A DNA stretch of 64,000 bases. It comes from Thiomicrorhabdus xiamenensis (GTDB lineage Bacteria > Pseudomonadota > Gammaproteobacteria > Thiomicrospirales > Thiomicrospiraceae). The translations under genes were made by a program, and so were the position numbers. The notes under the pieces are model-generated. The model made no database searches. It was given only the letters and a program-made list of their open reading frames with translations, and was not told the origin of the DNA. The stretch spans positions 1,550,001 through 1,614,000 of the forward strand of contig NZ_CP054020.1 of assembly GCF_013282625.1 (NCBI RefSeq), given 5' to 3'. This document shows, one piece after another, positions 1-64,000 of the stretch; position 1 is the stretch's first letter; the number at the start of each line of letters is the position of its first letter.

Positions 1-14
1 CTATAACCCCTTAT

Positions 15-50
15 TTAAAAAGCACCTGATTGTAAGACCAGGTGCTTTAT
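15..50 (-). terminator. Intrinsic terminator below the cytochrome c gene
   Basis: A 10-bp perfect stem (19-28 with 39-48) with a 10-nt loop is followed on the minus strand by a short T run. It lies downstream of the minus-strand cytochrome gene. A second, imperfect hairpin with GGCAA and CCGG arms lies at about 62-89. Positions 1-130 hold no gene that I can see. Confidence 0.7.
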
Positions 51-130
51 ATAATTCACTGGGCAAACCGGAAAAAATCCGGGGTTGCCTAACAATCAAC
101 AGCCACGTCTATAGTATCCGACGCCGGCAG

Positions 131-694
131 TTACAGCTGATTGACGTACTCGGCGACCGCCTGCATATCTGCATCAGAAAGGCCCGAAGCCATCGGTGCC
201 ATCATACCGGTCAAAGGTCCGATCTGCTCGCCGGCCTTATAACGTTGCAGTTTGTCAACAACAGCATCAACAGCCTGTCCGGCAAGCTTAGGACCGACAC
301 CACCTTCACCCTGAGCACCGTGACAACCGACGCAGGTCGCATAGACTTTATCTCCGGAGACAGCAGCCGGTTCAGGAGCAGGTGCATTAACAACCTCTTT
401 GACTTGCTCGCTGGCCTTTTCTACTTGTGCGGCCACTTCTTGCTCAACAGCCTCTTTGGCTTCTTCAACAACCTTAGGCATATCGCTTTCTTCAGCCAGA
501 GGCGCTTTCGTTTCAGCCGTCGGTTCAGGCTGTTTGACATCCATAGTGTTCGTCATCTGAGTGGACTCTTGTGGCGCTGCCGTTTGCTCGGCACTGTCAT
601 CCGAACTATCCGAGCAGGCCGTTAAACTCAATGCGCCCGCCATCATCAACAGGGCCAGAAACTTTTTTGAAATTAGAGATGTTTTTACATACAT
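131..694 (-). CDS. c-type cytochrome lipoprotein (cytochrome c5-like)
   Basis: This is a probable lipid-anchored periplasmic electron carrier. The N-terminus has a hydrophobic signal ending in a lipobox-like LTAC, giving a lipidated Cys near residue 27. A long Glu/Ala/Val/Lys-rich, probably helical linker of about 80 residues follows. The C-terminal domain of about 75 residues has one haem site, CVGCH, preceded by the VYATC segment. A later GMMAPM segment offers the distal Met ligand. The ATG at 694 is preferred over an upstream TTG because AAGG sits 9 nt before it. A sigma70-like promoter is visible upstream. The redox partner is not shown by the context. The family call is solid, the c5 label less so. 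Confidence 0.88.
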   Translation of the reverse strand: MYVKTSLISKKFLALLMMAGALSLTACSDSSDDSAEQTAAPQESTQMTNTMDVKQPEPTAETKAPLAEESDMPKVVEEAKEAVEQEVAAQVEKASEQVKEVVNAPAPEPAAVSGDKVYATCVGCHGAQGEGGVGPKLAGQAVDAVVDKLQRYKAGEQIGPLTGMMAPMASGLSDADMQAVAEYVNQL

Positions 695-747
695 ATCAAT
701 CAACCTTTACCGCCACAGGCGAGTTATTTAAATCCGGTAGAGTTGCC

Positions 748-776
748 ACTATAACCAAGCCGAGCGGCTATGACAA
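748..776 (-). promoter_or_regulatory. sigma70-type promoter of the cytochrome c gene
   Basis: On the minus strand TTGTCA (771-776) is followed by a 17-nt spacer and TATAGT (748-753). It points at the cytochrome c gene that starts at 694. Five of six bases match consensus at each hexamer and the spacing is ideal. Confidence 0.65.
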
Positions 777-880
777 TCATTACCCGCCCCCTTAATTTGC
801 GATCCAAATTCATTCTCTCTCAGCCCGCCCGGAAAAGTCTGACAAGAAGCTGGAACCTGTTACCAATACAGTACGCAACA

Positions 881-3800
881 TCATAGCGCTTTGAGACGTT
901 TCTCCAAGCGCTGAATCGAAACCGGCTCAATGGTTTTCAACGGCTGGGAAAACAGTGAAACCCTCAACTCTTCCAGCAACCAGCGGATTTCGATCAACTC
1001 CGCATGCTCGGCATACACCGGGTCTTCCGCCAAAGTTCGATAAGTTTCCAGCAAAGGCGCGATTTTGCGAATTGCCTGCTGATCTTTATTGGGATCCTGA
1101 TCGATTTTTTCAAGTCGTTTCTGTAACGCCTGCAGATAACGCGGCAGCTGCTGAAACCACTTCGGTGGCGTCTTAAGGACAAAACCGGAGGAGATCAAAG
1201 TGTCCAACTGAGTTCTTATATCGGCAAGGGAAGCCAGCCAGCGCGGGTTGATGGTTCCTTTGACCTGCTTGGCAATTTTCTGATGCTCGGTCAAAATCTG
1301 CGTAACCAGTTTTGCCAGCCCTTGTGCCTGCTCGATCCAATGCGTGCGAACCCGTTCCAGAGTCTCTTCATAAAGCGCCTGAGTGCGAATTTCCTCCGCC
1401 GACGGCACCAGATCAAGCAATGCCCGATGAATGATTTCCTCGGTCAAATCGACACAGGTTCCGTAAGGCGCATAACAGAGACACGCCTTCTGCAACGGCA
1501 GTTTTTTCTGCAAGTATTTATCTTTATCATTCAGTTCGCGTCGCAAGAGCGCCAGCACAGCAAGACGATGTTCTTTCAACGCCTGCGCCTGCTCACCGAA
1601 GAGCTTTAAGGTTATCTCGCCATCAACCGACTGCAACGCCGGGTAAGCCGTCATCTGCACGCCGCCTTCCTTGATTGTCTGACTCGGCTGCAAATCGCCA
1701 AAATCCCAGTGTTCGATAATACGAACCTGTGCATCCTGTTTCGCCTGATGACGTTCGATCTGCGCCTCGACCAGATGCTGATATCCTTCTTTCAGCTGCT
1801 GCAGATCCTCTCCTTCTGCAAGCTTTTTCCCTTTGCGGTCCTGCAGAATAAAGTACGGTTTTAAATGATCCGGCAGTTCAAGCGCACCGAAATCTTCGCT
1901 TTTCACCTTTTGAGTTCCGCGACGGTTCAGCGCCCACACCAATTGCGCCAGAAACGTGACCGGCCTGCCCTGTTCGATACGCTGCGGCGACATCTCCTGA
2001 AGAACCAAATCGGCATATTGCGGCGCGGGAATAAACTGCTTACGCAGATTCTTCGGCAACGCTTTGATGTAAAAAGCGACTTTCTCTTTCAGCAGGCCCG
2101 GCGTCAGCCACTCAAACTCCTCCGCCTGAAACAGATTCAACTTGCCCAAAGGCAATTTGAAGACGACCCCGTCCTGTTTTTTACCCGGCTCAAAATGGTA
2201 GTCGACATCAATGCGAATGTTATTCGGCAAGGCCATCTGATCAGGAAACTCGAGCTGCAGACGCTCATCCGCCTGCTGCTTCATTAACTGATCTTTATCG
2301 AGGAAAAGATCTTGCAAGCGCTGCGGCTCGCTTTTCTCAACTTTGCGAACCCATTTTTCAAATGCCGGTTTACTGTAGATATGGCCCGGAATGCGTTCGG
2401 CATAAAACTGATAGATCTGTTCGTCGTCAACCAACAGTTCAGGACGGCGCAGCTTGGATTCCATCTTCTCGATCTCTGCAACGAGATTCTGGTTATGCAC
2501 AAAAAACTCGACTTTAGAGAAAAGTTCGCCTTCTACCAGACCATGACGCAAAAAGATTTTATGCGCCTCTTTCGGATTGATCGGACCGTAATTGCAATGG
2601 CGGCGATTGATAATCGGCAAACCGAACAAAGTGATCGACTCATAGGCTCCGACCTGACCCGCTTTTTTCTGCCAGTGCGGATCGGCATAGCTGTGTTTAA
2701 TTAAATGTCTGGCAAGGTTTTCGACCCAGTGCACATCGATCTCGGCATTGGTACGCGCAAACAGCTTCGAGGTCTCCACCAGTTCAGCGGACAGCATCCA
2801 TTTCGGACGGCGTTTAAACAAAACCGAACTCGGATGGATAAACAGCTTAGTATTACGCGCCCCGAGATAGGATTTGTCTTCATCACGCGTCGAGATGTTG
2901 CCAAGCAAGCCGGCCATTAATGAACGATGGATCGCAATCGAGTGCAGATCACTGAGACGCTCGATCACCTCATTGCCTTTTTTTACTTCTTCATACAGAT
3001 GCAACTCACCGATTTTAAGCCCAATGCGTTTAAGACTCTGCTCAAGCTGCATGCCCAGTTCATGCCACTCTTTCATTCTCAAATAGGAAAGAAAATTGGT
3101 TTTGCACAGTTTGCGCAGTTTACTTTGCGAGAGATGGCGGCGCTGATGTTCGTAAAAACGCCACAAGTTCAGGAAAAACAGGAAATCGGAACGCTCGTCT
3201 TCCCAGCGTTTATGCGCCTGTCTGGCCGCCTGCATGTTGGCTTCATTGATATCGCGCGGATCCTGTATGCTCAAAGCACTGGCGATAATAATCACCTCGG
3301 CCAGCACACCGTTTTTCTCCGCTTCCATCACCATTTTGGCCACGGATGGATCAATCGGCAGCTTAGCGATTTTGCGCCCCTCATCCGTAAGGCGACGTTT
3401 TTCATCCAAAGCGCCCAATTCGAACAACTGACGATAACCGTCATTGACCGCTTTATCGTTCGGCGGCTCAATAAATGGAAAATTCTTCACTGACCCGAGA
3501 CGCAGCTGCGCCATGGTCAGAATAATCGACGCCAGTGAAGTACGGTGAATCTCCGGATCGGTAAACTCCGGTCGGCTGCGAAAATCTTCTTCGTCATACA
3601 AACGAATGCAGATCCCTTCGCTGACACGACCGCAACGCCCCTTTCGCTGGTTGGCAGAAGCCTGGGAAATTTTCTCGACCGGCAGACGCTGTACTTTGGA
3701 GCGCACGCTATAACGGCTGATTCGAACCTGTCCCGGATCAATCACATATTTAATACCCGGAACCGTCAGGGAGGTTTCGGCGACGTTGGTACTTAGGATA

Positions 3801-4858
3801 ATGCGTCGTTTCTGCGAAGTCTGGAAGACCTTATTCTGCTCAGCCATGGAAAGTCGTGCATACAGCGGAACGATTTCGGTATTTTTCAGGCTTCGTTTAC
3901 GTAAAATTTCAGCGGTTTCCTTGATGTCCCGCTCACCAACCTGAAACACCAGAATATCGCCAAACGGGTCTTCGTACCCCAACTCTTCGACCGCATCGGC
4001 AATGGCCGTACCCATATCCTGCTCGATTTCGTTTCCTGCATCGTCTTCGTAGGTCACCAAAGGACGATAGCGGACTTCAACCGGGTAAGTTCGTCCCGAC
4101 ACTTCGACGATCGGCGGGCGTTTGCCCCCGACGGTAAAATGGTCGGCAAAACGTTCAGTGTTAATCGTCGCCGAGGTAATGACGACCTTAAGATCCTTAC
4201 GTTTTTGAATCAGCTGTTTGAGAATCCCCAGCAGAAAATCGATATTGATGCTGCGCTCGTGCGCCTCATCGATAATAATCGTGTCGTAGCGATTCAGGTA
4301 CGGGTCATTCTGCACCTCGGCCAGCAGTATCCCGTCGGTCATTACCTTCAGCAAACTCTGTTCTTTGACCTGATCCAAAAAGCGCACCTGATAACCGACC
4401 AGGTCGCCGATATGCGAACCCAACTCCTCGGCAATTCGTTCGGCAACACTACGTGCCGCAAGACGTCGCGGCTGCGTACAACCGATTTTCCCGAAAACCC
4501 CCTGACCCGCCTCGAGACAGATTTTAGGAATCTGCGTGGTTTTCCCGGAACCGGTCTCCCCGGCAATCACCACAACCTGATGGTTTTTGATTAAATCGAC
4601 CAGTTCATCTTTTCTGGCAGAAACAGGTAAATTGTCCGGATAAGAAATTTCCGGAAATTTTTTTAATTTTTCTTCGACTTTTTCAATAGATTTTTTTAAT
4701 CGGTTAATCCATCCCGATCCACAAACTTTTTCAGGATTATCAATGGATTCAGGCTGATCTTTAAGCGCCCTGAGCAATTTATGTCTGTCTGAAAGCAGCG
4801 TCTTATGATTGATAAGATCAATTAACTCTTCTTTTTTGTTAGGTAAATTCAATAACAT
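881..4858 (-). CDS. hrpA: ATP-dependent RNA helicase HrpA
   Basis: This is a DEAH-box RNA helicase, 1325 aa, close to the usual length of about 1300 for bacterial HrpA. Walker A GETGSGKT is near residue 100 and DEAH near 197, followed by SAT and the QRKGRCGR motif VI. After the helicase core come the HA2/OB regions and a long C-terminal DUF3418 region typical of HrpA and not of the shorter HrpB. HrpA acts in the cytoplasm on structured mRNA and, in E. coli, on stalled ribosomes. It is transcribed away from the persulfide dioxygenase gene and appears monocistronic. The start at 4858 has no strong Shine-Dalgarno, but the sequence after it matches the expected HrpA N-terminal region. Confidence 0.96.
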   Translation of the reverse strand: MLLNLPNKKEELIDLINHKTLLSDRHKLLRALKDQPESIDNPEKVCGSGWINRLKKSIEKVEEKLKKFPEISYPDNLPVSARKDELVDLIKNHQVVVIAGETGSGKTTQIPKICLEAGQGVFGKIGCTQPRRLAARSVAERIAEELGSHIGDLVGYQVRFLDQVKEQSLLKVMTDGILLAEVQNDPYLNRYDTIIIDEAHERSINIDFLLGILKQLIQKRKDLKVVITSATINTERFADHFTVGGKRPPIVEVSGRTYPVEVRYRPLVTYEDDAGNEIEQDMGTAIADAVEELGYEDPFGDILVFQVGERDIKETAEILRKRSLKNTEIVPLYARLSMAEQNKVFQTSQKRRIILSTNVAETSLTVPGIKYVIDPGQVRISRYSVRSKVQRLPVEKISQASANQRKGRCGRVSEGICIRLYDEEDFRSRPEFTDPEIHRTSLASIILTMAQLRLGSVKNFPFIEPPNDKAVNDGYRQLFELGALDEKRRLTDEGRKIAKLPIDPSVAKMVMEAEKNGVLAEVIIIASALSIQDPRDINEANMQAARQAHKRWEDERSDFLFFLNLWRFYEHQRRHLSQSKLRKLCKTNFLSYLRMKEWHELGMQLEQSLKRIGLKIGELHLYEEVKKGNEVIERLSDLHSIAIHRSLMAGLLGNISTRDEDKSYLGARNTKLFIHPSSVLFKRRPKWMLSAELVETSKLFARTNAEIDVHWVENLARHLIKHSYADPHWQKKAGQVGAYESITLFGLPIINRRHCNYGPINPKEAHKIFLRHGLVEGELFSKVEFFVHNQNLVAEIEKMESKLRRPELLVDDEQIYQFYAERIPGHIYSKPAFEKWVRKVEKSEPQRLQDLFLDKDQLMKQQADERLQLEFPDQMALPNNIRIDVDYHFEPGKKQDGVVFKLPLGKLNLFQAEEFEWLTPGLLKEKVAFYIKALPKNLRKQFIPAPQYADLVLQEMSPQRIEQGRPVTFLAQLVWALNRRGTQKVKSEDFGALELPDHLKPYFILQDRKGKKLAEGEDLQQLKEGYQHLVEAQIERHQAKQDAQVRIIEHWDFGDLQPSQTIKEGGVQMTAYPALQSVDGEITLKLFGEQAQALKEHRLAVLALLRRELNDKDKYLQKKLPLQKACLCYAPYGTCVDLTEEIIHRALLDLVPSAEEIRTQALYEETLERVRTHWIEQAQGLAKLVTQILTEHQKIAKQVKGTINPRWLASLADIRTQLDTLISSGFVLKTPPKWFQQLPRYLQALQKRLEKIDQDPNKDQQAIRKIAPLLETYRTLAEDPVYAEHAELIEIRWLLEELRVSLFSQPLKTIEPVSIQRLEKRLKAL

Positions 4859-4890
4859 AGGTTGACTACTGCATTTTAATCCGCATAATA

Positions 4891-4906
4891 ATTAGTAAAT
4901 TCTAAT
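4891..4906. promoter_or_regulatory. Palindromic candidate operator between hrpA and persulfide dioxygenase genes
   Basis: An ATTAG-N6-CTAAT dyad sits in the AT-rich divergent region (4859-5066). A second small palindrome, TTAGCTAA, follows at 4914-4921. The size and symmetry suit a dimeric repressor of the ArsR or MarR type, which often control persulfide genes. No regulator gene is adjacent, so the role is inferred from symmetry and position only. Confidence 0.3.
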
Positions 4907-5066
4907 ATGCTTATTAGCTAAATTTATGACAAGCCCAAAATTTTTTTAGGCATTGAGATATACAAAAAATTTGTTTGGGTGACAGTCAGGACGGTTTCAA
5001 GTCATGTGTTCTGCATATTTCGAGAAACCGGCATTATACCAAACTCAAAAAAAAGGCTCCGAAACT

Positions 5067-5762
5067 ATGAAAATTCGCCAATTATTTGATTACGACACTT
5101 GGACCTACACCTATCTGTTGTGGGACGAAGAAACCAAAGAAGCGGCGGTTATCGACACGGTAATCGAGCAGGTCGATCGCGACATGCAACATATCGAAGA
5201 GCTAGGGTTGAACGTAAAATACCTGATGGAAACACACATCCACGCAGACCACATCACGGGTGCCGGACCTTTGCGTAAACGTACCGGTGCGGAAATTGTT
5301 GTCCACAAAAATTCCGAATCCCAGTGCGCCGACATCCTTGCCGAAGAAGGCGATGTTTTCAAACTGGGTGAACAGGAAATTCGTATTTTGCATACGCCTG
5401 GCCACACTAATACCGACATCACCTATCTAATTGACGGTGCAGCTTTCACCGGCGACACTCTATTGGTTCGCGATTGCGGTCGTACCGACTTCCAATTGGG
5501 TAGTAATGAAGACATGTACAACTCACTAACCAATAAACTGTTCAGCCTTCCGGAAGACACCATGGTTTTCCCTGGGCATGACTACAAAGGCTTTACCCAG
5601 TCCACAATCGGTGAAGAGAAGAAATACAATGTTCGCGCTGGTGAAGGCAAGTCTTATCAGGACTTCTCGACCATCATGGACAACCTGAACCTGCCGCGTC
5701 CTCGTCGTATCGACATTGCGGTTCCAGGCAACCTGAAATGCGGTAATCTGGACGAAGAATAA
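5067..5762 (+). CDS. Persulfide dioxygenase-type MBL-fold protein (ETHE1/PDO/Blh family)
   Basis: This 231-aa metallo-beta-lactamase-fold enzyme probably oxidises glutathione persulfide to sulfite and glutathione with a mononuclear iron. Metal-site motifs are visible in order: HIHADH, HTPGHT, the GDTLLVRDCGRTDFQ segment and FPGHDYKG. The RDCGRTDFQ signature separates these enzymes from glyoxalase II, which this window encodes separately at 8.6 kb. The ATG at 5067 is chosen because homology-like sequence begins there (MKIRQLFD); the longer frame from 5004 adds 21 unlike residues. It is followed by a strong terminator. The function fits a sulfur-oxidising or sulfide-detoxifying cell. Confidence 0.88.
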   Translation: MKIRQLFDYDTWTYTYLLWDEETKEAAVIDTVIEQVDRDMQHIEELGLNVKYLMETHIHADHITGAGPLRKRTGAEIVVHKNSESQCADILAEEGDVFKLGEQEIRILHTPGHTNTDITYLIDGAAFTGDTLLVRDCGRTDFQLGSNEDMYNSLTNKLFSLPEDTMVFPGHDYKGFTQSTIGEEKKYNVRAGEGKSYQDFSTIMDNLNLPRPRRIDIAVPGNLKCGNLDEE

Positions 5763-5840
5763 GGTCTGACAAAGCCCTGCGAAAGCTGAAAAAAGCTAAA
5801 ACAGATCAGGGCTTCGAACATTTTCCTTTAGCCTTAAAGC

Positions 5841-5878
5841 AAAAAGGCTCTGCATCGTCATAATGCAGAGCCTTTTTT
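5841..5878. terminator. Bidirectional terminator
   Basis: An A-run, a GGCTCTGCAT stem arm, a 7-nt loop, the matching arm and a T-run (5841-5855 with 5863-5878) lie between the convergent persulfide dioxygenase and SlyD-type genes. It can serve both strands. Confidence 0.9.
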
Positions 5879-5938
5879 ATTGCGCCGGTTGTGCCGAGCC
5901 AGTCGCTAGCTTGTAAAGACTGGCTCGCCTTTCGAAAC

Positions 5939-6364
5939 TCAGTGTACTTCGAGAACCTCAACCTTGTAGTTAAGCGTTTGCCCCGCCAGAGGATGATTTC
6001 CATCCAGAAAGACTTTATCTTCGTCGATTTCGATAATACGGAAAGTCACTGTATTGCCGTCCGGATCTTCCGTTTCAACAGTCGAACCGACTTCAATCTC
6101 GACATTATCGTCAAAATTATCAGGGCCGGCATACACGATCAGGTCGTCATTTACCGGGCCGTACGCTTTTTCCGGTGGCAAAGTCAGTTTGGCTTCAAAC
6201 CCCGGCTCCTCGCCTTCCATGAACTCTTCCAATCCCGGAATAATCTCGCCTTCACCTTGAATATAGATCACCGGATCAGAATCAAAAGTGGAATCAATCA
6301 GGTTTCCTTCTTCATCTCTCAATTCATAATGAAAAGAGACGCGACTGCCCTTTTTAATTTTCAT
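5939..6364 (-). CDS. FKBP-type peptidyl-prolyl isomerase, SlyD-like
   Basis: This is a cytoplasmic FKBP-fold prolyl isomerase and chaperone of 141 aa. The N-terminal FKBP half carries the GEGEIIPGLEEFMEG segment, followed by an inserted flap domain and a return to the FKBP fold at the C-terminus (LAGQTLNYKVEVLEV). This is the arrangement of SlyD and FkpB. The His/Cys-rich metal-binding tail of E. coli SlyD is absent, so metal delivery to hydrogenase is not supported. It lies divergent from dnaQ with about 77 bp between starts. FkpB (SlpA) is the main alternative name. Confidence 0.88.
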   Translation of the reverse strand: MKIKKGSRVSFHYELRDEEGNLIDSTFDSDPVIYIQGEGEIIPGLEEFMEGEEPGFEAKLTLPPEKAYGPVNDDLIVYAGPDNFDDNVEIEVGSTVETEDPDGNTVTFRIIEIDEDKVFLDGNHPLAGQTLNYKVEVLEVH

Positions 6365-6441
6365 TAAATCCCCTTTGCTGCAAATAAGCGCTTGAATGCT
6401 TTAAAATAACCGGCGTATTTTAACCTGAAAAGAGATAACAC

Positions 6442-7140
6442 ATGCGGCAAATATTTCTGGATACCGAAACCACCGGTTTCAACCCTGAAGAGGGTGACCG
6501 GATCATCGAAATCGGCGCGGTCGAGCTGATTAAACGACGACTGACCGGAAATAACTACCATCAGTACATCAACCCGGAGAGAAGCATTCCGGCCGAGGCG
6601 ATTCAGGTTCACGGCATCACCGACGAACGTGTTAAAGATGAGCCGAAATTTGCCGAAGTGGTCGACGCTTTTATGCAATTTGTCGAAGGTGCCGAACTGA
6701 TCATTCACAACGCGCCTTTCGATGTCGGATTCATCAATCACGAATTGTCGATGCTGCCGAACAACCGATGGGGGCGTATCGAGGATCACTGCCTGATTAC
6801 CGACAGTTTGAAAATGGCCAGCAAAATGTATCCGGGGCAGCGCAACAACCTGGATGCTCTATGCCGCCGTCTCTATATCGACAACTCTAGTCGTACCTAT
6901 CACGGGGCCTTGCTGGATTCTGAAATTCTCGCCGACGTTTATCTGGCCATGACCGGCGGTCAGACGGCGCTTTCACTGGACAGTGATAATGGTTCCATTG
7001 CCAATAATTTGGATATCAACATTCAAACGCAAGATCGTGCGCCCTTAAAGGTGATTCACGCCAATAGCGAAGAGCTGGCGCGTCATCAGGACAAACTGGC
7101 GGAAATTGCCAAAAAATCCGGTAAGGAACTTAACTGGTAA
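6442..7140 (+). CDS. dnaQ: DNA polymerase III epsilon subunit (3'-5' proofreading exonuclease)
   Basis: This 232-aa DEDDh exonuclease proofreads for the replicative polymerase. Exo I FLDTETTGF is at the N-terminus, Exo II is the HNAPFDVGF segment and Exo III the HGALLDSEILADVY segment, supplying the acidic residues and the catalytic His. A QTALSL stretch after the nuclease domain sits where the epsilon clamp-binding motif is expected. A C-terminal tail for contacting the alpha subunit follows. The gene converges on rnhA with 18 bp between them; dnaQ beside rnhA is also the E. coli arrangement, though there the two are divergent. Confidence 0.96.
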   Translation: MRQIFLDTETTGFNPEEGDRIIEIGAVELIKRRLTGNNYHQYINPERSIPAEAIQVHGITDERVKDEPKFAEVVDAFMQFVEGAELIIHNAPFDVGFINHELSMLPNNRWGRIEDHCLITDSLKMASKMYPGQRNNLDALCRRLYIDNSSRTYHGALLDSEILADVYLAMTGGQTALSLDSDNGSIANNLDINIQTQDRAPLKVIHANSEELARHQDKLAEIAKKSGKELNW

Positions 7141-7158
7141 CGGTAAGTACCGCACGGC

Positions 7159-7620
7159 TCAGGCACTTTTCTGCAAGAATTCATCCATTGCAATATTGGC
7201 CAGCTCGTCCACCCTCTCGTTTTCCGGATGGCCGGAGTGCCCTTTAACCCAGTGCCATTCCACCTTGTGCGGCGCTATTGCCGCATCCAGCCGCTGCCAT
7301 AACTCCTGATTCTTAACCGGTTTATTGGCCGCAGTGCGCCAGTTTTTCTTTTTCCAGTTCGCCATCCAGGTCGTAATGCCATTTTTGACATACTGAGAGT
7401 CCGTGGTAATAACGACATGACACGGCTTTTTCAGGGCTTCGAAAGCCTGAATCGCGGCCATCAACTCCATCTGATTATTCGTCGCTTCGGCTTGTGCACC
7501 CTTAAGTTCCTTAAGATGCTCGCCATATTTAAGCAGCGCTCCCCAGCCTCCCAAGCCCGGGTTACCGCGACAACCACCGTCGGTATAGACTTCCACTATT
7601 GGCTGCTTGGCTTGTGTCAT
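7159..7620 (-). CDS. rnhA: Ribonuclease HI
   Basis: RNase HI (153 aa) degrades RNA in RNA-DNA hybrids and helps clear R-loops and primers. The acidic active site is visible: [11 protein letters not shown] (Asp), QMELMAAI (Glu), TDSQYV (Asp), and the [14 protein letters not shown] segment with its His and final Asp. Length matches the E. coli enzyme (155 aa). Its start overlaps the end of the YafS-like gene by 4 nt, so the two are translationally coupled. Confidence 0.97.
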
Positions 7621-8432
7621 GATGATTCCTTATTGTTGGTTTTAACGGTGTTGGCCTGCTGACAGCATTTGGCCCCGGCTATTTTAGTCGAATTCAAAGC
7701 GCCGCCGCGAATCGATTGCCAGCGCGGCATATGCCACTTCAATCCGACCAACGTCGGTGCATCGACTTTCTTTTTGGCAACCAGGCAATACACATTGCCA
7801 AATTGAAAACCCAAGCGACACAAAACTTTCTCGAAACCGGCGGTAACTCGTCCCCAGAAGCCTTCCTTTGTGGCACAGGATGCGCACTGTATCGGACTGT
7901 AGTTTTCAAGCGTTATTTCATACCCCAGAACCGATAACCAATCCTTTAACTTGGACGGTGCGAACAAGTGTGCCTGCTCGAACAGCCGGTCGGTATGTAA
8001 CCATTTATTCCGCCACACCCAACAGCCTTTAGGATTAAAACCGCTGATGACAACATGCCCTTCCGGCAACAGCATTGCATCCAGCTGGCGCAGCAGATAA
8101 TGCGGGTCTTCGGCCGTCTCAAGCGTATGCGGCAATAAAATGACATCCACTTTATCGTGACCGATCGGCAGAAAATCCAAATCAGCCAGAACGAAATGCA
8201 CCGAGTTTTCCAGAACCGATGCTGGAGGATAAACGCAGTCGAGTAACACCTTGGCGTTGACCCGGCTGTGTTGCAGCATATCCTCGTTCGAAATCGATCC
8301 GACCTGCAACAGAAAATAACCGAACAGTTTATTCAAAGCGCTGTCGATCAGCTGTTTTTCATGCTCATAGACCGAGCATCGTCCCGAAGAGGCGTATTGT
8401 CGCTTCAATAACTGCTGAAAACTGGTTGACAT
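7617..8432 (-). CDS. SAM-dependent methyltransferase-like protein (YafS family)
   Basis: This 271-aa protein has a class I methyltransferase-like fold. The [16 protein letters not shown] segment corresponds to motif IV/post-II of the fold and [10 protein letters not shown] to a later strand. It lies between gloB and rnhA, as yafS does in E. coli, and that synteny is the main support for the name. The glycine-rich SAM loop is not classical, so substrate and activity are unknown. The ATG at 8432 is preferred over the longer frame because AAGGTG lies upstream at good spacing. It overlaps rnhA by 4 nt. Confidence 0.75.
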
Positions 8433-8563
8433 GGGACACACCTTAAGTCGCGTTTTTTTGGGATATCTCAATACTTTTGCCGTCAAACCGCAATTATCCC
8501 CATAGAAAAAACTGTTATTAATCAGTAAAATCCTTATCTTAATTCAAAATTCTAAGATTCGAC

Positions 8564-9361
8564 ATGATACAGATTGCGGGCATACCGGCCCTGGTGGGCA
8601 CTTACGACAATTATATTTGGGTTCTTTATGATACCAGCAAACGCAAAGCATGGGTTTTCGATCCGGGTGAATCAGCGCCAGTAATCGACTATTTAGAAGC
8701 GCATAAATTGCACCTTGAAGGTATTTTAATCACCCACCGCCACTTTGATCATGTCGACGGCATCCCCGGATTAAAGCAAACCTATCCGGATGCAATCGTA
8801 TACGGTCCGGTGAAAACGCAAAATCCGTTGATTGAAAAACGGCTTCAGGAAGGCGATGAGATCAAGCTCAGCGACGAATTAAGTTTCAAGGTTCTGGACA
8901 CGCCCGGACACACGGAAGACCACATCAGCTACTACAACGAGCACGCATTATTCTGCGCCGATACGCTTTTCACCGGCGGCTGTGGACGACTGTTGGGCGG
9001 AACCCCGCAAGAATTTGCCGAATCGCTGATTAAACTCCGCAACCTGCCCGATCATCTCGACTTCTACTGTGCGCACGAATACACCGAAGATAATTTGCGC
9101 TTCGCCGCTTATGTCGATGAGAATAACGCCGCACTGAAAAAACGCATCGAAAATCTGGACATCCATTACCCGCAAATACACAATGGACAGGTCTCGACTC
9201 TTGGCTTGGAAAAAGAAACCAACCCTTTTTTGCGTTTTGATCAGCAACCGATAAAGGACAAACTCAAGTCGCAAGGCAGCGATGATTCGGCCGAGATGCT
9301 CTTTGCAACCCTAAGAGAGTGGAAAGACCGCATCGACCAAGGTCTCGAGTCCATTGACTGA
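8564..9361 (+). CDS. gloB: Hydroxyacylglutathione hydrolase (glyoxalase II)
   Basis: This hydrolyses S-D-lactoylglutathione to lactate and glutathione, the second step of methylglyoxal detoxification. The 265-aa MBL-fold protein shows the metal motif THRHFDHVDG, DTPGHTEDH, the FTGGCGRL segment and CAHEYTEDNLRFA, plus the C-terminal glutathione-binding domain ending in LREWKD. It lacks the RDCGRTDF signature of the persulfide dioxygenase at 5 kb. It is divergent from the YafS-like gene and runs into mltD. Confidence 0.94.
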   Translation: MIQIAGIPALVGTYDNYIWVLYDTSKRKAWVFDPGESAPVIDYLEAHKLHLEGILITHRHFDHVDGIPGLKQTYPDAIVYGPVKTQNPLIEKRLQEGDEIKLSDELSFKVLDTPGHTEDHISYYNEHALFCADTLFTGGCGRLLGGTPQEFAESLIKLRNLPDHLDFYCAHEYTEDNLRFAAYVDENNAALKKRIENLDIHYPQIHNGQVSTLGLEKETNPFLRFDQQPIKDKLKSQGSDDSAEMLFATLREWKDRIDQGLESID

Positions 9362-9389
9362 GCACAATAATACTAAGCATGATAAAACA

Positions 9390-11294
9390 ATGAATAATCA
9401 CTTTGACGCTACAGCCCAGAAAAAAACCGAAAAATCGACTTTTAGCGCCCTTCTTCCCCCTTTCCCGAACACGCTGACGAAATCTCTGAGCTTATTAGGA
9501 TTGGGACTGGCGACATTGCAACTTAGCGGCTGTAATCTGCCGCTGCTGTCCAAGTCTTCCGGCGATCATTACGAACAGAAATTGATCAAACCACAAACAC
9601 CGGAAATCACCGCTGCGACAGTACCTGCAAAGCAGACGAGCCAACGCGAAGTCCTACACCTTGGCGACAAGCCGGAAATCAAAAAAGAGATCGAAGCACA
9701 ATATCTTGCCCAAGAGAAGGCAAAGCCGACCAGCAATAATTTGTGGGATCACTTCAAAGGCGAGTTCAAGCTGGTCGAATTCAATCAGGGCCATTTCGAC
9801 CACTCGATCTCATACTATAAAAAGCGTCAAAAACACATCGTCTCGGTCTCCGCTCGCGCCAAACCCTACCTGTATTACATTGTCGAAGAAGTTAAAAATC
9901 GGAATATGCCGTTGGAAATCGCCCTGCTGCCGATGGTCGAAAGCGGCTTCCAACCTCATGCCAAGTCGCACCGCAAAGCACTCGGATTGTGGCAGTTTAT
10001 GCCCGGTACAGCGGAAATGCTCGGTCTAGAACGAAACTGGTGGTATGACGGCCGCCGCGATGTTGTTCAAAGTACACAAGCGGCTTTGACCTACCTGCAA
10101 CGTCACTACAACAACACGCATGACTGGCTACTATCGCTGGCTTCCTATAACGCCGGATACGGCAATGTCCTTAAAGCGATCAAACGCTACCAGAAAAAAC
10201 ATGGACAGAGCGAACAGCTGCCAAGCTTCTGGCAGATCAAAAAATACCTGCCGAAAGAAACCCAGAACTATGTTCCGGCTTTACTGTCGCTGGCTTACCT
10301 GATCGAACATAATGACCGCTATCAGCTAGCACTTGAGCCGATCGCCAACAAGCCGTTTTTCGATGTCGTTGAGCTGGATAAGCAGGTCTCTCTGTATGCC
10401 GTTGCCAGCAATACTCAAACATCGCGAGAACTTCTGGCTATGCTGAACCCAGGCTATATCCGTAAAGCGACACCGCCGCAAGGGCCGCATCATCTATTGC
10501 TACCGGTCGGCAAAGATGACGTTTTCAATGAACGTTACCAGAAAAATGCCGCTGTTTTCCGCGTCAACTGGCAAAAACACAAGGTACGATCGGGCGATTA
10601 TCTGGGCAAGATCGCCAGCCGTTACGGCACCAGCGTGTCGGCAATCCGTAAACTCAACAATATGCGCGGCAGCTTTATCCGTGTCGGACAAACACTGCTC
10701 ATTCCCGTTGTCAGCACCTCAACGCAACTGGCAAGCAGCAGTCCGACTGCGCCAAAACCGCCAGCAAAGCAACAATCTCGAAAACCGGATAACGTCAAAA
10801 ACCGCGTTCCGCAAAACCTGCTTGTCTATCATGTACAGAGTGGCGACACCCTGTCGGAAATTGCCGAACGTTTTTCCGTAAGCACTGATGAATTGCTCAA
10901 ATGGAACAAACTGTCCAAAAAGTCACTCCTGAAAGTCGGCCAAAAACTGTTTTTAGCTGAAAACAAAATTCAGGGACAGCAACTGACCTACAAAGTGAAA
11001 TCCGGTGAAACCCTGAGTGAGATCGCTTCAGTGCATGGTGTATCGGTAAACCAGCTGATGCAGTGGAACCGAATTCAATCGGCCAAAACCATTCAACCGG
11101 GTGAGCAACTTACCATTTGGCAAGGGCCTAAAACCAGCAAACACACCAAGTACACGGTCAAAAACGGCGATAACCTGTGGGATATTGCCAAAGAGTTCAA
11201 ACTGTCGGTCAAAAGCCTTGCTCAATACAACCGCCTTACGCTTAAGAGCATGCTGCAACCCGGCCAAATCCTGAAAATTCCTTTCAATATCTAA
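9390..11294 (+). CDS. mltD: Membrane-bound lytic murein transglycosylase D with four LysM domains
   Basis: This lipoprotein cleaves the MurNAc-GlcNAc bond to form 1,6-anhydro ends. The N-terminus has a hydrophobic stretch and a lipobox-like LSGC near residue 48. The SLT domain contains the catalytic Glu in PMVESGFQPHA (about residue 184), then GLWQFMPGTA and SYNAGYG. Four LysM repeats start at about residues 394, 479, 532 and 586; E. coli MltD has two. The ATG at 9390 was chosen. A TTG at 9354 with AAGG upstream would add 12 residues and overlap gloB by 8 nt and cannot be excluded. It follows gloB and precedes slt. Confidence 0.93.
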   Translation: MNNHFDATAQKKTEKSTFSALLPPFPNTLTKSLSLLGLGLATLQLSGCNLPLLSKSSGDHYEQKLIKPQTPEITAATVPAKQTSQREVLHLGDKPEIKKEIEAQYLAQEKAKPTSNNLWDHFKGEFKLVEFNQGHFDHSISYYKKRQKHIVSVSARAKPYLYYIVEEVKNRNMPLEIALLPMVESGFQPHAKSHRKALGLWQFMPGTAEMLGLERNWWYDGRRDVVQSTQAALTYLQRHYNNTHDWLLSLASYNAGYGNVLKAIKRYQKKHGQSEQLPSFWQIKKYLPKETQNYVPALLSLAYLIEHNDRYQLALEPIANKPFFDVVELDKQVSLYAVASNTQTSRELLAMLNPGYIRKATPPQGPHHLLLPVGKDDVFNERYQKNAAVFRVNWQKHKVRSGDYLGKIASRYGTSVSAIRKLNNMRGSFIRVGQTLLIPVVSTSTQLASSSPTAPKPPAKQQSRKPDNVKNRVPQNLLVYHVQSGDTLSEIAERFSVSTDELLKWNKLSKKSLLKVGQKLFLAENKIQGQQLTYKVKSGETLSEIASVHGVSVNQLMQWNRIQSAKTIQPGEQLTIWQGPKTSKHTKYTVKNGDNLWDIAKEFKLSVKSLAQYNRLTLKSMLQPGQILKIPFNI

Positions 11295-11453
11295 CCGTTA
11301 TCGGGCAGATAAACTCTCTTAGTGGTGAGCATAAAAATATATGATTTATGCTCGGCCACGCCAACCTTGCACCATTTGCTAAAATTAACCCTCAATCGGC
11401 GCGACAAAGAATGACCGTCGATTTTTTAAATCCTGCAAAAAGCCAAGACGTCT

Positions 11454-13427
11454 ATGCCCTTTTATCACTGCAAATCTCCCAACTTAATCGCCGCACTGCT
11501 GGTCAGTCTGTTAGCGTTTCTTTTAACGCCGGTAGCTGCGCAGAGCAAAGAGAGCAAATTGACTGTCGAACAACAGGCCTACATAGATGCCTATGAGGCA
11601 ATCAAGCGTAACGACCGCCAGAGCATTGCCAAATACAAGAAGCAATTAAAAAATTACATTCTCTACCCTTACGTCCTCTATCACGACTACCGAGTCAATA
11701 TCGCGCATACGCCTCCACGGGTAATTCGTCACTTCATCACCTCCAATCCGGATCTGTATCTGTCCGAGAAATTACGCACACACTGGCTGAAACACCTGGC
11801 CAAAAAAGAACACTGGAAAACCTATCTGGCCAACTATAAGGCGCAGAAAAGCACCAGTCTGCAATGCCACTACTTTACCGCCGCCTTCAAGCACGGCAGC
11901 GAAAAGCTGAAATCCGAAGCCATCAAGCAGGCGCAGAGTGTCTGGCAAAGTCTGAGCTCAACTCCCAAGGCTTGTGCCCCGGTCGAACGCTATCTGCGAA
12001 ATCATAAGCAGTTTACCGCCGCCATGGTTTGGAAACGGATCACGCTACTGATCCATAAAAAACGATTCAAGCAGGCGGAAGCACTATCCAAAGATCTTTC
12101 GACAAAAGACCGTAAGGCAGTCGCTCATTGGATTAAGATCGTTAAAAATCCGCAACTGGCGAGCCAACCGATTCGTGAAATCAGCGGAGTGGTTCGCAAA
12201 GAAGCTTTTATGCAAGCCACGCGTTATCTGGCTAGTTCCAACCCGACGCTGGCCAAGCAATCTCTGGATCGGTTTGCCGAACAATACGGCCTGAATCGTG
12301 CTCAGTACCACGACCTTGAAAGACGCATTGCCCTGCGCAGCGCTTACCGTTATAAAGACGAGGCTAAATCACTGCTTCTGGACGTCAATAAAAACGGCAG
12401 CCGCACCGAAGAAACCCTGCGCTGGCAGGCACAGATCGCCATTCGCGAATCCAAGTGGATCGACCTGCTCGATACCATTGACATGATGCCCAAAACGGAA
12501 CAGAACGACCGTCAATGGCAGTATTGGAAAGCACGCGCTCTGGAAGCCCGCGGCGATAAGGCAACCGCCAAGAAAATTTACAGCCGTCTGGCGACAAAAC
12601 GTAATTATTACGGTTTTCTCTCCGCCGACCGCATCGGTACCGACTATAAGTTCAATCCGAAACCCACCAAGAAGACTGATCCTAAGGCGCTGTTGAAAAA
12701 ATACCCATCACTGCAGCGCATCAAAGAATTGATTGCCATCGACTGGATCAGAACGGCGCAGGTAGAGTGGTATCACTTTCTGCCGAAAGCGAACGCCAAT
12801 GAGCTGGGATCGATTGCCGTTTTGGCCGATCAGTGGAAACAGTATCCGCACGCAATTCGCAGTCTGGCACTGGCTAAGGAATGGGATCAGGTCGATCTGC
12901 GCTTTCCGACACCGCACAAAACCCCGGTAATGCAGAATGCCGAGAAAAATGAAATCGAAGCGGCATGGATCTATGGCATTATCCGCCGGGAAAGTGCTTT
13001 CAATCCGACAATCCGTTCTTCTGCCGGTGCAGTCGGTTTAATGCAGATTATGCCGAAAACCGCCAAATATATCGGCAAACAGATCGGGGTTAAAAATACC
13101 TCAGTACATGCTCTGACCGAAGCTAAAAACAATATTCAACTCGGCAGCGCCTATATGCGCTATCTCTCCGACAAATATAAAGGCAATAAGGTTCTTGCGA
13201 CCGCAGCTTATAACGCCGGACCGCACAGAGTGCGACAATGGACTGAGAATCTTCCGGAAATTGAAGCCGATCAATGGGTCGATGCCATCCCTTTCACCGA
13301 AACCCGAAATTACGTTAAAGCGGTGATGGAATATACAACCGTATTCAACTCCCTGCTGCATGGAAAATACAATCGTCTGAGCGACAATATGCCGCGCATC
13401 GGAAACAAGAAGTTGGCGCAGAAATAA
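11454..13427 (+). CDS. slt: Soluble lytic murein transglycosylase
   Basis: This is a periplasmic lytic transglycosylase of 657 aa, close to Slt70 in length. It has a signal peptide (hydrophobic core then PVAAQS), a long alpha-superhelical U domain of roughly 430 residues, a linker domain and a C-terminal catalytic domain. The catalytic Glu lies in RRESAFNP, followed by AVGLMQIMP and TAAYNAGPHRV. The ATG at 11454 starts the signal peptide directly. It lies 159 bp downstream of mltD on the same strand. Confidence 0.94.
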   Translation: MPFYHCKSPNLIAALLVSLLAFLLTPVAAQSKESKLTVEQQAYIDAYEAIKRNDRQSIAKYKKQLKNYILYPYVLYHDYRVNIAHTPPRVIRHFITSNPDLYLSEKLRTHWLKHLAKKEHWKTYLANYKAQKSTSLQCHYFTAAFKHGSEKLKSEAIKQAQSVWQSLSSTPKACAPVERYLRNHKQFTAAMVWKRITLLIHKKRFKQAEALSKDLSTKDRKAVAHWIKIVKNPQLASQPIREISGVVRKEAFMQATRYLASSNPTLAKQSLDRFAEQYGLNRAQYHDLERRIALRSAYRYKDEAKSLLLDVNKNGSRTEETLRWQAQIAIRESKWIDLLDTIDMMPKTEQNDRQWQYWKARALEARGDKATAKKIYSRLATKRNYYGFLSADRIGTDYKFNPKPTKKTDPKALLKKYPSLQRIKELIAIDWIRTAQVEWYHFLPKANANELGSIAVLADQWKQYPHAIRSLALAKEWDQVDLRFPTPHKTPVMQNAEKNEIEAAWIYGIIRRESAFNPTIRSSAGAVGLMQIMPKTAKYIGKQIGVKNTSVHALTEAKNNIQLGSAYMRYLSDKYKGNKVLATAAYNAGPHRVRQWTENLPEIEADQWVDAIPFTETRNYVKAVMEYTTVFNSLLHGKYNRLSDNMPRIGNKKLAQK

Positions 13428-13739
13428 GCCGCATAACGACTTCCCCTCTTAACAGGTCCATTCGTTAAATTCAGAGCAAAAAAAAGCCGCGGTATCGAAC
13501 CGCGGCTTCAAATAACTTATCTCATTAGAAATAATCAGAGGAGGATACTCATGAAGAAACATGAATGAGCTTAGTTTATTAGCAAATACTTATTCTGTCA
13601 AGCATTAATAAAACTCAGACTCAAATTAAATGATTTTATACCCATAAATTAAAGGGCCTTTAATTCTTCCTCAATACTCCTAATAAATTGAAATTGTTAA
13701 ACAAATTTTTCGCCCGATCTATTTAGTGCAGCAAAGCAG
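13428..13739. other. 312-bp intergenic region with a five-codon ORF behind a strong Shine-Dalgarno
   Basis: No normal gene lies between slt and cysS. Besides the hairpin at 13484-13508, a strong ribosome site (AGAGGAGGAT, 13537-13546) precedes ATG at 13551, which opens only MKKHE and stops at 13568. CTCAT before and ATGAG after the start could pair. The rest, 13570-13739, is AT-rich and featureless to me. A leader peptide, a short RNA or a remnant of a lost gene are all possible. Confidence 0.35.
13481..13508 (-). terminator. Terminator oriented for the minus strand
   Basis: A 10-bp perfect stem (AAGCCGCGGT with its complement, 13484-13493 and 13499-13508) and a 5-nt loop are followed on the minus strand by eight T. 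On the plus strand there is no T run. It could end cysS transcripts reading leftward. Confidence 0.75.
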
Positions 13740-15107
13740 TTAGATTTTTCGCCAGGTAGTTCCCTGAGGACTATCCAACAGCTCAATTCCTTGCTCTTTC
13801 AACTGATCACGAATTTCATCGGAACGGGCAAAGTCTTTATTGACGCGCGCCTGTTTGCGCTCTTCGATCAAAGCTTCAATCTGCGCCTCGTCCAATTCCG
13901 AATCCGAAGGCTGAGATTTAAAGAAAGCCTCGATATCCTCTTCCAGAAGACCGATCTGGTTGGCCAGCTTAACCAACAACCCTGCCAGTGCAGCATCCTT
14001 GGTTTTATTGACTTCTTTCGCCAGTTCAAACAGTACCGCCATCGCTTTCGGCGTATTAAAGTCGTCATTCATTACCGCCATAAAGTCGGCTTCATATTGT
14101 GAATCCGCCAGCGGAGCGCCAATCTCAACATTCTGTAGGGCAGAATACAGACGACCGACACTGGCTTTGGCCACTTCCAGGTTTTCTTCGGTGTAGTTCA
14201 CCGGGCTGCGATAGTGGCTGGCCAACAGGAAGTAACGGATCACTTCCGGATGGTACAGCTTCAATACTTCACGAATGGTAAAGAAGTTGTTCAAGGACTT
14301 GGACATCTTCTCATCGTCAACACGGACAAAACCGCAATGCATCCAGGTATTGACGTAATGTTCGCCGGTGGCACATTCCGACTGGGCAATTTCATTTTCA
14401 TGATGCGGGAAGGACAGATCCATACCACCGCCGTGAATATCGAAATGGTTCCCCAGACACTTGGTCGACATCGCCGAACACTCAATATGCCAACCCGGAC
14501 GACCGCCACCCCAGTTCGAATCCCACGATGGTTCGTTTTCTTTCGACGCTTTCCACAGAACGAAGTCCATCGGATCCTGCTTAACTTCATTAACATCGAC
14601 ACGTGCACCCGCTTCCAGATCTTCAAGATTTTTACCAGACAGACGTCCGTACTTCTCGAAAGCGTTGACCTTAAAGTAGACGTCACCGTTACTGGCCGGA
14701 TAAGCAAACCCTTTATCGATCAGAGTCTGAATCATATGCTGGATTTCATCCATATATTCCGTCGCTTTCGGCTCCATATCCGGACGCAGAACATTCATGG
14801 CCGCTTCATCGGTATGCATTTCTTCAATCATGCGACTGGTCAGAGACTGAATCGATTCATTATTTTCCAGCGCGCGCTTGATGATTTTATCGTCGATATC
14901 GGTAATGTTGCGGACGTATGTAACGTCATATCCCAAAGCACGCAGATGACGAACCACCGTATCGAAAACCACCATGACGCGGGCATGGCCGATATGACAC
15001 AGATCGTATACCGTAACGCCGCAGACATAGATGCCCACTTTATTTTCATGGATCGGTTTAAAGATCTCTTTTTGACGGGTTTCGGTATTAAAAATCTGTA
15101 AGCTCAT
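13740..15107 (-). CDS. cysS: Cysteinyl-tRNA synthetase
   Basis: This class I synthetase charges tRNA-Cys with cysteine. The 455-aa protein shows [15 protein letters not shown], containing the HIGH motif and a zinc Cys, then the HIECSAMS zinc segment and KMSKSLNN. The C-terminal DALR-type and tRNA-binding portion ([18 protein letters not shown]) is complete. The ATG at 15107 is preceded by CAGGAAA at ideal spacing, so the longer reading frame upstream is rejected. It is divergent from the periplasmic cyclophilin gene. Confidence 0.97.
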
Positions 15108-15337
15108 AGGATTTCCTGTGAAAATGGCAACTAAACGGAATTCATTCGGGCGCAATCTGAACTTCAAGCCTCGCAAGCACTTTGTCAGACTCTATTCAAG
15201 GTCCGAAAAAGCGAATCTGCGACACTAAAAATCAGCCTTGGCGCCAAAGGACACCAATTCTGTCTTAATCAACGGCGCCCCAGGTGTTAGAATGCGCCTA
15301 TTGTATCTTACTGGCTGAATTTTTTTTGGAGTGAATC

Positions 15338-15925
15338 ATGTCAAGACGTTTATTTTTAGCCCTTAAAGCCGCTTTTTTAAGCTTACTACTGAGCCACGCT
15401 TTTACAGCGCAGGCAGCAGAAAATCCTCAGGTTCTAATCGAAACCAATAAAGGCAATATTCTGGTTGAACTCTATCCTGAGAAAGCCCCTAAAACCGTGG
15501 AAAACTTTTTGACCTACGTGAATGAAAAATTCTATGACGGCACCATCTTCCACCGTGTCATTAAAGACTTCATGATTCAGGGCGGCGGCTTTGATAAATA
15601 CATGAACCGCAAACCGACGCATGCACCGGTTCAGAATGAAGCGGACAACGGTCTGCGTAACCGCATCGGTACTCTGGCGATGGCGCGAACCAATGACCCG
15701 CATTCAGCCAGTTCACAGTTTTTCATTAACACCAATCAGAACAGCTTCCTGGATCATCGCGAAAAATCTTCGTCGCGCGCTTGGGGTTATACCGTTTTCG
15801 GACGTGTTATTAAAGGTATGCGCATCGTCAACGAAATCAGTCACGTTCGCACCGGATTTAAAGACGGTATGGGCGATGTACCGGCAGAAACCGTCGAAAT
15901 CATCAAAGCACGTCAAATTAAATAA
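15338..15925 (+). CDS. ppiA: Periplasmic cyclophilin-type peptidyl-prolyl isomerase
   Basis: This cyclophilin (195 aa) accelerates prolyl isomerisation during folding of exported proteins. A signal peptide ends around FTAQAAEN. The cyclophilin core contains FHRVIKDFMIQGGG, the ASSQFFIN active-site segment and the late WGYTVFGRVIKGM strand. GGAG lies before the ATG. A second cyclophilin without a signal follows 36 bp downstream, so the pair probably shares a transcript. An extended -10-like TGTTAGAAT lies upstream at about 15288-15296. Confidence 0.93.
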   Translation: MSRRLFLALKAAFLSLLLSHAFTAQAAENPQVLIETNKGNILVELYPEKAPKTVENFLTYVNEKFYDGTIFHRVIKDFMIQGGGFDKYMNRKPTHAPVQNEADNGLRNRIGTLAMARTNDPHSASSQFFINTNQNSFLDHREKSSSRAWGYTVFGRVIKGMRIVNEISHVRTGFKDGMGDVPAETVEIIKARQIK

Positions 15926-15961
15926 GTTCAATTCTAGATTTAATTCTATAAAGGTTTAATT

Positions 15962-16465
15962 ATGTCTAAAGTCATTATCAGCACCACTATGGGCGATATC
16001 ACCATCCAGCTGGACGAAGAGAAAGCGCCGATCGGCGCGGAAAACTTTATCCACTATGTTATGGAAGGCTTCTTCAACGGTACGCTTTTCCACAGAATCA
16101 TTCCTAACTTTATGGTTCAAGGCGGTGGCATGCTTCCGGGAATGGAAGACAAGCCAGCCGGCGAGCCGATTGAAAACGAAGCGGATAACGGCTTGAAAAA
16201 CGTTCGCGGCAGCGTCGCCTACGCGCGCACCATGGACCCTCACTCGGCAACGACACAATTCTTCATTAACCTGAAAGACAACAGTTTCCTGGATCACACC
16301 AGCAAAGATATGCAAGGCTGGGGTTATGCGGTGTTCGGTCAGGTCGTTGACGGAATGGATGTTGTCGATGCGATGGCGAAGGTGGAAACCACCAGTCGCC
16401 GCGGCCACCAGGATGTTCCGGTCGAAGACATCCTGATCACTAAAACCACGCTGATCGAAGACTAA
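15962..16465 (+). CDS. ppiB: Cytoplasmic cyclophilin-type peptidyl-prolyl isomerase
   Basis: This 167-aa cyclophilin has no signal peptide and should act in the cytoplasm. Core motifs are FHRIIPNFMVQGGG, ATTQFFIN and GWGYAVFGQVVDGMDV. It follows the periplasmic cyclophilin directly and probably arose with it by duplication. An AAAGG ribosome site precedes the ATG, and a terminator hairpin follows at 16521-16546. Confidence 0.94.
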   Translation: MSKVIISTTMGDITIQLDEEKAPIGAENFIHYVMEGFFNGTLFHRIIPNFMVQGGGMLPGMEDKPAGEPIENEADNGLKNVRGSVAYARTMDPHSATTQFFINLKDNSFLDHTSKDMQGWGYAVFGQVVDGMDVVDAMAKVETTSRRGHQDVPVEDILITKTTLIED

Positions 16466-16520
16466 GTAATCATTACATCTGCTATCAGCAGACATACTGC
16501 TTACAATCGAGCCAAGTCAA

Positions 16521-16546
16521 AATCCGGGAACTTTCCCGGTTTTTTA
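16521..16546 (+). terminator. Terminator after ppiB
   Basis: CCGGGA and TCCCGG arms (16524-16529 and 16534-16539) with a 4-nt loop are followed by a run of T. It closes the two-cyclophilin transcript before lpxH. Confidence 0.8.
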
Positions 16547-16723
16547 CTTATCAATGCCGTGAAACCTTCAAACTTGTTATCCCTCTATTGTTTCGAGCAA
16601 TCTATAACAAATCAGCTCTAACAGCTTCCATTCTCTTAAACGCGGCTTTAACCCATAATTCCCATTCGCTATTGGTCGGTTTTTACATTAAGATTTCCCT
16701 GAATTAGCAAAGTATGTACACAG

Positions 16724-17470
16724 ATGCCCGATCAGACCCAGCAAACCAGCCTCGTTATCGCTGATATCCACCTGCAACCCAATCAGCTGCAGCACCCTAT
16801 CAACCAAACGTTTCTGCGCTTCCTTCAGCAAAAGGCGATTCATGCGCAACGGCTGTATATTCTCGGCGATCTCTTTGAAGTCTGGCTTGGTGATGATATC
16901 GGCCTGCAGCAATACCCGACGGAAATACAAGCCTTAAAGGAACTCAGTAATTCCGGGACTGAACTCTATCTGCAGTACGGCAACCGCGATTTCCTGATGC
17001 GCAAGCGCTTCCAGCAGGCCAGCGGCGTCCACCTGTTAGCGGATGAATACACGCTGACAATTGGCGACCGAGAAGTCCTGATACTGCATGGCGACCAGCT
17101 CTGTACCGACGATATCGATTACCAGAAAATGCGTCGTATTTTCCGTAACCCGATCATTCAATGGCTGTTTCTGCATCTGCCGAAAAGCAAACGAATCAAA
17201 ATCGGTGAAAAGATGCGCCAGGAGTCGATACAGGCAGGAAAAACCAAAAACGCAGAGATTATGGATATTACCGAAGAAGCCCTGCAAGCGCTCCTACAAC
17301 GCCATCCAGGCTGCACGACGGTCATCCATGGTCATACACACAAACCGGCGCAGCATACACACCACTTCAACGGCCAGGATTATCAGCGTTATGTTCTGAG
17401 CGATTGGCGCCCCGCCACACAATATCTATCGCTAACGGCCGACGGTATTGAAACCCACGAATTTGAATAA
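16724..17470 (+). CDS. lpxH: UDP-2,3-diacylglucosamine diphosphatase
   Basis: LpxH hydrolyses UDP-2,3-diacylglucosamine to lipid X and UMP in lipid A synthesis at the inner membrane face. The 248-aa calcineurin-like phosphoesterase shows IADIHL, GDLFEVWLGDD, YGNRDF, LHGDQLCTDD and VIHGHTHKPA, the full dinuclear metal site. Its presence implies a Gram-negative outer membrane. The ATG at 16724 has only a weak ribosome site. It converges on the symporter gene. Confidence 0.94.
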   Translation: MPDQTQQTSLVIADIHLQPNQLQHPINQTFLRFLQQKAIHAQRLYILGDLFEVWLGDDIGLQQYPTEIQALKELSNSGTELYLQYGNRDFLMRKRFQQASGVHLLADEYTLTIGDREVLILHGDQLCTDDIDYQKMRRIFRNPIIQWLFLHLPKSKRIKIGEKMRQESIQAGKTKNAEIMDITEEALQALLQRHPGCTTVIHGHTHKPAQHTHHFNGQDYQRYVLSDWRPATQYLSLTADGIETHEFE

Positions 17471-17493
17471 AACGCACCGCTTCCCGCACCGAC

Positions 17494-17522
17494 AATAAAA
17501 AACCCGGCCTGTGAGCCGGGTT
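17494..17522 (-). terminator. Terminator of the symporter gene
   Basis: AACCCGGC (17501-17508) pairs with GCCGGGTT (17515-17522) around a 6-nt loop. On the minus strand it is followed by a T run, so it ends the symporter transcript. Confidence 0.8.
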
Positions 17523-17550
17523 CTGTCTAACCGTTTTGGACAATCCGTTC

Positions 17551-18813
17551 TTAAAAGATTTTACTGACCAGAACGTGTTTTTCACCTTCGGATTTAGCAA
17601 TGACCGCCGCACCGACCGAATCACTGAAGACGTTAACCGTGGTACGCATCATATCCAAAAGGCGGTCGACCACCATTAGCAGACCGATGGCTTCGGCAGG
17701 CAAACCAACCGCAACCAGAATAATCGAGATCGCCACCAGGCTTGCCGAAGGAATTCCCGCCACCCCGATAGAAGTCGTCAAAGCAATGAACACGATCAAT
17801 ACCTGCGTACTTAAATCAAGCGGCACACCGAAAAGCTGGGCAATAAAAATCGCCGCGACACACTCATACAAAGCCGTCCCATCCATATTGATCGTCGCTC
17901 CCAGAGGCAGAACAAAACTGGTGACACGGTTGGATACCCCGGCACGATGTTCCAGCGAGTTCATCGTCACCGGTAAGGTCGACGACGATGAACTGGTGGA
18001 AAAAGCGGTCAAAAGTGCCGGAAGCATCGCCTGATAATGCAGCCATGGATTTTTAACGCCACCGATAAAGCGCAGTATCATCGGCATGACAACGGCGAAA
18101 TGAATCAATAATGCCGAGACAACCGTCACAAAGAACAGCGCCAGATTATCGAACTGCGCAAAACCGTTTTTGGCAACCGAAGACGCAACGAGACCAAATA
18201 CCCCGATCGGCGCAAATTTCATAATCAGCCCTGTCATCAGCATCATGACGTCGAAGACCCCTTGCCAGAAATTCTGAAGGGTTTCCTGAGCCGCGCCTTT
18301 GATCTGAGTCATAAAAAAACCGAATAACAAACTGAAGAAGATCAGTCCCAACATCTGCCCTTCAGCGGCAGCTTCGACCACATTGGTCGGAATCATGCGC
18401 AGAAATACATCAACGGCATCACCGGCCGAGCGCCCTTCGATCACTTCGCTGATATGTTCTTGCGATTCAAGTTGCGGCGGAGGTTGATCGCTGACGCCGG
18501 GCTGAATGATATTCACCATCGTCAGACCGATAATGACCGCAATGAAACTGGTAAACAGATAGTAAGAGATCGTTTTAAGCCCCAAACGGCCAAAACCGCC
18601 ATTGGAGCCGATACCCGAAACGCCGGTAATGATCGCCGAGACCACCAGCGGTACAACAATCATTTTCAATGCATTCAGGAAAAGCGTTCCGATAAAGGTA
18701 TACACAGCCAGCCAGTGCACCCCCAGAATGGTCCCTTCTTCACCGCTCCAGGTTCCCATTACCACCGCCAGTAGCAAGGCGATCAGAATTTGCCAGTGCA
18801 AGGCCAATCTCAT
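17551..18813 (-). CDS. Dicarboxylate/amino acid:cation symporter (DAACS family)
   Basis: This 420-aa inner-membrane transporter couples uptake of C4-dicarboxylates or acidic amino acids to Na+ or H+. About eight membrane helices are apparent. The family's serine-rich re-entrant loop (FSTSSSSSTLPVT) and the NMDGTALYE motif are intact. GltP, GltT and DctA all belong here and I cannot choose the substrate. It is flanked by terminators on both sides and appears monocistronic. Confidence 0.88.
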   Translation of the reverse strand: MRLALHWQILIALLLAVVMGTWSGEEGTILGVHWLAVYTFIGTLFLNALKMIVVPLVVSAIITGVSGIGSNGGFGRLGLKTISYYLFTSFIAVIIGLTMVNIIQPGVSDQPPPQLESQEHISEVIEGRSAGDAVDVFLRMIPTNVVEAAAEGQMLGLIFFSLLFGFFMTQIKGAAQETLQNFWQGVFDVMMLMTGLIMKFAPIGVFGLVASSVAKNGFAQFDNLALFFVTVVSALLIHFAVVMPMILRFIGGVKNPWLHYQAMLPALLTAFSTSSSSSTLPVTMNSLEHRAGVSNRVTSFVLPLGATINMDGTALYECVAAIFIAQLFGVPLDLSTQVLIVFIALTTSIGVAGIPSASLVAISIILVAVGLPAEAIGLLMVVDRLLDMMRTTVNVFSDSVGAAVIAKSEGEKHVLVSKIF

Positions 18814-18846
18814 AACAATCTCCAGTTGTGTATTTTTTTCAGCTAT

Positions 18847-18875
18847 AAAAAAAGCGCCTTATACAGCGCTTTTTA
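18847..18875 (-). terminator. Terminator of the rhodanese gene
   Basis: AAAAAGCGC (18849-18857) and GCGCTTTTT (18866-18874) form a hairpin with an 8-nt loop and a T run on the minus strand. It separates the rhodanese gene from the symporter gene. Confidence 0.8.
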
Positions 18876-18893
18876 CTCAACAAGACGGCTTAA

Positions 18894-19187
18894 TTAAGCG
18901 TCCGGGCATTGGTGCCAAGCCATATAAGGCCCTAGATTATATACTTCTGCAAAGCCCATAGACAGAAGCATCTGCATCGCCATTTGCGAACGCTGACCTG
19001 AACGGCAGAAAACGACTACCGGACGAGATTTATCCAGCTGCGCCGCCAGTCGATCCAATTCTTGTAAAGGAAGGTTGGTTGCTTCAGGAATTTTGCTCGC
19101 TTCGTATTCTTCCGGAGTACGAACATCGACAAGCTGGGCATTTTTGTTTTTGACTAATTGTTTCGCTTCTTCACATGCGATAAACAT
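18894..19187 (-). CDS. Single-domain rhodanese (sulfurtransferase)
   Basis: This 97-aa cytoplasmic rhodanese domain carries sulfane sulfur as a Cys persulfide. The VDVRTPEEY segment and the active-site loop CRSGQRS are intact, so catalysis is likely. It resembles GlpE- and PspE-type proteins without a signal peptide. The ATG at 19187 with GGAGA upstream is preferred over a TTG 15 nt earlier. With the persulfide dioxygenase at 5 kb it suggests active sulfane-sulfur handling, but the two are not linked. Confidence 0.9.
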   Translation of the reverse strand: MFIACEEAKQLVKNKNAQLVDVRTPEEYEASKIPEATNLPLQELDRLAAQLDKSRPVVVFCRSGQRSQMAMQMLLSMGFAEVYNLGPYMAWHQCPDA

Positions 19188-19422
19188 GACATCTATCTCC
19201 AAACTACTGTTTATTTTTTAATTTGCAGGTAATAATACAGAAATATTCGATAATCTCAATATCAACAAATCCATTTTAATAAATAAATTTTATCGCCAAA
19301 TACACCAAAAAACGAAAAGTCGAGATTTTAATATCAAAATCGCTCACTTCTCATTTTGAACGACTCTACTCATTAAACACCCCTTATTTCAGCAAACACT
19401 GAAATCCTTTCTCCTGCCGGAC

Positions 19423-19926
19423 TTACCACACAAGCGCATAAACCAGCCAAATTGACACTGCGGCAAAGATTGCGGCAATGACATCATCGGCCATAATACC
19501 GAAACCACCTTCCAAATGCGTATCGAGCCACTTGATCGGCCAAGGCTTCACTATATCGAAAAAGCGGAAGGCGATAAACGCCGCCAGCCAGGCAAGCCAA
19601 CTCTGCTCCGGTAACAGAACCATCACTATCCAGATACCGACAAATTCATCCCAGACAATTCCACCGTGATCATGCACGCCTATCGCATCGGCCGATTTCT
19701 GGCAAATCCAGCTACCGGCGAACAGCCCGATTAAGAGAACAATCCAGGCCGCCGTTTCCGACCACAATAAAATCGGCAGAAACAGAATCAGCCCAGCCAA
19801 AGTGCCCCAGGTTCCCGGCGCCGGTGTAATCAGGCCGGAACCGAGACCGTAGCCCAGAAACTGGGCAGGGTCTTTAACGATTTGGTTGAATGGGGGCGCA
19901 GGAATTTTATTTTTGTGATTAGACAT
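19423..19926 (-). CDS. pgpA: Phosphatidylglycerophosphatase A
   Basis: PgpA dephosphorylates phosphatidylglycerophosphate to phosphatidylglycerol at the inner membrane. The 167-aa protein has the GTWGTLAGL segment, the HDHGGIVWDEFVG motif with acidic residues, and DDVIAAI near the end, with several membrane helices. In many relatives pgpA follows thiL. Here thiL is about 38 kb away. The intergenic stretch below it (19188-19422) is AT-rich, with a small ATTTCAG/CTGAAAT hairpin at 19386-19405. Confidence 0.93.
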   Translation of the reverse strand: MSNHKNKIPAPPFNQIVKDPAQFLGYGLGSGLITPAPGTWGTLAGLILFLPILLWSETAAWIVLLIGLFAGSWICQKSADAIGVHDHGGIVWDEFVGIWIVMVLLPEQSWLAWLAAFIAFRFFDIVKPWPIKWLDTHLEGGFGIMADDVIAAIFAAVSIWLVYALVW

Positions 19927-20063
19927 AATTTATTAGATAGCGACTTTATAAGGATATTGGAGAGTATTTTACGGAAAAAGAATCTGAACAGAAAATTTAG
20001 CCGCTAAATTCTTGTGTATCGATTATTTTCAACACCGCCCTTGTTAGAAGATTCTAAATGATT

Positions 20064-21005
20064 CTATTCTGCTTTCTCTTGCAGCATCTTTTGTGCACAC
20101 TGTCGAACAGCCGGGTCTGAATCCTTGGCTAATTCTCGAATAGCTAAGTCGGCCGGAGCATTGTGCATGGCACCCAAAATCTGGCAGAGCTGTACTCGTT
20201 TTTGAGTCTGCCGGTTTTCACGCGAGTAGTTATTCAATTCTTGCCTTATATCGGCAACCGCAGCAGAACCGAGACGGATAAGCCCATTTGCCGCACTTTC
20301 CTGGGTCTGCGGTTCTTCGTCCGGCTGAATTGCTGAAACAAGTACCGGTGCCGCCCGGGCATCAACGATCTGCGCCAAAGCTGCAATTGCTTCATCACGG
20401 GTTTCCGCCATCCAGGCGGATTGTATAAGGACAGGCACCGCTCGAGAGTCCCCTATCGCACCCAGCGCCTGGGCGCTCATTTCTCTGCCCAGCCAATCTT
20501 CATCAGCAAGTTGCAGTAAATCCGTAAGCAGCGGAATCGCCCTTACATCTTTTAGCCGGCCAAGAGTCGGAATAATTTCCGCCCAGATCCCAGTCCTTTG
20601 ATTAAGGTCTTCTTTGAGTAAACTTAGCAATTCAGGGACATCAGATTTTTCTGCAAGCAGACAGAACTGACGAATGCCGCGACTTTTCTCTTCAAGGTCG
20701 TTTGATTGGACCCGTTGCAAGGCCTGCTTTTTTTCACATTGACGATGACATTCAGTCATTATTGCCTCAAACCCCATTGCGACATTCTGATGGCGTCTTT
20801 GGCACTGCTCCAGGCAGTTTTGCATCGCAAACTCTTGAATTTCATCGAATGCCTGCCGGTTCTCCTGCAAAGAATCCCTGACCACAGGATCCGATTTCGT
20901 TTGTGGATGCTTGCTGCTCAAATTATCCGCTAATGCCTGCAAGGGAAGCTGCAGCAGAAAAAAGAAAATAAATAGGTTGTGAAGTTTATGGATCATGCAG
21001 GACAT
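20064..21005 (-). CDS. Periplasmic HEAT-repeat protein with a twin CX3C motif
   Basis: I do not recognise a named gene. The 313-aa product begins with a signal peptide ending near ALADN. The mature N-terminus has CLEQC, 17 residues, then CHRQC, a twin CX3C arrangement that could form a disulfide-locked helical hairpin. The rest is HEAT or PBS-lyase-type repeats, seen as recurring AIPLLTDLL, AVPVLIQSA and AAPVLVSAI units, followed by a region with further Cys. A scaffold or chaperone-like binding role is possible. The start could also be the ATG at 20996. It stands alone. Confidence 0.7.
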   Translation of the reverse strand: MSCMIHKLHNLFIFFFLLQLPLQALADNLSSKHPQTKSDPVVRDSLQENRQAFDEIQEFAMQNCLEQCQRRHQNVAMGFEAIMTECHRQCEKKQALQRVQSNDLEEKSRGIRQFCLLAEKSDVPELLSLLKEDLNQRTGIWAEIIPTLGRLKDVRAIPLLTDLLQLADEDWLGREMSAQALGAIGDSRAVPVLIQSAWMAETRDEAIAALAQIVDARAAPVLVSAIQPDEEPQTQESAANGLIRLGSAAVADIRQELNNYSRENRQTQKRVQLCQILGAMHNAPADLAIRELAKDSDPAVRQCAQKMLQEKAE

Positions 21006-21283
21006 CCCGAAAAGGTCTAAAGGCGAATCGGTTTACAGCGTAAAAACTGAAAAAACTCTACCGCATCATACAATGGAGTCAAAAAGCGTGTAAAGGCATA
21101 CCCTACCCGAAGATAGATGCTGCAAACCCATGAATAATAAAAAGGTAAAGTTGAACAGAAAATTTCTTCTGATTTATGAGTATTAAAAAAAATACTTTAG
21201 ACCCTGTTGAAAATTCAATCTATGAAAATCATACTAGATAAGCCATAGCTCTCAAGCTTTTCAGAGAATTCCGGAGGACAAGA

Positions 21284-22300
21284 ATGAAAAAAATCAGCAT
21301 GATGCGAATGATCTTGATGGGCTTTCTGCTCATTACCTTTACCCTGCAGACCGCGCAGGCGGACACTCTGGCTGAAAAGAAACGGTGGTATAACGAACTT
21401 AACCAGATGGTTAAAGACCCCAATGTCCTCTGGCTTCCCACCTCCATCTTTATGGAGGATGTACAGTTTTTGACCATTGATCAGGTCAAAAGAAATATCA
21501 CCCAAAATCTCCTTTCCAATCCACAGTTTAATGTCCACACCTCGCGCGAATTTCTTGAGCAATATATCCGAACATCGATCAGACAAAGTATTGAGCTCTC
21601 CAATTTATCAAAGCTACATGCAAAACAGACCCTACTTCCTCAGTTGGCAGATGAAATCCAACGTTTGGAGTCGCAACAGGGAAATGACTGGCGCAAAGGC
21701 GGGAAAGAATTCAGAGATCTGATGACTGAATTAAATTCTCGTCCCGCTCCGGATTATTCAGCAGGCTCTAACCAGGCCATCTCTGATAATAACGAACCAC
21801 ACTACGCCTCCTGTCCGAAGTTCAATACCAAAAGTAAGCGTTGCTGGCCTGCCTATACAAGTGGTGTAACCGGTGGCAACACCTATACCCAATGCTGCTA
21901 TTATGCAGGGAGCGGCAGCCATATCATTTCTGAAACTCCCTATCTTCACGGAAAAAAAGATGGCACCGAACTTCAATGGACCAAGCATTCAAATAGCTTC
22001 TATTTTGCCAAACGAAAAAACTGGAAAAACGGCAAACTTGACGGAATTTTTGAAACCTACACTTGGATGCCGGCAGTAAATGGGCCTTTTTTAACTTCGG
22101 TTGACCAATATAGCCAAGGGCAAAAAGTGGGGCACAGCGTTGATTATAAGGTTTCCGGTAAACGAATCGAGACTATTTGGTTTAACGGTGTTAGTGAAAA
22201 AATTTATTACTATAATCCAGACGGCTCTCTGGAAAAATGCGCTACAAAAGATCACGCCACCAGACGTTGGAGAGACTGCGATACAGGAAAACTCTGGTAA
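21284..22300 (+). CDS. Secreted protein with MORN-like repeats and six cysteines
   Basis: I recognise no named family. The 338-aa product has a clear signal peptide (to about TAQADT) and a strong GGAGGA ribosome site. Residues up to about 150 are charged and helical. The C-terminal half has six Cys (one pair adjacent, QCC) and GK-x-DG units such as LHGKKDG, WKNGKLDG and NPDGSLEK, resembling MORN or YwqK-type beta-hairpin repeats. It is probably periplasmic or secreted. The stop lies 124 bp before the KCG peptide gene on the same strand, so co-expression is possible. Confidence 0.7.
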   Translation: MKKISMMRMILMGFLLITFTLQTAQADTLAEKKRWYNELNQMVKDPNVLWLPTSIFMEDVQFLTIDQVKRNITQNLLSNPQFNVHTSREFLEQYIRTSIRQSIELSNLSKLHAKQTLLPQLADEIQRLESQQGNDWRKGGKEFRDLMTELNSRPAPDYSAGSNQAISDNNEPHYASCPKFNTKSKRCWPAYTSGVTGGNTYTQCCYYAGSGSHIISETPYLHGKKDGTELQWTKHSNSFYFAKRKNWKNGKLDGIFETYTWMPAVNGPFLTSVDQYSQGQKVGHSVDYKVSGKRIETIWFNGVSEKIYYYNPDGSLEKCATKDHATRRWRDCDTGKLW

Positions 22301-22424
22301 TTTTTTTCATAAAAGAGTGTAAGGAATTCAAATCAACTGCGACTAAGTAGTGAACAACTCAAAACCCGGGCTTTAATCGCCCAGTTATTTAAGTTCAGCT
22401 TTTTATAAATCAGAGGTCGCTATC

Positions 22425-22670
22425 ATGAAAACCAAAACATTTTTTTACTCGATTCTTTCCGCAATGCTTTTGTCTGTATCGATGAATGCCAGCGCTGCTG
22501 CAGATAATCCTTTTACCACTATTCAGAACGGCTTTACAGTAATTGCACAGACCGAAACATCGGAAGGCAAATGCGGTACGGCCAAGTGTGGCGGTCAACA
22601 GAAAGAGGCAACAAAGTGCGGAGCCGTTCAACCCGCTCAAGAACCATCTAAATGCGGGGCCGGTAAATAA
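22425..22670 (+). CDS. Small secreted KCG-repeat peptide, bufferin/HvfA-like
   Basis: The 81-aa precursor has a signal peptide ending near NASAAADN and a mature part of about 55 residues. All four Cys occur as K-C-G, and the first is within EGKCG, the motif modified to thioamide/oxazolone pairs in Haemophilus HvfA. The mature part is low-complexity and rich in Gln, Ala and Lys. In the known family such peptides bind copper and are matured by DUF692-type iron oxygenases. No such enzyme is adjacent here. The DoxX, sigma and anti-sigma genes downstream match the family's usual company. Confidence 0.8.
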   Translation: MKTKTFFYSILSAMLLSVSMNASAAADNPFTTIQNGFTVIAQTETSEGKCGTAKCGGQQKEATKCGAVQPAQEPSKCGAGK

Positions 22671-22763
22671 ACTCATTACTTTGTCTAACCGTCCTGGGCA
22701 TACGATGATCTAGATTCTATGCTCAGGTCTTCCTTTCTCTCCTCAATTCAAAGGAGAAAGATC

Positions 22764-23384
22764 ATGAACACGCTTATCATAAAATCTGCCAACCTCTATC
22801 AGACGGCTCTTTCAGGATTAATGCATTTTGACGGCTTGGCGCCACTATTACTGCGCCTCTATCTTGCCCCGATCTTTATGCAGGCTGGCTGGAATAAACT
22901 GGCTAACTTTTCGGACACCGCCGCCTGGTTTGGTAACCCTGAATGGGGGCTCGGACTGCCCTTTCCCGAACTGATGACCCTACTCGCCGGCGGCTCGGAA
23001 TTTCTTGGCGGTATCGCTTTGATTGTCGGCTTGGCAGTGCGCTGGTTCTCGATCCCCTTAATGATCACCATGATTGTTGCCGCTGTCACTGTACACTGGC
23101 CTAACGGCTGGCTGGCTATTTCAGATGCTTCAAGCTGGCTCGCCAATCAACAGGTATTGGATGCACAGCAGCAGCTGGCGATGAGCCATCAAATTCTACA
23201 AATGCACGGTAATTTTGAATGGCTGACCAGTAATGGACAGATTGTTATTCTCAATAACGGGATTGAATTTGCCGCTACCTACTTCATAATGCTATTAAGT
23301 CTGCTGTTTACCGGCGGCGGTCGTTATGTCAGTGCCGACTATTGGATTCACCGTTGGATACAAGGAGACGCGACAAATCGATAA
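22764..23384 (+). CDS. DoxX family membrane protein (HvfX-like)
   Basis: This 206-aa protein has about four membrane helices and DoxX features: LLLRLYLAPIFMQAGWNKL at the start and LAGGSEFLGGIALIVG in the middle. The ATG at 22764 with AAGGAGAAAG just before it is much better than the upstream reading start. It follows the KCG peptide by 93 bp and precedes the ECF sigma gene by 29 bp. DoxX proteins commonly accompany bufferin-type clusters. The molecular role is not established, though a membrane redox function is often suggested. Confidence 0.88.
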   Translation: MNTLIIKSANLYQTALSGLMHFDGLAPLLLRLYLAPIFMQAGWNKLANFSDTAAWFGNPEWGLGLPFPELMTLLAGGSEFLGGIALIVGLAVRWFSIPLMITMIVAAVTVHWPNGWLAISDASSWLANQQVLDAQQQLAMSHQILQMHGNFEWLTSNGQIVILNNGIEFAATYFIMLLSLLFTGGGRYVSADYWIHRWIQGDATNR

Positions 23385-23413
23385 GAGTCAATACAAGGAA
23401 GGCTGAATAATCA

Positions 23414-24013
23414 ATGCCAGCGGAACCATGTCAAAATTGCAGCCAAGCAGAATTCGAACAACGCATAGATCCTCTGCGACCTAGGCTGATTGCCTTTGCA
23501 AAATCACATCTGAAATTCGAAGCAGATGCCGAAGACGCGGTTCAGGAATGTTTAATAAGCGCCTGGAAACGATTAGAAAAATTTGAGGGCAAATCATCGC
23601 TGGAAACCTGGGTATTTGGCATTTTGCGACACAAATTGATTGACCTTTATCGTCGCCACTCAAAAATTCAGACTTTCGAATATGACGAATCAAAGCTACC
23701 CGATACCGACGGCTGGTTTCAAAAAGACGAACACTGGCACAACGAACATGCGCCTTCGAGCTGGAGTAGCCCTTATCAAACGTTGGAAAACGAACATTTT
23801 TGGCAAGTGTTTGATATCTGTGTCTTTCACTTGCCGGAACAGACTTCGCGCGTATTTACCCTACGCGAGTTTATGGGGTTTGAAACTTCACAAATTTGCG
23901 AATCTCTGCAAATTACCGAACACAACTGCTGGACCATTCTGCACCGCGCACGACTAAGACTGCGCGCCTGCTTGGAACAAAACTGGTTCACAGCGCAGGA
24001 GAAACCATTATGA
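23414..24013 (+). CDS. ECF-family RNA polymerase sigma factor
   Basis: This 199-aa sigma70 relative has region 2 (DAEDAVQECLISAWKRL, then GILRHKLIDLYRR) and region 4 (LPEQTSRVFTLREFMGF ... TEHNCWTILHRARLRLR) joined by a linker, with no regions 1 or 3. An N-terminal CQNC pair is present. It overlaps the anti-sigma gene by 4 nt (ATGA). Given its place it probably controls the KCG peptide operon. No promoter was confidently found. Confidence 0.92.
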   Translation: MPAEPCQNCSQAEFEQRIDPLRPRLIAFAKSHLKFEADAEDAVQECLISAWKRLEKFEGKSSLETWVFGILRHKLIDLYRRHSKIQTFEYDESKLPDTDGWFQKDEHWHNEHAPSSWSSPYQTLENEHFWQVFDICVFHLPEQTSRVFTLREFMGFETSQICESLQITEHNCWTILHRARLRLRACLEQNWFTAQEKPL

Positions 24014-24210
24014 AAGCAATGAGTTCCTGTAAACACGCTACCGCACTGATGTCGCAAAAACAGGACCGCAAACTGACCTTTAAAGAGCAATCCTGGCTGA
24101 TGACTCATCTGGCCCTGTGCCACAACTGCCGCCGTTGCAACAAACAATTTGAGCTCTTGGACAAGGCTTGTGAACAGCGGCGAGAAACACTCGAAAAGGC
24201 CGATCAATAA
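24010..24210 (+). CDS. Zinc-finger anti-sigma factor (zf-HC2 type), small
   Basis: This 66-aa soluble protein has an early Cys (SSCKHA) and the HLALCHNCRRC segment, matching the H-x3-C-x2-C zinc motif of ZAS anti-sigma domains. It has no membrane helix or periplasmic domain, so sensing would be cytoplasmic. The start overlaps the sigma stop by 4 nt, the usual coupling for such pairs. Confidence 0.82.
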   Translation: MKAMSSCKHATALMSQKQDRKLTFKEQSWLMTHLALCHNCRRCNKQFELLDKACEQRRETLEKADQ

Positions 24211-24413
24211 TTTTCAATCGAACCTGATTCCTAATAAACCGCCCTCTCTCGCTCAACAGATTGAGAGAGAACGCTACAATTTATCAGGAGCAGGAATTTT
24301 ATTTTTATATTGAAACGTCAAGAACGGTGCTTAAAAAGAATGGGCACGAATGCAAAACGACGCTGCATCATTTCGAGATTAAACCGCAAATTGCTACCGT
24401 GACAGGTTTTTAA

Positions 24414-25244
24414 TTACTCCGACGCTTCCATCACTATCACGACACCCGAAGGGTCGAACTCCTTAACGATCTGACGCACGCTCTGTACTTTATTATTATC
24501 GATAATAAGCATCAGCAATCGTCGCTCGTTTCCGGTGTGCAGCATTTCGCCCTCTAGAATCATGCCGCCTTCGTGTCCCAATTTATGCATCAGCTGCATT
24601 TTAATGGTTTCGGCATTGTCCGAGGAGATATGCACGACTTTCTTGGACGGACGTCCGGAGAGAATCAGATTGATGCCTCGTCCGCTGACATAGACCCCCA
24701 ATAAACTCCACAGCATACTGTCAAGATTAGGGAAAACAAACCCCGCCGAAAAAACGATCAAAGCATCGACAAGGATAACCATATTCCCCTCTTTCCAATG
24801 CGTTTTGCGCGCAACAATGCCGACAATGATCGACGGACCTCCCGGGGAGGCGCTGGAATGAAGAATCAACCCGACTCCCAGGCCGATAAACATTCCGCCA
24901 AACACCGCCGCAAGGACAGGCTCATGAGTCAGAGCAGGAAGTTTTAGGAGCTCCAGCAAAATATCCGTAGAGAGTGCAATAACGAGAATCGCAAAAACGG
25001 TTCGAAACGCATAACCGCGTCCGATAAACTTTATGCTGATGAGAATCAGAGGGATATTGATCGCCAACATAATCATCCCGACGGAAAAGCCTGTGAAATA
25101 ATTCACCAGAATCGCCATCCCGGGCGTTCCGCCGGAGGTGATTTCGTTTGGAACCAACAACAGACTCACTCCGCTAGCCAGAACCATCCCGCCGACAAGG
25201 ATCAGCAGATAACGGCTCAATTCTTTGGTGTATTTCGTTTGCAT
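24414..25244 (-). CDS. YitT family membrane protein (DUF161 + DUF2179)
   Basis: This 276-aa protein has five or so membrane helices (DUF161) with glycine-rich GGTPGMAIL and SSASPGGPSIIVG segments, then a cytoplasmic C-terminal DUF2179 domain (about the last 80 residues). The physiological role of this widespread family is not established. The ATG at 25244 has AAGGAAAATC upstream. It lies between the anti-sigma gene (convergent) and argG (upstream, same strand). Confidence 0.88.
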   Translation of the reverse strand: MQTKYTKELSRYLLILVGGMVLASGVSLLLVPNEITSGGTPGMAILVNYFTGFSVGMIMLAINIPLILISIKFIGRGYAFRTVFAILVIALSTDILLELLKLPALTHEPVLAAVFGGMFIGLGVGLILHSSASPGGPSIIVGIVARKTHWKEGNMVILVDALIVFSAGFVFPNLDSMLWSLLGVYVSGRGINLILSGRPSKKVVHISSDNAETIKMQLMHKLGHEGGMILEGEMLHTGNERRLLMLIIDNNKVQSVRQIVKEFDPSGVVIVMEASE

Positions 25245-25386
25245 GATTTTCCTTTTTTTACAGTGCAAGCAACTCTATTGCGCCAACAAGAGAGAACTCT
25301 CAATATACAGGAAGTACTGACATTTGTAGTTTTCGCAGAAGCGATCGACGGATGCTCGATCAAATTTCGCCAAAACAACCAGAAAC

Positions 25387-25422
25387 AAAAAAGGCGCTGA
25401 TGAAAATCACCAGCGCCTTTCT
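25387..25422 (-). terminator. Terminator of argG
   Basis: AAAGGCGCTG (25390-25399) and CAGCGCCTTT (25411-25420) form a 10-bp stem with an 11-nt loop. A T run follows on the minus strand, just below argG. Confidence 0.88.
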
Positions 25423-25452
25423 TTTTAACAACATTCTTTGATTAGAACGAGT

Positions 25453-26664
25453 TTATTTACCGCGTTTTTTCGCCGCTGTACGCAGACGCAGCGCGTTCAG
25501 CTTAATAAAGCCTTCTGCGTCTTTATGGTTGTATGCACCGCCGTCGTCTTCAAAAGTCGCAATCGCTTCGTCGAACAGGCTGTTTTCAGAAGTACGACCC
25601 ACACAAACCACATTACCTTTGTACAATTTAATGCGAACGTTACCGGAAACATTTTCCTGAGACTTGTCGATCATCGCCTGCAGCATTTCACGCTCCGGAG
25701 CAAACCAGAATCCGTTATAGATCATCTCGGCATACTTCGGCATTAATTCGTCTTTCAGGTGCGCGGCATTACGATCCAGAGTAATCGATTCCATTGCGCG
25801 GTGCGCCTTAAGCATAATGGTTCCCGCCGGTGTTTCGTAACAACCACGCGCTTTCATACCGACAAAACGGTTTTCAACCAAGTCGTCACGACCGATACCG
25901 TTTTCGCCACCGACTTTATTCAGGTATTCCATCACGGTTGCCGGAGACATGGCTTCACCGTTAATCGCTACAATATCACCTTTCTCATAAGTGATATCCA
26001 GATAGGTCGGCTGATCCGGTGCATTTTCCGGTGAAACTGTCCACAGCCACATATCTTCTTCCGGCTCATTCGCAGGATCTTCGATAATGCCGCCTTCATA
26101 AGAGATGTGCAGCAGGTTGGCGTCCATAGAGTAAGGCGATTTTTTGCCTTTTTTCTTCTCGATGGAAATTCCGTGTTCTTCAGCATACGCCATCAGTTTT
26201 TCACGGGACATCAGATCCCACTCACGCCAAGGCGCGATGACTTTAACGTCCGGCATCAGAGAGTAAGCATTAAGTTCGAAACGGACTTGATCGTTCCCTT
26301 TACCGGTTGCGCCGTGAGAGATTGCGTCCGCACCGGTTTCCTGAGCGATTTCGACCAGACGTTTGGAAATAAGCGGACGAGCGATTGAAGTTCCAAGACG
26401 GTATTCACCCTCGTAGATCGCATTGGCACGCATCATCGGGAAAACGAAATCACGCGCGAACTCTTCACGCAAATCTTCGATATAGATCTCTTTAATGCCC
26501 ATCGCCTGCGCTTTAGCTCGAGCCGGCTCAATCTCTTCACCCTGACCGATATCGGCAGTGAATGTAACGACTTCGCAGTTATACTCATCTTGCAACCACT
26601 TAGCGATAATTGAGGTATCAAGGCCGCCAGAGTAGGCTAAAACGACTTTTTTAACTTCGGACAT
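25453..26664 (-). CDS. argG: Argininosuccinate synthase
   Basis: ArgG joins citrulline and aspartate with ATP in arginine synthesis. The 403-aa protein opens with the nucleotide loop [12 protein letters not shown], followed by the TADIGQGEE segment and the [16 protein letters not shown] motif typical of the family. Length is normal. It stands as a single gene, with a strong terminator and a perfect -10 upstream; no other arg gene is near. Confidence 0.97.
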
Positions 26665-26720
26665 TGCTGATTTCCTTTCCCGGTTTCTTAAAAATTTTGT
26701 GTCTTCTATGAATTGCGCGG

Positions 26721-26749
26721 ATTATACCTTAAAATCCACATCTTAGAGA
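26721..26749 (-). promoter_or_regulatory. Probable argG promoter
   Basis: A perfect minus-strand TATAAT (26721-26726) lies about 57 nt before the argG ATG. At 17-nt spacing the -35 is only TCTCTA, so strength or activator dependence is uncertain. Confidence 0.45.
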
Positions 26750-26838
26750 AATAAACAAAGGGATTTTAGGTGGATTTTTTATCTTCCAATCTCTGTTTGA
26801 ATGATGATTTTACAGCCCTCTCGAGGCGGGACGACACT

Positions 26839-27711
26839 ATGACCAAGTTACTCGACTTTTTTAAAGTCACTCCTCAATATCTTATTCCCCAGCATCTGCT
26901 GTCGAGCCTGATGCACTGGTTTATGCATGTCGAGGTGAAATGGATCAAAAACGGCATTATCAGACTGTTGACCCGACTGTACGGGATCAATCTCGACGAG
27001 GCCGCCAGCAGTGACCCGAACGACTATCCGCATTTCAACGCCTTTTTCACCCGTGAATTGAAAAAAGACGCCCGCTTGATCGATGAAACGCCGAATTCCT
27101 GGTGTTCGCCGGTTGACGGTCTGGTCAGCCAGTCATGCAAAATCGAACAGGGCAAAATCCTCCAGGCCAAATGCCACTATTACTCGGTTGAAGCCCTCGT
27201 TGGCGGTGACATTGAATATGCCAAACAGTTCCATAACGGCGATGCGGCGGTTATCTATCTTTCGCCGAAGGACTACCACCGTATTCATATGCCAAGCGAT
27301 GCCAAATTGATTTCCATGACGTATGTTCCGGGAGATTTATTTGCGGTCAATCCGGCCACGGTCAGAAACGTTGAAGGTCTGTTCGCACGCAACGAGCGTC
27401 TGGTTCTGCGCTTTGAAAACGAACACGGTCCCTTCTGTCTGGTTATGGTAGGCGCGATTTTTGTCGGTTCGATGGAAACCGTTTTCCAGGGCAAAATTAC
27501 ACCGGAATACCGCCCGACCATCGAATATTGGGATTATTCTGATCAGGATTTGCACTATGCAAAAGGCGATGAAATCGGCCGTTTTAATATGGGATCGACC
27601 GTTGTTCTGCTCACTCCGGAAAATCAAATGCCCGATTTAGGAAAAATCCCTGCGAATACCCCTATTCAAATGGGACAACATCTGGCAGACTATCCAGATA
27701 CATTGGCGTAA
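26839..27711 (+). CDS. psd: Phosphatidylserine decarboxylase proenzyme
   Basis: Psd converts phosphatidylserine to phosphatidylethanolamine at the inner membrane. The 290-aa proenzyme shows SPVDG (Asp), the YHRIHMP segment (His) and [12 protein letters not shown], where self-cleavage at Gly-Ser creates the pyruvoyl group. The MTKLLDFFK start at 26839 has GAGGCGGG upstream; a GTG 69 nt earlier is less likely. Length is normal. Confidence 0.96.
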
Positions 27712-27768
27712 AGACCTTATAAGACCAAAATAAACCAAGTACAAAAATCCGCGCAAAGACCAAGTTAA

Positions 27769-28119
<351 letters not shown>

Positions 28120-28130
28120 AATCGACCATA

Positions 28131-28189
28131 CGGCTTTGTGCAACTTAGCACCCAATCAATTTTCTCAATGCTAAGTCTAAGCAAAGCCG
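28131..28189 (+). other. Long two-part hairpin after glnB
   Basis: CGGCTTTG (28131-28138) pairs with CAAAGCCG (28182-28189), and inside it ACTTAGCA (28143-28150) pairs with TGCTAAGT (28169-28176). The two perfect 8-bp stems are separated by an internal loop. A C/T-rich stretch follows. It may end or stabilise the glnB transcript, or be a small RNA. Confidence 0.55.
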
Positions 28190-28217
28190 CTTTCTTCAAG
28201 CCTGCCCTCTTCTTAAC

Positions 28218-28652
28218 TTGTTCGACTATCTAACTCTCTTTATCCTTGCACTACTGTCGGCCACCTTACTGCCCGGCGGTTCGGAAGTCTATCTGCTGAC
28301 TCTCGCACAGGAACCGCAATCCGTAATCTGGCTTCTCTGGCTGATCGCAACCATCGGTAACACTCTTGGCTCGGCAATCAATTATCTGCTAGGTCGCTAT
28401 CTGTTGCATTGGCAGGATCGAAAATGGTTTCCGGTATCCTCGACCCAGCTGAATAGAGGGCAGAAATGGTTTAACCGCTATGGTTACTGGTCACTGCTTC
28501 TGGCGTGGGCCCCCTTGTTCGGCGACGCTTTAACCCTGATTGCCGGCATTATGCGCCTGAAATTTATGCTTTTTTTGCTTTTGGTTTTTACCGGTAAAGC
28601 GATCCGTTACGCCTTGGTTCTCGGCGTCGCGCAAGGTGTCGTATTACTTTAG
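28218..28652 (+). CDS. YqaA-like membrane protein (DedA/SNARE-associated type)
   Basis: This 144-aa protein is almost wholly hydrophobic, with about four helices. The LLPGGSEVYLL start and the GNTLGSAINYLLGRY segment are typical of YqaA, a short DedA-like family possibly involved in membrane or lipid transport. It starts at a TTG (28218) with no strong ribosome site, so the exact start is uncertain. It lies between glnB and the Lon-like gene, convergent with the latter. Confidence 0.8.
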   Translation: MFDYLTLFILALLSATLLPGGSEVYLLTLAQEPQSVIWLLWLIATIGNTLGSAINYLLGRYLLHWQDRKWFPVSSTQLNRGQKWFNRYGYWSLLLAWAPLFGDALTLIAGIMRLKFMLFLLLVFTGKAIRYALVLGVAQGVVLL

Positions 28653-28669
28653 AAGAACGCCCCGGGCTC

Positions 28670-31138
28670 TCAGCTGTCTTTACTGCTTCTTTTCAACAAT
28701 CTGTTTTTTCCATGATCGTTTTTGGCAAACTGCTGCTGAAGTGCCGCAAAATGCGCCACCTTTTTATCGATCAAAGCATTCAGGGTTCCAAGCGGATATT
28801 TGCCATCATCTGCTCGCAGCCCCATTTCAACACCGGTCAAAAGCGTCATCGCCTCATCAATCATCGATACGGCGTACAAGTGGAATTTTCCTTTTTCGAC
28901 CGCCTGACAGACTTCATCCTTAAGCATCAGATGCTGGATATTGGATTGTGGAATGATCACCCCTTGTTCACCACTGAGACCGCGCTCGCGACAAATATCG
29001 AAAAAGCCTTCAACCTTTTCGTTGACTCCGCCGATCGCCTGAATTTCTCCGTGCTGATTGACCGACCCGGTAATTGCCAGACTCTGTTTGAGCGGTACTT
29101 CCGCAATTGCCGACAGTAATGTACACAGCTCGGCCGCAGATGCGCTATCGCCTTCCAGAGAACCGTAAGACTGTTCGAAAACCAAGGTTGCGGACAGCGC
29201 CAGTGGCTGTTCTTTTGCATAATGGGAAGCGAGATAGGAAGAAAGAATCATTACGCCTTTGGAGTGAATTGCCCCGCCCAGTTCGACTTCGCGTTCGATA
29301 TCAATCACTTTGCCGCTGCCAAGGCGCGCCGTAGCGGTAATCCGCGAAGGACGACCAAAAGCGTAGCCGTCCAATTCGATTACGCTTAAACCGTTCACCT
29401 GCGCAATGACTTCTCCGGAGGTCGCAATCTTATAGATGCCGCGGATAACCGCTTCCTGTAAACGCTCTTTGATCTGTCCCATCATAAACAGTCGCATATC
29501 GATTGCCTGTTGAACATCCTCTTTGGCAATCGATTCACGCTGCTGTTTCCGCGCCCAGTGGTCCGCCTCGACCAACAGATCGCTGAGATTCCCCATGTGC
29601 AGCGACACCCTGAAAGCATCCTGAGCCATACGCGAACTCTGTTCAATCACTTTTTCCACCGCACCCCTATCCAGAGGCAGTAAATGGTTTCGTTGTTGAA
29701 TTCCGGCAATAAGGCGGACATAGAGTCCAATATTATCGTCATCGCGAATCATGTCCTCCGAGAAATCTGCGGAGACCTTAAACAGACGACTGAACTCGGG
29801 ATCATAGTGCTTCAATAGATAGTACAAAAGACGGCTACCGGTCAGAACCACCTTGATATCCAGCGGAATCGGTTCCGGCTGCAAAGACGTTGTACTGGCC
29901 AGACTCATTAACTGTTCAAGCGATTCGATTTTGATTTCCCGCGACGACAGCGCGCGTTTGAGGCCCTCCCACGCATAAGGCGAACTTAAGATTTTACGCA
30001 CATCCAGAACCAGATATCCGCCGTTAGCCTGATGCAAAGCGCCCGGTTTGATCAGCGAAAAATCGGTAATCAGCGAGCCGAAATGGGCAATGTGCTCGAT
30101 ACGGCCGATCAGGTTCTGATAACTTGGATGATCTTCAAATACAACCGGCGCACCCTGAGTGGCCGTGTGGTCGACCAAGACATTGACCTGATAGGCATTA
30201 AAATCCGGTGGGAGCTTGTTGCTTCCGGTCTGACTGGAGTCTTTCATCTCCGCCGCATACTTACGGAACAGATCGGTATTTTCAATAACGTCTTCGGTTA
30301 CTTTATCGACAAAATGAAGCACCGAATCCAGTTCAAGATATTTCTGCTTCAGGTCTTCGGCATACTGTTTTACGGTGCCTTGCGAAACTTCGCGATTAAG
30401 CTGTTTCACCTTGGCCCGACTCTCTTTCTGCCATTTCGGGATCTGCCGCAAAATGCGCTTAAGCTCGTCACGCACCTCTTCCACAACCTGAGTAACCGCC
30501 TGCTGTTCTTCGTCCGGTAACTGGGAAAATTCCTCGGGCGACATGACTTTATCGCCCTGCTTCGGCCCGAGATTCCAGCCACTCGGCGTCCGCATCATCA
30601 TGATATTATTCTTTTCCGCCTTGGCAGCGACTTCATCCAGACTCTGCTCTTCACGACGCAAATATTCTTCATTAATAGTTTGCATGGCAGCATGATATTC
30701 ATCACTTTCGAACGCCGCCGGCAAGGCGATCAGCAAATCATCGATGAAACGCAACATATCCTGCTGAAGCTGGCGCCCCATTCCTTTCGGTAAAGCCAGC
30801 ACCAAAGGCTTGTGCGCCTGCTCAAAATTATTGACGTAGCACCAGTCACTCGGCACAGCCGTCTCTTCGGCTTCTTCAGTCAACAGTTCGCGAATTGTGG
30901 TCTGTTTGCCGAGCCCACTTGAACCGAGAACAAACAGGTTATACCCCTCTTGCTTGATGCCTATGCCGAACTTCAGCGCCTGCATTGCCCTCGACTGGCC
31001 CAAATGTTCTTCCAACGGCTCAAGTTCGTCTGTCGTTTCAAAAGAGAATTGGCTGAGATCGCAGGCATGATACAGCTCTGACTGCTTGACTGTGAATTGA
31101 TTGATAGCGGATTGAGAGTTTCTCGACAGGCTTTGCAT
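28670..31138 (-). CDS. Lon-family ATP-dependent protease (LonB/YcbZ-like)
   Basis: This is a 822-aa AAA+ protease distinct from classical LonA: there is no LAN substrate domain at the N-terminus. A Walker A loop is GSSGLGKQT, and the C-terminal proteolytic domain has the catalytic Ser in EGDSASAAEL and the Lys in VNEKVEGF, a Ser-Lys dyad. The long insertion between is rich in charged helices. The start at 31138 is chosen for AGGGA upstream; ATG 31159 is possible. A role in stress proteolysis is inferred from the family only. Confidence 0.87.
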   Translation of the reverse strand: MQSLSRNSQSAINQFTVKQSELYHACDLSQFSFETTDELEPLEEHLGQSRAMQALKFGIGIKQEGYNLFVLGSSGLGKQTTIRELLTEEAEETAVPSDWCYVNNFEQAHKPLVLALPKGMGRQLQQDMLRFIDDLLIALPAAFESDEYHAAMQTINEEYLRREEQSLDEVAAKAEKNNIMMMRTPSGWNLGPKQGDKVMSPEEFSQLPDEEQQAVTQVVEEVRDELKRILRQIPKWQKESRAKVKQLNREVSQGTVKQYAEDLKQKYLELDSVLHFVDKVTEDVIENTDLFRKYAAEMKDSSQTGSNKLPPDFNAYQVNVLVDHTATQGAPVVFEDHPSYQNLIGRIEHIAHFGSLITDFSLIKPGALHQANGGYLVLDVRKILSSPYAWEGLKRALSSREIKIESLEQLMSLASTTSLQPEPIPLDIKVVLTGSRLLYYLLKHYDPEFSRLFKVSADFSEDMIRDDDNIGLYVRLIAGIQQRNHLLPLDRGAVEKVIEQSSRMAQDAFRVSLHMGNLSDLLVEADHWARKQQRESIAKEDVQQAIDMRLFMMGQIKERLQEAVIRGIYKIATSGEVIAQVNGLSVIELDGYAFGRPSRITATARLGSGKVIDIEREVELGGAIHSKGVMILSSYLASHYAKEQPLALSATLVFEQSYGSLEGDSASAAELCTLLSAIAEVPLKQSLAITGSVNQHGEIQAIGGVNEKVEGFFDICRERGLSGEQGVIIPQSNIQHLMLKDEVCQAVEKGKFHLYAVSMIDEAMTLLTGVEMGLRADDGKYPLGTLNALIDKKVAHFAALQQQFAKNDHGKNRLLKRSSKDS

Positions 31139-31353
31139 AACACCATCCCTAATAGGCATTTTTAACAGGTCGTTTACCTGCAATAATTGACTGCAATGCC
31201 CTGAGGATAGCACGCGATTTAGAGAAAATGGATCGCTTTTTACGAATAAATACGCAAAACTATAGAGAGATCAAGAGGTAAACCGTGCACGACGAAACTC
31301 CGAATCGCACGGCGTCTTTAAAGGGTTACGTTAATTGGCTGGATAGCACGGTT

Positions 31354-32124
31354 TCACAGAATGGAGACGGCAACCCGGTTGACCTGCCGTCTGTTGGCTC
31401 GACCTTCGCCAAAAGGAATCAACTCCCACTCCCAGCTTTCCGTCTCCGGAGGCGGTTCGACTTCCCACCAGGTATCCAAGCGGTCGGTTTCTTCGTCGTA
31501 GACGTTGTATTCCACCGATTCCCGATCGGCAATCAGGCAGACCCGGCATGCAAAACGCTGCAGATAATCCAGATGTGAGCGAATCAACTCCCTGCCGAGT
31601 TCATCCGCCTGAAGTTCAGAAATACGGTAATTGACAATCAACTGGCGCACTGGAATCAGCGGCAACTGTGTAATCAGATTTAAAGAAACCACCAGATCGA
31701 CCCGTTCATCGTCCAACCAGCGTGATGGTTGAGGAATGCTCGGAGCACCGTCAAAAACGCTCTCGAGTGATTCGGTGACATCGTGCTCGATCAGTTCGAC
31801 ATTGGAATAGAGCGCCGCCTGCCTGCGGGCCGCCTTGAGAAAGACCAGATCGACCAACAACACCCGCTCGAAATGCTGCGCCAAATAGTCTAAAGGCACA
31901 TCGCGCAGGGAACCTGCTCCGATAATCAGTACCGTGTGCCGAGAATCTAGATCTTTGGCCGCATCAACAATCGTTTCTTCGCAATGACGGTAATGCTTGT
32001 CCCACTGTCGGCGACAGCGTCTGGCACGTGCGGACATGGCAATAGCCTCTTTCAGAAACCCTTTGTTGCGAACATAAGAAAATGCAACCGGTGTCGTAAG
32101 GTATTGCCAAATTTCCCGTATCAC
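31354..32124 (-). CDS. Class I SAM-methyltransferase-like protein downstream of ntrC
   Basis: I do not recognise a named gene. The 256-aa product has a Rossmann-like motif I (VLIIGAGSLRDVPL), followed by an acidic VLLVDLVFLK strand end and LIEHDVTESL, as in SAM-dependent methyltransferases. An N-terminal helical part is rich in Arg and aromatic residues. The C-terminus is acidic and Trp-rich. It lies 14 bp after ntrC on the same strand, so it is probably cotranscribed with ntrB-ntrC. Substrate is unknown. Confidence 0.7.
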   Translation of the reverse strand: MIREIWQYLTTPVAFSYVRNKGFLKEAIAMSARARRCRRQWDKHYRHCEETIVDAAKDLDSRHTVLIIGAGSLRDVPLDYLAQHFERVLLVDLVFLKAARRQAALYSNVELIEHDVTESLESVFDGAPSIPQPSRWLDDERVDLVVSLNLITQLPLIPVRQLIVNYRISELQADELGRELIRSHLDYLQRFACRVCLIADRESVEYNVYDEETDRLDTWWEVEPPPETESWEWELIPFGEGRANRRQVNRVAVSIL

Positions 32125-32138
32125 AGGCCTGAGCCCTC

Positions 32139-33572
32139 TTAATCTTCCAGTCCCAAAGCCTGCATCTTACGGGTCAGGGTATTACGCCCCCAACCAAGCA
32201 GTGCCGCCGCTTTCTGTTTATGCTGACCGCTGGCTTTAAGGGATTCCTGGATCAGTACCGTTTCGAATTTCGGTTCTGCCGAAGTATGCAGCCCCTCTTT
32301 TCCGGTGGACAGGAACTGCTGCGCCCAGCGTCTTAAAGGCGTTTCCCAGTTATCGTTTTCCAGTTCGCCGGAAAGGTCTTCGCTCGGTTCCTGAAGTTCC
32401 AGCGGAAGATCTTCGATATAAACCGTCTTGTCCGGGGCCATAATCGTCAACCAGGTACACAGACTGCGCAGTTGGCGGACGTTCCCCGGCCATTGCTGCG
32501 AAGACAAGAATTTCTCGACTTCTTTGCTGAGCGTTTTCTCTTCCAGACCAAGCGCTTTGGCTTCCTGTTCCAGGTAATAACGAGCCAGAAGCGGAATATC
32601 TTCACGTCTTTCACGTAACGCCGGTACCTTGATACGGATAATATTCAGACGGTACAGCAAATCTTCACGGAAACGCCCTTCGCGTACCAGTTTTTCCATA
32701 TTCTGGTGGGTTGCAGCCACAATTCGCACATTGGTATGAATCGGGTTGCGACCACCGACGCGATAAAAGCTACCGTCGTTGAGAACGCGCAGCAGTCGCG
32801 TCTGCAGGTCAACCGGCATATCCCCGATCTCATCCAGGAACAGGGTTCCGCCATCGGCCTGTTCGAAACGCCCGATGCGCTGCGAATGCGCTCCGGTAAA
32901 TGCGCCTTTCTCATGCCCGAATAATTCCGATTCGAGCAGTTCCCGCGGAATGGCCGCCGTGTTCAAGGCGACAAAAGGACCTTCGGAACGCGGGCTCAAC
33001 TCATGCAACGCTCTGGCCACAAGTTCTTTACCCGTTCCCGTTTCCCCGTTAATCAGGACGGTTACATCCAGCTTGGAGACGCGCCCCAAAACGCGGAAAA
33101 CTTCCTGCATTGCCGGTGCGCCACCGATAATATTCAACGGTTGCTTACTGGCTTTGTTGCTGCGTCGCGACTTGACCATACCACCGGAAAGATAGCGTTT
33201 TACGGCACGCTCGATCAGAGAAGTCGCCTCATCAATATCAAACGGTTTCGGAAGGTATTCAAACGCTTCGCTCTGATAAGATTTCACCGCCGTATCCAAG
33301 TCGGCGTGAGCGGTCATAATAATGACCGGAATCTGCTTATCCTTCTCATGGATCGCTTCCATAAAGGTCAAACCGTCCATGTCCGGCATACGAACATCGG
33401 AAAGAACTGCCGAGGGAGGAAAGTCCTCTATGCTTTTAAGTGCCATTAGAGGAGAATCAAATACCTTAACAATATAGGGTTTGTCCTCTAAAGCGGCTTC
33501 CAATACCCAGCGGATGGAGGCATCATCATCCACCACCCAAACAATTGGCATTACTTCCATTTCCTCACTCAT
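32139..33572 (-). CDS. ntrC: Nitrogen regulation response regulator NtrC
   Basis: NtrC activates sigma54 promoters when phosphorylated by NtrB. The 477-aa protein has an N-terminal receiver (VVDDD pocket, Asp in LSDVRMPDMDG, then MTAHAD), an AAA+ domain with GETGTGKE and GAFTGA, and a C-terminal Fis-type HTH (QKAAALLGWGRNTLTRKM). All parts are intact and the length matches E. coli NtrC. It lies 3 bp after ntrB. No glnA is in the window. Confidence 0.95.
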   Translation of the reverse strand: MSEEMEVMPIVWVVDDDASIRWVLEAALEDKPYIVKVFDSPLMALKSIEDFPPSAVLSDVRMPDMDGLTFMEAIHEKDKQIPVIIMTAHADLDTAVKSYQSEAFEYLPKPFDIDEATSLIERAVKRYLSGGMVKSRRSNKASKQPLNIIGGAPAMQEVFRVLGRVSKLDVTVLINGETGTGKELVARALHELSPRSEGPFVALNTAAIPRELLESELFGHEKGAFTGAHSQRIGRFEQADGGTLFLDEIGDMPVDLQTRLLRVLNDGSFYRVGGRNPIHTNVRIVAATHQNMEKLVREGRFREDLLYRLNIIRIKVPALRERREDIPLLARYYLEQEAKALGLEEKTLSKEVEKFLSSQQWPGNVRQLRSLCTWLTIMAPDKTVYIEDLPLELQEPSEDLSGELENDNWETPLRRWAQQFLSTGKEGLHTSAEPKFETVLIQESLKASGQHKQKAAALLGWGRNTLTRKMQALGLED

Positions 33573-33575
33573 TTT

Positions 33576-34661
33576 CTAGCGTTCCTTCTGCTTCAGTGGA
33601 AGATAAACATTAAATGTGGTTTTACCCGGTTCGCTTTCCGCTACGATCAGGCCTTCATGCTGTCGCAGGACATTCTGTGCGACCGGCAATCCCAGACCCG
33701 ATCCCTCTTTTTTCGAACTGACCATCGGATAAAAGATCGAATCAAACACTTCCGGCGGAATTCCTTCGCCTTCATCGCTAATGCTGATCATGGCGACCAG
33801 CGGATAAGTCTGGGTTCCAAGGGTAAACTTGTGCTCAACCCGTGTCTTGATCGTCAAAAGCCCGCCGAACTGTTCCATTGCCTGCATCGCGTTCTTGATC
33901 AAATTCAGCAGGGCCTGCACCATCGCTTCAAAATCAACGGTTACTTCGGGAATCGACGGATCATAGTCCAGTTTGATGTAAACATTGGCCGGCTTTTCCC
34001 CTTCGATAATCTGTAGTACATAGCGGATAATCTCGTGGATATTATGTGCTTCTTTATGCGCCGACTGTTTTGGCCCCAGCATCCGATCAACAAGATTTTT
34101 AAGGCGCTGCACTTCACGGGAAATAATTTCCAGAAAGTCATTCGCTTTATCTTCCGGCTCATAGCGTCGCTGCAAAAGCTGAGTTGCGCCAAGAATACCG
34201 GCCAGTGGATTTTTCACTTCGTGCGCCAGCGTTCTGATCAGCAAGTTACCCGCTTCGTATTGGTGCCAACGTTCGTCTTCTTCTACGATTCGATGGTGAC
34301 GTTCGGTATTGTAAAGTTCAAACAGCCAGCCTTTTTCGTCGCCCAGTTCGTAAGGCGAAATGGTACAACTGACACGGACCTTAAACAGGTCGCTCTGTTC
34401 TACGACATATTCGTGAATGGTGATTTTTTTCTCGTTCGCCAGACTCAGAGAATCGATTAAATCTGGCATCAGCATCTGCCATTTGGTGCCGAGTACCCGG
34501 TTCGGACTGAGTTGAAAAATTTCCCCGGCGGCAACATTCATAAAGGCGATCTCTTCGCTTTCGTTAACCCAGATTACCGCTGTCGTCAGCCCTTCCAAAA
34601 CTTCGCGAAAAAATTCTGTCTGTCCAGTCGACATAAGGCTCTGTTTACTTTTTTCGACCAT
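33576..34661 (-). CDS. ntrB: Nitrogen regulation sensor histidine kinase NtrB
   Basis: NtrB is the soluble kinase/phosphatase partner of NtrC, controlled by P-II. The 361-aa protein has an N-terminal PAS domain (TTAVIWVNES), an H-box LAHEVKNPLAGILGA with the phosphorylated His, an N-box (NLIKNAMQAM) and G-boxes DEGEGIPPE and KKEGSGLGLP. There is no membrane helix. ATG at 34661 has GGTGGAG upstream. It forms an operon with ntrC and the methyltransferase-like gene. Confidence 0.94.
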   Translation of the reverse strand: MVEKSKQSLMSTGQTEFFREVLEGLTTAVIWVNESEEIAFMNVAAGEIFQLSPNRVLGTKWQMLMPDLIDSLSLANEKKITIHEYVVEQSDLFKVRVSCTISPYELGDEKGWLFELYNTERHHRIVEEDERWHQYEAGNLLIRTLAHEVKNPLAGILGATQLLQRRYEPEDKANDFLEIISREVQRLKNLVDRMLGPKQSAHKEAHNIHEIIRYVLQIIEGEKPANVYIKLDYDPSIPEVTVDFEAMVQALLNLIKNAMQAMEQFGGLLTIKTRVEHKFTLGTQTYPLVAMISISDEGEGIPPEVFDSIFYPMVSSKKEGSGLGLPVAQNVLRQHEGLIVAESEPGKTTFNVYLPLKQKER

Positions 34662-34869
34662 TCAACTCCACCATTTAGAGACTCTGAAGAGCCCAGTCAT
34701 TTTCGGCGCCTGTCAGCAAGCCCCGTCTGATTAATTTCAATAAGGTATGCAGGCAAGATTCCTGCATAAATGCCCGGCCTGGTATGTTAAAACGGCCGGT
34801 TTCGAGAGTCCCCTACCAAATAATGTTCCAAAAACGATAAAAGTGGCTAAGAAAGCTTCGAGAACCCAC

Positions 34870-35124
34870 TTATTTCGATTGCGCCATCATTTCCCGAACC
34901 ACCTCTGGATCGGGGAATGCGAAGACGTAGATAACCAAAAACAGGACATAGAAGACAAAGCGTCCCAGCCCTTGAAACTGAAGTCTCGGGTGACTGATTA
35001 CCGCAATCGCAAGGCCGGAGACCACCCCGCCAACCGCGCCCAGTGTTGCCGCCAGCATTGCCAAGAGGGCTCCGAGCGCCATCATGTAGTAGTGCCAAGT
35101 AAACTTTGCTTTTTGTTGATTCAT
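34870..35124 (-). CDS. Small membrane protein of unknown function
   Basis: The 84-aa product has two hydrophobic segments (MALGALLAMLAAT with GGVVSGLAIAV, and FVFYVLFLVIYVF) separated by a short loop, with a charged tail. I recognise no family. ATG at 35124 is favoured by AAGGATAT upstream. It lies between ntrB (same strand) and the divergent Rossmann-protein gene. Confidence 0.6.
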   Translation of the reverse strand: MNQQKAKFTWHYYMMALGALLAMLAATLGAVGGVVSGLAIAVISHPRLQFQGLGRFVFYVLFLVIYVFAFPDPEVVREMMAQSK

Positions 35125-35282
35125 TGCTAATATCCTTGCTAAATCAAATTCAGCCGTAAGTGGCCAAGCGTATGTTGCGCTCATTTTACTCGAAAAAGAA
35201 ACAGATTACTTACTCTAATTAACTGTTTTAGTGCATGCTTGCACCAAAATATTTTCTCAAATAAAAGGTTATAGGAAGCAGT

Positions 35283-36050
35283 ATGAAAAACCCTATTGTT
35301 GTCGTTGGGCTAGGCGAACTGGGCAGCGTCTTCGCTCGTGGATTTCTCCGTCTTGGTTACCCGGTTCAAGGTGTCAATCGTGATCAAAACATGACCCAGC
35401 TAGCGAATGATATACCAAACCCGGAAGCCGTGTTAATTTCAGTCGGTGAAGCCGACATTCATCAGGTCCTTTCGGAAATTCCCGACAGCTGGAAAAATAA
35501 ACTGATTCTGCTGCAAAACGAGCTTCTTCCGCGCGACTGGAAAGCCGCCGATTTACCGATGCCAACAGTGATTTCCGTCTGGTTCGAAAAGAAAAAGGGA
35601 ATGGATTCGAAAGTGGTACTGCCTTCACCTATTTTCGGCGAGAGAGCCAAACTGGTCTTCGATGCCCTAGCCAAAGTCGATCTGCCAGCTTACATCGTCG
35701 ACAGTGAAGAGGAACTGCTGTATGAACTGGTACGCAAAAACCTTTATATCCTGACGACCAATATCGCAGGGCTGGAAGTCGGCGGAAATGTCGAACAGCT
35801 TAAAAATGAGCATGCCGACGTGATGCAGGCTGTCGCGCACGATGTTTTGGAGATCCAATCCTATCTGAGCGGACAGACTCACGATGCCGAACGATTGATT
35901 ACGGGAATGCTGGAAGCATTTGACGGTGACCCGCAACACGGTTGTATGGGACGCTCGGCTCCTGCACGATTGAAACGTGCTTTGACTTTTGCCGACCACG
36001 CCAACCTTGAGGTTCCGAAACTGCGAGAAATCGCCCGTAATGCCCTGTAA
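35283..36050 (+). CDS. NAD(P)-binding Rossmann protein, dehydrogenase-like
   Basis: This 255-aa protein opens with a nucleotide-binding loop IVVVGLGELGSVFARGF, followed by an acceptor strand at GVNRD. The later half is helical, as in ketopantoate reductase and 6-phosphogluconate dehydrogenase-like proteins, but I do not recognise a specific member. It stands alone between the small membrane protein gene and upp, with a hairpin terminator after it. Its substrate is unknown. Confidence 0.65.
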   Translation: MKNPIVVVGLGELGSVFARGFLRLGYPVQGVNRDQNMTQLANDIPNPEAVLISVGEADIHQVLSEIPDSWKNKLILLQNELLPRDWKAADLPMPTVISVWFEKKKGMDSKVVLPSPIFGERAKLVFDALAKVDLPAYIVDSEEELLYELVRKNLYILTTNIAGLEVGGNVEQLKNEHADVMQAVAHDVLEIQSYLSGQTHDAERLITGMLEAFDGDPQHGCMGRSAPARLKRALTFADHANLEVPKLREIARNAL

Positions 36051-36063
36051 ACAAGGTTGCTCA

Positions 36064-36096
36064 TCAGCTGCCGTACAGGCAGCTGCATTCTTTCTT
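36064..36096 (+). terminator. Terminator after the Rossmann-protein gene
   Basis: CAGCTGCC (36065-36072) and GGCAGCTG (36078-36085) form an 8-bp stem with a 5-nt loop, followed by a T-rich CATTCTTTCTT. Confidence 0.7.
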
Positions 36097-36263
36097 ACAC
36101 TAAGTAAGCAATCCACTAAAACGCCAAATCGCAAATTTCAACACGATAAGTTTGTCCATCCGGCTGAATAATGCCCTGACACTCCACAAACGCATTCCTT
36201 TCTGCAAGACTATTCATGCACCAAGTATTTGCTAGAATACGGGTCTAATATTCACTTTTCACT

Positions 36264-36899
36264 ATGAGTAACGCCATGCTTGTTGAACTCACTCACCCTC
36301 TTGCCAAAGATCTGGTCAATCGACTGCGTTCGACTCGAACGGAAGCTTCCGCATTTAAAGAGATTATCGAAGAACTGAGTCGGATCCTGATTTACCGGGC
36401 TTTGGAAGAAATCGATTTACAACCGAAACAAACCCAAACCTGGCGCGGAGAATCCGAATACCCGCGAATCAATCAGCAGGATATTGTCCTGATTCCGATT
36501 ATGCGCGCCGGGCTTCCAATGCTCGATGGTCTTTACTCCCTGTTACCGCACGCGCCAAACGGCTTTATGGCGATGCGTCGAGATGAAGTGACCCATGAAG
36601 CCAAATTTTATTACGACAGAATCCCAGACTGTAGCGACAAAACCGTGATTCTTCTGGATCCGATGGTTGCCACTGGCGGATCATTGAACGATGCCGTCGC
36701 CGTCATCCGTGAACGGAGTCCGCGAAGAATAATCTCTTTGAATATTATCGGCGCCCCGGAAGGCATCCAACGTGTTCGAGAACGCCATCCAGAGCTGGAT
36801 ATCTATATTGCACAGATAGACGAATGTCTGGACGAAAATAAATTTATCTTTCCGGGATTAGGCGATGCCGGCGATCGTGCCTTTAATACGCCGGAATAA
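36264..36899 (+). CDS. upp: Uracil phosphoribosyltransferase
   Basis: Upp salvages uracil to UMP with PRPP. The 211-aa protein has the PRPP loop ILLDPMVATGGSLNDAV and the conserved C-terminal GLGDAGDRAF segment. RAGLPMLDG corresponds to a family core segment. Either ATG at 36264 or 36276 could start. An extended -10-like TGCTAGAAT lies upstream at about 36230-36238. It converges on the HD-GYP gene. Confidence 0.96.
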   Translation: MSNAMLVELTHPLAKDLVNRLRSTRTEASAFKEIIEELSRILIYRALEEIDLQPKQTQTWRGESEYPRINQQDIVLIPIMRAGLPMLDGLYSLLPHAPNGFMAMRRDEVTHEAKFYYDRIPDCSDKTVILLDPMVATGGSLNDAVAVIRERSPRRIISLNIIGAPEGIQRVRERHPELDIYIAQIDECLDENKFIFPGLGDAGDRAFNTPE

Positions 36900-36938
36900 G
36901 CATACAAAGCCCTATTTACAACGGCCTGATGTAGACGC

Positions 36939-39596
36939 TTACTCCAGGCCGGCCAATTTTTTAAGCTGCTCGAGGCCTTCTGCTTTCTGCACATTGAGAC
37001 TGGTAAAGTCTACCGAAACAGCGACTGTTTTCATGGCTGTATTCTCCACCAGTTCCTCAGTATCTAAATGCAGATCGGCAGGACTGAGAATCACGAAATC
37101 GTCTCCCATAACGCGGAATACAATCGCCTCTTCTTCCAGCCCCATCAAATACTCTGCAACCGATTTCAGCACTTCGTTTCCCTTAAGCCAGCCGGCATGC
37201 TGATTCAGTTCGGCAAAGCCGTGCAGACAGACCAATTTGGCATGTTTGAACTGGAAATCCAGGCCGTTAATCAGCATAAACTCGAGATAATTTTCGTTAT
37301 AAACCCCGGTCAACTGATCATTGAAGAAGTAAGCGAAGCGTTGCTGTTCGATTTCCGTTTGCGGCAACTGCTTGGCATCTTCCTCGACAATCACGTTCCG
37401 CAGCACGACTTGCGCAGCAGCAACCACCTGCTCGTCGTACTGTCGACCTGCCAGTTCATTCAGCTCCTGCAAAGCGGTTTCCACTGATTTCCGCGGCTTA
37501 TAGATTCGATAGGAAGTCATGGCATCGAATGAATCGGCAACCGCCATAATGCGCCCTTCCAGGGGAATTTGCTCGCCCTTAAGACCTTGCGGATAACCAC
37601 TGCCATCAATCCATTCATGGTGATGACGCATAATTTCCGCCAGATCCTGATACATTTTAATTTTGGAAAGTGTCTGATAACCTGCGGTAACGTGCTGCTG
37701 AATCAACTTATACTCCAGTGGAGTCAGTTTCCCCGGTTTGAGCAGTACCGAATCCGGAATAACGATCTTCCCGATATCATGTAAAACCGCTGCCCGATAC
37801 AGTCGTTCAACACTCTCTTCCGGCAATTCCATCTGGCGGGCGATCAAGGCCGAATACTCCGCGACGCGTTGAGTATGACCGGCTGTATAAGAGTCGCGCT
37901 GCTCAATCAAATCAACCATTGAAAGAATGGTTTCTTCGTAATTACTGATGCGATCCTGCTGCAAACGGATACGCTCGTTTCGCTGCTCAAAAGCATGCAC
38001 GGCAAAACCCAAATCCCCCGCCAACTGCTCCAGCATACGCATCTCTTCATAATCAAACCCTTCTTCACGCTCGCTGAAAACCACAAGAACGCCGAACGGC
38101 AGATTAAATGCATCCTGCCGAAGAGGCAGAGCGACCACACTGCGACATCCCAAAAGAACGGACGGCAATTGCTCCTGAAGACTTTGATTTGCAGAGATAC
38201 TGCGTAACGCCAGACTGTCTTCATCTGTATCGAGCAGCGCTCGCATCTGTTCGGCCGAACCGAAAGATCTACCGACTATCTGTAGCCTCTGCGGCAGTGC
38301 GTCCTGGATTTCGACAGGAAACTCATCCGGAATACCTTCTAATTTGCCGACCCAGGCGAAACGGTAGTCAGGATGAACGATCAATCGATCACAGGCTGCT
38401 TTGAGCATCTGCTGCTCCGCATCGGAGGTAATAATAATCTGATTGACGTCGGCAACCGTCTCCACCACACCACGCAGCAGCCTCTCGTGCAACATCAACC
38501 CTTCAATCTCCTCGGTACGCTCTGCAACCCGATTCTCCAAACCGGCATTCAAATTGCGCAACTCTGCATGATGTTTCTTGAGACGCTGATTCATGCTCAA
38601 TACATAAAAAGCCAGAGACAGCAGCAAAACCATCAACAGAGTAACGATGACCAGCCAATACCAATAGTGTTCCAGAACCTGTTGCCAGCTTACCTCACGC
38701 AAATAGGCGTAAGGACCGACCTCCAACTCTTTCAGCGCATCGTGTACACTCTGATAATTCAACGGCAAGGTCCAGCCTGCCAGATTGGAACTTTGAAAAG
38801 AAGGGTCCTGCGACGAAATCTGCATTAAAGCGACGGCGACTTTAATCGCTAAAGCTTCGCTGACTCCGGAAACCTTGGCAATCGGCCATTCGGGATAGAG
38901 GTCTGTACTGAGCATATAAGGAAAGCCGGCGGGATGCCTTGGTGCCAGAACAACAAAGTCATTCAGAGAAATCCCTCCCTCTGCGGCCATTTTCTCCAAG
39001 GTTCCGGTTCGAACGATCCCGACATCGGCGGCACCTTCGGCAACCGCATAAACCACTGCATCGTGAGTACCGATAAATTCAACACGCTCCAGATCGCGAT
39101 CAATATCGATGGCGTGATGCTTTAACTCGCGCCAACCGATCTGCCAGCCACCGAACGACGCCGAGTCCACCGCCGCCAAAGTCCGTCCTTTAAGATCTCT
39201 GAGTGTTTGTATATCCTCTCTATCGGCTCGCGTAAAAATTACACCGCCGTAACGTTTTAACTCGCTACCGCTTACGCCTTTGGTTCGCATGGTCGCAACG
39301 GGAGTAATGCCGTCGTTCTTCTCTAATTCAACATAAAAGGCGGGATTGGCAATAATAAAATCCACCCGGTGCTGTCGAACCAGTAAACGGGTTTGTTTAA
39401 AATCCAATGGAAGAATAGAGAAGTGATGTTCGGGAATCTGCTGATTGAGTTTTTCGGCAAGCGGCTGCCAATCGACCATGGCTTTTTCTTCACCGCGTAA
39501 AGCGAGTACCCCGATACGGACTTCCGCGGCAGAAGCATTCCATCCCAACAAGCAAAAAACAATAATCAGCGTTCTTTGTAAAAGCCGTTGCGGCAT
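36939..39596 (-). CDS. Membrane sensor: PhnD-like domain, GAF, HD-GYP, degenerate GGDEF
   Basis: This 885-aa protein probably degrades cyclic-di-GMP in response to a periplasmic ligand. After a signal sequence (to about NASAAEV) it has a PhnD-like phosphate/phosphonate-type binding domain (to about 300), one membrane helix (about 309-335), a coiled coil, a GAF-like domain and an HD-GYP domain with HDIGKIVIPD near 606 and HHEWIDGSGYPQG near 665. The C-terminus is a GGDEF-like domain reading MGDDF near 830, so cyclase activity is doubtful. ATG at 39596 has AGAGGAT upstream. Confidence 0.87.
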   Translation of the reverse strand: MPQRLLQRTLIIVFCLLGWNASAAEVRIGVLALRGEEKAMVDWQPLAEKLNQQIPEHHFSILPLDFKQTRLLVRQHRVDFIIANPAFYVELEKNDGITPVATMRTKGVSGSELKRYGGVIFTRADREDIQTLRDLKGRTLAAVDSASFGGWQIGWRELKHHAIDIDRDLERVEFIGTHDAVVYAVAEGAADVGIVRTGTLEKMAAEGGISLNDFVVLAPRHPAGFPYMLSTDLYPEWPIAKVSGVSEALAIKVAVALMQISSQDPSFQSSNLAGWTLPLNYQSVHDALKELEVGPYAYLREVSWQQVLEHYWYWLVIVTLLMVLLLSLAFYVLSMNQRLKKHHAELRNLNAGLENRVAERTEEIEGLMLHERLLRGVVETVADVNQIIITSDAEQQMLKAACDRLIVHPDYRFAWVGKLEGIPDEFPVEIQDALPQRLQIVGRSFGSAEQMRALLDTDEDSLALRSISANQSLQEQLPSVLLGCRSVVALPLRQDAFNLPFGVLVVFSEREEGFDYEEMRMLEQLAGDLGFAVHAFEQRNERIRLQQDRISNYEETILSMVDLIEQRDSYTAGHTQRVAEYSALIARQMELPEESVERLYRAAVLHDIGKIVIPDSVLLKPGKLTPLEYKLIQQHVTAGYQTLSKIKMYQDLAEIMRHHHEWIDGSGYPQGLKGEQIPLEGRIMAVADSFDAMTSYRIYKPRKSVETALQELNELAGRQYDEQVVAAAQVVLRNVIVEEDAKQLPQTEIEQQRFAYFFNDQLTGVYNENYLEFMLINGLDFQFKHAKLVCLHGFAELNQHAGWLKGNEVLKSVAEYLMGLEEEAIVFRVMGDDFVILSPADLHLDTEELVENTAMKTVAVSVDFTSLNVQKAEGLEQLKKLAGLE

Positions 39597-39835
39597 AGCG
39601 AATCCTCTTGTTCGAGAACACTTTGGTCGACTCGATTTCAAACAAATTCCACTACAGAATATACATGAAAGGCTCATGAATCATTAATTCTCGTTAATAG
39701 AGAGTATAAAATAATCCGTGAGATGAATAGGGTAAAAATACAATAACGCTCAAATAACCGATACAAGAGAGATAGACAAACTTAAGTTGCGTGTAAGGGT
39801 GAGAGTGCTTTCAACGCTGTTACTAACCGGGAAAT

Positions 39836-39872
39836 AAAAAACCCCGCCAAATCAGAAATTTGACGGGGTTTC
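39836..39872 (-). terminator. Terminator of the tRNA-Lys pair
   Basis: A 14-position stem with one mismatch (39839-39852 with 39858-39871) has a GC core CCCCG and a T run on the minus strand. It lies 7 nt below the first tRNA gene. Confidence 0.88.
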
Positions 39873-39878
39873 AAAATA

Positions 39879-39954
39879 TGGTGGGTCGTGCGCGGCTCGA
39901 ACGCGCGACCAATTGATTAAAAGTCAACTGCTCTACCAACTGAGCTAACGACCC
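39879..39954 (-). tRNA. tRNA-Lys (anticodon UUU)
   Basis: A 76-nt cloverleaf with acceptor GGGTCGT/ACGACCC, D-arm GCTCAGTTGGTAGAGC and T-arm with TTCGAGC. The anticodon loop reads CTTTTAA, so the anticodon is UUU. CCA is encoded. It is identical to the copy at 40007-40082 and both are read leftward. Confidence 0.97.
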
Positions 39955-40006
39955 ATATTGTAAGTTTTACAATCGGTTTAATGATTAAAACCAATCGTTT
40001 ATTCCG

Positions 40007-40082
40007 TGGTGGGTCGTGCGCGGCTCGAACGCGCGACCAATTGATTAAAAGTCAACTGCTCTACCAACTGAGCTAACGACCC
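40007..40082 (-). tRNA. tRNA-Lys (anticodon UUU), second copy
   Basis: Same 76-nt sequence as the other copy, with encoded CCA. It is promoter-proximal. A 52-nt spacer (39955-40006) containing an ATTGTAA/TTACAAT hairpin separates the two. Its neighbour queC is conserved: in Pseudomonas the same Tol-Pal/queC locus is also followed by tRNA-Lys. Confidence 0.97.
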
Positions 40083-40098
40083 GTTCGGAATGCGGCGT

Positions 40099-40126
40099 AT
40101 TATACAAGCCTGAAGCTTACGCGCAA
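40099..40126 (-). promoter_or_regulatory. Promoter of the tRNA-Lys pair
   Basis: On the minus strand TTGCGC (40121-40126), a 16-nt spacer and a perfect TATAAT (40099-40104) are followed by a GC-rich discriminator ACGCCGC. This is the pattern of a strong, stringently controlled stable-RNA promoter. Confidence 0.75.
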
Positions 40127-40264
40127 GTCCTTTTACGCATTTTTTTACAACTTTTTTTCAATTTAAACGCCGGTTTTCGCCTTGCTCCTTAAGCCTCAAA
40201 TAAATGCTTCTGTAAAATCAAACGTTTAGCGGTTAATTCCATTTCTTTTGCATGACATACAGGC

Positions 40265-40957
40265 TTATGCACCATTTTGGTATAAGGTTGGATCCTCGAC
40301 TCCCGCTTCTTTAAACCCTTGCTTTCTTAAACGGCAAGAATCGCAGACACCACATGCGCGCCCCTGATCATCGGCCTGATAGCAGGAAACGGTCAACGCA
40401 TAATCAACCCCAAGTTGATGGCCGGTCTGGATGATTTCGGCTTTGGATAAATCAATCAACGGCGTCTGAACGCTTAAGTGGTGCCCTTCTACTCCGGCCT
40501 TGGTTGCCAGATTGGCCATTTTCTCATAGGCTTCGATAAATTCCGGGCGACAATCGGGATAACCGGAGTAGTCGACGGCATTGACGCCGATGAAAATATC
40601 ATCGGCACCAATTACCTCCGCCAATGCCAGCGCATAAGATAAGAACACCGTATTTCGTGCCGGAACGTAGGTTACCGGAATGGTATCCTTTTCCACCCCG
40701 CCCACCGGAACCGCCATCGAATCATCGGTTAAGGCCGATCCACCAATCTGACGCATATCGACATTCATCACACGATGCGTCCGAGCGCCCATGCTTTGAG
40801 CCAGACGCTCGGCCGCATGCAGTTCAGCTCTGTGGCGCTGCCCGTAGTCAAAGCTCATTGTATGGCACTCAAAACCGCGATCTTTGGCAATCGCCAGAAC
40901 GGTGGCCGAATCCAGTCCGCCGGAAAGTAAAATGACGGCTTTTTTGCTCTCTTGCAT
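40265..40957 (-). CDS. queC: 7-cyano-7-deazaguanine synthase
   Basis: QueC turns CDG into preQ0 with ammonia and ATP, for queuosine in tRNA. The 230-aa protein has the PP-loop [15 protein letters not shown] and the zinc site [14 protein letters not shown] near the end. It lies below the Tol-Pal operon and above the tRNA-Lys pair. queE, often beside it, is absent here, while queD is at 54.7 kb. Confidence 0.96.
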
Positions 40958-41018
40958 TCTCTACTCGCTTATTCATTCGGAAATTTCAGTTTCTTGCCGG
41001 CTATTATAACGGGCGAAA

Positions 41019-41060
41019 ACAAAAAAACCCGCGATGAACCAAAGATTCATAGCGGGTCGG
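41019..41060 (-). terminator. Terminator of the Tol-Pal operon
   Basis: ACCCGC and ATGAA pair with TTCAT and GCGGGT (41027-41038 with 41046-41057). On the minus strand seven T follow. It lies between cpoB and queC. Confidence 0.85.
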
Positions 41061-41083
41061 GTATCAGCCGAAAAAATCGACTT

Positions 41084-41992
41084 TTACATTTTTTCCAGAC
41101 GTTTCTGAGCGTTATTCGCCGCACGGCTTTCAGGGAAGAGATTCACTACCTCCTGATAAACCTGTTTGGCCTCATCAAGACGCTCAAGCTTTTCCAGAGC
41201 GTCCGCCGAACGGAGCATGGAATCAGAGGTTTTCACGGAATCCGGATAACGCAGATAGACCGCCTGAAAAGCCTCATATGCCTTAGCAAACTGGCCCTTG
41301 ATAAAGTACCCCTCGCCCATCCAGTAGTAGGCATTGGCAGCCAGATCACTTTCAGCGGAATTTTCGATAAACCCTGAAAACGCCTTGATTGAACCATCGT
41401 AATCGGAACTACGCATCAGACCGAAAGCATCCTGATAAGCCTTTTTCTCTGCTGTGGTTGCCGGACGGGTCTTGATCGGCAGTACGGAAGCAGGTTCTGC
41501 CGCCTCTTCATTCTGAACTGGTTGTGCTGTTTCAGTTGCCGCTGGCGGTGTTTGAACTTTCGGCTGGCCCTGCGTCTGAGTTGTCTGGGGCTGAGCAGGC
41601 ACAGCCTTAAGCGCACGCAACTCATCCTCAAGAACGATGATTCGCGCACCCTGCACCGTGAGTTTATCGTTCATTTCATTGAGCCGCGTTTGCAGATCAG
41701 CGAGTGTTTTCTGCAACTCGGCGTTCTGCGGCGTACTGGTATGAGCGCTCACCGCCGCAGACTGCGGCATATCGCGCTGAATACGATCTAATTGATCCTG
41801 AAGTCCCTGAATTTCCCGCTCCTGATCATTGATCTTACGGGTCATCTCCAACATGACCGGATTACTGGCCATACGTTCAAGGCGTTCAAGGCGCTGCTCG
41901 ATACTCTGAGCCTGAGCAGTAGACGCTACAAACAGCAAAGAGAGCGATGCCGCAAGCCATGCCTTTTTAACTGATACATTTTTTGGATTCAT
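41084..41992 (-). CDS. cpoB: Tol-Pal cell division coordinator CpoB (YbgF)
   Basis: This periplasmic protein links Tol-Pal with peptidoglycan synthesis at the septum. The 302-aa product has a signal peptide (to STAQAQS), an N-terminal coiled coil (RLERLERMASN and following), a Gln/Pro/Thr-rich linker, and C-terminal TPR repeats with SDLAANAYYWMGEGYF. It lies 34 bp after pal in the operon. Length is slightly above E. coli CpoB because of the linker. Confidence 0.93.
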   Translation of the reverse strand: MNPKNVSVKKAWLAASLSLLFVASTAQAQSIEQRLERLERMASNPVMLEMTRKINDQEREIQGLQDQLDRIQRDMPQSAAVSAHTSTPQNAELQKTLADLQTRLNEMNDKLTVQGARIIVLEDELRALKAVPAQPQTTQTQGQPKVQTPPAATETAQPVQNEEAAEPASVLPIKTRPATTAEKKAYQDAFGLMRSSDYDGSIKAFSGFIENSAESDLAANAYYWMGEGYFIKGQFAKAYEAFQAVYLRYPDSVKTSDSMLRSADALEKLERLDEAKQVYQEVVNLFPESRAANNAQKRLEKM

Positions 41993-42026
41993 TCCTTTCC
42001 CTGTTCAATGAGTGCACCGATTAGGC

Positions 42027-42641
42027 TTACTTCAATTCAATTTCCACACGACGGTTTTTTGCCCAGGCCGCTTCATTACTTCCCAGGTCAGCTGGATACT
42101 CTTCACCCATACTGACGGCTTCCAGACGTTCCGGAGCAATACCTAAAACGATCATCGCCTTTTTTACCGCTGCGGCACGTTTTTCACCCAGTGCCAGATT
42201 GTACTCCGGCGAGCCGCGCTCATCGGTATGACCGCGCAAAATAGCGCGCCGCTCAGGATTGGCCAGAAGCACTTCGGCATAATAATTAACGGTTTCCATC
42301 GACTTTGGATCCAGATCGTACTGGTCGAAACCGAAATAGATAATCGGTTCATAAAGTGCGTTTTCCAACTCGTAAGTCGGAAGATTCGGATCCAATAGAT
42401 CAACGTTGTCCATGCCATCCAACGGATCGACACTGCCCATCGACTGACCGTCTGCACTGATCACTTCAACCCCCTGAATTTGCGGCGAGTTCAAGTCTTC
42501 GTTCTTGAGTCGGAAACCGTCCAATCCCGGAGCGGTATCGTTACCATCCAAAGCCTGGTCGACATCTTTTTGCGGCGGCGTACTACAAGCCGCCAAAGAT
42601 GCGCTCAGTGCCAAAAGTAGCACTTTGGAAAAAGTTTTCAT
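42027..42641 (-). CDS. pal: Peptidoglycan-associated lipoprotein
   Basis: Pal anchors the outer membrane to peptidoglycan. The 204-aa protein has a lipobox-like LAAC near residue 19, a linker and an OmpA-like domain with YFGFDQYDLDP, LRGHTDERGSPEYN and NRRVEIELK. Asp and Arg for diaminopimelate binding are in place. It sits between tolB and cpoB. Confidence 0.96.
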   Translation of the reverse strand: MKTFSKVLLLALSASLAACSTPPQKDVDQALDGNDTAPGLDGFRLKNEDLNSPQIQGVEVISADGQSMGSVDPLDGMDNVDLLDPNLPTYELENALYEPIIYFGFDQYDLDPKSMETVNYYAEVLLANPERRAILRGHTDERGSPEYNLALGEKRAAAVKKAMIVLGIAPERLEAVSMGEEYPADLGSNEAAWAKNRRVEIELK

Positions 42642-42713
42642 TTTATCTCCTTATGCACCGTCTTAAACGGGCTACTGATCTAGAATTCGTTTACAAACAC
42701 CTGTCACCCGGTT

Positions 42714-44012
42714 CTAGCGATTAAGGTACGGCCCCCACGCCGGCTCGCGTACTTCAGCATTTTTGACCTGCAGGGTCTGTGAAGTTTTACCATCAACCGT
42801 GACCACAGCCAATTGACCGCGTCCGCCCTTGTTCATTGCATACAGGATCATTTCGCCATTCGGCGAAAAGCTTGGCGACTCGTCAAGGAAAGTATCGGTA
42901 ATCACCTCGAACTTTTTGGTTTGCTGATCAAGCAATCCGATATGGTAACCGCCACCACCGTGAACCACAGCGACATAGCGCCCGTCCGGCGAGACTTCAG
43001 GGTTGGAGTTGTATTTTCCTTCAAAGGTAATGCGCTGGACATTCATCGTATCCAGGAATACCTGAAAAACCTGCGGTTGACCGCGACGATCGGAGTTGAA
43101 AAACAGCGATTTGCCATCCGGCGCCCAAGTCGCCTCGGTTTCGATCGCTCGATCGCGCGTCACCTGTTTCAAACCTCCGCTGGCGACATCCATAATATAG
43201 ATGTCGGCATTACCGCCTTTGGATAGAGTCAGTGCCAATTGCGTTCCATCCGGCGACCAGGCCGGCGAGCTGTTGATCCCGCGATAACCGGCGATCTTTT
43301 TACGATAAGTTCCATCCAGGCTCTGTACATAAACCTGTGAACGGTTTTCTTCGAAAGAGACGTAGGCCAACTTACTTCCGTCCGGCGACCAGCTTGGCGA
43401 CATAATCGGTTTACTCGATTTTAGAATCGGTTGTGGGTTATAACCGTCGGCATCAGCCACTTCCAAGGTGTAAAAACGTTGCTTGGCACCACGCAACATA
43501 GTCACATAGGCGATTTGAGTATTGAAAGCACCGCGGATACCGGTAAGTTCTTCATAGACCGCATCACTGATCTGGTGCGCGACCTGACGCAGACTCGCCT
43601 CCGGAACATTGCTCCAGCGCTTGCCCATTACCTGTTCTTTGCGCAATACATTGACCAGACGCATATCCACCTGATAGAAACCATTGCTCAGACGAATCAC
43701 CTTACCGATCACCATATTGTCGATATTCATCGGACGCCACTGGGCATAATCGATTTCGTTCAGTTCGCTTGGCAACGCCGGCATCTGTCCGCTGGACAAC
43801 GGCTTAAAGCGACCGCTGCGTTTCAGGTCGGCCGAAACCACCTGGGCCAGATCCTGAACCCGGCGGTCAGAACTTTGAAAAGGCACGACGGCAATCGGTA
43901 ACGCATTATCGAACCCCTCACTGATCTCGATCGTCAACGCGGCTTTCGACTGCGCCGAAAACAACATCAAAATCAGACTTAAACTTAGCGCCCACAAGTT
44001 TCGATAATGCAT
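42714..44012 (-). CDS. tolB: Tol-Pal system protein TolB
   Basis: TolB is the periplasmic beta-propeller that binds Pal. The 432-aa protein has a signal peptide (to QSKAAL), an N-terminal alpha/beta domain and propeller blades with recurring SPDG units (SWSPDGSKLAYVS, AWSPDGTQLAL, SFSPNGEMILYA). It lies 16 bp after tolA and 72 bp before pal. Length is normal. Confidence 0.97.
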   Translation of the reverse strand: MHYRNLWALSLSLILMLFSAQSKAALTIEISEGFDNALPIAVVPFQSSDRRVQDLAQVVSADLKRSGRFKPLSSGQMPALPSELNEIDYAQWRPMNIDNMVIGKVIRLSNGFYQVDMRLVNVLRKEQVMGKRWSNVPEASLRQVAHQISDAVYEELTGIRGAFNTQIAYVTMLRGAKQRFYTLEVADADGYNPQPILKSSKPIMSPSWSPDGSKLAYVSFEENRSQVYVQSLDGTYRKKIAGYRGINSSPAWSPDGTQLALTLSKGGNADIYIMDVASGGLKQVTRDRAIETEATWAPDGKSLFFNSDRRGQPQVFQVFLDTMNVQRITFEGKYNSNPEVSPDGRYVAVVHGGGGYHIGLLDQQTKKFEVITDTFLDESPSFSPNGEMILYAMNKGGRGQLAVVTVDGKTSQTLQVKNAEVREPAWGPYLNR

Positions 44013-44028
44013 TTTGATTTCCTACATT

Positions 44029-45234
44029 TTAAGGTTTAAAGGTAAACAGAATCTCTTTTTCATACACTTCCGGTACCGGAGCCTGCGGCAGAGGCGATGC
44101 GCGGTAGACCGCATTTACTGCCGCATCCTGGAACTGTTTGGATGCCAGGGCATTACAGTTCAGGACTCGGGCCGAGATAATCGAGCCATCGCGACGCTGC
44201 AGAATATGCAAATCACACTGCGCCTCAGGCGATACATTTGCCGGCGTACGCCAGTTGTTTTTTACTTTGGCAGCGATTTCTGTGACATAGCGGACTTTCA
44301 GGCTTTGGATCTGTCTGTTACGTTCTGCTTCCAGGCGCGCACTCTCTTCGGCTTTCAGCTGACGCTGCAATTCGGCTTCACGAGCCGCCTGTTCGGCACG
44401 CTGACGCTCAAGCTCTTTACGCTTGATTTCCGCTTCCAGCTCTCGTTTGCGTTTCTCTTCTGCCAGACGTTTTTTCTCAGCCTCTTCCGCTTTATGCTGA
44501 GCTTCCAAACGCTTCTGTTTTTCCGCTTCAGCACGTTGGCGCTCTTCTTCGGCCTTGCGCTTTTCTTCTTCCGCTATACGCTTGGCTTCCAGTTCTTTCT
44601 GGTGGGCTTCCTCGGCCAGTCGTTTCGCCTCTTCGGCTTTGCGTTTTTCTTCGGCCGCACGCTTACGCTCTTCCTCAGCTTTACGTTTTTCCAGCTCCGC
44701 CTGCTTGCGCTGTTCTTCGGCAACCCGCTTGGCCTCGTCGGCCTTGCGTTTTTCTTCTTCCGCTTTACGTTTTGCCTGCAGTTCTTTCTGCTTCTGTTCC
44801 TCTGCAAGTCTCTGTGCTTCAGCGGCTTTGCGCTTTTCCTCTTCGGCTTTGAGACGCTGTGCTTCTGCCTGACGTTCAGCCTCCTCAGCCTTACGCTTTT
44901 CTTCGGCAGCCTGACGTTTTGCTTCTTCTAAACGCTGTTTCTCCTGCTGCGCCTCCTGCGCCAGACGCTCCTTCTCCTGAATACGCGCCTGTTGCTGCTG
45001 TTCGATTAATTTAATCTGCTCCTGAACCTGTTTGGCATCGACGGTTCGGGTTTGCATCGGCTGCACAAGATTCGGCTGAGGCTCCTGAGGTTCTTGAGCG
45101 GCATCCGAACCGATCTCGATCTTGACCGGGTCACTGAACAACTCCCACTTGATCGCCAACAGCGTGAAAATGGCCAGATGCATCAAAACCGCAAAAGCAA
45201 AGGATTTCGGATATTGCTTTAAAAAATCCAGCAT
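44029..45234 (-). CDS. tolA: Tol-Pal system protein TolA
   Basis: TolA spans the periplasm and links TolQR to TolB-Pal. The 401-aa protein has one N-terminal membrane helix (FAFAVLMHLAIFTLL), a very long Lys/Glu/Ala/Arg coiled coil (about residues 65-310) and a C-terminal domain III (NNWRTPANVSPEAQCDLHILQ and following). The coiled coil makes the opposite strand appear open for long stretches. It lies 3 bp after tolR. Confidence 0.95.
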   Translation of the reverse strand: MLDFLKQYPKSFAFAVLMHLAIFTLLAIKWELFSDPVKIEIGSDAAQEPQEPQPNLVQPMQTRTVDAKQVQEQIKLIEQQQQARIQEKERLAQEAQQEKQRLEEAKRQAAEEKRKAEEAERQAEAQRLKAEEEKRKAAEAQRLAEEQKQKELQAKRKAEEEKRKADEAKRVAEEQRKQAELEKRKAEEERKRAAEEKRKAEEAKRLAEEAHQKELEAKRIAEEEKRKAEEERQRAEAEKQKRLEAQHKAEEAEKKRLAEEKRKRELEAEIKRKELERQRAEQAAREAELQRQLKAEESARLEAERNRQIQSLKVRYVTEIAAKVKNNWRTPANVSPEAQCDLHILQRRDGSIISARVLNCNALASKQFQDAAVNAVYRASPLPQAPVPEVYEKEILFTFKP

Positions 45235-45237
45235 CGC

Positions 45238-45699
45238 TTAGCGCTCCTGAATTTCAGGTTGCGTAATTAACGACACATTATTGACCCCGTTGGCCTGCAA
45301 CAGCGTAAAGATTTGAATCACTTTACCATAGGGCGCAGAGCTATCCCCTTGGATGTAGAACTGCTGTTCCTGATTGACTTGGGAACGTGCCACAACTTCT
45401 GCGACCAGAGTCTGAACTTCACGGTCGCTGATGATAATATCCGGCTGAGCCGACGTGCGGTACAAACCGTCACGGGTAATGGTAATGACAAATGGAGGCG
45501 CAACCTCAAGCTGCTCGACGGTTCGTTTCTCGACTTCCGGCGTTTTCGGAAGATCGACGCTGACCGCCTGCTGCACGATCGGCGCCGTCACCATAAAGAT
45601 AATTAGCAGAACAAGCGTCACGTCGATATAGGGAACGACATTGATCTCCGCCATCAGGCGGCGTTTTTGTCTGGAACTGCGCATACCTTGTCTGAACAT
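45238..45699 (-). CDS. tolR: Tol-Pal system protein TolR
   Basis: TolR (153 aa) forms the proton-driven motor with TolQ. The N-terminal cytoplasmic RQKRRLMAEINVVPYID is followed by a membrane helix (VTLVLLIIFMVTAPI) with the proton-carrying Asp in YIDVTLV. The periplasmic domain has the FYIQGDSSAPYGKVIQI segment. It lies 12 bp after tolQ. Confidence 0.96.
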   Translation of the reverse strand: MFRQGMRSSRQKRRLMAEINVVPYIDVTLVLLIIFMVTAPIVQQAVSVDLPKTPEVEKRTVEQLEVAPPFVITITRDGLYRTSAQPDIIISDREVQTLVAEVVARSQVNQEQQFYIQGDSSAPYGKVIQIFTLLQANGVNNVSLITQPEIQER

Positions 45700-45711
45700 G
45701 GCAAATTCCTC

Positions 45712-46443
45712 TTAAGCTTCGGACACGTTATGAACGCTTGGCTGAGATTCCGTTTCTTTTTTGGTGCCGGCTTGCAGGTGATGCGCCTGACGCTGCAGGA
45801 TACTCATAAACCCCTCGGCAAAGTTTTCATAATCACCCAAAAGACGATCTACTTTTGTGCTCAAACGGTTATAGGCAATAACCGCCGGAATGGCTGCAAA
45901 CAAACCGATCGCCGTTGCAATCAGAGCTTCCGAAATCCCCGGCGCAACCGTGGACAGTGTCGCGTTCTGTACATCGCCAAGTGATTGGAAAGCGTGCATA
46001 ACCCCCCAAACGGTTCCGAACAGCCCGATATAAGGTGCCGAGGAACCGACGGTCGCCAATAACGGCAAACGCAGTTCCAGTTCGTCCGCCTGACGGCTGA
46101 AGGCGATCTTCATTGCTCTTTGTGCACCCGCCAGTAAATCGTTGGAGTTGGTCACGCCTTGTTTTTGCAGACGCATAAACTCCTTGAAGCCGTCGGCAAA
46201 GATGACCGCCATTCCCTCGGAAGTATCACGAGTGGCTTCAACTTTGTAGTAGAGATTGGTTAGATCTTGAGCTTCCCAGAAATCATTTTCGAAGTTGCGT
46301 GCCGTTTGCACAGATTTTTTCAACTGATAGGATTTTGCAATGGCAACGGTCCAAGCGGCAATAGACATCACGGCCAAAATTAACATAACGATTTGAACGA
46401 CCGGGCTGGCCATTAAAATGAGATCTAAGATACCGCTATCCAT
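45712..46443 (-). CDS. tolQ: Tol-Pal system protein TolQ
   Basis: TolQ (243 aa) is the three-helix motor subunit of the MotA/ExbB type. The SSAPYIGLFGTVWGVMHAF segment and the later AIGLFAAIPAVIAYN helix are diagnostic. It heads the tolQ-tolR-tolA-tolB-pal-cpoB operon. The ybgC thioesterase gene often in front is not present; 153 bp separate it from ruvB. Confidence 0.96.
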   Translation of the reverse strand: MDSGILDLILMASPVVQIVMLILAVMSIAAWTVAIAKSYQLKKSVQTARNFENDFWEAQDLTNLYYKVEATRDTSEGMAVIFADGFKEFMRLQKQGVTNSNDLLAGAQRAMKIAFSRQADELELRLPLLATVGSSAPYIGLFGTVWGVMHAFQSLGDVQNATLSTVAPGISEALIATAIGLFAAIPAVIAYNRLSTKVDRLLGDYENFAEGFMSILQRQAHHLQAGTKKETESQPSVHNVSEA

Positions 46444-46596
46444 ATTTGTTAACCCTACTCTAAACTATATCTGTCAAAAGAAAATTGTATTACTTTTATT
46501 GGCGTTTAATATCCGACTGCACAACACATTGAATACCCACACAGTCAATAAGTCTTTATATTAGCTGCAACTTATTTCAAAATACCGCATTGCACT

Positions 46597-47610
46597 TTAC
46601 CCATTCGTTTGCGGTTTTTCAACACCCAAATGCTGATAGGCTTGATTGGTTGCCAGACGTCCGCGCGATGTGCGTACGACAAATCCTTGCTGAACGAGAA
46701 ACGGTTCAATCACATCCTCGATGGTACCTCTTTCTTCACCCATTGCTGCCGACAAACTGTCGATACCGACCGGCCCACCATCGAATTTATTAATCAATGC
46801 GTCCAGAAAGCGCAGGTCCATCTTATCCAGACCAAGTTGATCGACTTCCAGCAGGTTTAGCGCAGCATTGGCGATCTCCTGGGTAATAATCCCGTCCCCG
46901 CGAACCTGAGCATAATCACGCACCCGACGCAGAAGTCGGTTAGCGATTCGCGGCGTTCCGCGAGCGCGTCTGGCGACTTCCATCGCCCCTTCCAAATGCG
47001 CTTCCAATCCAAGGATATTTGCCGAACGGGTGACGATCTGACACAACTCGTCATGCGAATAAAACTCCAGGCGCTGTACAAGGCCGAAACGATCGCGCAA
47101 CGGCGACGTCAAAAGTCCCGCCCGCGTGGTCGCGCCAACCAGAGTAAACGGCGGCAAATCGATCTTGACACTCTGTGCGGCCGGCCCTTCGCCGATAACG
47201 ATATCGATTTGAAAATCTTCCATTGCAGGATAGAGAACTTCTTCAACAACCGGGCTAAGTCTATGAATCTCATCAACAAAAAGTACATCATGCGGTTCAA
47301 GACGCGTCAGAATGGCCGCCAGATCACCCGGCTTTTCAATCACCGGCCCGGAGGTTTGACGCAAAGTTACGCCCATCTCTTGAGCGATAATATTCGACAA
47401 GGTCGTTTTCCCCAGCCCTGGCGGTCCGTACAACAAAACATGATCCAGCGGTTCCGCACGCATTTTAGCCGCCTGCATCGACAGACTTAACTGCTCGCGA
47501 ACCGCGCCCTGTCCGATATATTCGAAAAGCTGCTGCGGACGAACAGACGGCACATTGTAAATGTCGTCCTCGGTCTCTTGGGCACCGACAATACGATCCG
47601 TTTCAATCAT
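46597..47610 (-). CDS. ruvB: Holliday junction DNA helicase RuvB
   Basis: RuvB is the hexameric AAA+ motor that drives branch migration with RuvA. The 337-aa protein has Walker [11 protein letters not shown], Walker [18 protein letters not shown] and the arginine-finger/sensor 2 region [18 protein letters not shown], then a winged-helix DNA-binding end. ruvA ends directly before its start with no gap. Confidence 0.97.
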
Positions 47611-48273
47611 TTAGATTTTCACCCCTTGCAGCGCGGCCTTAATCACTTCTTCAAGAAGCATTCCGTCCTGGTACGCCTGTTTGACCATTTTTTCCGCCTG
47701 AGTCGATTTGTATCCTAAAGCCAATAATGCCTCAACCGCCTTATTGACAACCATGACTTCACCCTTAAGATTGTTAAGAGAATTTTTAGCTTCTCCAGCC
47801 ATATCGCCTGAAGGCTGAAGCGTGAAATCTTCCGTCGCATAGTTAAGCAGCCCAGCTTCGACCAGAGGTTTTAGACGATCACGGATCTCGATCTGCAGAC
47901 GTTCGGCGGTTTTCTTGCCGACACCGGGAATTCTTGTCAAAGCGGTAACATCGCCCTGCTCGACAGACTGACAGAATTCATTGACCGACATCGAAGAGAG
48001 AATCCCCAAAGCCATCTTGGCCCCGACACCGTTAACCTTCAATAAGGTTTTGAACAGAGTTCGCTCCGCTTCCGAAGCAAAGCCGTACAGCTGGATCAGA
48101 TCTTCACGTACATGCATATGCGTCAGCAACAGCACCTCGGATTCCTCATCACCGCTTTGCAACTGGTAGAAAGTCGACATAGGCGCTTCCACCTCATAAC
48201 CGACGCCGCGAACGTCAAGCCACAGTAGAGGCGGCTGCTTCTTCACCAAGATTCCTTTTAAAAAACCGATCAT
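47611..48273 (-). CDS. ruvA: Holliday junction DNA helicase RuvA
   Basis: RuvA (220 aa) binds the four-way junction and recruits RuvB. It has an N-terminal OB fold, tandem helix-hairpin-helix motifs ([15 protein letters not shown] and [15 protein letters not shown]), an acidic flexible linker and the C-terminal RuvB-binding domain ([17 protein letters not shown]). It directly precedes ruvB. Confidence 0.97.
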
Positions 48274-48298
48274 ATCCTATTGATTCCAAAAAGATAAA

Positions 48299-48820
48299 TT
48301 AAAATTTTGTACCCTTAGAAAGGGTTTCCGCATCCAATCCCAGTGACATATAACGATCATGACACAAAGCACAGGCTAAAGCGTCCGCTGCATCTTCCTG
48401 CGGACACTCCGTTAACTTCAAAAGATTCTGCACCATATATTGCACTTGGGTTTTTCCGGCATGCCCTTTACCGACAATCGTATTCTTAACTTGGGTAGGG
48501 GTATATTCCATAATCGGCACATCTTTGATTGCAGCGGCACATAAAATCACCCCGCGAGCTTGTCCCAGCGTAATCGCCGATTTAGGATTTTTATAGACAA
48601 AGACTTTCTCTACCACAACCACATCCGGCTGATATTGGTCGATGATTTGGCAGATTGATTCGAAGATATTTTTAAGACGTTGCGATCCGGAAAGTTTTTC
48701 GACCCGGATCACTCCACTGACAATATAGTTGGGATTAAAGCGACCGGATTCGATAACACCGAATCCGGTTTTGCGAGAACCTGGGTCAACACCTAAAATC
48801 CGTTTTTTCGCTTTTTGCAA
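48299..48820 (-). CDS. ruvC: Crossover junction endodeoxyribonuclease RuvC
   Basis: RuvC (173 aa) resolves Holliday junctions. Its acidic site is visible: LGVDPGSRKTGFGV (first Asp), VVVEKVF (Glu) and the late EDAADALACALCH segment, with GKGHAGKTQVQ between. It lies 25 bp before ruvA. The yebC gene usually upstream is missing and nadA is there instead. Confidence 0.97.
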   Translation of the reverse strand: MQKAKKRILGVDPGSRKTGFGVIESGRFNPNYIVSGVIRVEKLSGSQRLKNIFESICQIIDQYQPDVVVVEKVFVYKNPKSAITLGQARGVILCAAAIKDVPIMEYTPTQVKNTIVGKGHAGKTQVQYMVQNLLKLTECPQEDAADALACALCHDRYMSLGLDAETLSKGTKF

Positions 48821-48879
48821 GAGCTTCTCCTGCCGTTAACCCAGTGAAGATTAAAGATAAATGATTAAACGGAGCAAGA

Positions 48880-49959
48880 CTATTTAGTCTGAACCAGTCC
48901 CGCTTGACGGGAAAATTCGAGCATCCTCTGCACAGAGTTCAAGGCCTTTTTACGTACCTCTTCGTCAAGCACAATTTCCGGCGCCATATTACGCAAACAA
49001 TCGCGCAGATTTTCCAAACCGTTCATCGCCATCCACGGACAGTGCGCACAGCTTTTGCAGGTTGCGCCATGCCCGCCGGTCGGCGCCACATACAACTGTT
49101 TTTCCGGAGCCAATTGCTGCATTTTGTAGAAGATATTGTAATCCGTAGCAACAATAAACTCTTTATCCGGCATCGTCTGCACAGCGTTGAGCAGAACTTT
49201 GGTAGACCCGACCACATCAGCCTGATCGACCACCGATGCCGGCGACTCCGGATGAACCAGAACCTTGGCTTGAGGATGTTTTGTGCACAATTCATCCAGT
49301 TCAAAACTCTTGAACTCATCGTGCACAATGCAGTGTCCCTGCCAACGGATCATTTCGATTCCGGTTTCTTTTTCGATCCAGTTGCCAAGATGCCGATCCG
49401 GTGCCCAGATAATTTTTTCACCTTTCTCTTTGAGATGACGCACTATCTGCAAAGCATTCCCTGAGGTCACAACCCAGTCGGCAATTGCTTTAACCTCGGC
49501 ACTGGTGTTGGCGTAAACCACAACCGTATGCTCCGGATGCTGGGCACAGAATTCGGCAAATTCTTTGGCGGGACAACCAACATCAAGAGAACAGGTTGCT
49601 TCAAGATCCGGCATCAGAACGGTTTTTTCCGGGCTGAGCATTTTCGCAGTTTCGCCCATAAAACGTACGCCGCAGACAACGAGAACGTCGGCAGCGGACT
49701 GTGCACCGAAATTGGCCATTTCAAGCGAGTCCGCGACAACGCCGCCGGTTTCTTCCGCCAGAGCCTGCAATTCATCATCGACATAATAATGCGCCACTAG
49801 CTGAGCATTATGCTGTTTCAGAAGTTGCTTGATCTCATCCTTAAGTGCCTGCTTCTGCTGCTTGTTCAACCACGGCTGAGTCGGCGCGTCCGAAGCAAGC
49901 TTCTGGATACGCGACTCAAGCTGAACAGGAATCTGCTTGGCGTGAGACTCTGACATCAA
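48880..49959 (-). CDS. nadA: Quinolinate synthase A
   Basis: NadA condenses iminoaspartate and dihydroxyacetone phosphate to quinolinate for NAD. The 359-aa protein has the cluster-type Cys residues in [19 protein letters not shown] and [10 protein letters not shown], which can ligate a 4Fe-4S cluster, plus the HYYVDDELQ segment. It lies 5 bp after aspS, inside what is normally the yebC position; no nadB or nadC is near. Confidence 0.96.
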
Positions 49960-49964
49960 AACTC

Positions 49965-51755
49965 CTATTTATCCGCAGATCGTACCGGCTTACGGAAACG
50001 CAACAACAACTCTTGCAGCTGGGCATTATCAACCATTCCCGGTGCTTCGGTCAGAGGACAAGCCGCCGATTGTGTTTTCGGGAAAGCGATTACATCGCGA
50101 ATCGAAGGAATATCACCCAGAATCATGACCAGACGATCCAACCCGAACGCCATACCGGCATGCGGAGGACAACCGTACTTCAGAGCATCCAGTAGGAAGC
50201 CGAACTTATCTTGTGCTTCTTCGTCGCTGATTCCCAGCAACTTGAAGACCGCAGCCTGCATCTTGCTGTCGTGAATACGGACCGAACCGCCACCGACTTC
50301 CAGACCGTTAATAACCAGGTCATAGGCGCGTGACAGCATCTGGTGCGGCGCATCATGGTTAAGAATTTCTTCGGTTGTCGCTTTCGGCTGGGTAAACGGA
50401 TGGTGAATCGCCACCATACGCGCTGTCTCTTCGTCTTCTTCAAACATCGGGAAATCAACAACCCAAACAGGTTTGAAACGCCCTTCCAGCATTCCCAGAT
50501 CTTCACCCAGTTTAACACGCAGCGCACCGATCGCATCGTTAACGACTTTCGCACTGTCTGCACCGAAGAAGACGATATCGCCATCCTGAGCGCCAACACG
50601 TTCCATGATCTGCATTACCTGATCAGGGAAGAATTTAATGATCGGAGACTGCAAACCGTCGATTCCGGCTGACATATCGTTGACCTTAATATAGGCAAGA
50701 CCTTTGGCGCCGTAAATACCGACAAATTTGGTATATTCGTCAATCTCTTTACGCGACATGGAACCCGCTCCCGGAACGCGCAGAGCGACTACACGCCCTT
50801 TCGGGTCTTTCGCCGGACCGGCAAAAACCTTGAATTCGATATCCTGTAGAAGGTCGGCAATGTCCACCAACTGCATGTCGATACGCAGATCAGGGCGATC
50901 AATACCGTATTTCTCGATCGCTTCGGCATAAGTCATGCGCGGGAAATCCCCTTCGAATTCATAGCCGATCGCTTCTTTGAAGATGGTTTTTGTCAGACCT
51001 TCCATCGTCTGCATAACCTGTTCTTCGCTCATGAAAGAGGTTTCGATATCCAGCTGGGTAAATTCCGGCTGACGGTCGGCACGCAGATCTTCATCACGGA
51101 AACAGCGCGTGATCTGATAATAGCGATCAAAACCGGACATCATCAGCAGCTGCTTGAAAAGCTGTGGCGATTGCGGCAAGGCAAAGAATTTATTTGGATG
51201 GGTACGGCTTGGAACCAGATAATCACGCGCACCTTCCGGCGTCGACTTGGTCAGAATCGGCGTTTCCATATCCATAAAACCGTTGTCGTCAAGGTAACGA
51301 CGCATAGCGCGCGTAATCCCGTAACGCAATCTCAGGTTGTTCTGCATTTCATCGCGTCGCAAATCGATATAACGGTATTTCAGTCGCGTCTCTTCACCGA
51401 CATTCTTCTCGTCCAATTGGAACGGGATCGGTTCCGCCATACTCAAGACATCAAGTTTCTCGGCAACGATTTCGATTTTACCGGTCGCCATATTCGGGTT
51501 AATCGTTCCCTCGGTACGAGGAATAACTTTCCCGGTAATGCTCAGAACACATTCGGCACGTAATTTTTCGGCTTTGCTGAAATTTTCAGCAGCATCAGGA
51601 TTAACAACAACTTGAACAAGCCCTTCACGGTCACGCAGATCGATAAAGATTACGCCACCGTGATCGCGACGACGGTGTACCCAACCGGCAACCTGTACCG
51701 TCTGATCGATTAAAGTTTCTGTTACTTGTCCACAATAATGCGTACGCATATTCAT
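49965..51755 (-). CDS. aspS: Aspartyl-tRNA synthetase
   Basis: This class II synthetase (596 aa, bacterial type) charges tRNA-Asp. It has an N-terminal OB anticodon-binding domain ([20 protein letters not shown]), motif 2 [18 protein letters not shown], the GAD insertion and motif 3 [10 protein letters not shown]. Whether it also charges tRNA-Asn cannot be told from this window. DUF502 lies upstream, nadA just downstream. Confidence 0.97.
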
Positions 51756-51881
51756 TTAACCCTTTTGCTAAAAGTCTTTTAAAAAATTTCAAATCTATCG
51801 GTAAGCCATCTTACCTTGCCCCGCGAAGGGAGCTGTTAAACGGGCGGCAATATCAATTTCAACGCCCGATTAACCGTAATA

Positions 51882-52562
51882 CTATCTATCGGAATTCTTT
51901 TCCTCGCGAACCGCTTCCGCTTTACTCAATTCTTCCGCAGCCTGCGGCAGTGAGTCCGGCGCAACAACACCTCCGGAAATCACCATTTTCAAAGCATCAT
52001 CGACCTCAATATCCAACTTAACCACCTCTTTGCGATCCGCCATGATAAAGAAGCCGGAGGTCGGATTCGGCGTCGTCGGAACAAACAGATTGACGACTTC
52101 ATCGAATCCGGTTTTTCGCTGCGGCTCCGACATATTTTTTCCGGTTTGGAAAGCCAGCGTCCACAACCCTTTACGAGGGTATTCAATCAGAAAGACATTC
52201 TGGAATGTCTGCTCGCCGGAGCCGAAAACCGCCTCGGCAATCTGTTTCACCGCTTTGTAAATGCTTCGAACCAGCGGAATTCTCGACAGAATCGATTCCC
52301 AAATGCCGACCAATTTACTGCCAAGAAGGTTCGCGGCCAGAACACCGGTAATCAAAATCAGCAGGAAGGACAGAAGAATTCCCAACCCCGGAATATTGAA
52401 TCCCAAAAGGGTTTCAGGTCGGTATTCCAACGGCAGCAATAACAGACTGCGATCAAACAGATCAACCAGGAACTTGATGACGGCGAGGGTCACACCAAGA
52501 GGGAGCCACACCAGAAGACCGGCAATCAAATAACGCTTTAAAAAGGACATGGCCTTATACAC
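51882..52562 (-). CDS. DUF502 family membrane protein
   Basis: This 226-aa protein has two N-terminal membrane segments (YLIAGLLVWLPLGVTLAVI and GILLSFLLILITGVLAANL), then a soluble domain with the SRIPLVRSIYKAVKQI and NPTSGFFIMADRKEV segments typical of DUF502. Its role is unknown. A DUF502 gene beside aspS is a recurring proteobacterial arrangement. Start may be at 52562 or at the ATG 52550. Confidence 0.86.
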   Translation of the reverse strand: MYKAMSFLKRYLIAGLLVWLPLGVTLAVIKFLVDLFDRSLLLLPLEYRPETLLGFNIPGLGILLSFLLILITGVLAANLLGSKLVGIWESILSRIPLVRSIYKAVKQIAEAVFGSGEQTFQNVFLIEYPRKGLWTLAFQTGKNMSEPQRKTGFDEVVNLFVPTTPNPTSGFFIMADRKEVVKLDIEVDDALKMVISGGVVAPDSLPQAAEELSKAEAVREEKNSDR

Positions 52563-52784
52563 CGTTGAAAAAACTTAGCCGCTTATTATAAAGGAATAAT
52601 ACTCAGATTTGAAAAGGAAACCGGCGGTTTTCTTCGGTGATCGAAGAATAAACCGCGATTCAATCCCGAACGCACTTCAAGTCGGGTTAATACTGCACAA
52701 ACTCAAGACATAAAACCGTTTGCACCAGACTTATTCAGCAGTGCGTAAAAAGAGACAAGACGGAATAAAATCGGGCGTAATCGG

Positions 52785-53420
52785 TCAGATATAGATTTCA
52801 ATCGGCGGCTCCTTGGCAAGCCGCTTGATCAGGTCGCCGCGCGTCACCATACCGATAGGCTGCTCGACGGAATTCATGATAACCAGAGCACCGACACGAT
52901 ATTCGCTGAATACCTGAGCAACCTGACGGATATCGGTATCCCGACTAGTGGTAATCACCTGTTTCTGCATAACATCGAAAACCTGCTTCTCGCCGCCAAC
53001 CTCAATTTCGCCATTGTCGTCCAGCAATATTTTATGCAGCAAACGTTCCCGACTAAGAAGACCGACAAGCGTCGTTTCGTCTACAACCGGCAGATAGTCG
53101 ATTTTCAAGCGCGTCATCCGATCGAATGCCTGTGCCAGAGTCGCCTCCTGGTTGATGGTAATCAGCGGTTCGGACATAATTTCGGCGACCTGAACCGCAA
53201 CCCGTCTCTGTGGCTGCTCCTTGGCGCTCTGCTGATAAGCTCTCAACGCCTTGCTTTGACCGGCCAGAACCGACTGCTGCTTCCCCTCGTCCGGTTTCAA
53301 CTGCTCTAACCCGGTATCCTCCACTTTATTTACCCGAGTGGCAGGGTCAACCCTCAGAACAGGAAGCTGCTGCACGGTTAAAGCTAACGACTGGCCTTCC
53401 GGGCTATAGACAATAAACAT
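52785..53420 (-). CDS. Protein with two CBS domains
   Basis: This 211-aa soluble protein has an N-terminal segment of about 75 residues without a recognised fold, then two CBS domains: VAEIMSEPLITINQEATLAQAF...IDYLPVVD and VFDVMQKQVITTSRDTDI...GALVIM. Paired CBS domains usually bind adenine nucleotides. No enzymatic domain is attached, so the target is unknown. It is divergent from ispA. Confidence 0.85.
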   Translation of the reverse strand: MFIVYSPEGQSLALTVQQLPVLRVDPATRVNKVEDTGLEQLKPDEGKQQSVLAGQSKALRAYQQSAKEQPQRRVAVQVAEIMSEPLITINQEATLAQAFDRMTRLKIDYLPVVDETTLVGLLSRERLLHKILLDDNGEIEVGGEKQVFDVMQKQVITTSRDTDIRQVAQVFSEYRVGALVIMNSVEQPIGMVTRGDLIKRLAKEPPIEIYI

Positions 53421-53668
53421 ATCCGACTCTCGATAAATTCAAAAACACATCCCGGGAGACAAACCGCCCGGTGCATATACAATTATATCGGCTTGAATTT
53501 CAGTAACTTAATGCAAACAACAACGACGAGTGTACTTTATACACATTCCCTACCATTTAAACGTCGGCAAACAAATTTTGTACAGCGCAACGCTAATTCA
53601 TTAGAATAATTCTTTTTCGCCGCTAACGGGCGAGATTCTCCATCTCCGACAACCTCAGGAATTGACGT

Positions 53669-54550
53669 TTGCATACTCAACTAAACCTCTATCAACAGCG
53701 CATCAATCAATACTTGTCACTGAAAGTAAGTCAGCTTAAGCAGACAACTTGTCCGCAAAAACTTCAGGAAGCTATTGCCTATGCGACTCTGGACCAGGGA
53801 AAACGACTTCGACCTGCATTGGTTTATGCTTGCGGGGAAGCCCTGAATATGCCTCTGGAAATACTGGATACGCCTGCGGCTGCCGTTGAATTGATTCATT
53901 GCTACTCACTGGTACATGACGATCTTCCGGCAATGGACGATGACGAGCTTAGAAGAGGAAAGCCGACCGCGCATATTCAATACGACGAAGCGACGGCTAT
54001 CTTGGTTGGCGACGCTCAACAGACCCTGGCATTCCAACTGATTGCGACCGACGGACATATCAACGATCACAATAAAATCGAGATGATCAAAGTGCTGACG
54101 CACGCCGCCGGCTTAAACGGGATGATCGGTGGCCAGCAGATCGACATCGATTCCGCCGGAAAGTTACCGGAGCAATCGGCACTCGAACGGATGCATCAGC
54201 TAAAAACCGGCGCGCTGATCCAGGCCTCCCTTCTCCTTGGTGCCTGCCAGCATCCTGCATACCCGCAAATCAAGGAAGACCTTATCATCTACGCCAAGGC
54301 GGTCGGACTGGCCTTTCAGGTACAGGACGACATTCTGGACATCACTTCCGATACCGAAACCCTTGGTAAACCGCAGGGATCGGATCTAAAAGCAGACAAA
54401 TCCACATATCCGAAACTGCTTGGATTGCGCAAGGCACAGGCCTATCGTGACAACCTGGTCATTGAAGCCAAAAAAGCCCTGCAACGCCTGCCGTTTAAGA
54501 GTGATTTTCTGTGGGATTTAACGGACTATATTGCATCACGCGAGCATTAA
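53669..54550 (+). CDS. ispA: Farnesyl diphosphate synthase (IspA-type polyprenyl synthase)
   Basis: IspA builds geranyl and farnesyl diphosphate. The 293-aa protein has the first Asp motif DDLPAMDDDELRRGKPT and the second in FQVQDDILDIT, with GKRLRPALVY near the start. It starts at TTG 53669, supported by CAGGA 8 nt upstream. xseB and dxs, its frequent neighbours, are not here. Confidence 0.94.
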   Translation: MHTQLNLYQQRINQYLSLKVSQLKQTTCPQKLQEAIAYATLDQGKRLRPALVYACGEALNMPLEILDTPAAAVELIHCYSLVHDDLPAMDDDELRRGKPTAHIQYDEATAILVGDAQQTLAFQLIATDGHINDHNKIEMIKVLTHAAGLNGMIGGQQIDIDSAGKLPEQSALERMHQLKTGALIQASLLLGACQHPAYPQIKEDLIIYAKAVGLAFQVQDDILDITSDTETLGKPQGSDLKADKSTYPKLLGLRKAQAYRDNLVIEAKKALQRLPFKSDFLWDLTDYIASREH

Positions 54551-54668
54551 AGACAAAATCCGTATAAAACCGTTAAAATCCAACCAATTTCAGAGACTTA
54601 TCTTTTAATCGCTGTGTAATTTAAGATATAATTATTTGCTTAATTTGAATTTTTCAGGGTAAGCGTAA

Positions 54669-55052
54669 ATGGCGCAAAAATTTGTATTAAAAACCGTTCT
54701 TGATTTTGCCGCAGCCCACACTCTGCAAGGCTACCCCGGCGACTGTTCGAAACTGCACGGACATAACTGGAAAATTGAAGTCCAGATTGTCGGCAGTCAA
54801 CTGAATGAAATCGGAATGGTCGTTGACTTCAAGGAAATCAAACGTCACGCCAAAGAGGTGATCAAAGAGTTGGATCACACCTATCTGAACGACCACCCGC
54901 ATTTCACTCAGATCAACCCGACGGCTGAAAACATTGCTGCATTCCTGTACCGCCAGATTGCTGAACGCATCAGCGATGAACGAGTTGCTATGCACAGCAT
55001 TACCGTCTGGGAAAACGACCGCAACTGCGTCATCTATTCGGAAGACGAATAA
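54669..55052 (+). CDS. queD: 6-carboxy-5,6,7,8-tetrahydropterin synthase
   Basis: QueD converts dihydroneopterin triphosphate to 6-carboxytetrahydropterin, an early step of queuosine synthesis. The 127-aa protein has zinc His in DFAAAHTL and KLHGHNW, a catalytic Cys in GDCSKLHGH, and the LDHTYLND motif. It is followed by a strong terminator. queC is 14 kb away. Confidence 0.93.
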   Translation: MAQKFVLKTVLDFAAAHTLQGYPGDCSKLHGHNWKIEVQIVGSQLNEIGMVVDFKEIKRHAKEVIKELDHTYLNDHPHFTQINPTAENIAAFLYRQIAERISDERVAMHSITVWENDRNCVIYSEDE

Positions 55053-55077
55053 GGGGCTCCGCATGTTTTCAATTATC

Positions 55078-55109
55078 AAAAAGCCGGGAAATATAAACCC
55101 GGCTTTTTT
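55078..55109 (+). terminator. Terminator of queD
   Basis: AAAAAGCCGGG (55078-55088) pairs with CCCGGCTTTTT (55098-55108) with a 9-nt loop and a T run. Confidence 0.9.
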
Positions 55110-55211
55110 GTATCCGACAAACGCCCGATATTTTCGCAAAACCCGTTTCGGCTTGACCTTTTCAAGCCTTACTTTTAGCATTTGTGCAAAATATTCATTG
55201 AGACTCAATTC

Positions 55212-56027
55212 ATGCAAACACACCTAATGACGCCAATTGTGGAGCTGCCTCTCTTTTTAACGATTGCATTTTCCCTTCTTCTCGGTCTGATTATCGGCAG
55301 CTTCTTAAGCATGCTGACCTGGCGCATGCCGCGCTTTTTATTCGAAGCGGACGAAAATACCCCGCATTACAAAATAATGAGCATGGATCGTTCACATTGT
55401 CCGCATTGTCATGTCGCCCTGCCCTGGTACCGACTTATCCCACTCTTTAGCTGGCTTTACAGCAAAGGTAAATGCCACAACTGCCACGAACCGATCTCTA
55501 AACGCTATCCACTGATCGAACTCAGCAGCGCACTGTCGACAACTGCGGTCATCATGTATTTCGGCCTTTCACCCTTAGGGCTTGTCGCTTTGGTTTTTAC
55601 CTGGTACCTGCTGGCCATTACCGTCATTGATATCGAACATCAATTGATTCTAGACAACCTGAGCTTGCCATTGCTTTGGCTCGGCCTACTCTTAAATACT
55701 CAGGAAGTTTTCACCAGCCTCGAAATGGCCGTCTGGGGTGCCGCACTGGGCTACCTGCTTTTATGGCTGGTTTTTCACGGCTTTCGTCTGGCCACAGGAA
55801 AAGAAGGAATGGGGTATGGTGATTTCAAAATGCTGGCGGCATTGGGCGCTTGGTTCGGCGTCATGGCGCTCGCGCAAATTGTGCTGATCGCCGCCGTAAG
55901 CAGTATTGTGATCACAATCCTTTTAAGCCTGATCAAACTGCAAAAACACGATGCGCCTTTTGCTTTCGGTCCATTCTTGGCACTGGCCGGCTGGATCACC
56001 CTCTTTGCCGGAAGCAACCTTATTTAA
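55212..56027 (+). CDS. pilD: Type 4 prepilin peptidase/N-methyltransferase
   Basis: This inner-membrane aspartic protease cleaves prepilin signal peptides and methylates the new N-terminus. The 271-aa protein has zinc-type Cys pairs HCPHCHVALPWYRL and CHNCHEPIS, catalytic Asp in DIEHQLILDN and GYGDFKML, and about seven helices. The ATG at 55212 has a poor ribosome site, so a start at 55227 is also possible. No pilus or secretion gene is adjacent. Confidence 0.92.
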   Translation: MQTHLMTPIVELPLFLTIAFSLLLGLIIGSFLSMLTWRMPRFLFEADENTPHYKIMSMDRSHCPHCHVALPWYRLIPLFSWLYSKGKCHNCHEPISKRYPLIELSSALSTTAVIMYFGLSPLGLVALVFTWYLLAITVIDIEHQLILDNLSLPLLWLGLLLNTQEVFTSLEMAVWGAALGYLLLWLVFHGFRLATGKEGMGYGDFKMLAALGAWFGVMALAQIVLIAAVSSIVITILLSLIKLQKHDAPFAFGPFLALAGWITLFAGSNLI

Positions 56028-56038
56028 AACACATGCAT

Positions 56039-56068
56039 AAAAAAAGCCGGAAATAATTCCGGCTTTTT
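56039..56068. terminator. Bidirectional terminator
   Basis: GCCGGAA (56046-56052) and TTCCGGC (56057-56063) with flanking A and T runs lie between the convergent prepilin peptidase and DUF3579 genes. Confidence 0.9.
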
Positions 56069-56099
56069 ACATTATCGGGCTCGCACCAAGGGTTCTGGC

Positions 56100-56414
56100 T
56101 CAGCTTCCCAACTTTTCTTCATCGACATCGCAGACCTGAGTCATTTTCAGACCATTACTCTGAACGAAGTTCATAACATATTGATACATATTGGGGTTTT
56201 TAATTTCCAGCTCGGTATCGATAATCAAACACTTCTGCCCTTCATACAATTCAGGATGCAGCAAATCGGAATACACCAGTCGATGCGATTCACCAAAGGA
56301 AGCACCCATTGAAGAAATCCGATCAATCCAATCACTTGGCCTAAATTTTCGACCGTCCTCGGTCACACCTTGAATAACGTATTTACAATGCACTATTCTC
56401 TTGCCTATTTGCAT
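56100..56414 (-). CDS. DUF3579 family protein
   Basis: This 104-aa soluble protein has the family's core GRKFRPSDWIDRI and the PNMYQYVMNFVQSNGL segments. The function of DUF3579 is unknown. It converges on the prepilin peptidase gene and is divergent from aroG, with which it shares a 329-bp intergenic region. Confidence 0.8.
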   Translation of the reverse strand: MQIGKRIVHCKYVIQGVTEDGRKFRPSDWIDRISSMGASFGESHRLVYSDLLHPELYEGQKCLIIDTELEIKNPNMYQYVMNFVQSNGLKMTQVCDVDEEKLGS

Positions 56415-56743
56415 TTCTTAAAACTGCGAGGATTTTATCATAACTAGTTAAAATTCCGAGTGTTCAGTAGATTATTTTTAACTATCAAGTTAATAAGCAT
56501 TTTAAATACATAAAAACCCGCATATCCCTCAGCATAGAAGACTGCATAAGAATAAGCTTATGAAATCATTAAATTCGTTGTAAACTAAACCCCAAAAAAT
56601 GGCATAATAAGCGGTTTGGTGCGGTTTTCATTTATGAAATCCCTAAGAGAAGGTAAGAGGCGTCAAAACCCTCTCTGATCTCTGGCAATTCGCGGATGCG
56701 CACAGACGAAAGCGCACACTTAATCACATAAAAAGTAGTAACC
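56415..56743. other. 329-bp region upstream of aroG
   Basis: No protein-size gene. It is AT-rich at first. A possible -10 CATAAT lies at 56603-56608. In the 100 nt before aroG, AGAGG/CCTCT (56656-56660/56670-56674) and TGCGC/GCGCA (56697-56701/56712-56716) could form small hairpins. A 12-codon frame including its stop at 56696-56731 lacks aromatic codons, so it is not an obvious attenuator. Confidence 0.4.
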
Positions 56744-57814
56744 ATGAGCACGTATCAGACTGACGATTTACGGATTAAAAACATTACCGAAGTTCGCTCT
56801 CCGCAGGACCTGCATGAGCTTTACCCTATCACCGAGTTAGCGTCGCAAACGGTGTACGATACTCGCCAGCAGATCCATAACATTCTGGCTGGACGTGACG
56901 ACCGTATCCTGGTGGTAATCGGCCCATGCTCCATACATGATCCGGGCGCGGCCAGAGATTATGCCGCTCAGCTTAAAGGACAGATCGAAAAGCATAAGGA
57001 CGACCTGCTGATCGTTATGCGCGTCTATTTTGAAAAGCCTCGCACCACCGTCGGCTGGAAAGGCCTGATTAACGATCCAAACCTGGACGAGTCTTTCGAG
57101 ATCAACAAAGGGTTAGGCCTGGCGCGTAAATTACTCTCCGACGTCAACAACATGGGCGTACCGGCCGCAACCGAATTTCTGGATCTGATCTCGCCACAGT
57201 ATGTTGCCGACCTGATCTCTTGGGGAGCTATTGGGGCTCGTACAACCGAAAGCCAGGGACACCGTGAACTGGCATCCGGGCTTTCCTGCCCGGTCGGTTT
57301 CAAAAACGGTACCGACGGCAGTGTGCGTATCGCGGTTGACGCCATTCGCGCAGCCAACAACCCGCACATTTTCATGTCCTTGACTAAAGAAGGTCATTCG
57401 GCGATTTTTGAGACGACCGGAAATGAAGATTGCCACGTTATTTTACGCGGAGGCAATCAAGGCCCGAACTATGAAGCGCCATACGTTTCAAAAGCCGTCC
57501 AGCAATTGAGCGAAGCAGGTGTACAGAGCAAACTGATGGTCGATTGCAGCCACGCGAACAGCAACAAAGACCACACCCGCCAAATGATTGTCGCTCAATC
57601 CATTGCCGACCAGCTTAAAGACGGTTCGGATGCAATTATGGGTGTCATGGTGGAGAGTCATCTTGTCGGCGGAAGACAGGATGTTCAGCCAGGCAAACAG
57701 TTGACCTACGGGCAGAGCATCACCGATGCGTGTATCGACTGGGAAAGCAGCACCGAATTGCTCGACATGCTAGCTGAAGGTGTACGCCAGAGACGAGAAA
57801 AGTCAAAAGCGTAA
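56744..57814 (+). CDS. aroG: 3-deoxy-7-phosphoheptulonate (DAHP) synthase, class I
   Basis: This condenses phosphoenolpyruvate and erythrose 4-phosphate, the first step of aromatic synthesis. The 356-aa protein has VVIGPCSIHDP (metal Cys), MRVYFEKPRTTVGWKGLI, GARTTESQ and SHANS in the usual order. It aligns by eye with E. coli AroG/F/H. Which amino acid inhibits it cannot be told. It is a single gene with a terminator. Confidence 0.96.
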   Translation: MSTYQTDDLRIKNITEVRSPQDLHELYPITELASQTVYDTRQQIHNILAGRDDRILVVIGPCSIHDPGAARDYAAQLKGQIEKHKDDLLIVMRVYFEKPRTTVGWKGLINDPNLDESFEINKGLGLARKLLSDVNNMGVPAATEFLDLISPQYVADLISWGAIGARTTESQGHRELASGLSCPVGFKNGTDGSVRIAVDAIRAANNPHIFMSLTKEGHSAIFETTGNEDCHVILRGGNQGPNYEAPYVSKAVQQLSEAGVQSKLMVDCSHANSNKDHTRQMIVAQSIADQLKDGSDAIMGVMVESHLVGGRQDVQPGKQLTYGQSITDACIDWESSTELLDMLAEGVRQRREKSKA

Positions 57815-57840
57815 TCACCATCGCGTCTGATAGAGACAAT

Positions 57841-57868
57841 AAAAAAGCCGTCAATCGACGGCTTTTTT
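57841..57868. terminator. Bidirectional terminator
   Basis: A-run, GCCGTC, AATC loop, GACGGC and T-run lie between convergent aroG and thiL. Confidence 0.9.
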
Positions 57869-57882
57869 ATTACCTTGAAACT

Positions 57883-58893
57883 TTAAAAATGCTGAAACCC
57901 AGCAAAATCCGGTACAGCATCCCCCTCTCCGCACAGCGTCAACTCGATTCCGGCATACCCAGTAATTTCGCCGATCCTGGAGAGGACAACGTCATGTTCA
58001 GCAGCCAATGCCTGCAAAGCAGACCAGTTTTCCGGCTTCACCGTCAGACAGAGCTGGTACTCGTCACCTCCGCTTAGCGGCATCTGCCACAAAGCTTCTT
58101 GAGCAACAAGTTTGCGTACACCCGAAGAGAGCGGTAGATCGTTCAATTCAACCCGTGCCCCAAGGGGCTTCCCGGTGGACATCGAGGAGCGCTCAAGAAT
58201 GTGCCCTAAATCTTGCAACAAGCCATCGGAAATATCGATCGCGCTATTGGCCAGAGGATACAAACATTGCCCCATAGCCAACTGGGGGATCGGTCGATTC
58301 AAGTAATTCAAAGCGTGCCGTTGATCTTGCTCACTCAACCCCGTTTTCAATTCAGTTGATAAGGTATCCAGCGCCAAGGCCAACCCCAAAGCTCCCTCGC
58401 CGAGAACGCCAGTGACCGCAACAATATCTCCCGCTTCAGCTCCTGAACGCAGGACTGCGCGCCCTTTGCGAACAACGCCTTTAGCACTGACCGTGAGCGT
58501 CAGAATATCGCTGCGCGTCGTATCTCCCCCAACCAACGGAATTTTCATACCGGTTGATGCAACCAGATCATGAAATCCTTGACTGAAATCAGCCATCCAT
58601 TGCTCAGACTCGGCACAGGTTTTCGGTAAACTCAACCCAAGAGAAAAACCGATTGGCGACGCCCCCATCGCGGCCAAATCACTCAAATTGACCGCTAAAG
58701 CCTTCCAGGCAATGTCATAGGCCCGGGTTTCATGCGGAAAGTGGACGCCACTGACCAGAGTATCCGTTACCACGACCAATTGATGCTCCGGAGGAATAGT
58801 TATCAGCGCACCGTCATCGCCGATACTCAAATCACCTTCCGGCAAACCAAGGCTTAGAGGAGTGAAATAACGCTCAATCAGATCAAATTCCAT
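57883..58893 (-). CDS. thiL: Thiamine-monophosphate kinase
   Basis: ThiL phosphorylates thiamine monophosphate to the diphosphate. The 336-aa protein has IGDDGALI, the VTDTLVSGVHF and VGGDTTRSD motifs and DISDGLLQDLG. The ATG at 58893 has AGAGAG upstream and fixes the N-terminus as MEFDLIERYF; a TTG 15 nt earlier is rejected. A terminator lies between nusB and this gene, so it is probably separately transcribed. Confidence 0.95.
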   Translation of the reverse strand: MEFDLIERYFTPLSLGLPEGDLSIGDDGALITIPPEHQLVVVTDTLVSGVHFPHETRAYDIAWKALAVNLSDLAAMGASPIGFSLGLSLPKTCAESEQWMADFSQGFHDLVASTGMKIPLVGGDTTRSDILTLTVSAKGVVRKGRAVLRSGAEAGDIVAVTGVLGEGALGLALALDTLSTELKTGLSEQDQRHALNYLNRPIPQLAMGQCLYPLANSAIDISDGLLQDLGHILERSSMSTGKPLGARVELNDLPLSSGVRKLVAQEALWQMPLSGGDEYQLCLTVKPENWSALQALAAEHDVVLSRIGEITGYAGIELTLCGEGDAVPDFAGFQHF

Positions 58894-58913
58894 AAATCTC
58901 TCTGGCAAAATGC

Positions 58914-58940
58914 AAAAAAGCCCTCAGACGAGGGCTTTCC
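58914..58940 (-). terminator. Terminator between nusB and thiL
   Basis: AAAGCCCTC (58917-58925) and GAGGGCTTT (58930-58938) with a 4-nt loop and a T run on the minus strand. It closes the riboflavin-nusB transcript just before thiL. Confidence 0.85.
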
Positions 58941-58996
58941 TGTAATGAGTCTAAATTGACAAAACCGGCCGCTACACTGGACGCACCGCGATACGG

Positions 58997-59479
58997 CTAG
59001 GCATTGACTTCCAGGCTTCGAACCTGCTTGGCAACCTTATCAAGAACGCCATTAACAAACTTATGACTCTCTTCAGCCCCGAAGCGTTTGGCAAGCTCAA
59101 CCGCCTCGTTAATGACAACCTTGTAAGGCGTTTCCAACTTACTGCGCAACTCATAACTGCCGATACGCAGAATGGCACGTTCAACCGGATCCAGACGCTT
59201 GATATCACGATCGATAAAATCAACATACATCTGATCCAGATCGCCGGCTTCTTCGGTAACCTGATTCAACAACTCTTTAAAAAGATCGAAATCCAGTTGC
59301 TCCAGATAACCGTCTTCACTGAACTGTTTCATAATCTCCAGAACAGAAGCATTCGTCAACTGCCACTGGTAAAGCGCCTGCAAAGCGACTCGGCGCGACT
59401 GACTGCGCGGCGAGACTTGCGGCTCTTTTTCTATAATTTCTTCGCCCTGTCCAGGCTGAATCGAATCGGTAATTTTCAT
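58997..59479 (-). CDS. nusB: Transcription antitermination protein NusB
   Basis: NusB (160 aa) binds boxA RNA with NusE for rRNA antitermination. SRRVALQALYQWQLT at the N-terminus and VINEAVELAKRFGAEESHKFVNGVLDKVA at the C-terminus are typical. The N-terminal 25 residues are an acidic extension. It overlaps the end of ribH by one base. Confidence 0.95.
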   Translation of the reverse strand: MKITDSIQPGQGEEIIEKEPQVSPRSQSRRVALQALYQWQLTNASVLEIMKQFSEDGYLEQLDFDLFKELLNQVTEEAGDLDQMYVDFIDRDIKRLDPVERAILRIGSYELRSKLETPYKVVINEAVELAKRFGAEESHKFVNGVLDKVAKQVRSLEVNA

Positions 59480-59940
59480 TAAATCTGCTTCAATACATTA
59501 ACCATTTCAATGGCCGCAAGAGTGCATTCTTCACCCTTGTTACCCGCCTTGGTACCGGCACGTTCAATCGCTTGTTCAATAGTGTCTACAGTCAGAACAC
59601 CAAACGAAACCGGGACACCGGTCTGCAACTGAATCTGTCCAATGCCTTTCACGCATTCACCGGCAACATAATCAAAGTGTGGCGTTCCGCCGCGAATCAC
59701 CGCGCCGATCGCAACAATCGCATCATAATCGCCTGACTGCGCCATTTTATTGGCGGCAACCGGGATTTCAAAAGCGCCAGGAACCATGACTTTTGTAATA
59801 TTGTCTTCGGAACCACCGTGACGAACAATGGTATCGACCGCACCCGCAACCAGGTGATCGACGACAAAACTGTTAAAACGACCTACTACCAGACCGATTT
59901 TCATTCCTTGTGCGGTTAGATTTCCTTCAACTGTTTTCAT
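59479..59940 (-). CDS. ribH: 6,7-dimethyl-8-ribityllumazine synthase
   Basis: RibH (153 aa) makes lumazine from DHBP and the ribitylaminopyrimidine. Core segments [19 protein letters not shown] and the [13 protein letters not shown] segment with the catalytic His are present. It sits between ribBA and nusB. A 161-bp gap (59941-60101) precedes it, with no recognised FMN riboswitch. Confidence 0.96.
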
Positions 59941-60101
59941 GTATTCCTGAGCCTCTTATTTTTGATCTTCAATCTTGTGATTATTTTCTATGACGCTGAT
60001 TCAGCGACCTTAGGCATAGCCGCATATTTTGCCATAAAAACCGTCGTCCGAAGGGTAAAAATCCATTGCATTCTGAAAATAATGCATGGATTTCACAATC
60101 G

Positions 60102-61220
60102 TCAGACATCCTTTTTCGGCATAACTTCAACCACTTCCAGGCCGAAACCGCTCAATGCACTCATTTTCATTGCGGAACCGATGATCTTCAGTTTCTTCAT
60201 GCCCAGATCGGCAATGATCTGCGCACCAAGACCGAAGGTTTTGGTGTCATCCGGATTCTGCGTTTCCGGAACCTTAATACCGCGATCCATCATCTGATAA
60301 TGCTGGATCTTATCCAGCAAGGCGCCGGCTTCTTCATTCTTGCGCAACACGACAATCGCCCCGCTGCCCTCTTCGGAAATCTGCTTCATTGCCGCCTGCA
60401 GCGACCAGCCGCACTCCGGACGCTTGGAACCGAAGACATCACACAGGGTATCCAGCATATGCACGCGGACTGCCGTCGGCTGATCCGAAGAGATCTGTCC
60501 GTAAACCAATGCAAAATGCGCTTTCTGATCAAGTACATCCTGATAACCGATCAACTTGAACTCGCCGAACTCGGTCGGCAAAAAACACTCTGAAACGCGC
60601 TCGATGGTTTTCTCGTTCTTCAAACGGTATTCGATCAGATCAGCAATGGTACCGATCTTTATTCCATGCTCTTTAGCATAGGTTTCAAGATCATCGCGCC
60701 GCGCCATCGAGCCATCTTCGTTCATAATTTCAACAATAACAGAAGACGGTTCAAAACCGGCAAGGCGCGCCAGATCACAACCCGCTTCGGTATGTCCTGC
60801 ACGCGTCAAGACACCACCCGGCTGCGCCATCAATGGGAAAATATGCCCCGGTGTAACGATATCCTGAGGACCGGCATCCTGAGCGACCGCAGTACGTACC
60901 GTAACGGCGCGATCCGCCGCTGAAATCCCGGTAGTCACTCCTTTGGCCGCCTCGATCGAGACGGTAAAGTTCGTTCCGTGAGGATCCGTATTGTCACGCA
61001 CCATCAGCGGAAGATGTAGCTGATTGCAGCGGTCACGGGTCATGGTCAGACAGATTAGGCCACGTCCGTAACGGGCCATGAAATTAATGTCTTCAGGGGT
61101 TACCGTCTCGGCAGGAACCAACAGATCACCCTCGTTTTCACGGTCTTCGTCATCCATCAGAATGACCATTTTGCCCTGCTTATAATCTTCAATCAGCTCT
61201 TCTATTGTATTTAATGCCAT
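60102..61220 (-). CDS. ribB: DHBP synthase with a degenerate GTP cyclohydrolase II domain (RibBA-like)
   Basis: The 372-aa protein has an intact N-terminal 3,4-dihydroxy-2-butanone 4-phosphate synthase domain ([28 protein letters not shown]). The C-terminal half looks like GTP cyclohydrolase II but lacks key residues: by hand alignment two of three zinc Cys are replaced and the catalytic EGR region reads NEEAGALL. So only the DHBP activity is supported. The ATG at 61220 is 1 bp after ribE. Gene order is ribD-ribE-ribB-ribH. Confidence 0.9.
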
Positions 61221-61221
61221 C

Positions 61222-61872
61222 TTATTTAAATCCGTGTTCCGCCAAAAAGTTTTCAGTAATATTGGACTGCGCTTCTGCCTGCGGAGCATTCAGCATCCGC
61301 TCCAGATATCTCGCCAGAAGATCAACCTCCAGATTGACCTTGGTACCGACCTCGAAATATTTAATGGTCGTTTCCTGACGGGTATGCGGCACGATATTAA
61401 CATCAAAAACACACCCGTCGACTTTATTGACCGTCAAACTGATGCCGTTAATACAAATCGAACCTTTAGCCGCTATGTATTTACAGATGGTTTGCGGTGC
61501 CTCAATCTGATAACGCCACGATCGGGCATCCTGAGAGATCGTCTTAACCTCACCCACGCCGTCTACATGACCGCTCACCAGATGCCCACCGAGACGATCC
61601 TGCAAGCGCAAGGCTTTTTCCAGATTGACCGGCGTACCCGGCGTCCATTCTTCGGCCGTGGTAACGCTTAGCGTTTCAGAAGAAACATCGGCAACATAGA
61701 AATCTTTGCCGAATTCGATTGCGGTAAGACAGATCCCGTTGGCGGCAATGGAATCCCCTTGCGCCACATCATTCATATCCAGTTTTCCAGTGTGGATCGT
61801 GACTTTCCAGTCGCCATCACGCGGCTCGATTTTACTGATTTTTCCTTCAGCTTGGATAATACCCGTAAACAT
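61222..61872 (-). CDS. ribE: Riboflavin synthase (alpha chain)
   Basis: The 216-aa protein dismutates two lumazines to riboflavin. It starts with MFTGIIQAEGKI and has two lumazine-binding repeats, the second with NGISLTVN and the first with NGICLTAI. GHLVSGHVDGVG is conserved. It lies 27 bp after ribD and 1 bp before the DHBP synthase gene. Some species call it ribC. Confidence 0.96.
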   Translation of the reverse strand: MFTGIIQAEGKISKIEPRDGDWKVTIHTGKLDMNDVAQGDSIAANGICLTAIEFGKDFYVADVSSETLSVTTAEEWTPGTPVNLEKALRLQDRLGGHLVSGHVDGVGEVKTISQDARSWRYQIEAPQTICKYIAAKGSICINGISLTVNKVDGCVFDVNIVPHTRQETTIKYFEVGTKVNLEVDLLARYLERMLNAPQAEAQSNITENFLAEHGFK

Positions 61873-61899
61873 AATTATGATTGCTTTGTTGGTTTGCTA

Positions 61900-63060
61900 T
61901 TAATTGCTTTTAAGATGACGTTTCGGTTTTAGAATCATTCGTATATCGTCACCAAAAGTGCTGATATCAGTGACCGAAAACTGTAACTTATCATTCATAT
62001 TTGTGACCGACGGCAAGACAAACATCGGTTTGGCTTGGTCCCCCATCAGAACCGGGGCGACAAAAGCGTGGATTTCATTAACAAAACCGGATTCGACAAA
62101 GGCTCCGGCGACAATCGCACCACTCTCAACCATCACATCATTGACCTGCTCTTCGTCCGCAAGATAGTGCAAGACGGACTCAATATCCAGTTTATCGTCC
62201 TGAGCGGCGACGGCGACCAGCTCGACACCATGACGGTGAAACTCCTCAACCCGCTCCAAACTGTTTTCAACGGTCTCTTTGGAGGTCATGACAATCGTTC
62301 TGCCGGGAAGCGCAAGCATTTTGGCCTGCATAGGCAGACTTAAATTCGGATCAAGCACCACTCGTATCGGATTGGCTTCTTCCGCACTCAAATTCATTTC
62401 AGCCAAGAGCGCTTCATCCAGCCGAACGGTCATACTTGGATCATCCGCCAATATCGTACCAATCCCGATAATCACTGCACCGGCATGGGCGCGCATCTTA
62501 TGTACTTCAACCCGTGAATCCGCACCGGTAATCCATTGACTTTCACCATTTGCCATAGCCGTACGACCATCCAGGCTACTGGCCATTTTCAGGCGAACAT
62601 AAGGTAAACCGGTACGCATGCGATGCAAGAAACCATGATTCAATTCATAAGCCTCTTTTTCAAGCAGCCCGACCTGCACGTCAATTCCGGCATTTTGCAG
62701 GCGTTTAATTCCATTTCCGCCCACCAATGGGTTCGGATCTTGCATCGCCACAACCACACGACTGACTCCAGCATCAATTAGCGCATCGCTGCACGGCGGC
62801 GTCCGTCCGTGATGCGAACAGGGTTCCAGAGTGACATAAGCAGTTGAACCGGAAACATCCTGCGCATTGTTCAGTGCATCCGCCAGAGCTTCTTTTTCCG
62901 CGTGCGGCTGGCCGGCTTTATGGTGCCACCCCTGACCGATCACCTTATCGTCCTTAACCAGAACGCATCCTACCGCCGGATTCGGCTTGGTTGAATAAAA
63001 TCCCTTATACGCCAGCGCAATCGCCTGCTGCATATAGGTCTGATCTTCGCCTTTCCACAT
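61900..63060 (-). CDS. ribD: Bifunctional riboflavin deaminase/reductase
   Basis: RibD (386 aa) deaminates and then reduces the pyrimidine intermediate. The N-terminal deaminase has the zinc site HAEKEAL and EPCSHHGRTPPCSDALI. The C-terminal reductase has VRLKMASSLDGRTA and VIIGIGTILADDPSMTVR. ATG at 63060 has AAGGAG upstream and trims 14 residues from the longer frame. It follows nrdR by 44 bp. Confidence 0.95.
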   Translation of the reverse strand: MWKGEDQTYMQQAIALAYKGFYSTKPNPAVGCVLVKDDKVIGQGWHHKAGQPHAEKEALADALNNAQDVSGSTAYVTLEPCSHHGRTPPCSDALIDAGVSRVVVAMQDPNPLVGGNGIKRLQNAGIDVQVGLLEKEAYELNHGFLHRMRTGLPYVRLKMASSLDGRTAMANGESQWITGADSRVEVHKMRAHAGAVIIGIGTILADDPSMTVRLDEALLAEMNLSAEEANPIRVVLDPNLSLPMQAKMLALPGRTIVMTSKETVENSLERVEEFHRHGVELVAVAAQDDKLDIESVLHYLADEEQVNDVMVESGAIVAGAFVESGFVNEIHAFVAPVLMGDQAKPMFVLPSVTNMNDKLQFSVTDISTFGDDIRMILKPKRHLKSN

Positions 63061-63104
63061 CACACCAACTCCTTTCGGTGAGCTTTTGCTATCGCTGCGC
63101 AAAG

Positions 63105-63575
63105 TTATTTTGACTTTGCCGTTGTCGAAACCATCAAACGCTCGATCTCTTCACGAAACGCATTCACATCCTGGAAAGAACGGTAAACCGAAGCGAATCG
63201 GACATAGGCGACCTGATCCAGTTCGCTTAGTTCATCCATCAACCATTCACCGATCTGGCTTGAAGAGATCTCTCTAACCCCTTCGGTCATAGCGCGTTTC
63301 ATAATCGAATTGACCACCTGATCAATCGATTCACTCGCTACTGGACGTTTCTCTAGCGCCTTGATTAAACCGCGACGGATTTTCTCTTCATCAAAACGCT
63401 CACGATTTCCGTCACTTTTAACAACGCGCGGCAGTGAAAGCTCGGCGGACTCATAGGTGGTAAAGCGTTCACCGCACTGAATACACTCACGGCGGCGGCG
63501 AACCTGAACCCCTTCGGTCGCCAGACGGGAATCTACAACTTTGGTATCCGGGGCATTACAAAATGGACAGTGCAT
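63105..63575 (-). CDS. nrdR: Transcriptional repressor NrdR
   Basis: NrdR (156 aa) represses ribonucleotide reductase genes. An N-terminal zinc ribbon ([15 protein letters not shown] and [12 protein letters not shown]) is followed by an ATP-cone domain ([20 protein letters not shown]). It heads the riboflavin operon, which is the usual place in gammaproteobacteria. Confidence 0.97.
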
Positions 63576-63682
63576 AGTGTTTCCTAATTTTTTTGAATCG
63601 GCGTTCCCGGCCGAACATAAATAAGCAAAAATAAGTTATCGCTAAATTAAGATTTTACTTATTTATCTTGAGCCCAGAATTG

Positions 63683-63710
63683 AAAAAACCACCAGATTTG
63701 GTGGTTTTTT
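63683..63710 (-). terminator. Terminator of glyA
   Basis: A 12-position stem AAAAAACCACCA/TGGTGGTTTTTT (63683-63694/63699-63710) with a 4-nt loop. It lies 88 bp below the glyA stop and could work on both strands. Confidence 0.88.
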
Positions 63711-63798
63711 CTGTTTAAAACAAGTTTATAACACAAGAGAAAGCCCAACGCGAACTTTTCGCACTGCGTTGCATGGCGCGCTCTAGATGCATACGGAC

Positions 63799-64000
63799 TT
63801 ATTTATAAACCGGCTTGGCTGCGCAAAGTGCAGAAACTTTTTCACGTACCTCTGCAACCACGCTTTCATCCCAGCTCTCGCTAGACTGATCACACGCGTC
63901 GATGACATCACACATCCAGGTTGCAAGGTTGGTACAGTCTTCCACATCGAAACCGCGAGTAGTTGCCGCAGCGGTACCGACACGGATACCGGAAGTTACG
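63799..64000 (-). CDS. glyA: Serine hydroxymethyltransferase, C-terminal end (cut by the window edge)
   Basis: Only the last 66 or so codons are inside the window. The frame reads VTSGIRVGTAAATTRGF, the conserved C-terminal segment of GlyA, and ends LCAAKPVYK before TAA at 63799-63801. The minus-strand order glyA-nrdR-ribD supports it. The reading frame beginning further inside this stretch (63783-63983) is another frame and not used. Confidence 0.9.
   Translation of the reverse strand, partial: VTSGIRVGTAAATTRGFDVEDCTNLATWMCDVIDACDQSSESWDESVVAEVREKVSALCAAKPVYK

Follow-up and report, generated by a model that had tools for sequence, protein, structure and literature searches.

The main finding of this study is that a captophorin/bufferin-type (HvfA-HvfX) stress operon in a marine sulfur bacterium probably works without the enzymes MNIO and DUF2063, exporting an unmodified thiol peptide that would act as a metal or redox buffer. 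The operon has four genes and a conserved promoter of its own, and lies in the window, i.e., the whole stretch of 64,000 nucleotides that was analysed, in a genome with no match to either enzyme family.

A four-gene operon with its own promoter

The four genes—encoding an HvfA-like peptide, a DoxX protein, an ECF sigma factor, and a ZAS anti-sigma factor—lie head to tail on the forward strand (22425–24210), just as an earlier sequence-only reading of this DNA had claimed. The hvfA-like gene (22425–22670) encodes 81 residues with a signal-like N terminus and an NPF motif, and all four cysteines are in KCG motifs, including one EGKCG and one KCGxxKCG pair. The peptide scores above the cut-off of domain model NF050137 (KCGExKCG; 24.7 bits, cut-off 19.5) and far under that of the HvfA equivalog NF050188 (27.2 bits, cut-off 95), and went undetected when the whole genome was scanned at E ≤ 0.001. 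The hvfX gene (22764–23384) encodes a DoxX/HvfX-family membrane protein of 206 residues with no cysteine, which matches NF050144 (232.8 bits, cut-off 80) and Pfam DoxX (83.7 bits, cut-off 23.6) and which NCBIfam names as a maturation protein. Its AlphaFold2 model (mean pLDDT 81.9) had no Foldseek match in the PDB at E ≤ 0.001, the best E being 0.81. The ECF sigma factor (23414–24013) is a TIGR02943 member with regions 2 and 4 (217.4 bits, cut-off 162.2), and its matches among 150 plasmid records were all below 60% identity. Its stop codon is overlapped (ATGA) by the gene for a small, zinc-binding-type anti-sigma factor (24010–24210), which matches zf-HC2 (26.9 bits, cut-off 22.2) and NF052368 (58.5 bits, cut-off 50). 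The ZAS motif C-x25-H-x3-C-x2-C is found in the anti-sigma factor of all four species in which we identified the operon; the motif has been defined, for Neisseria and Haemophilus anti-sigma factors, as C/H-x23-26-H-x3-C-x2-C (PMC7907618). Directly upstream of the promoter, at 21284–22300, is the gene for a secreted-looking 338-residue protein of no clear family, which adjoins the operon in one relative (G043) and not in two others (G029 and G031).

A putative ECF-type promoter, TGTAAGGA-N14-CGACTAAG, is located at 22318–22347 on the forward strand, with a T-rich tract upstream. It is kept in all four operon genomes, in each of which TGTAAGGA-N14-CGNCTAAG precedes hvfA. Written as GTAAGGAAT, 12 nt, and CGACTAAG, it is three positions off the consensus given for Neisseria sigma-E (GTMAGBWTT, 12-13 nt, CGTCTAAH; PMC2893595), one in the -35 element and two in the -10 element, with the last base counted. 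The exact pattern TGTAAGGN{14,16}CGNCTAA occurs once per operon genome (n = 4), always upstream of the peptide gene, and is absent from 12 other genomes of the genus, while a reversed control is absent from all 16. When up to two mismatches are allowed, the own genome has 32 sites vs 94 for the reversed control, a background too high for weaker sites to be told apart. Of 215 loci, 18 contain the pattern. Fifteen of these duplicate the four operon loci; two have it upstream of HvfA elsewhere (Solemya velum symbiont, L205; Marinobacterium halophilum, L158); and in the last (L194) it is inside a sigma gene and is probably a chance match.

A survey of the best 80 of 156 confirmed HvfX loci in named genomes revealed how the same genes are arranged when the maturases are present. 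In the Solemya velum gill symbiont, one strand carries HvfA, MNIO, DUF2063, HvfX, sigma, and ZAS in this order. The same six genes are present in Acinetobacter haemolyticus, with HvfX divergent, and Marinobacterium halophilum has HvfA-MNIO-DUF2063-HvfX, while a Methylococcales contig carries sigma, ZAS, peptide, HvfX, and MNIO, after which the stretch ends with no DUF2063 match. Since full operons with the same promoter exist elsewhere, the operon in the window looks like a full operon minus its two maturase genes. The dedicated sigma/anti-sigma pair is not an uncommon trait among such operons: it is shared with the Solemya velum symbiont and Acinetobacter haemolyticus, both with MNIO, and with the Neisseria sigma-E operon (PMC3240639, PMC2893595). 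A sigma factor of the same kind is described as driving DoxX, DUF692, and DUF2063 genes in Neisseria and Haemophilus (PMC7907618, PMC3240639).

Both maturase families are absent from the genome

The absence of maturases from the whole window, noted from the sequence alone, holds and extends to the whole genome, in which we found no match at E ≤ 0.001 to PF05114 (MNIO/DUF692) or to PF09836 (DUF2063; 16 candidates scored). The genome being one contig of 2,594,948 bases, 100% complete, the option that the maturases are encoded elsewhere in it is excluded as far as these two models reach. PF05114 had no match in the three other operon genomes either, and a repeat of the search on the named records of Thiomicrorhabdus sp. 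6S3-12 (G043) and Thiomicrorhabdus marina (G029) again found none. A tblastn search of 19 loci for maturase remnants, with an MNIO and a DUF2063 protein of L032 as queries, gave a best E of 2.3. Among 62 genomes of the family, MNIO is present in 32 and a DUF2063 match in 33 (32 above cut-off); within the genus, 18 of 32 genomes have MNIO.

The usual MNIO site is marked by a DJ-1 family gene, which 25 of the 32 genus genomes match. Within 1.5 kb on each side of it, MNIO is found in seven of these 25 genomes, five of them with a KCG peptide detected; in two (G025 and G051) a KCG peptide is followed by the next conserved gene, with MNIO missing; six have neither; three, including the own genome, have ~1 kb of other DNA; and seven were not resolved. 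G025 and G051 have no MNIO genome-wide. In G025 (L097:4118-7420), another KCG peptide, a SigK-like ECF sigma factor, an RskA-type anti-sigma factor, and a DsbH/thioredoxin-like protein are encoded in a row on one strand—the second of the three genes after the peptide gene matching RskA_C (73 bits) and the third PF03190 Thioredox_DsbH (97 bits)—and G051 (L098) has the same arrangement. A KCG peptide beside a thioredoxin-like gene in genomes with no MNIO favours, indirectly, free thiols.

Conservation of the operon and signs of selection

Comparison of the operon across relatives, proposed earlier as a check, showed that the small ORF is conserved and that the four genes are kept in unchanged order in three further genomes (G043, G029, and G031; loci L063, L064, and L065, by tblastn). 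All four operon genomes are without MNIO. Identity to the window copies in the other three is 97, 81, and 77% for HvfX and 92, 67, and 64% for the sigma factor. Against the nearest genome, dN/dS is 0.173 for HvfX, 0.085 for the sigma factor, 0.12 for the anti-sigma factor, and 0.169 for the peptide, the last value resting on eight changes only (five synonymous and three non-synonymous) and perhaps blurred by recombination. Seven consecutive 200-bp blocks at 22000–23399, spanning the promoter, hvfA, and hvfX, are 96-100% identical to G043 and may be a recombination tract; the remaining blocks in 18000–27599 range from 72 to 99%.

In a midpoint-rooted tree built from two linked proteins (625 columns, 24 genomes), the four operon genomes group with G041 and G027 in a clade that is MNIO-less throughout (support 96). 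Neither G027 nor G041 has an HvfX match, and, as both are inside the operon clade, either two losses of the operon or more than one gain must be assumed. It is thus either dispensable or separately acquired, which counts against our main reading. HvfX has matches in 28 of the 62 family genomes (24 above cut-off). We rejected its presence as a marker of the operon, because all ten other genus loci that were read (L001-L006, L012, and L022-L024) have a FadL-type gene next to an HvfX paralogue, and none of them has a KCG peptide.

Peptide motifs and signals with and without MNIO

Across the family, 37 KCG peptides were tabulated, 27 of them from 27 of the 32 MNIO genomes (none was extracted from G007, G008, G013, G026, and G028) and ten from six MNIO-less genomes. 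The eight signal-peptide-type peptides of MNIO-less genomes have 52 of 52 cysteines within KCG, and each of them retains NPF and one or more KCGxxKCG pairs. This cysteine count is without two twin-arginine peptides that also have QCG motifs, i.e., the second peptides of the own genome (G000) and of G043 (L062). That of the own genome, encoded outside the window at ~827414-827935 of C1 (L061:7415-7936), has 173 residues with QGKCG/RGQCG repeats and a twin-arginine-type signal (TIGR01409, 18.1 bits, cut-off 16.7); its dN/dS is 0.085, with an approximate alignment of the repeats, and a 60-residue C-terminal remnant of HvfX directly precedes it.

Presence of MNIO goes along with the residues before KCG: Glu-Gly precedes 195 of 201 sites in MNIO genomes vs five of 75 in MNIO-less ones. 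The signal differs too, being twin-arginine-like in 25 of 27 peptides from MNIO genomes vs two of ten from MNIO-less genomes (Fisher p 4.6e-5, p-values being overstated by kinship). Precursors beside MNIOs with such signals include those at L009, L018, L020, L021, L032, L033, and L037, whereas Sec signals are described for HvfA-type precursors (PMC12452194). Since HvfA without its signal sequence is reported to be hardly modified in vitro (PMC13419390), the change of signal may also matter. An altered KCG motif was rejected as proof of non-modification, because AKCG-type precursors adjoin MNIOs in Acinetobacter, Methylococcales, and Marinobacterium, and FonBC is reported to modify an AKCGA substrate once and to tolerate Glu-to-Ala (PMC12668002). 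There is also an MNIO genome with a drifted motif (G034), whose MNIO fragment is closest by score to bufferin-type maturases.

Rarity of KCG peptides without MNIO

In 369 genomes of the same class, NF050137 was found in 97 and PF05114 in 221, and 94 of the 97 also have MNIO. The three exceptions are G197 (99% complete), which has intact EGKCG peptides, G395 (75% complete), and G424 (6% contamination). These figures are an estimate of rarity for the canonical motif only, in which drifted motifs are undercounted: both the own genome and G043 fail the NF050137 screen. Four HvfX loci without a nearby MNIO (L138, L140, L184, and L191; three with a KCG peptide) are in genomes with MNIO elsewhere, while a fifth, in a Chromatiales MAG (L169), is in a genome with none. 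The idea of maturase-free precursors is already in print: in Antoine et al. 2025 (PMC12452194), precursor genomes without maturases are mentioned as rare, and whether such orphan precursors work unmodified or are dead is left open. A search of the open-licence PMC literature found no worked example of a maturase-free operon and, among the matches listed, no relevant paper on orphan or Tat-exported bufferins.

Discussion

How might such an operon work? We propose that the ZAS anti-sigma factor would hold the ECF sigma factor until its Zn-Cys site senses a thiophilic metal or an oxidant. Once released, the sigma factor would read its one strong promoter, yielding peptide, HvfX, more sigma factor, and more anti-sigma factor. 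The peptide would be exported with its cysteines as plain thiols, and those in KCG and KCGxxKCG would bind Cu(I) or another soft metal in the periplasm, or serve there as a sacrificial thiol pool, with HvfX helping at the membrane and no need for thiooxazoles. That the peptide works unmodified, one of two options left by the sequence-only reading, gains support from the conservation of operon, promoter, and cysteines, although its mature form and its metal are predictions from sequence. The other part of that proposal, a distinct metal-buffering or redox system, is more aptly described as a known operon in maturase-free form. Loss of the maturases is the likeliest origin, because other genera have this operon together with both enzymes and the same promoter. 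Two further points count against our main reading. The peptide in the window has only four cysteines, and plain thiols may form disulfides in the periplasm, which is oxidising. A wider proposal, to which we give slightly less than even weight, is that this lineage of sulfur bacteria turned a captophorin system maturase-free, with KCG peptides under dedicated ECF sigma factors acting through plain thiols, and with a thioredoxin-like protein adjacent in one case.

Metal buffering and thiol redox protection are both in keeping with these data, and a peptide that serves chiefly as a thiol substrate for redox reactions or oxidant scavenging, rather than as a metal buffer, is an unlikely but serious contender. 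In Haemophilus, the RpoE2 system, whose anti-sigma factor is related, is described as responding to HOCl (PMC7907618), and the KCG peptides of G025 and G051 sit beside a thioredoxin-like protein; however, expression of meningococcal sigma-E is reported as unchanged by oxidative stimuli (PMC2893595), and characterised members bind copper, though in modified form (PMC12668002). We consider it improbable that some enzyme modifies the cysteines, be it from a family other than MNIO or an MNIO that has diverged beyond the reach of PF05114. This would fit the retention of HvfX, with its NCBIfam name, but the operon holds no enzyme gene, the EG context favoured by MNIO is lost, and PF05114 detects the MNIOs of relatives mostly at E near 1e-100, making a missed close homologue unlikely.

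There is little probability, too, that the operon is a decaying remnant in which peptide and HvfX linger, now idle, after loss of the maturases. This is one of the options named in Antoine et al. 2025 (PMC12452194), and both the HvfX remnant beside the second peptide and the lack of an HvfX match in G027 and G041 are in line with it. Against it, the four genes are open and conserved in four genomes with low dN/dS, the promoter is kept exactly, and no cysteine of the eight peptides has strayed from KCG. It is very improbable that the maturases exist but escaped assembly, as they might on a plasmid; the search does reach assembled contigs only, but the own genome is complete in one contig and the three related assemblies, one of them single-contig, are also without MNIO. 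The most probable reading is still a stress operon that exports an unmodified thiol peptide.

If the wider proposal on this lineage is true, thiooxazoles would be optional for an HvfA/HvfX stress response, and HvfX would act independently of MNIO chemistry. In the literature searched, the captophorins characterised all depend on MNIO and a partner. A conserved and strictly regulated natural operon without maturases lends itself to testing the contribution of the ring chemistry, since one peptide scaffold, HvfX, and promoter can be studied both in the presence and in the absence of maturases. It also uncouples HvfX from modification, and makes a testable question of whether the orphan precursors of Antoine et al. 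2025 are active unmodified or dead.

Comparison with known systems

Among the closest known systems is the hvf/captophorin (Buf_EGKCG, "oxazolin") operon, made of HvfA, HvfB (MNIO), HvfC (DUF2063), and HvfX. The operon in the window shares with it the secreted KCG-repeat peptide, HvfX, and the gene order minus two genes; it differs in that its genome is without MNIO and DUF2063, its motif is mostly A/S/T-KCG rather than EGKCG, and sigma and anti-sigma genes of its own lie downstream. Metallothioneins and copper storage proteins bind metal by plain cysteine thiols. The peptide in the window, likened to them by description only, would share this mode of binding and is, unlike them, exported.

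With Neisseria sigma-E/MseR and Haemophilus RpoE2/HrsE, placed in ECF group 13 in PMC7907618, the operon has in common an ECF sigma factor with a C-x25-H-x3-C-x2-C ZAS anti-sigma factor, a near-identical promoter, a small regulon, and a DoxX gene under control. While these regulons include DUF692 and DUF2063 genes and msrAB, the exact promoter matches in the window's genome are confined to the operon itself. Finally, in the operon of the Solemya velum symbiont, the promoter motif and the order of HvfA, HvfX, sigma, and ZAS are as in the window, but MNIO and DUF2063 stand between HvfA and HvfX.
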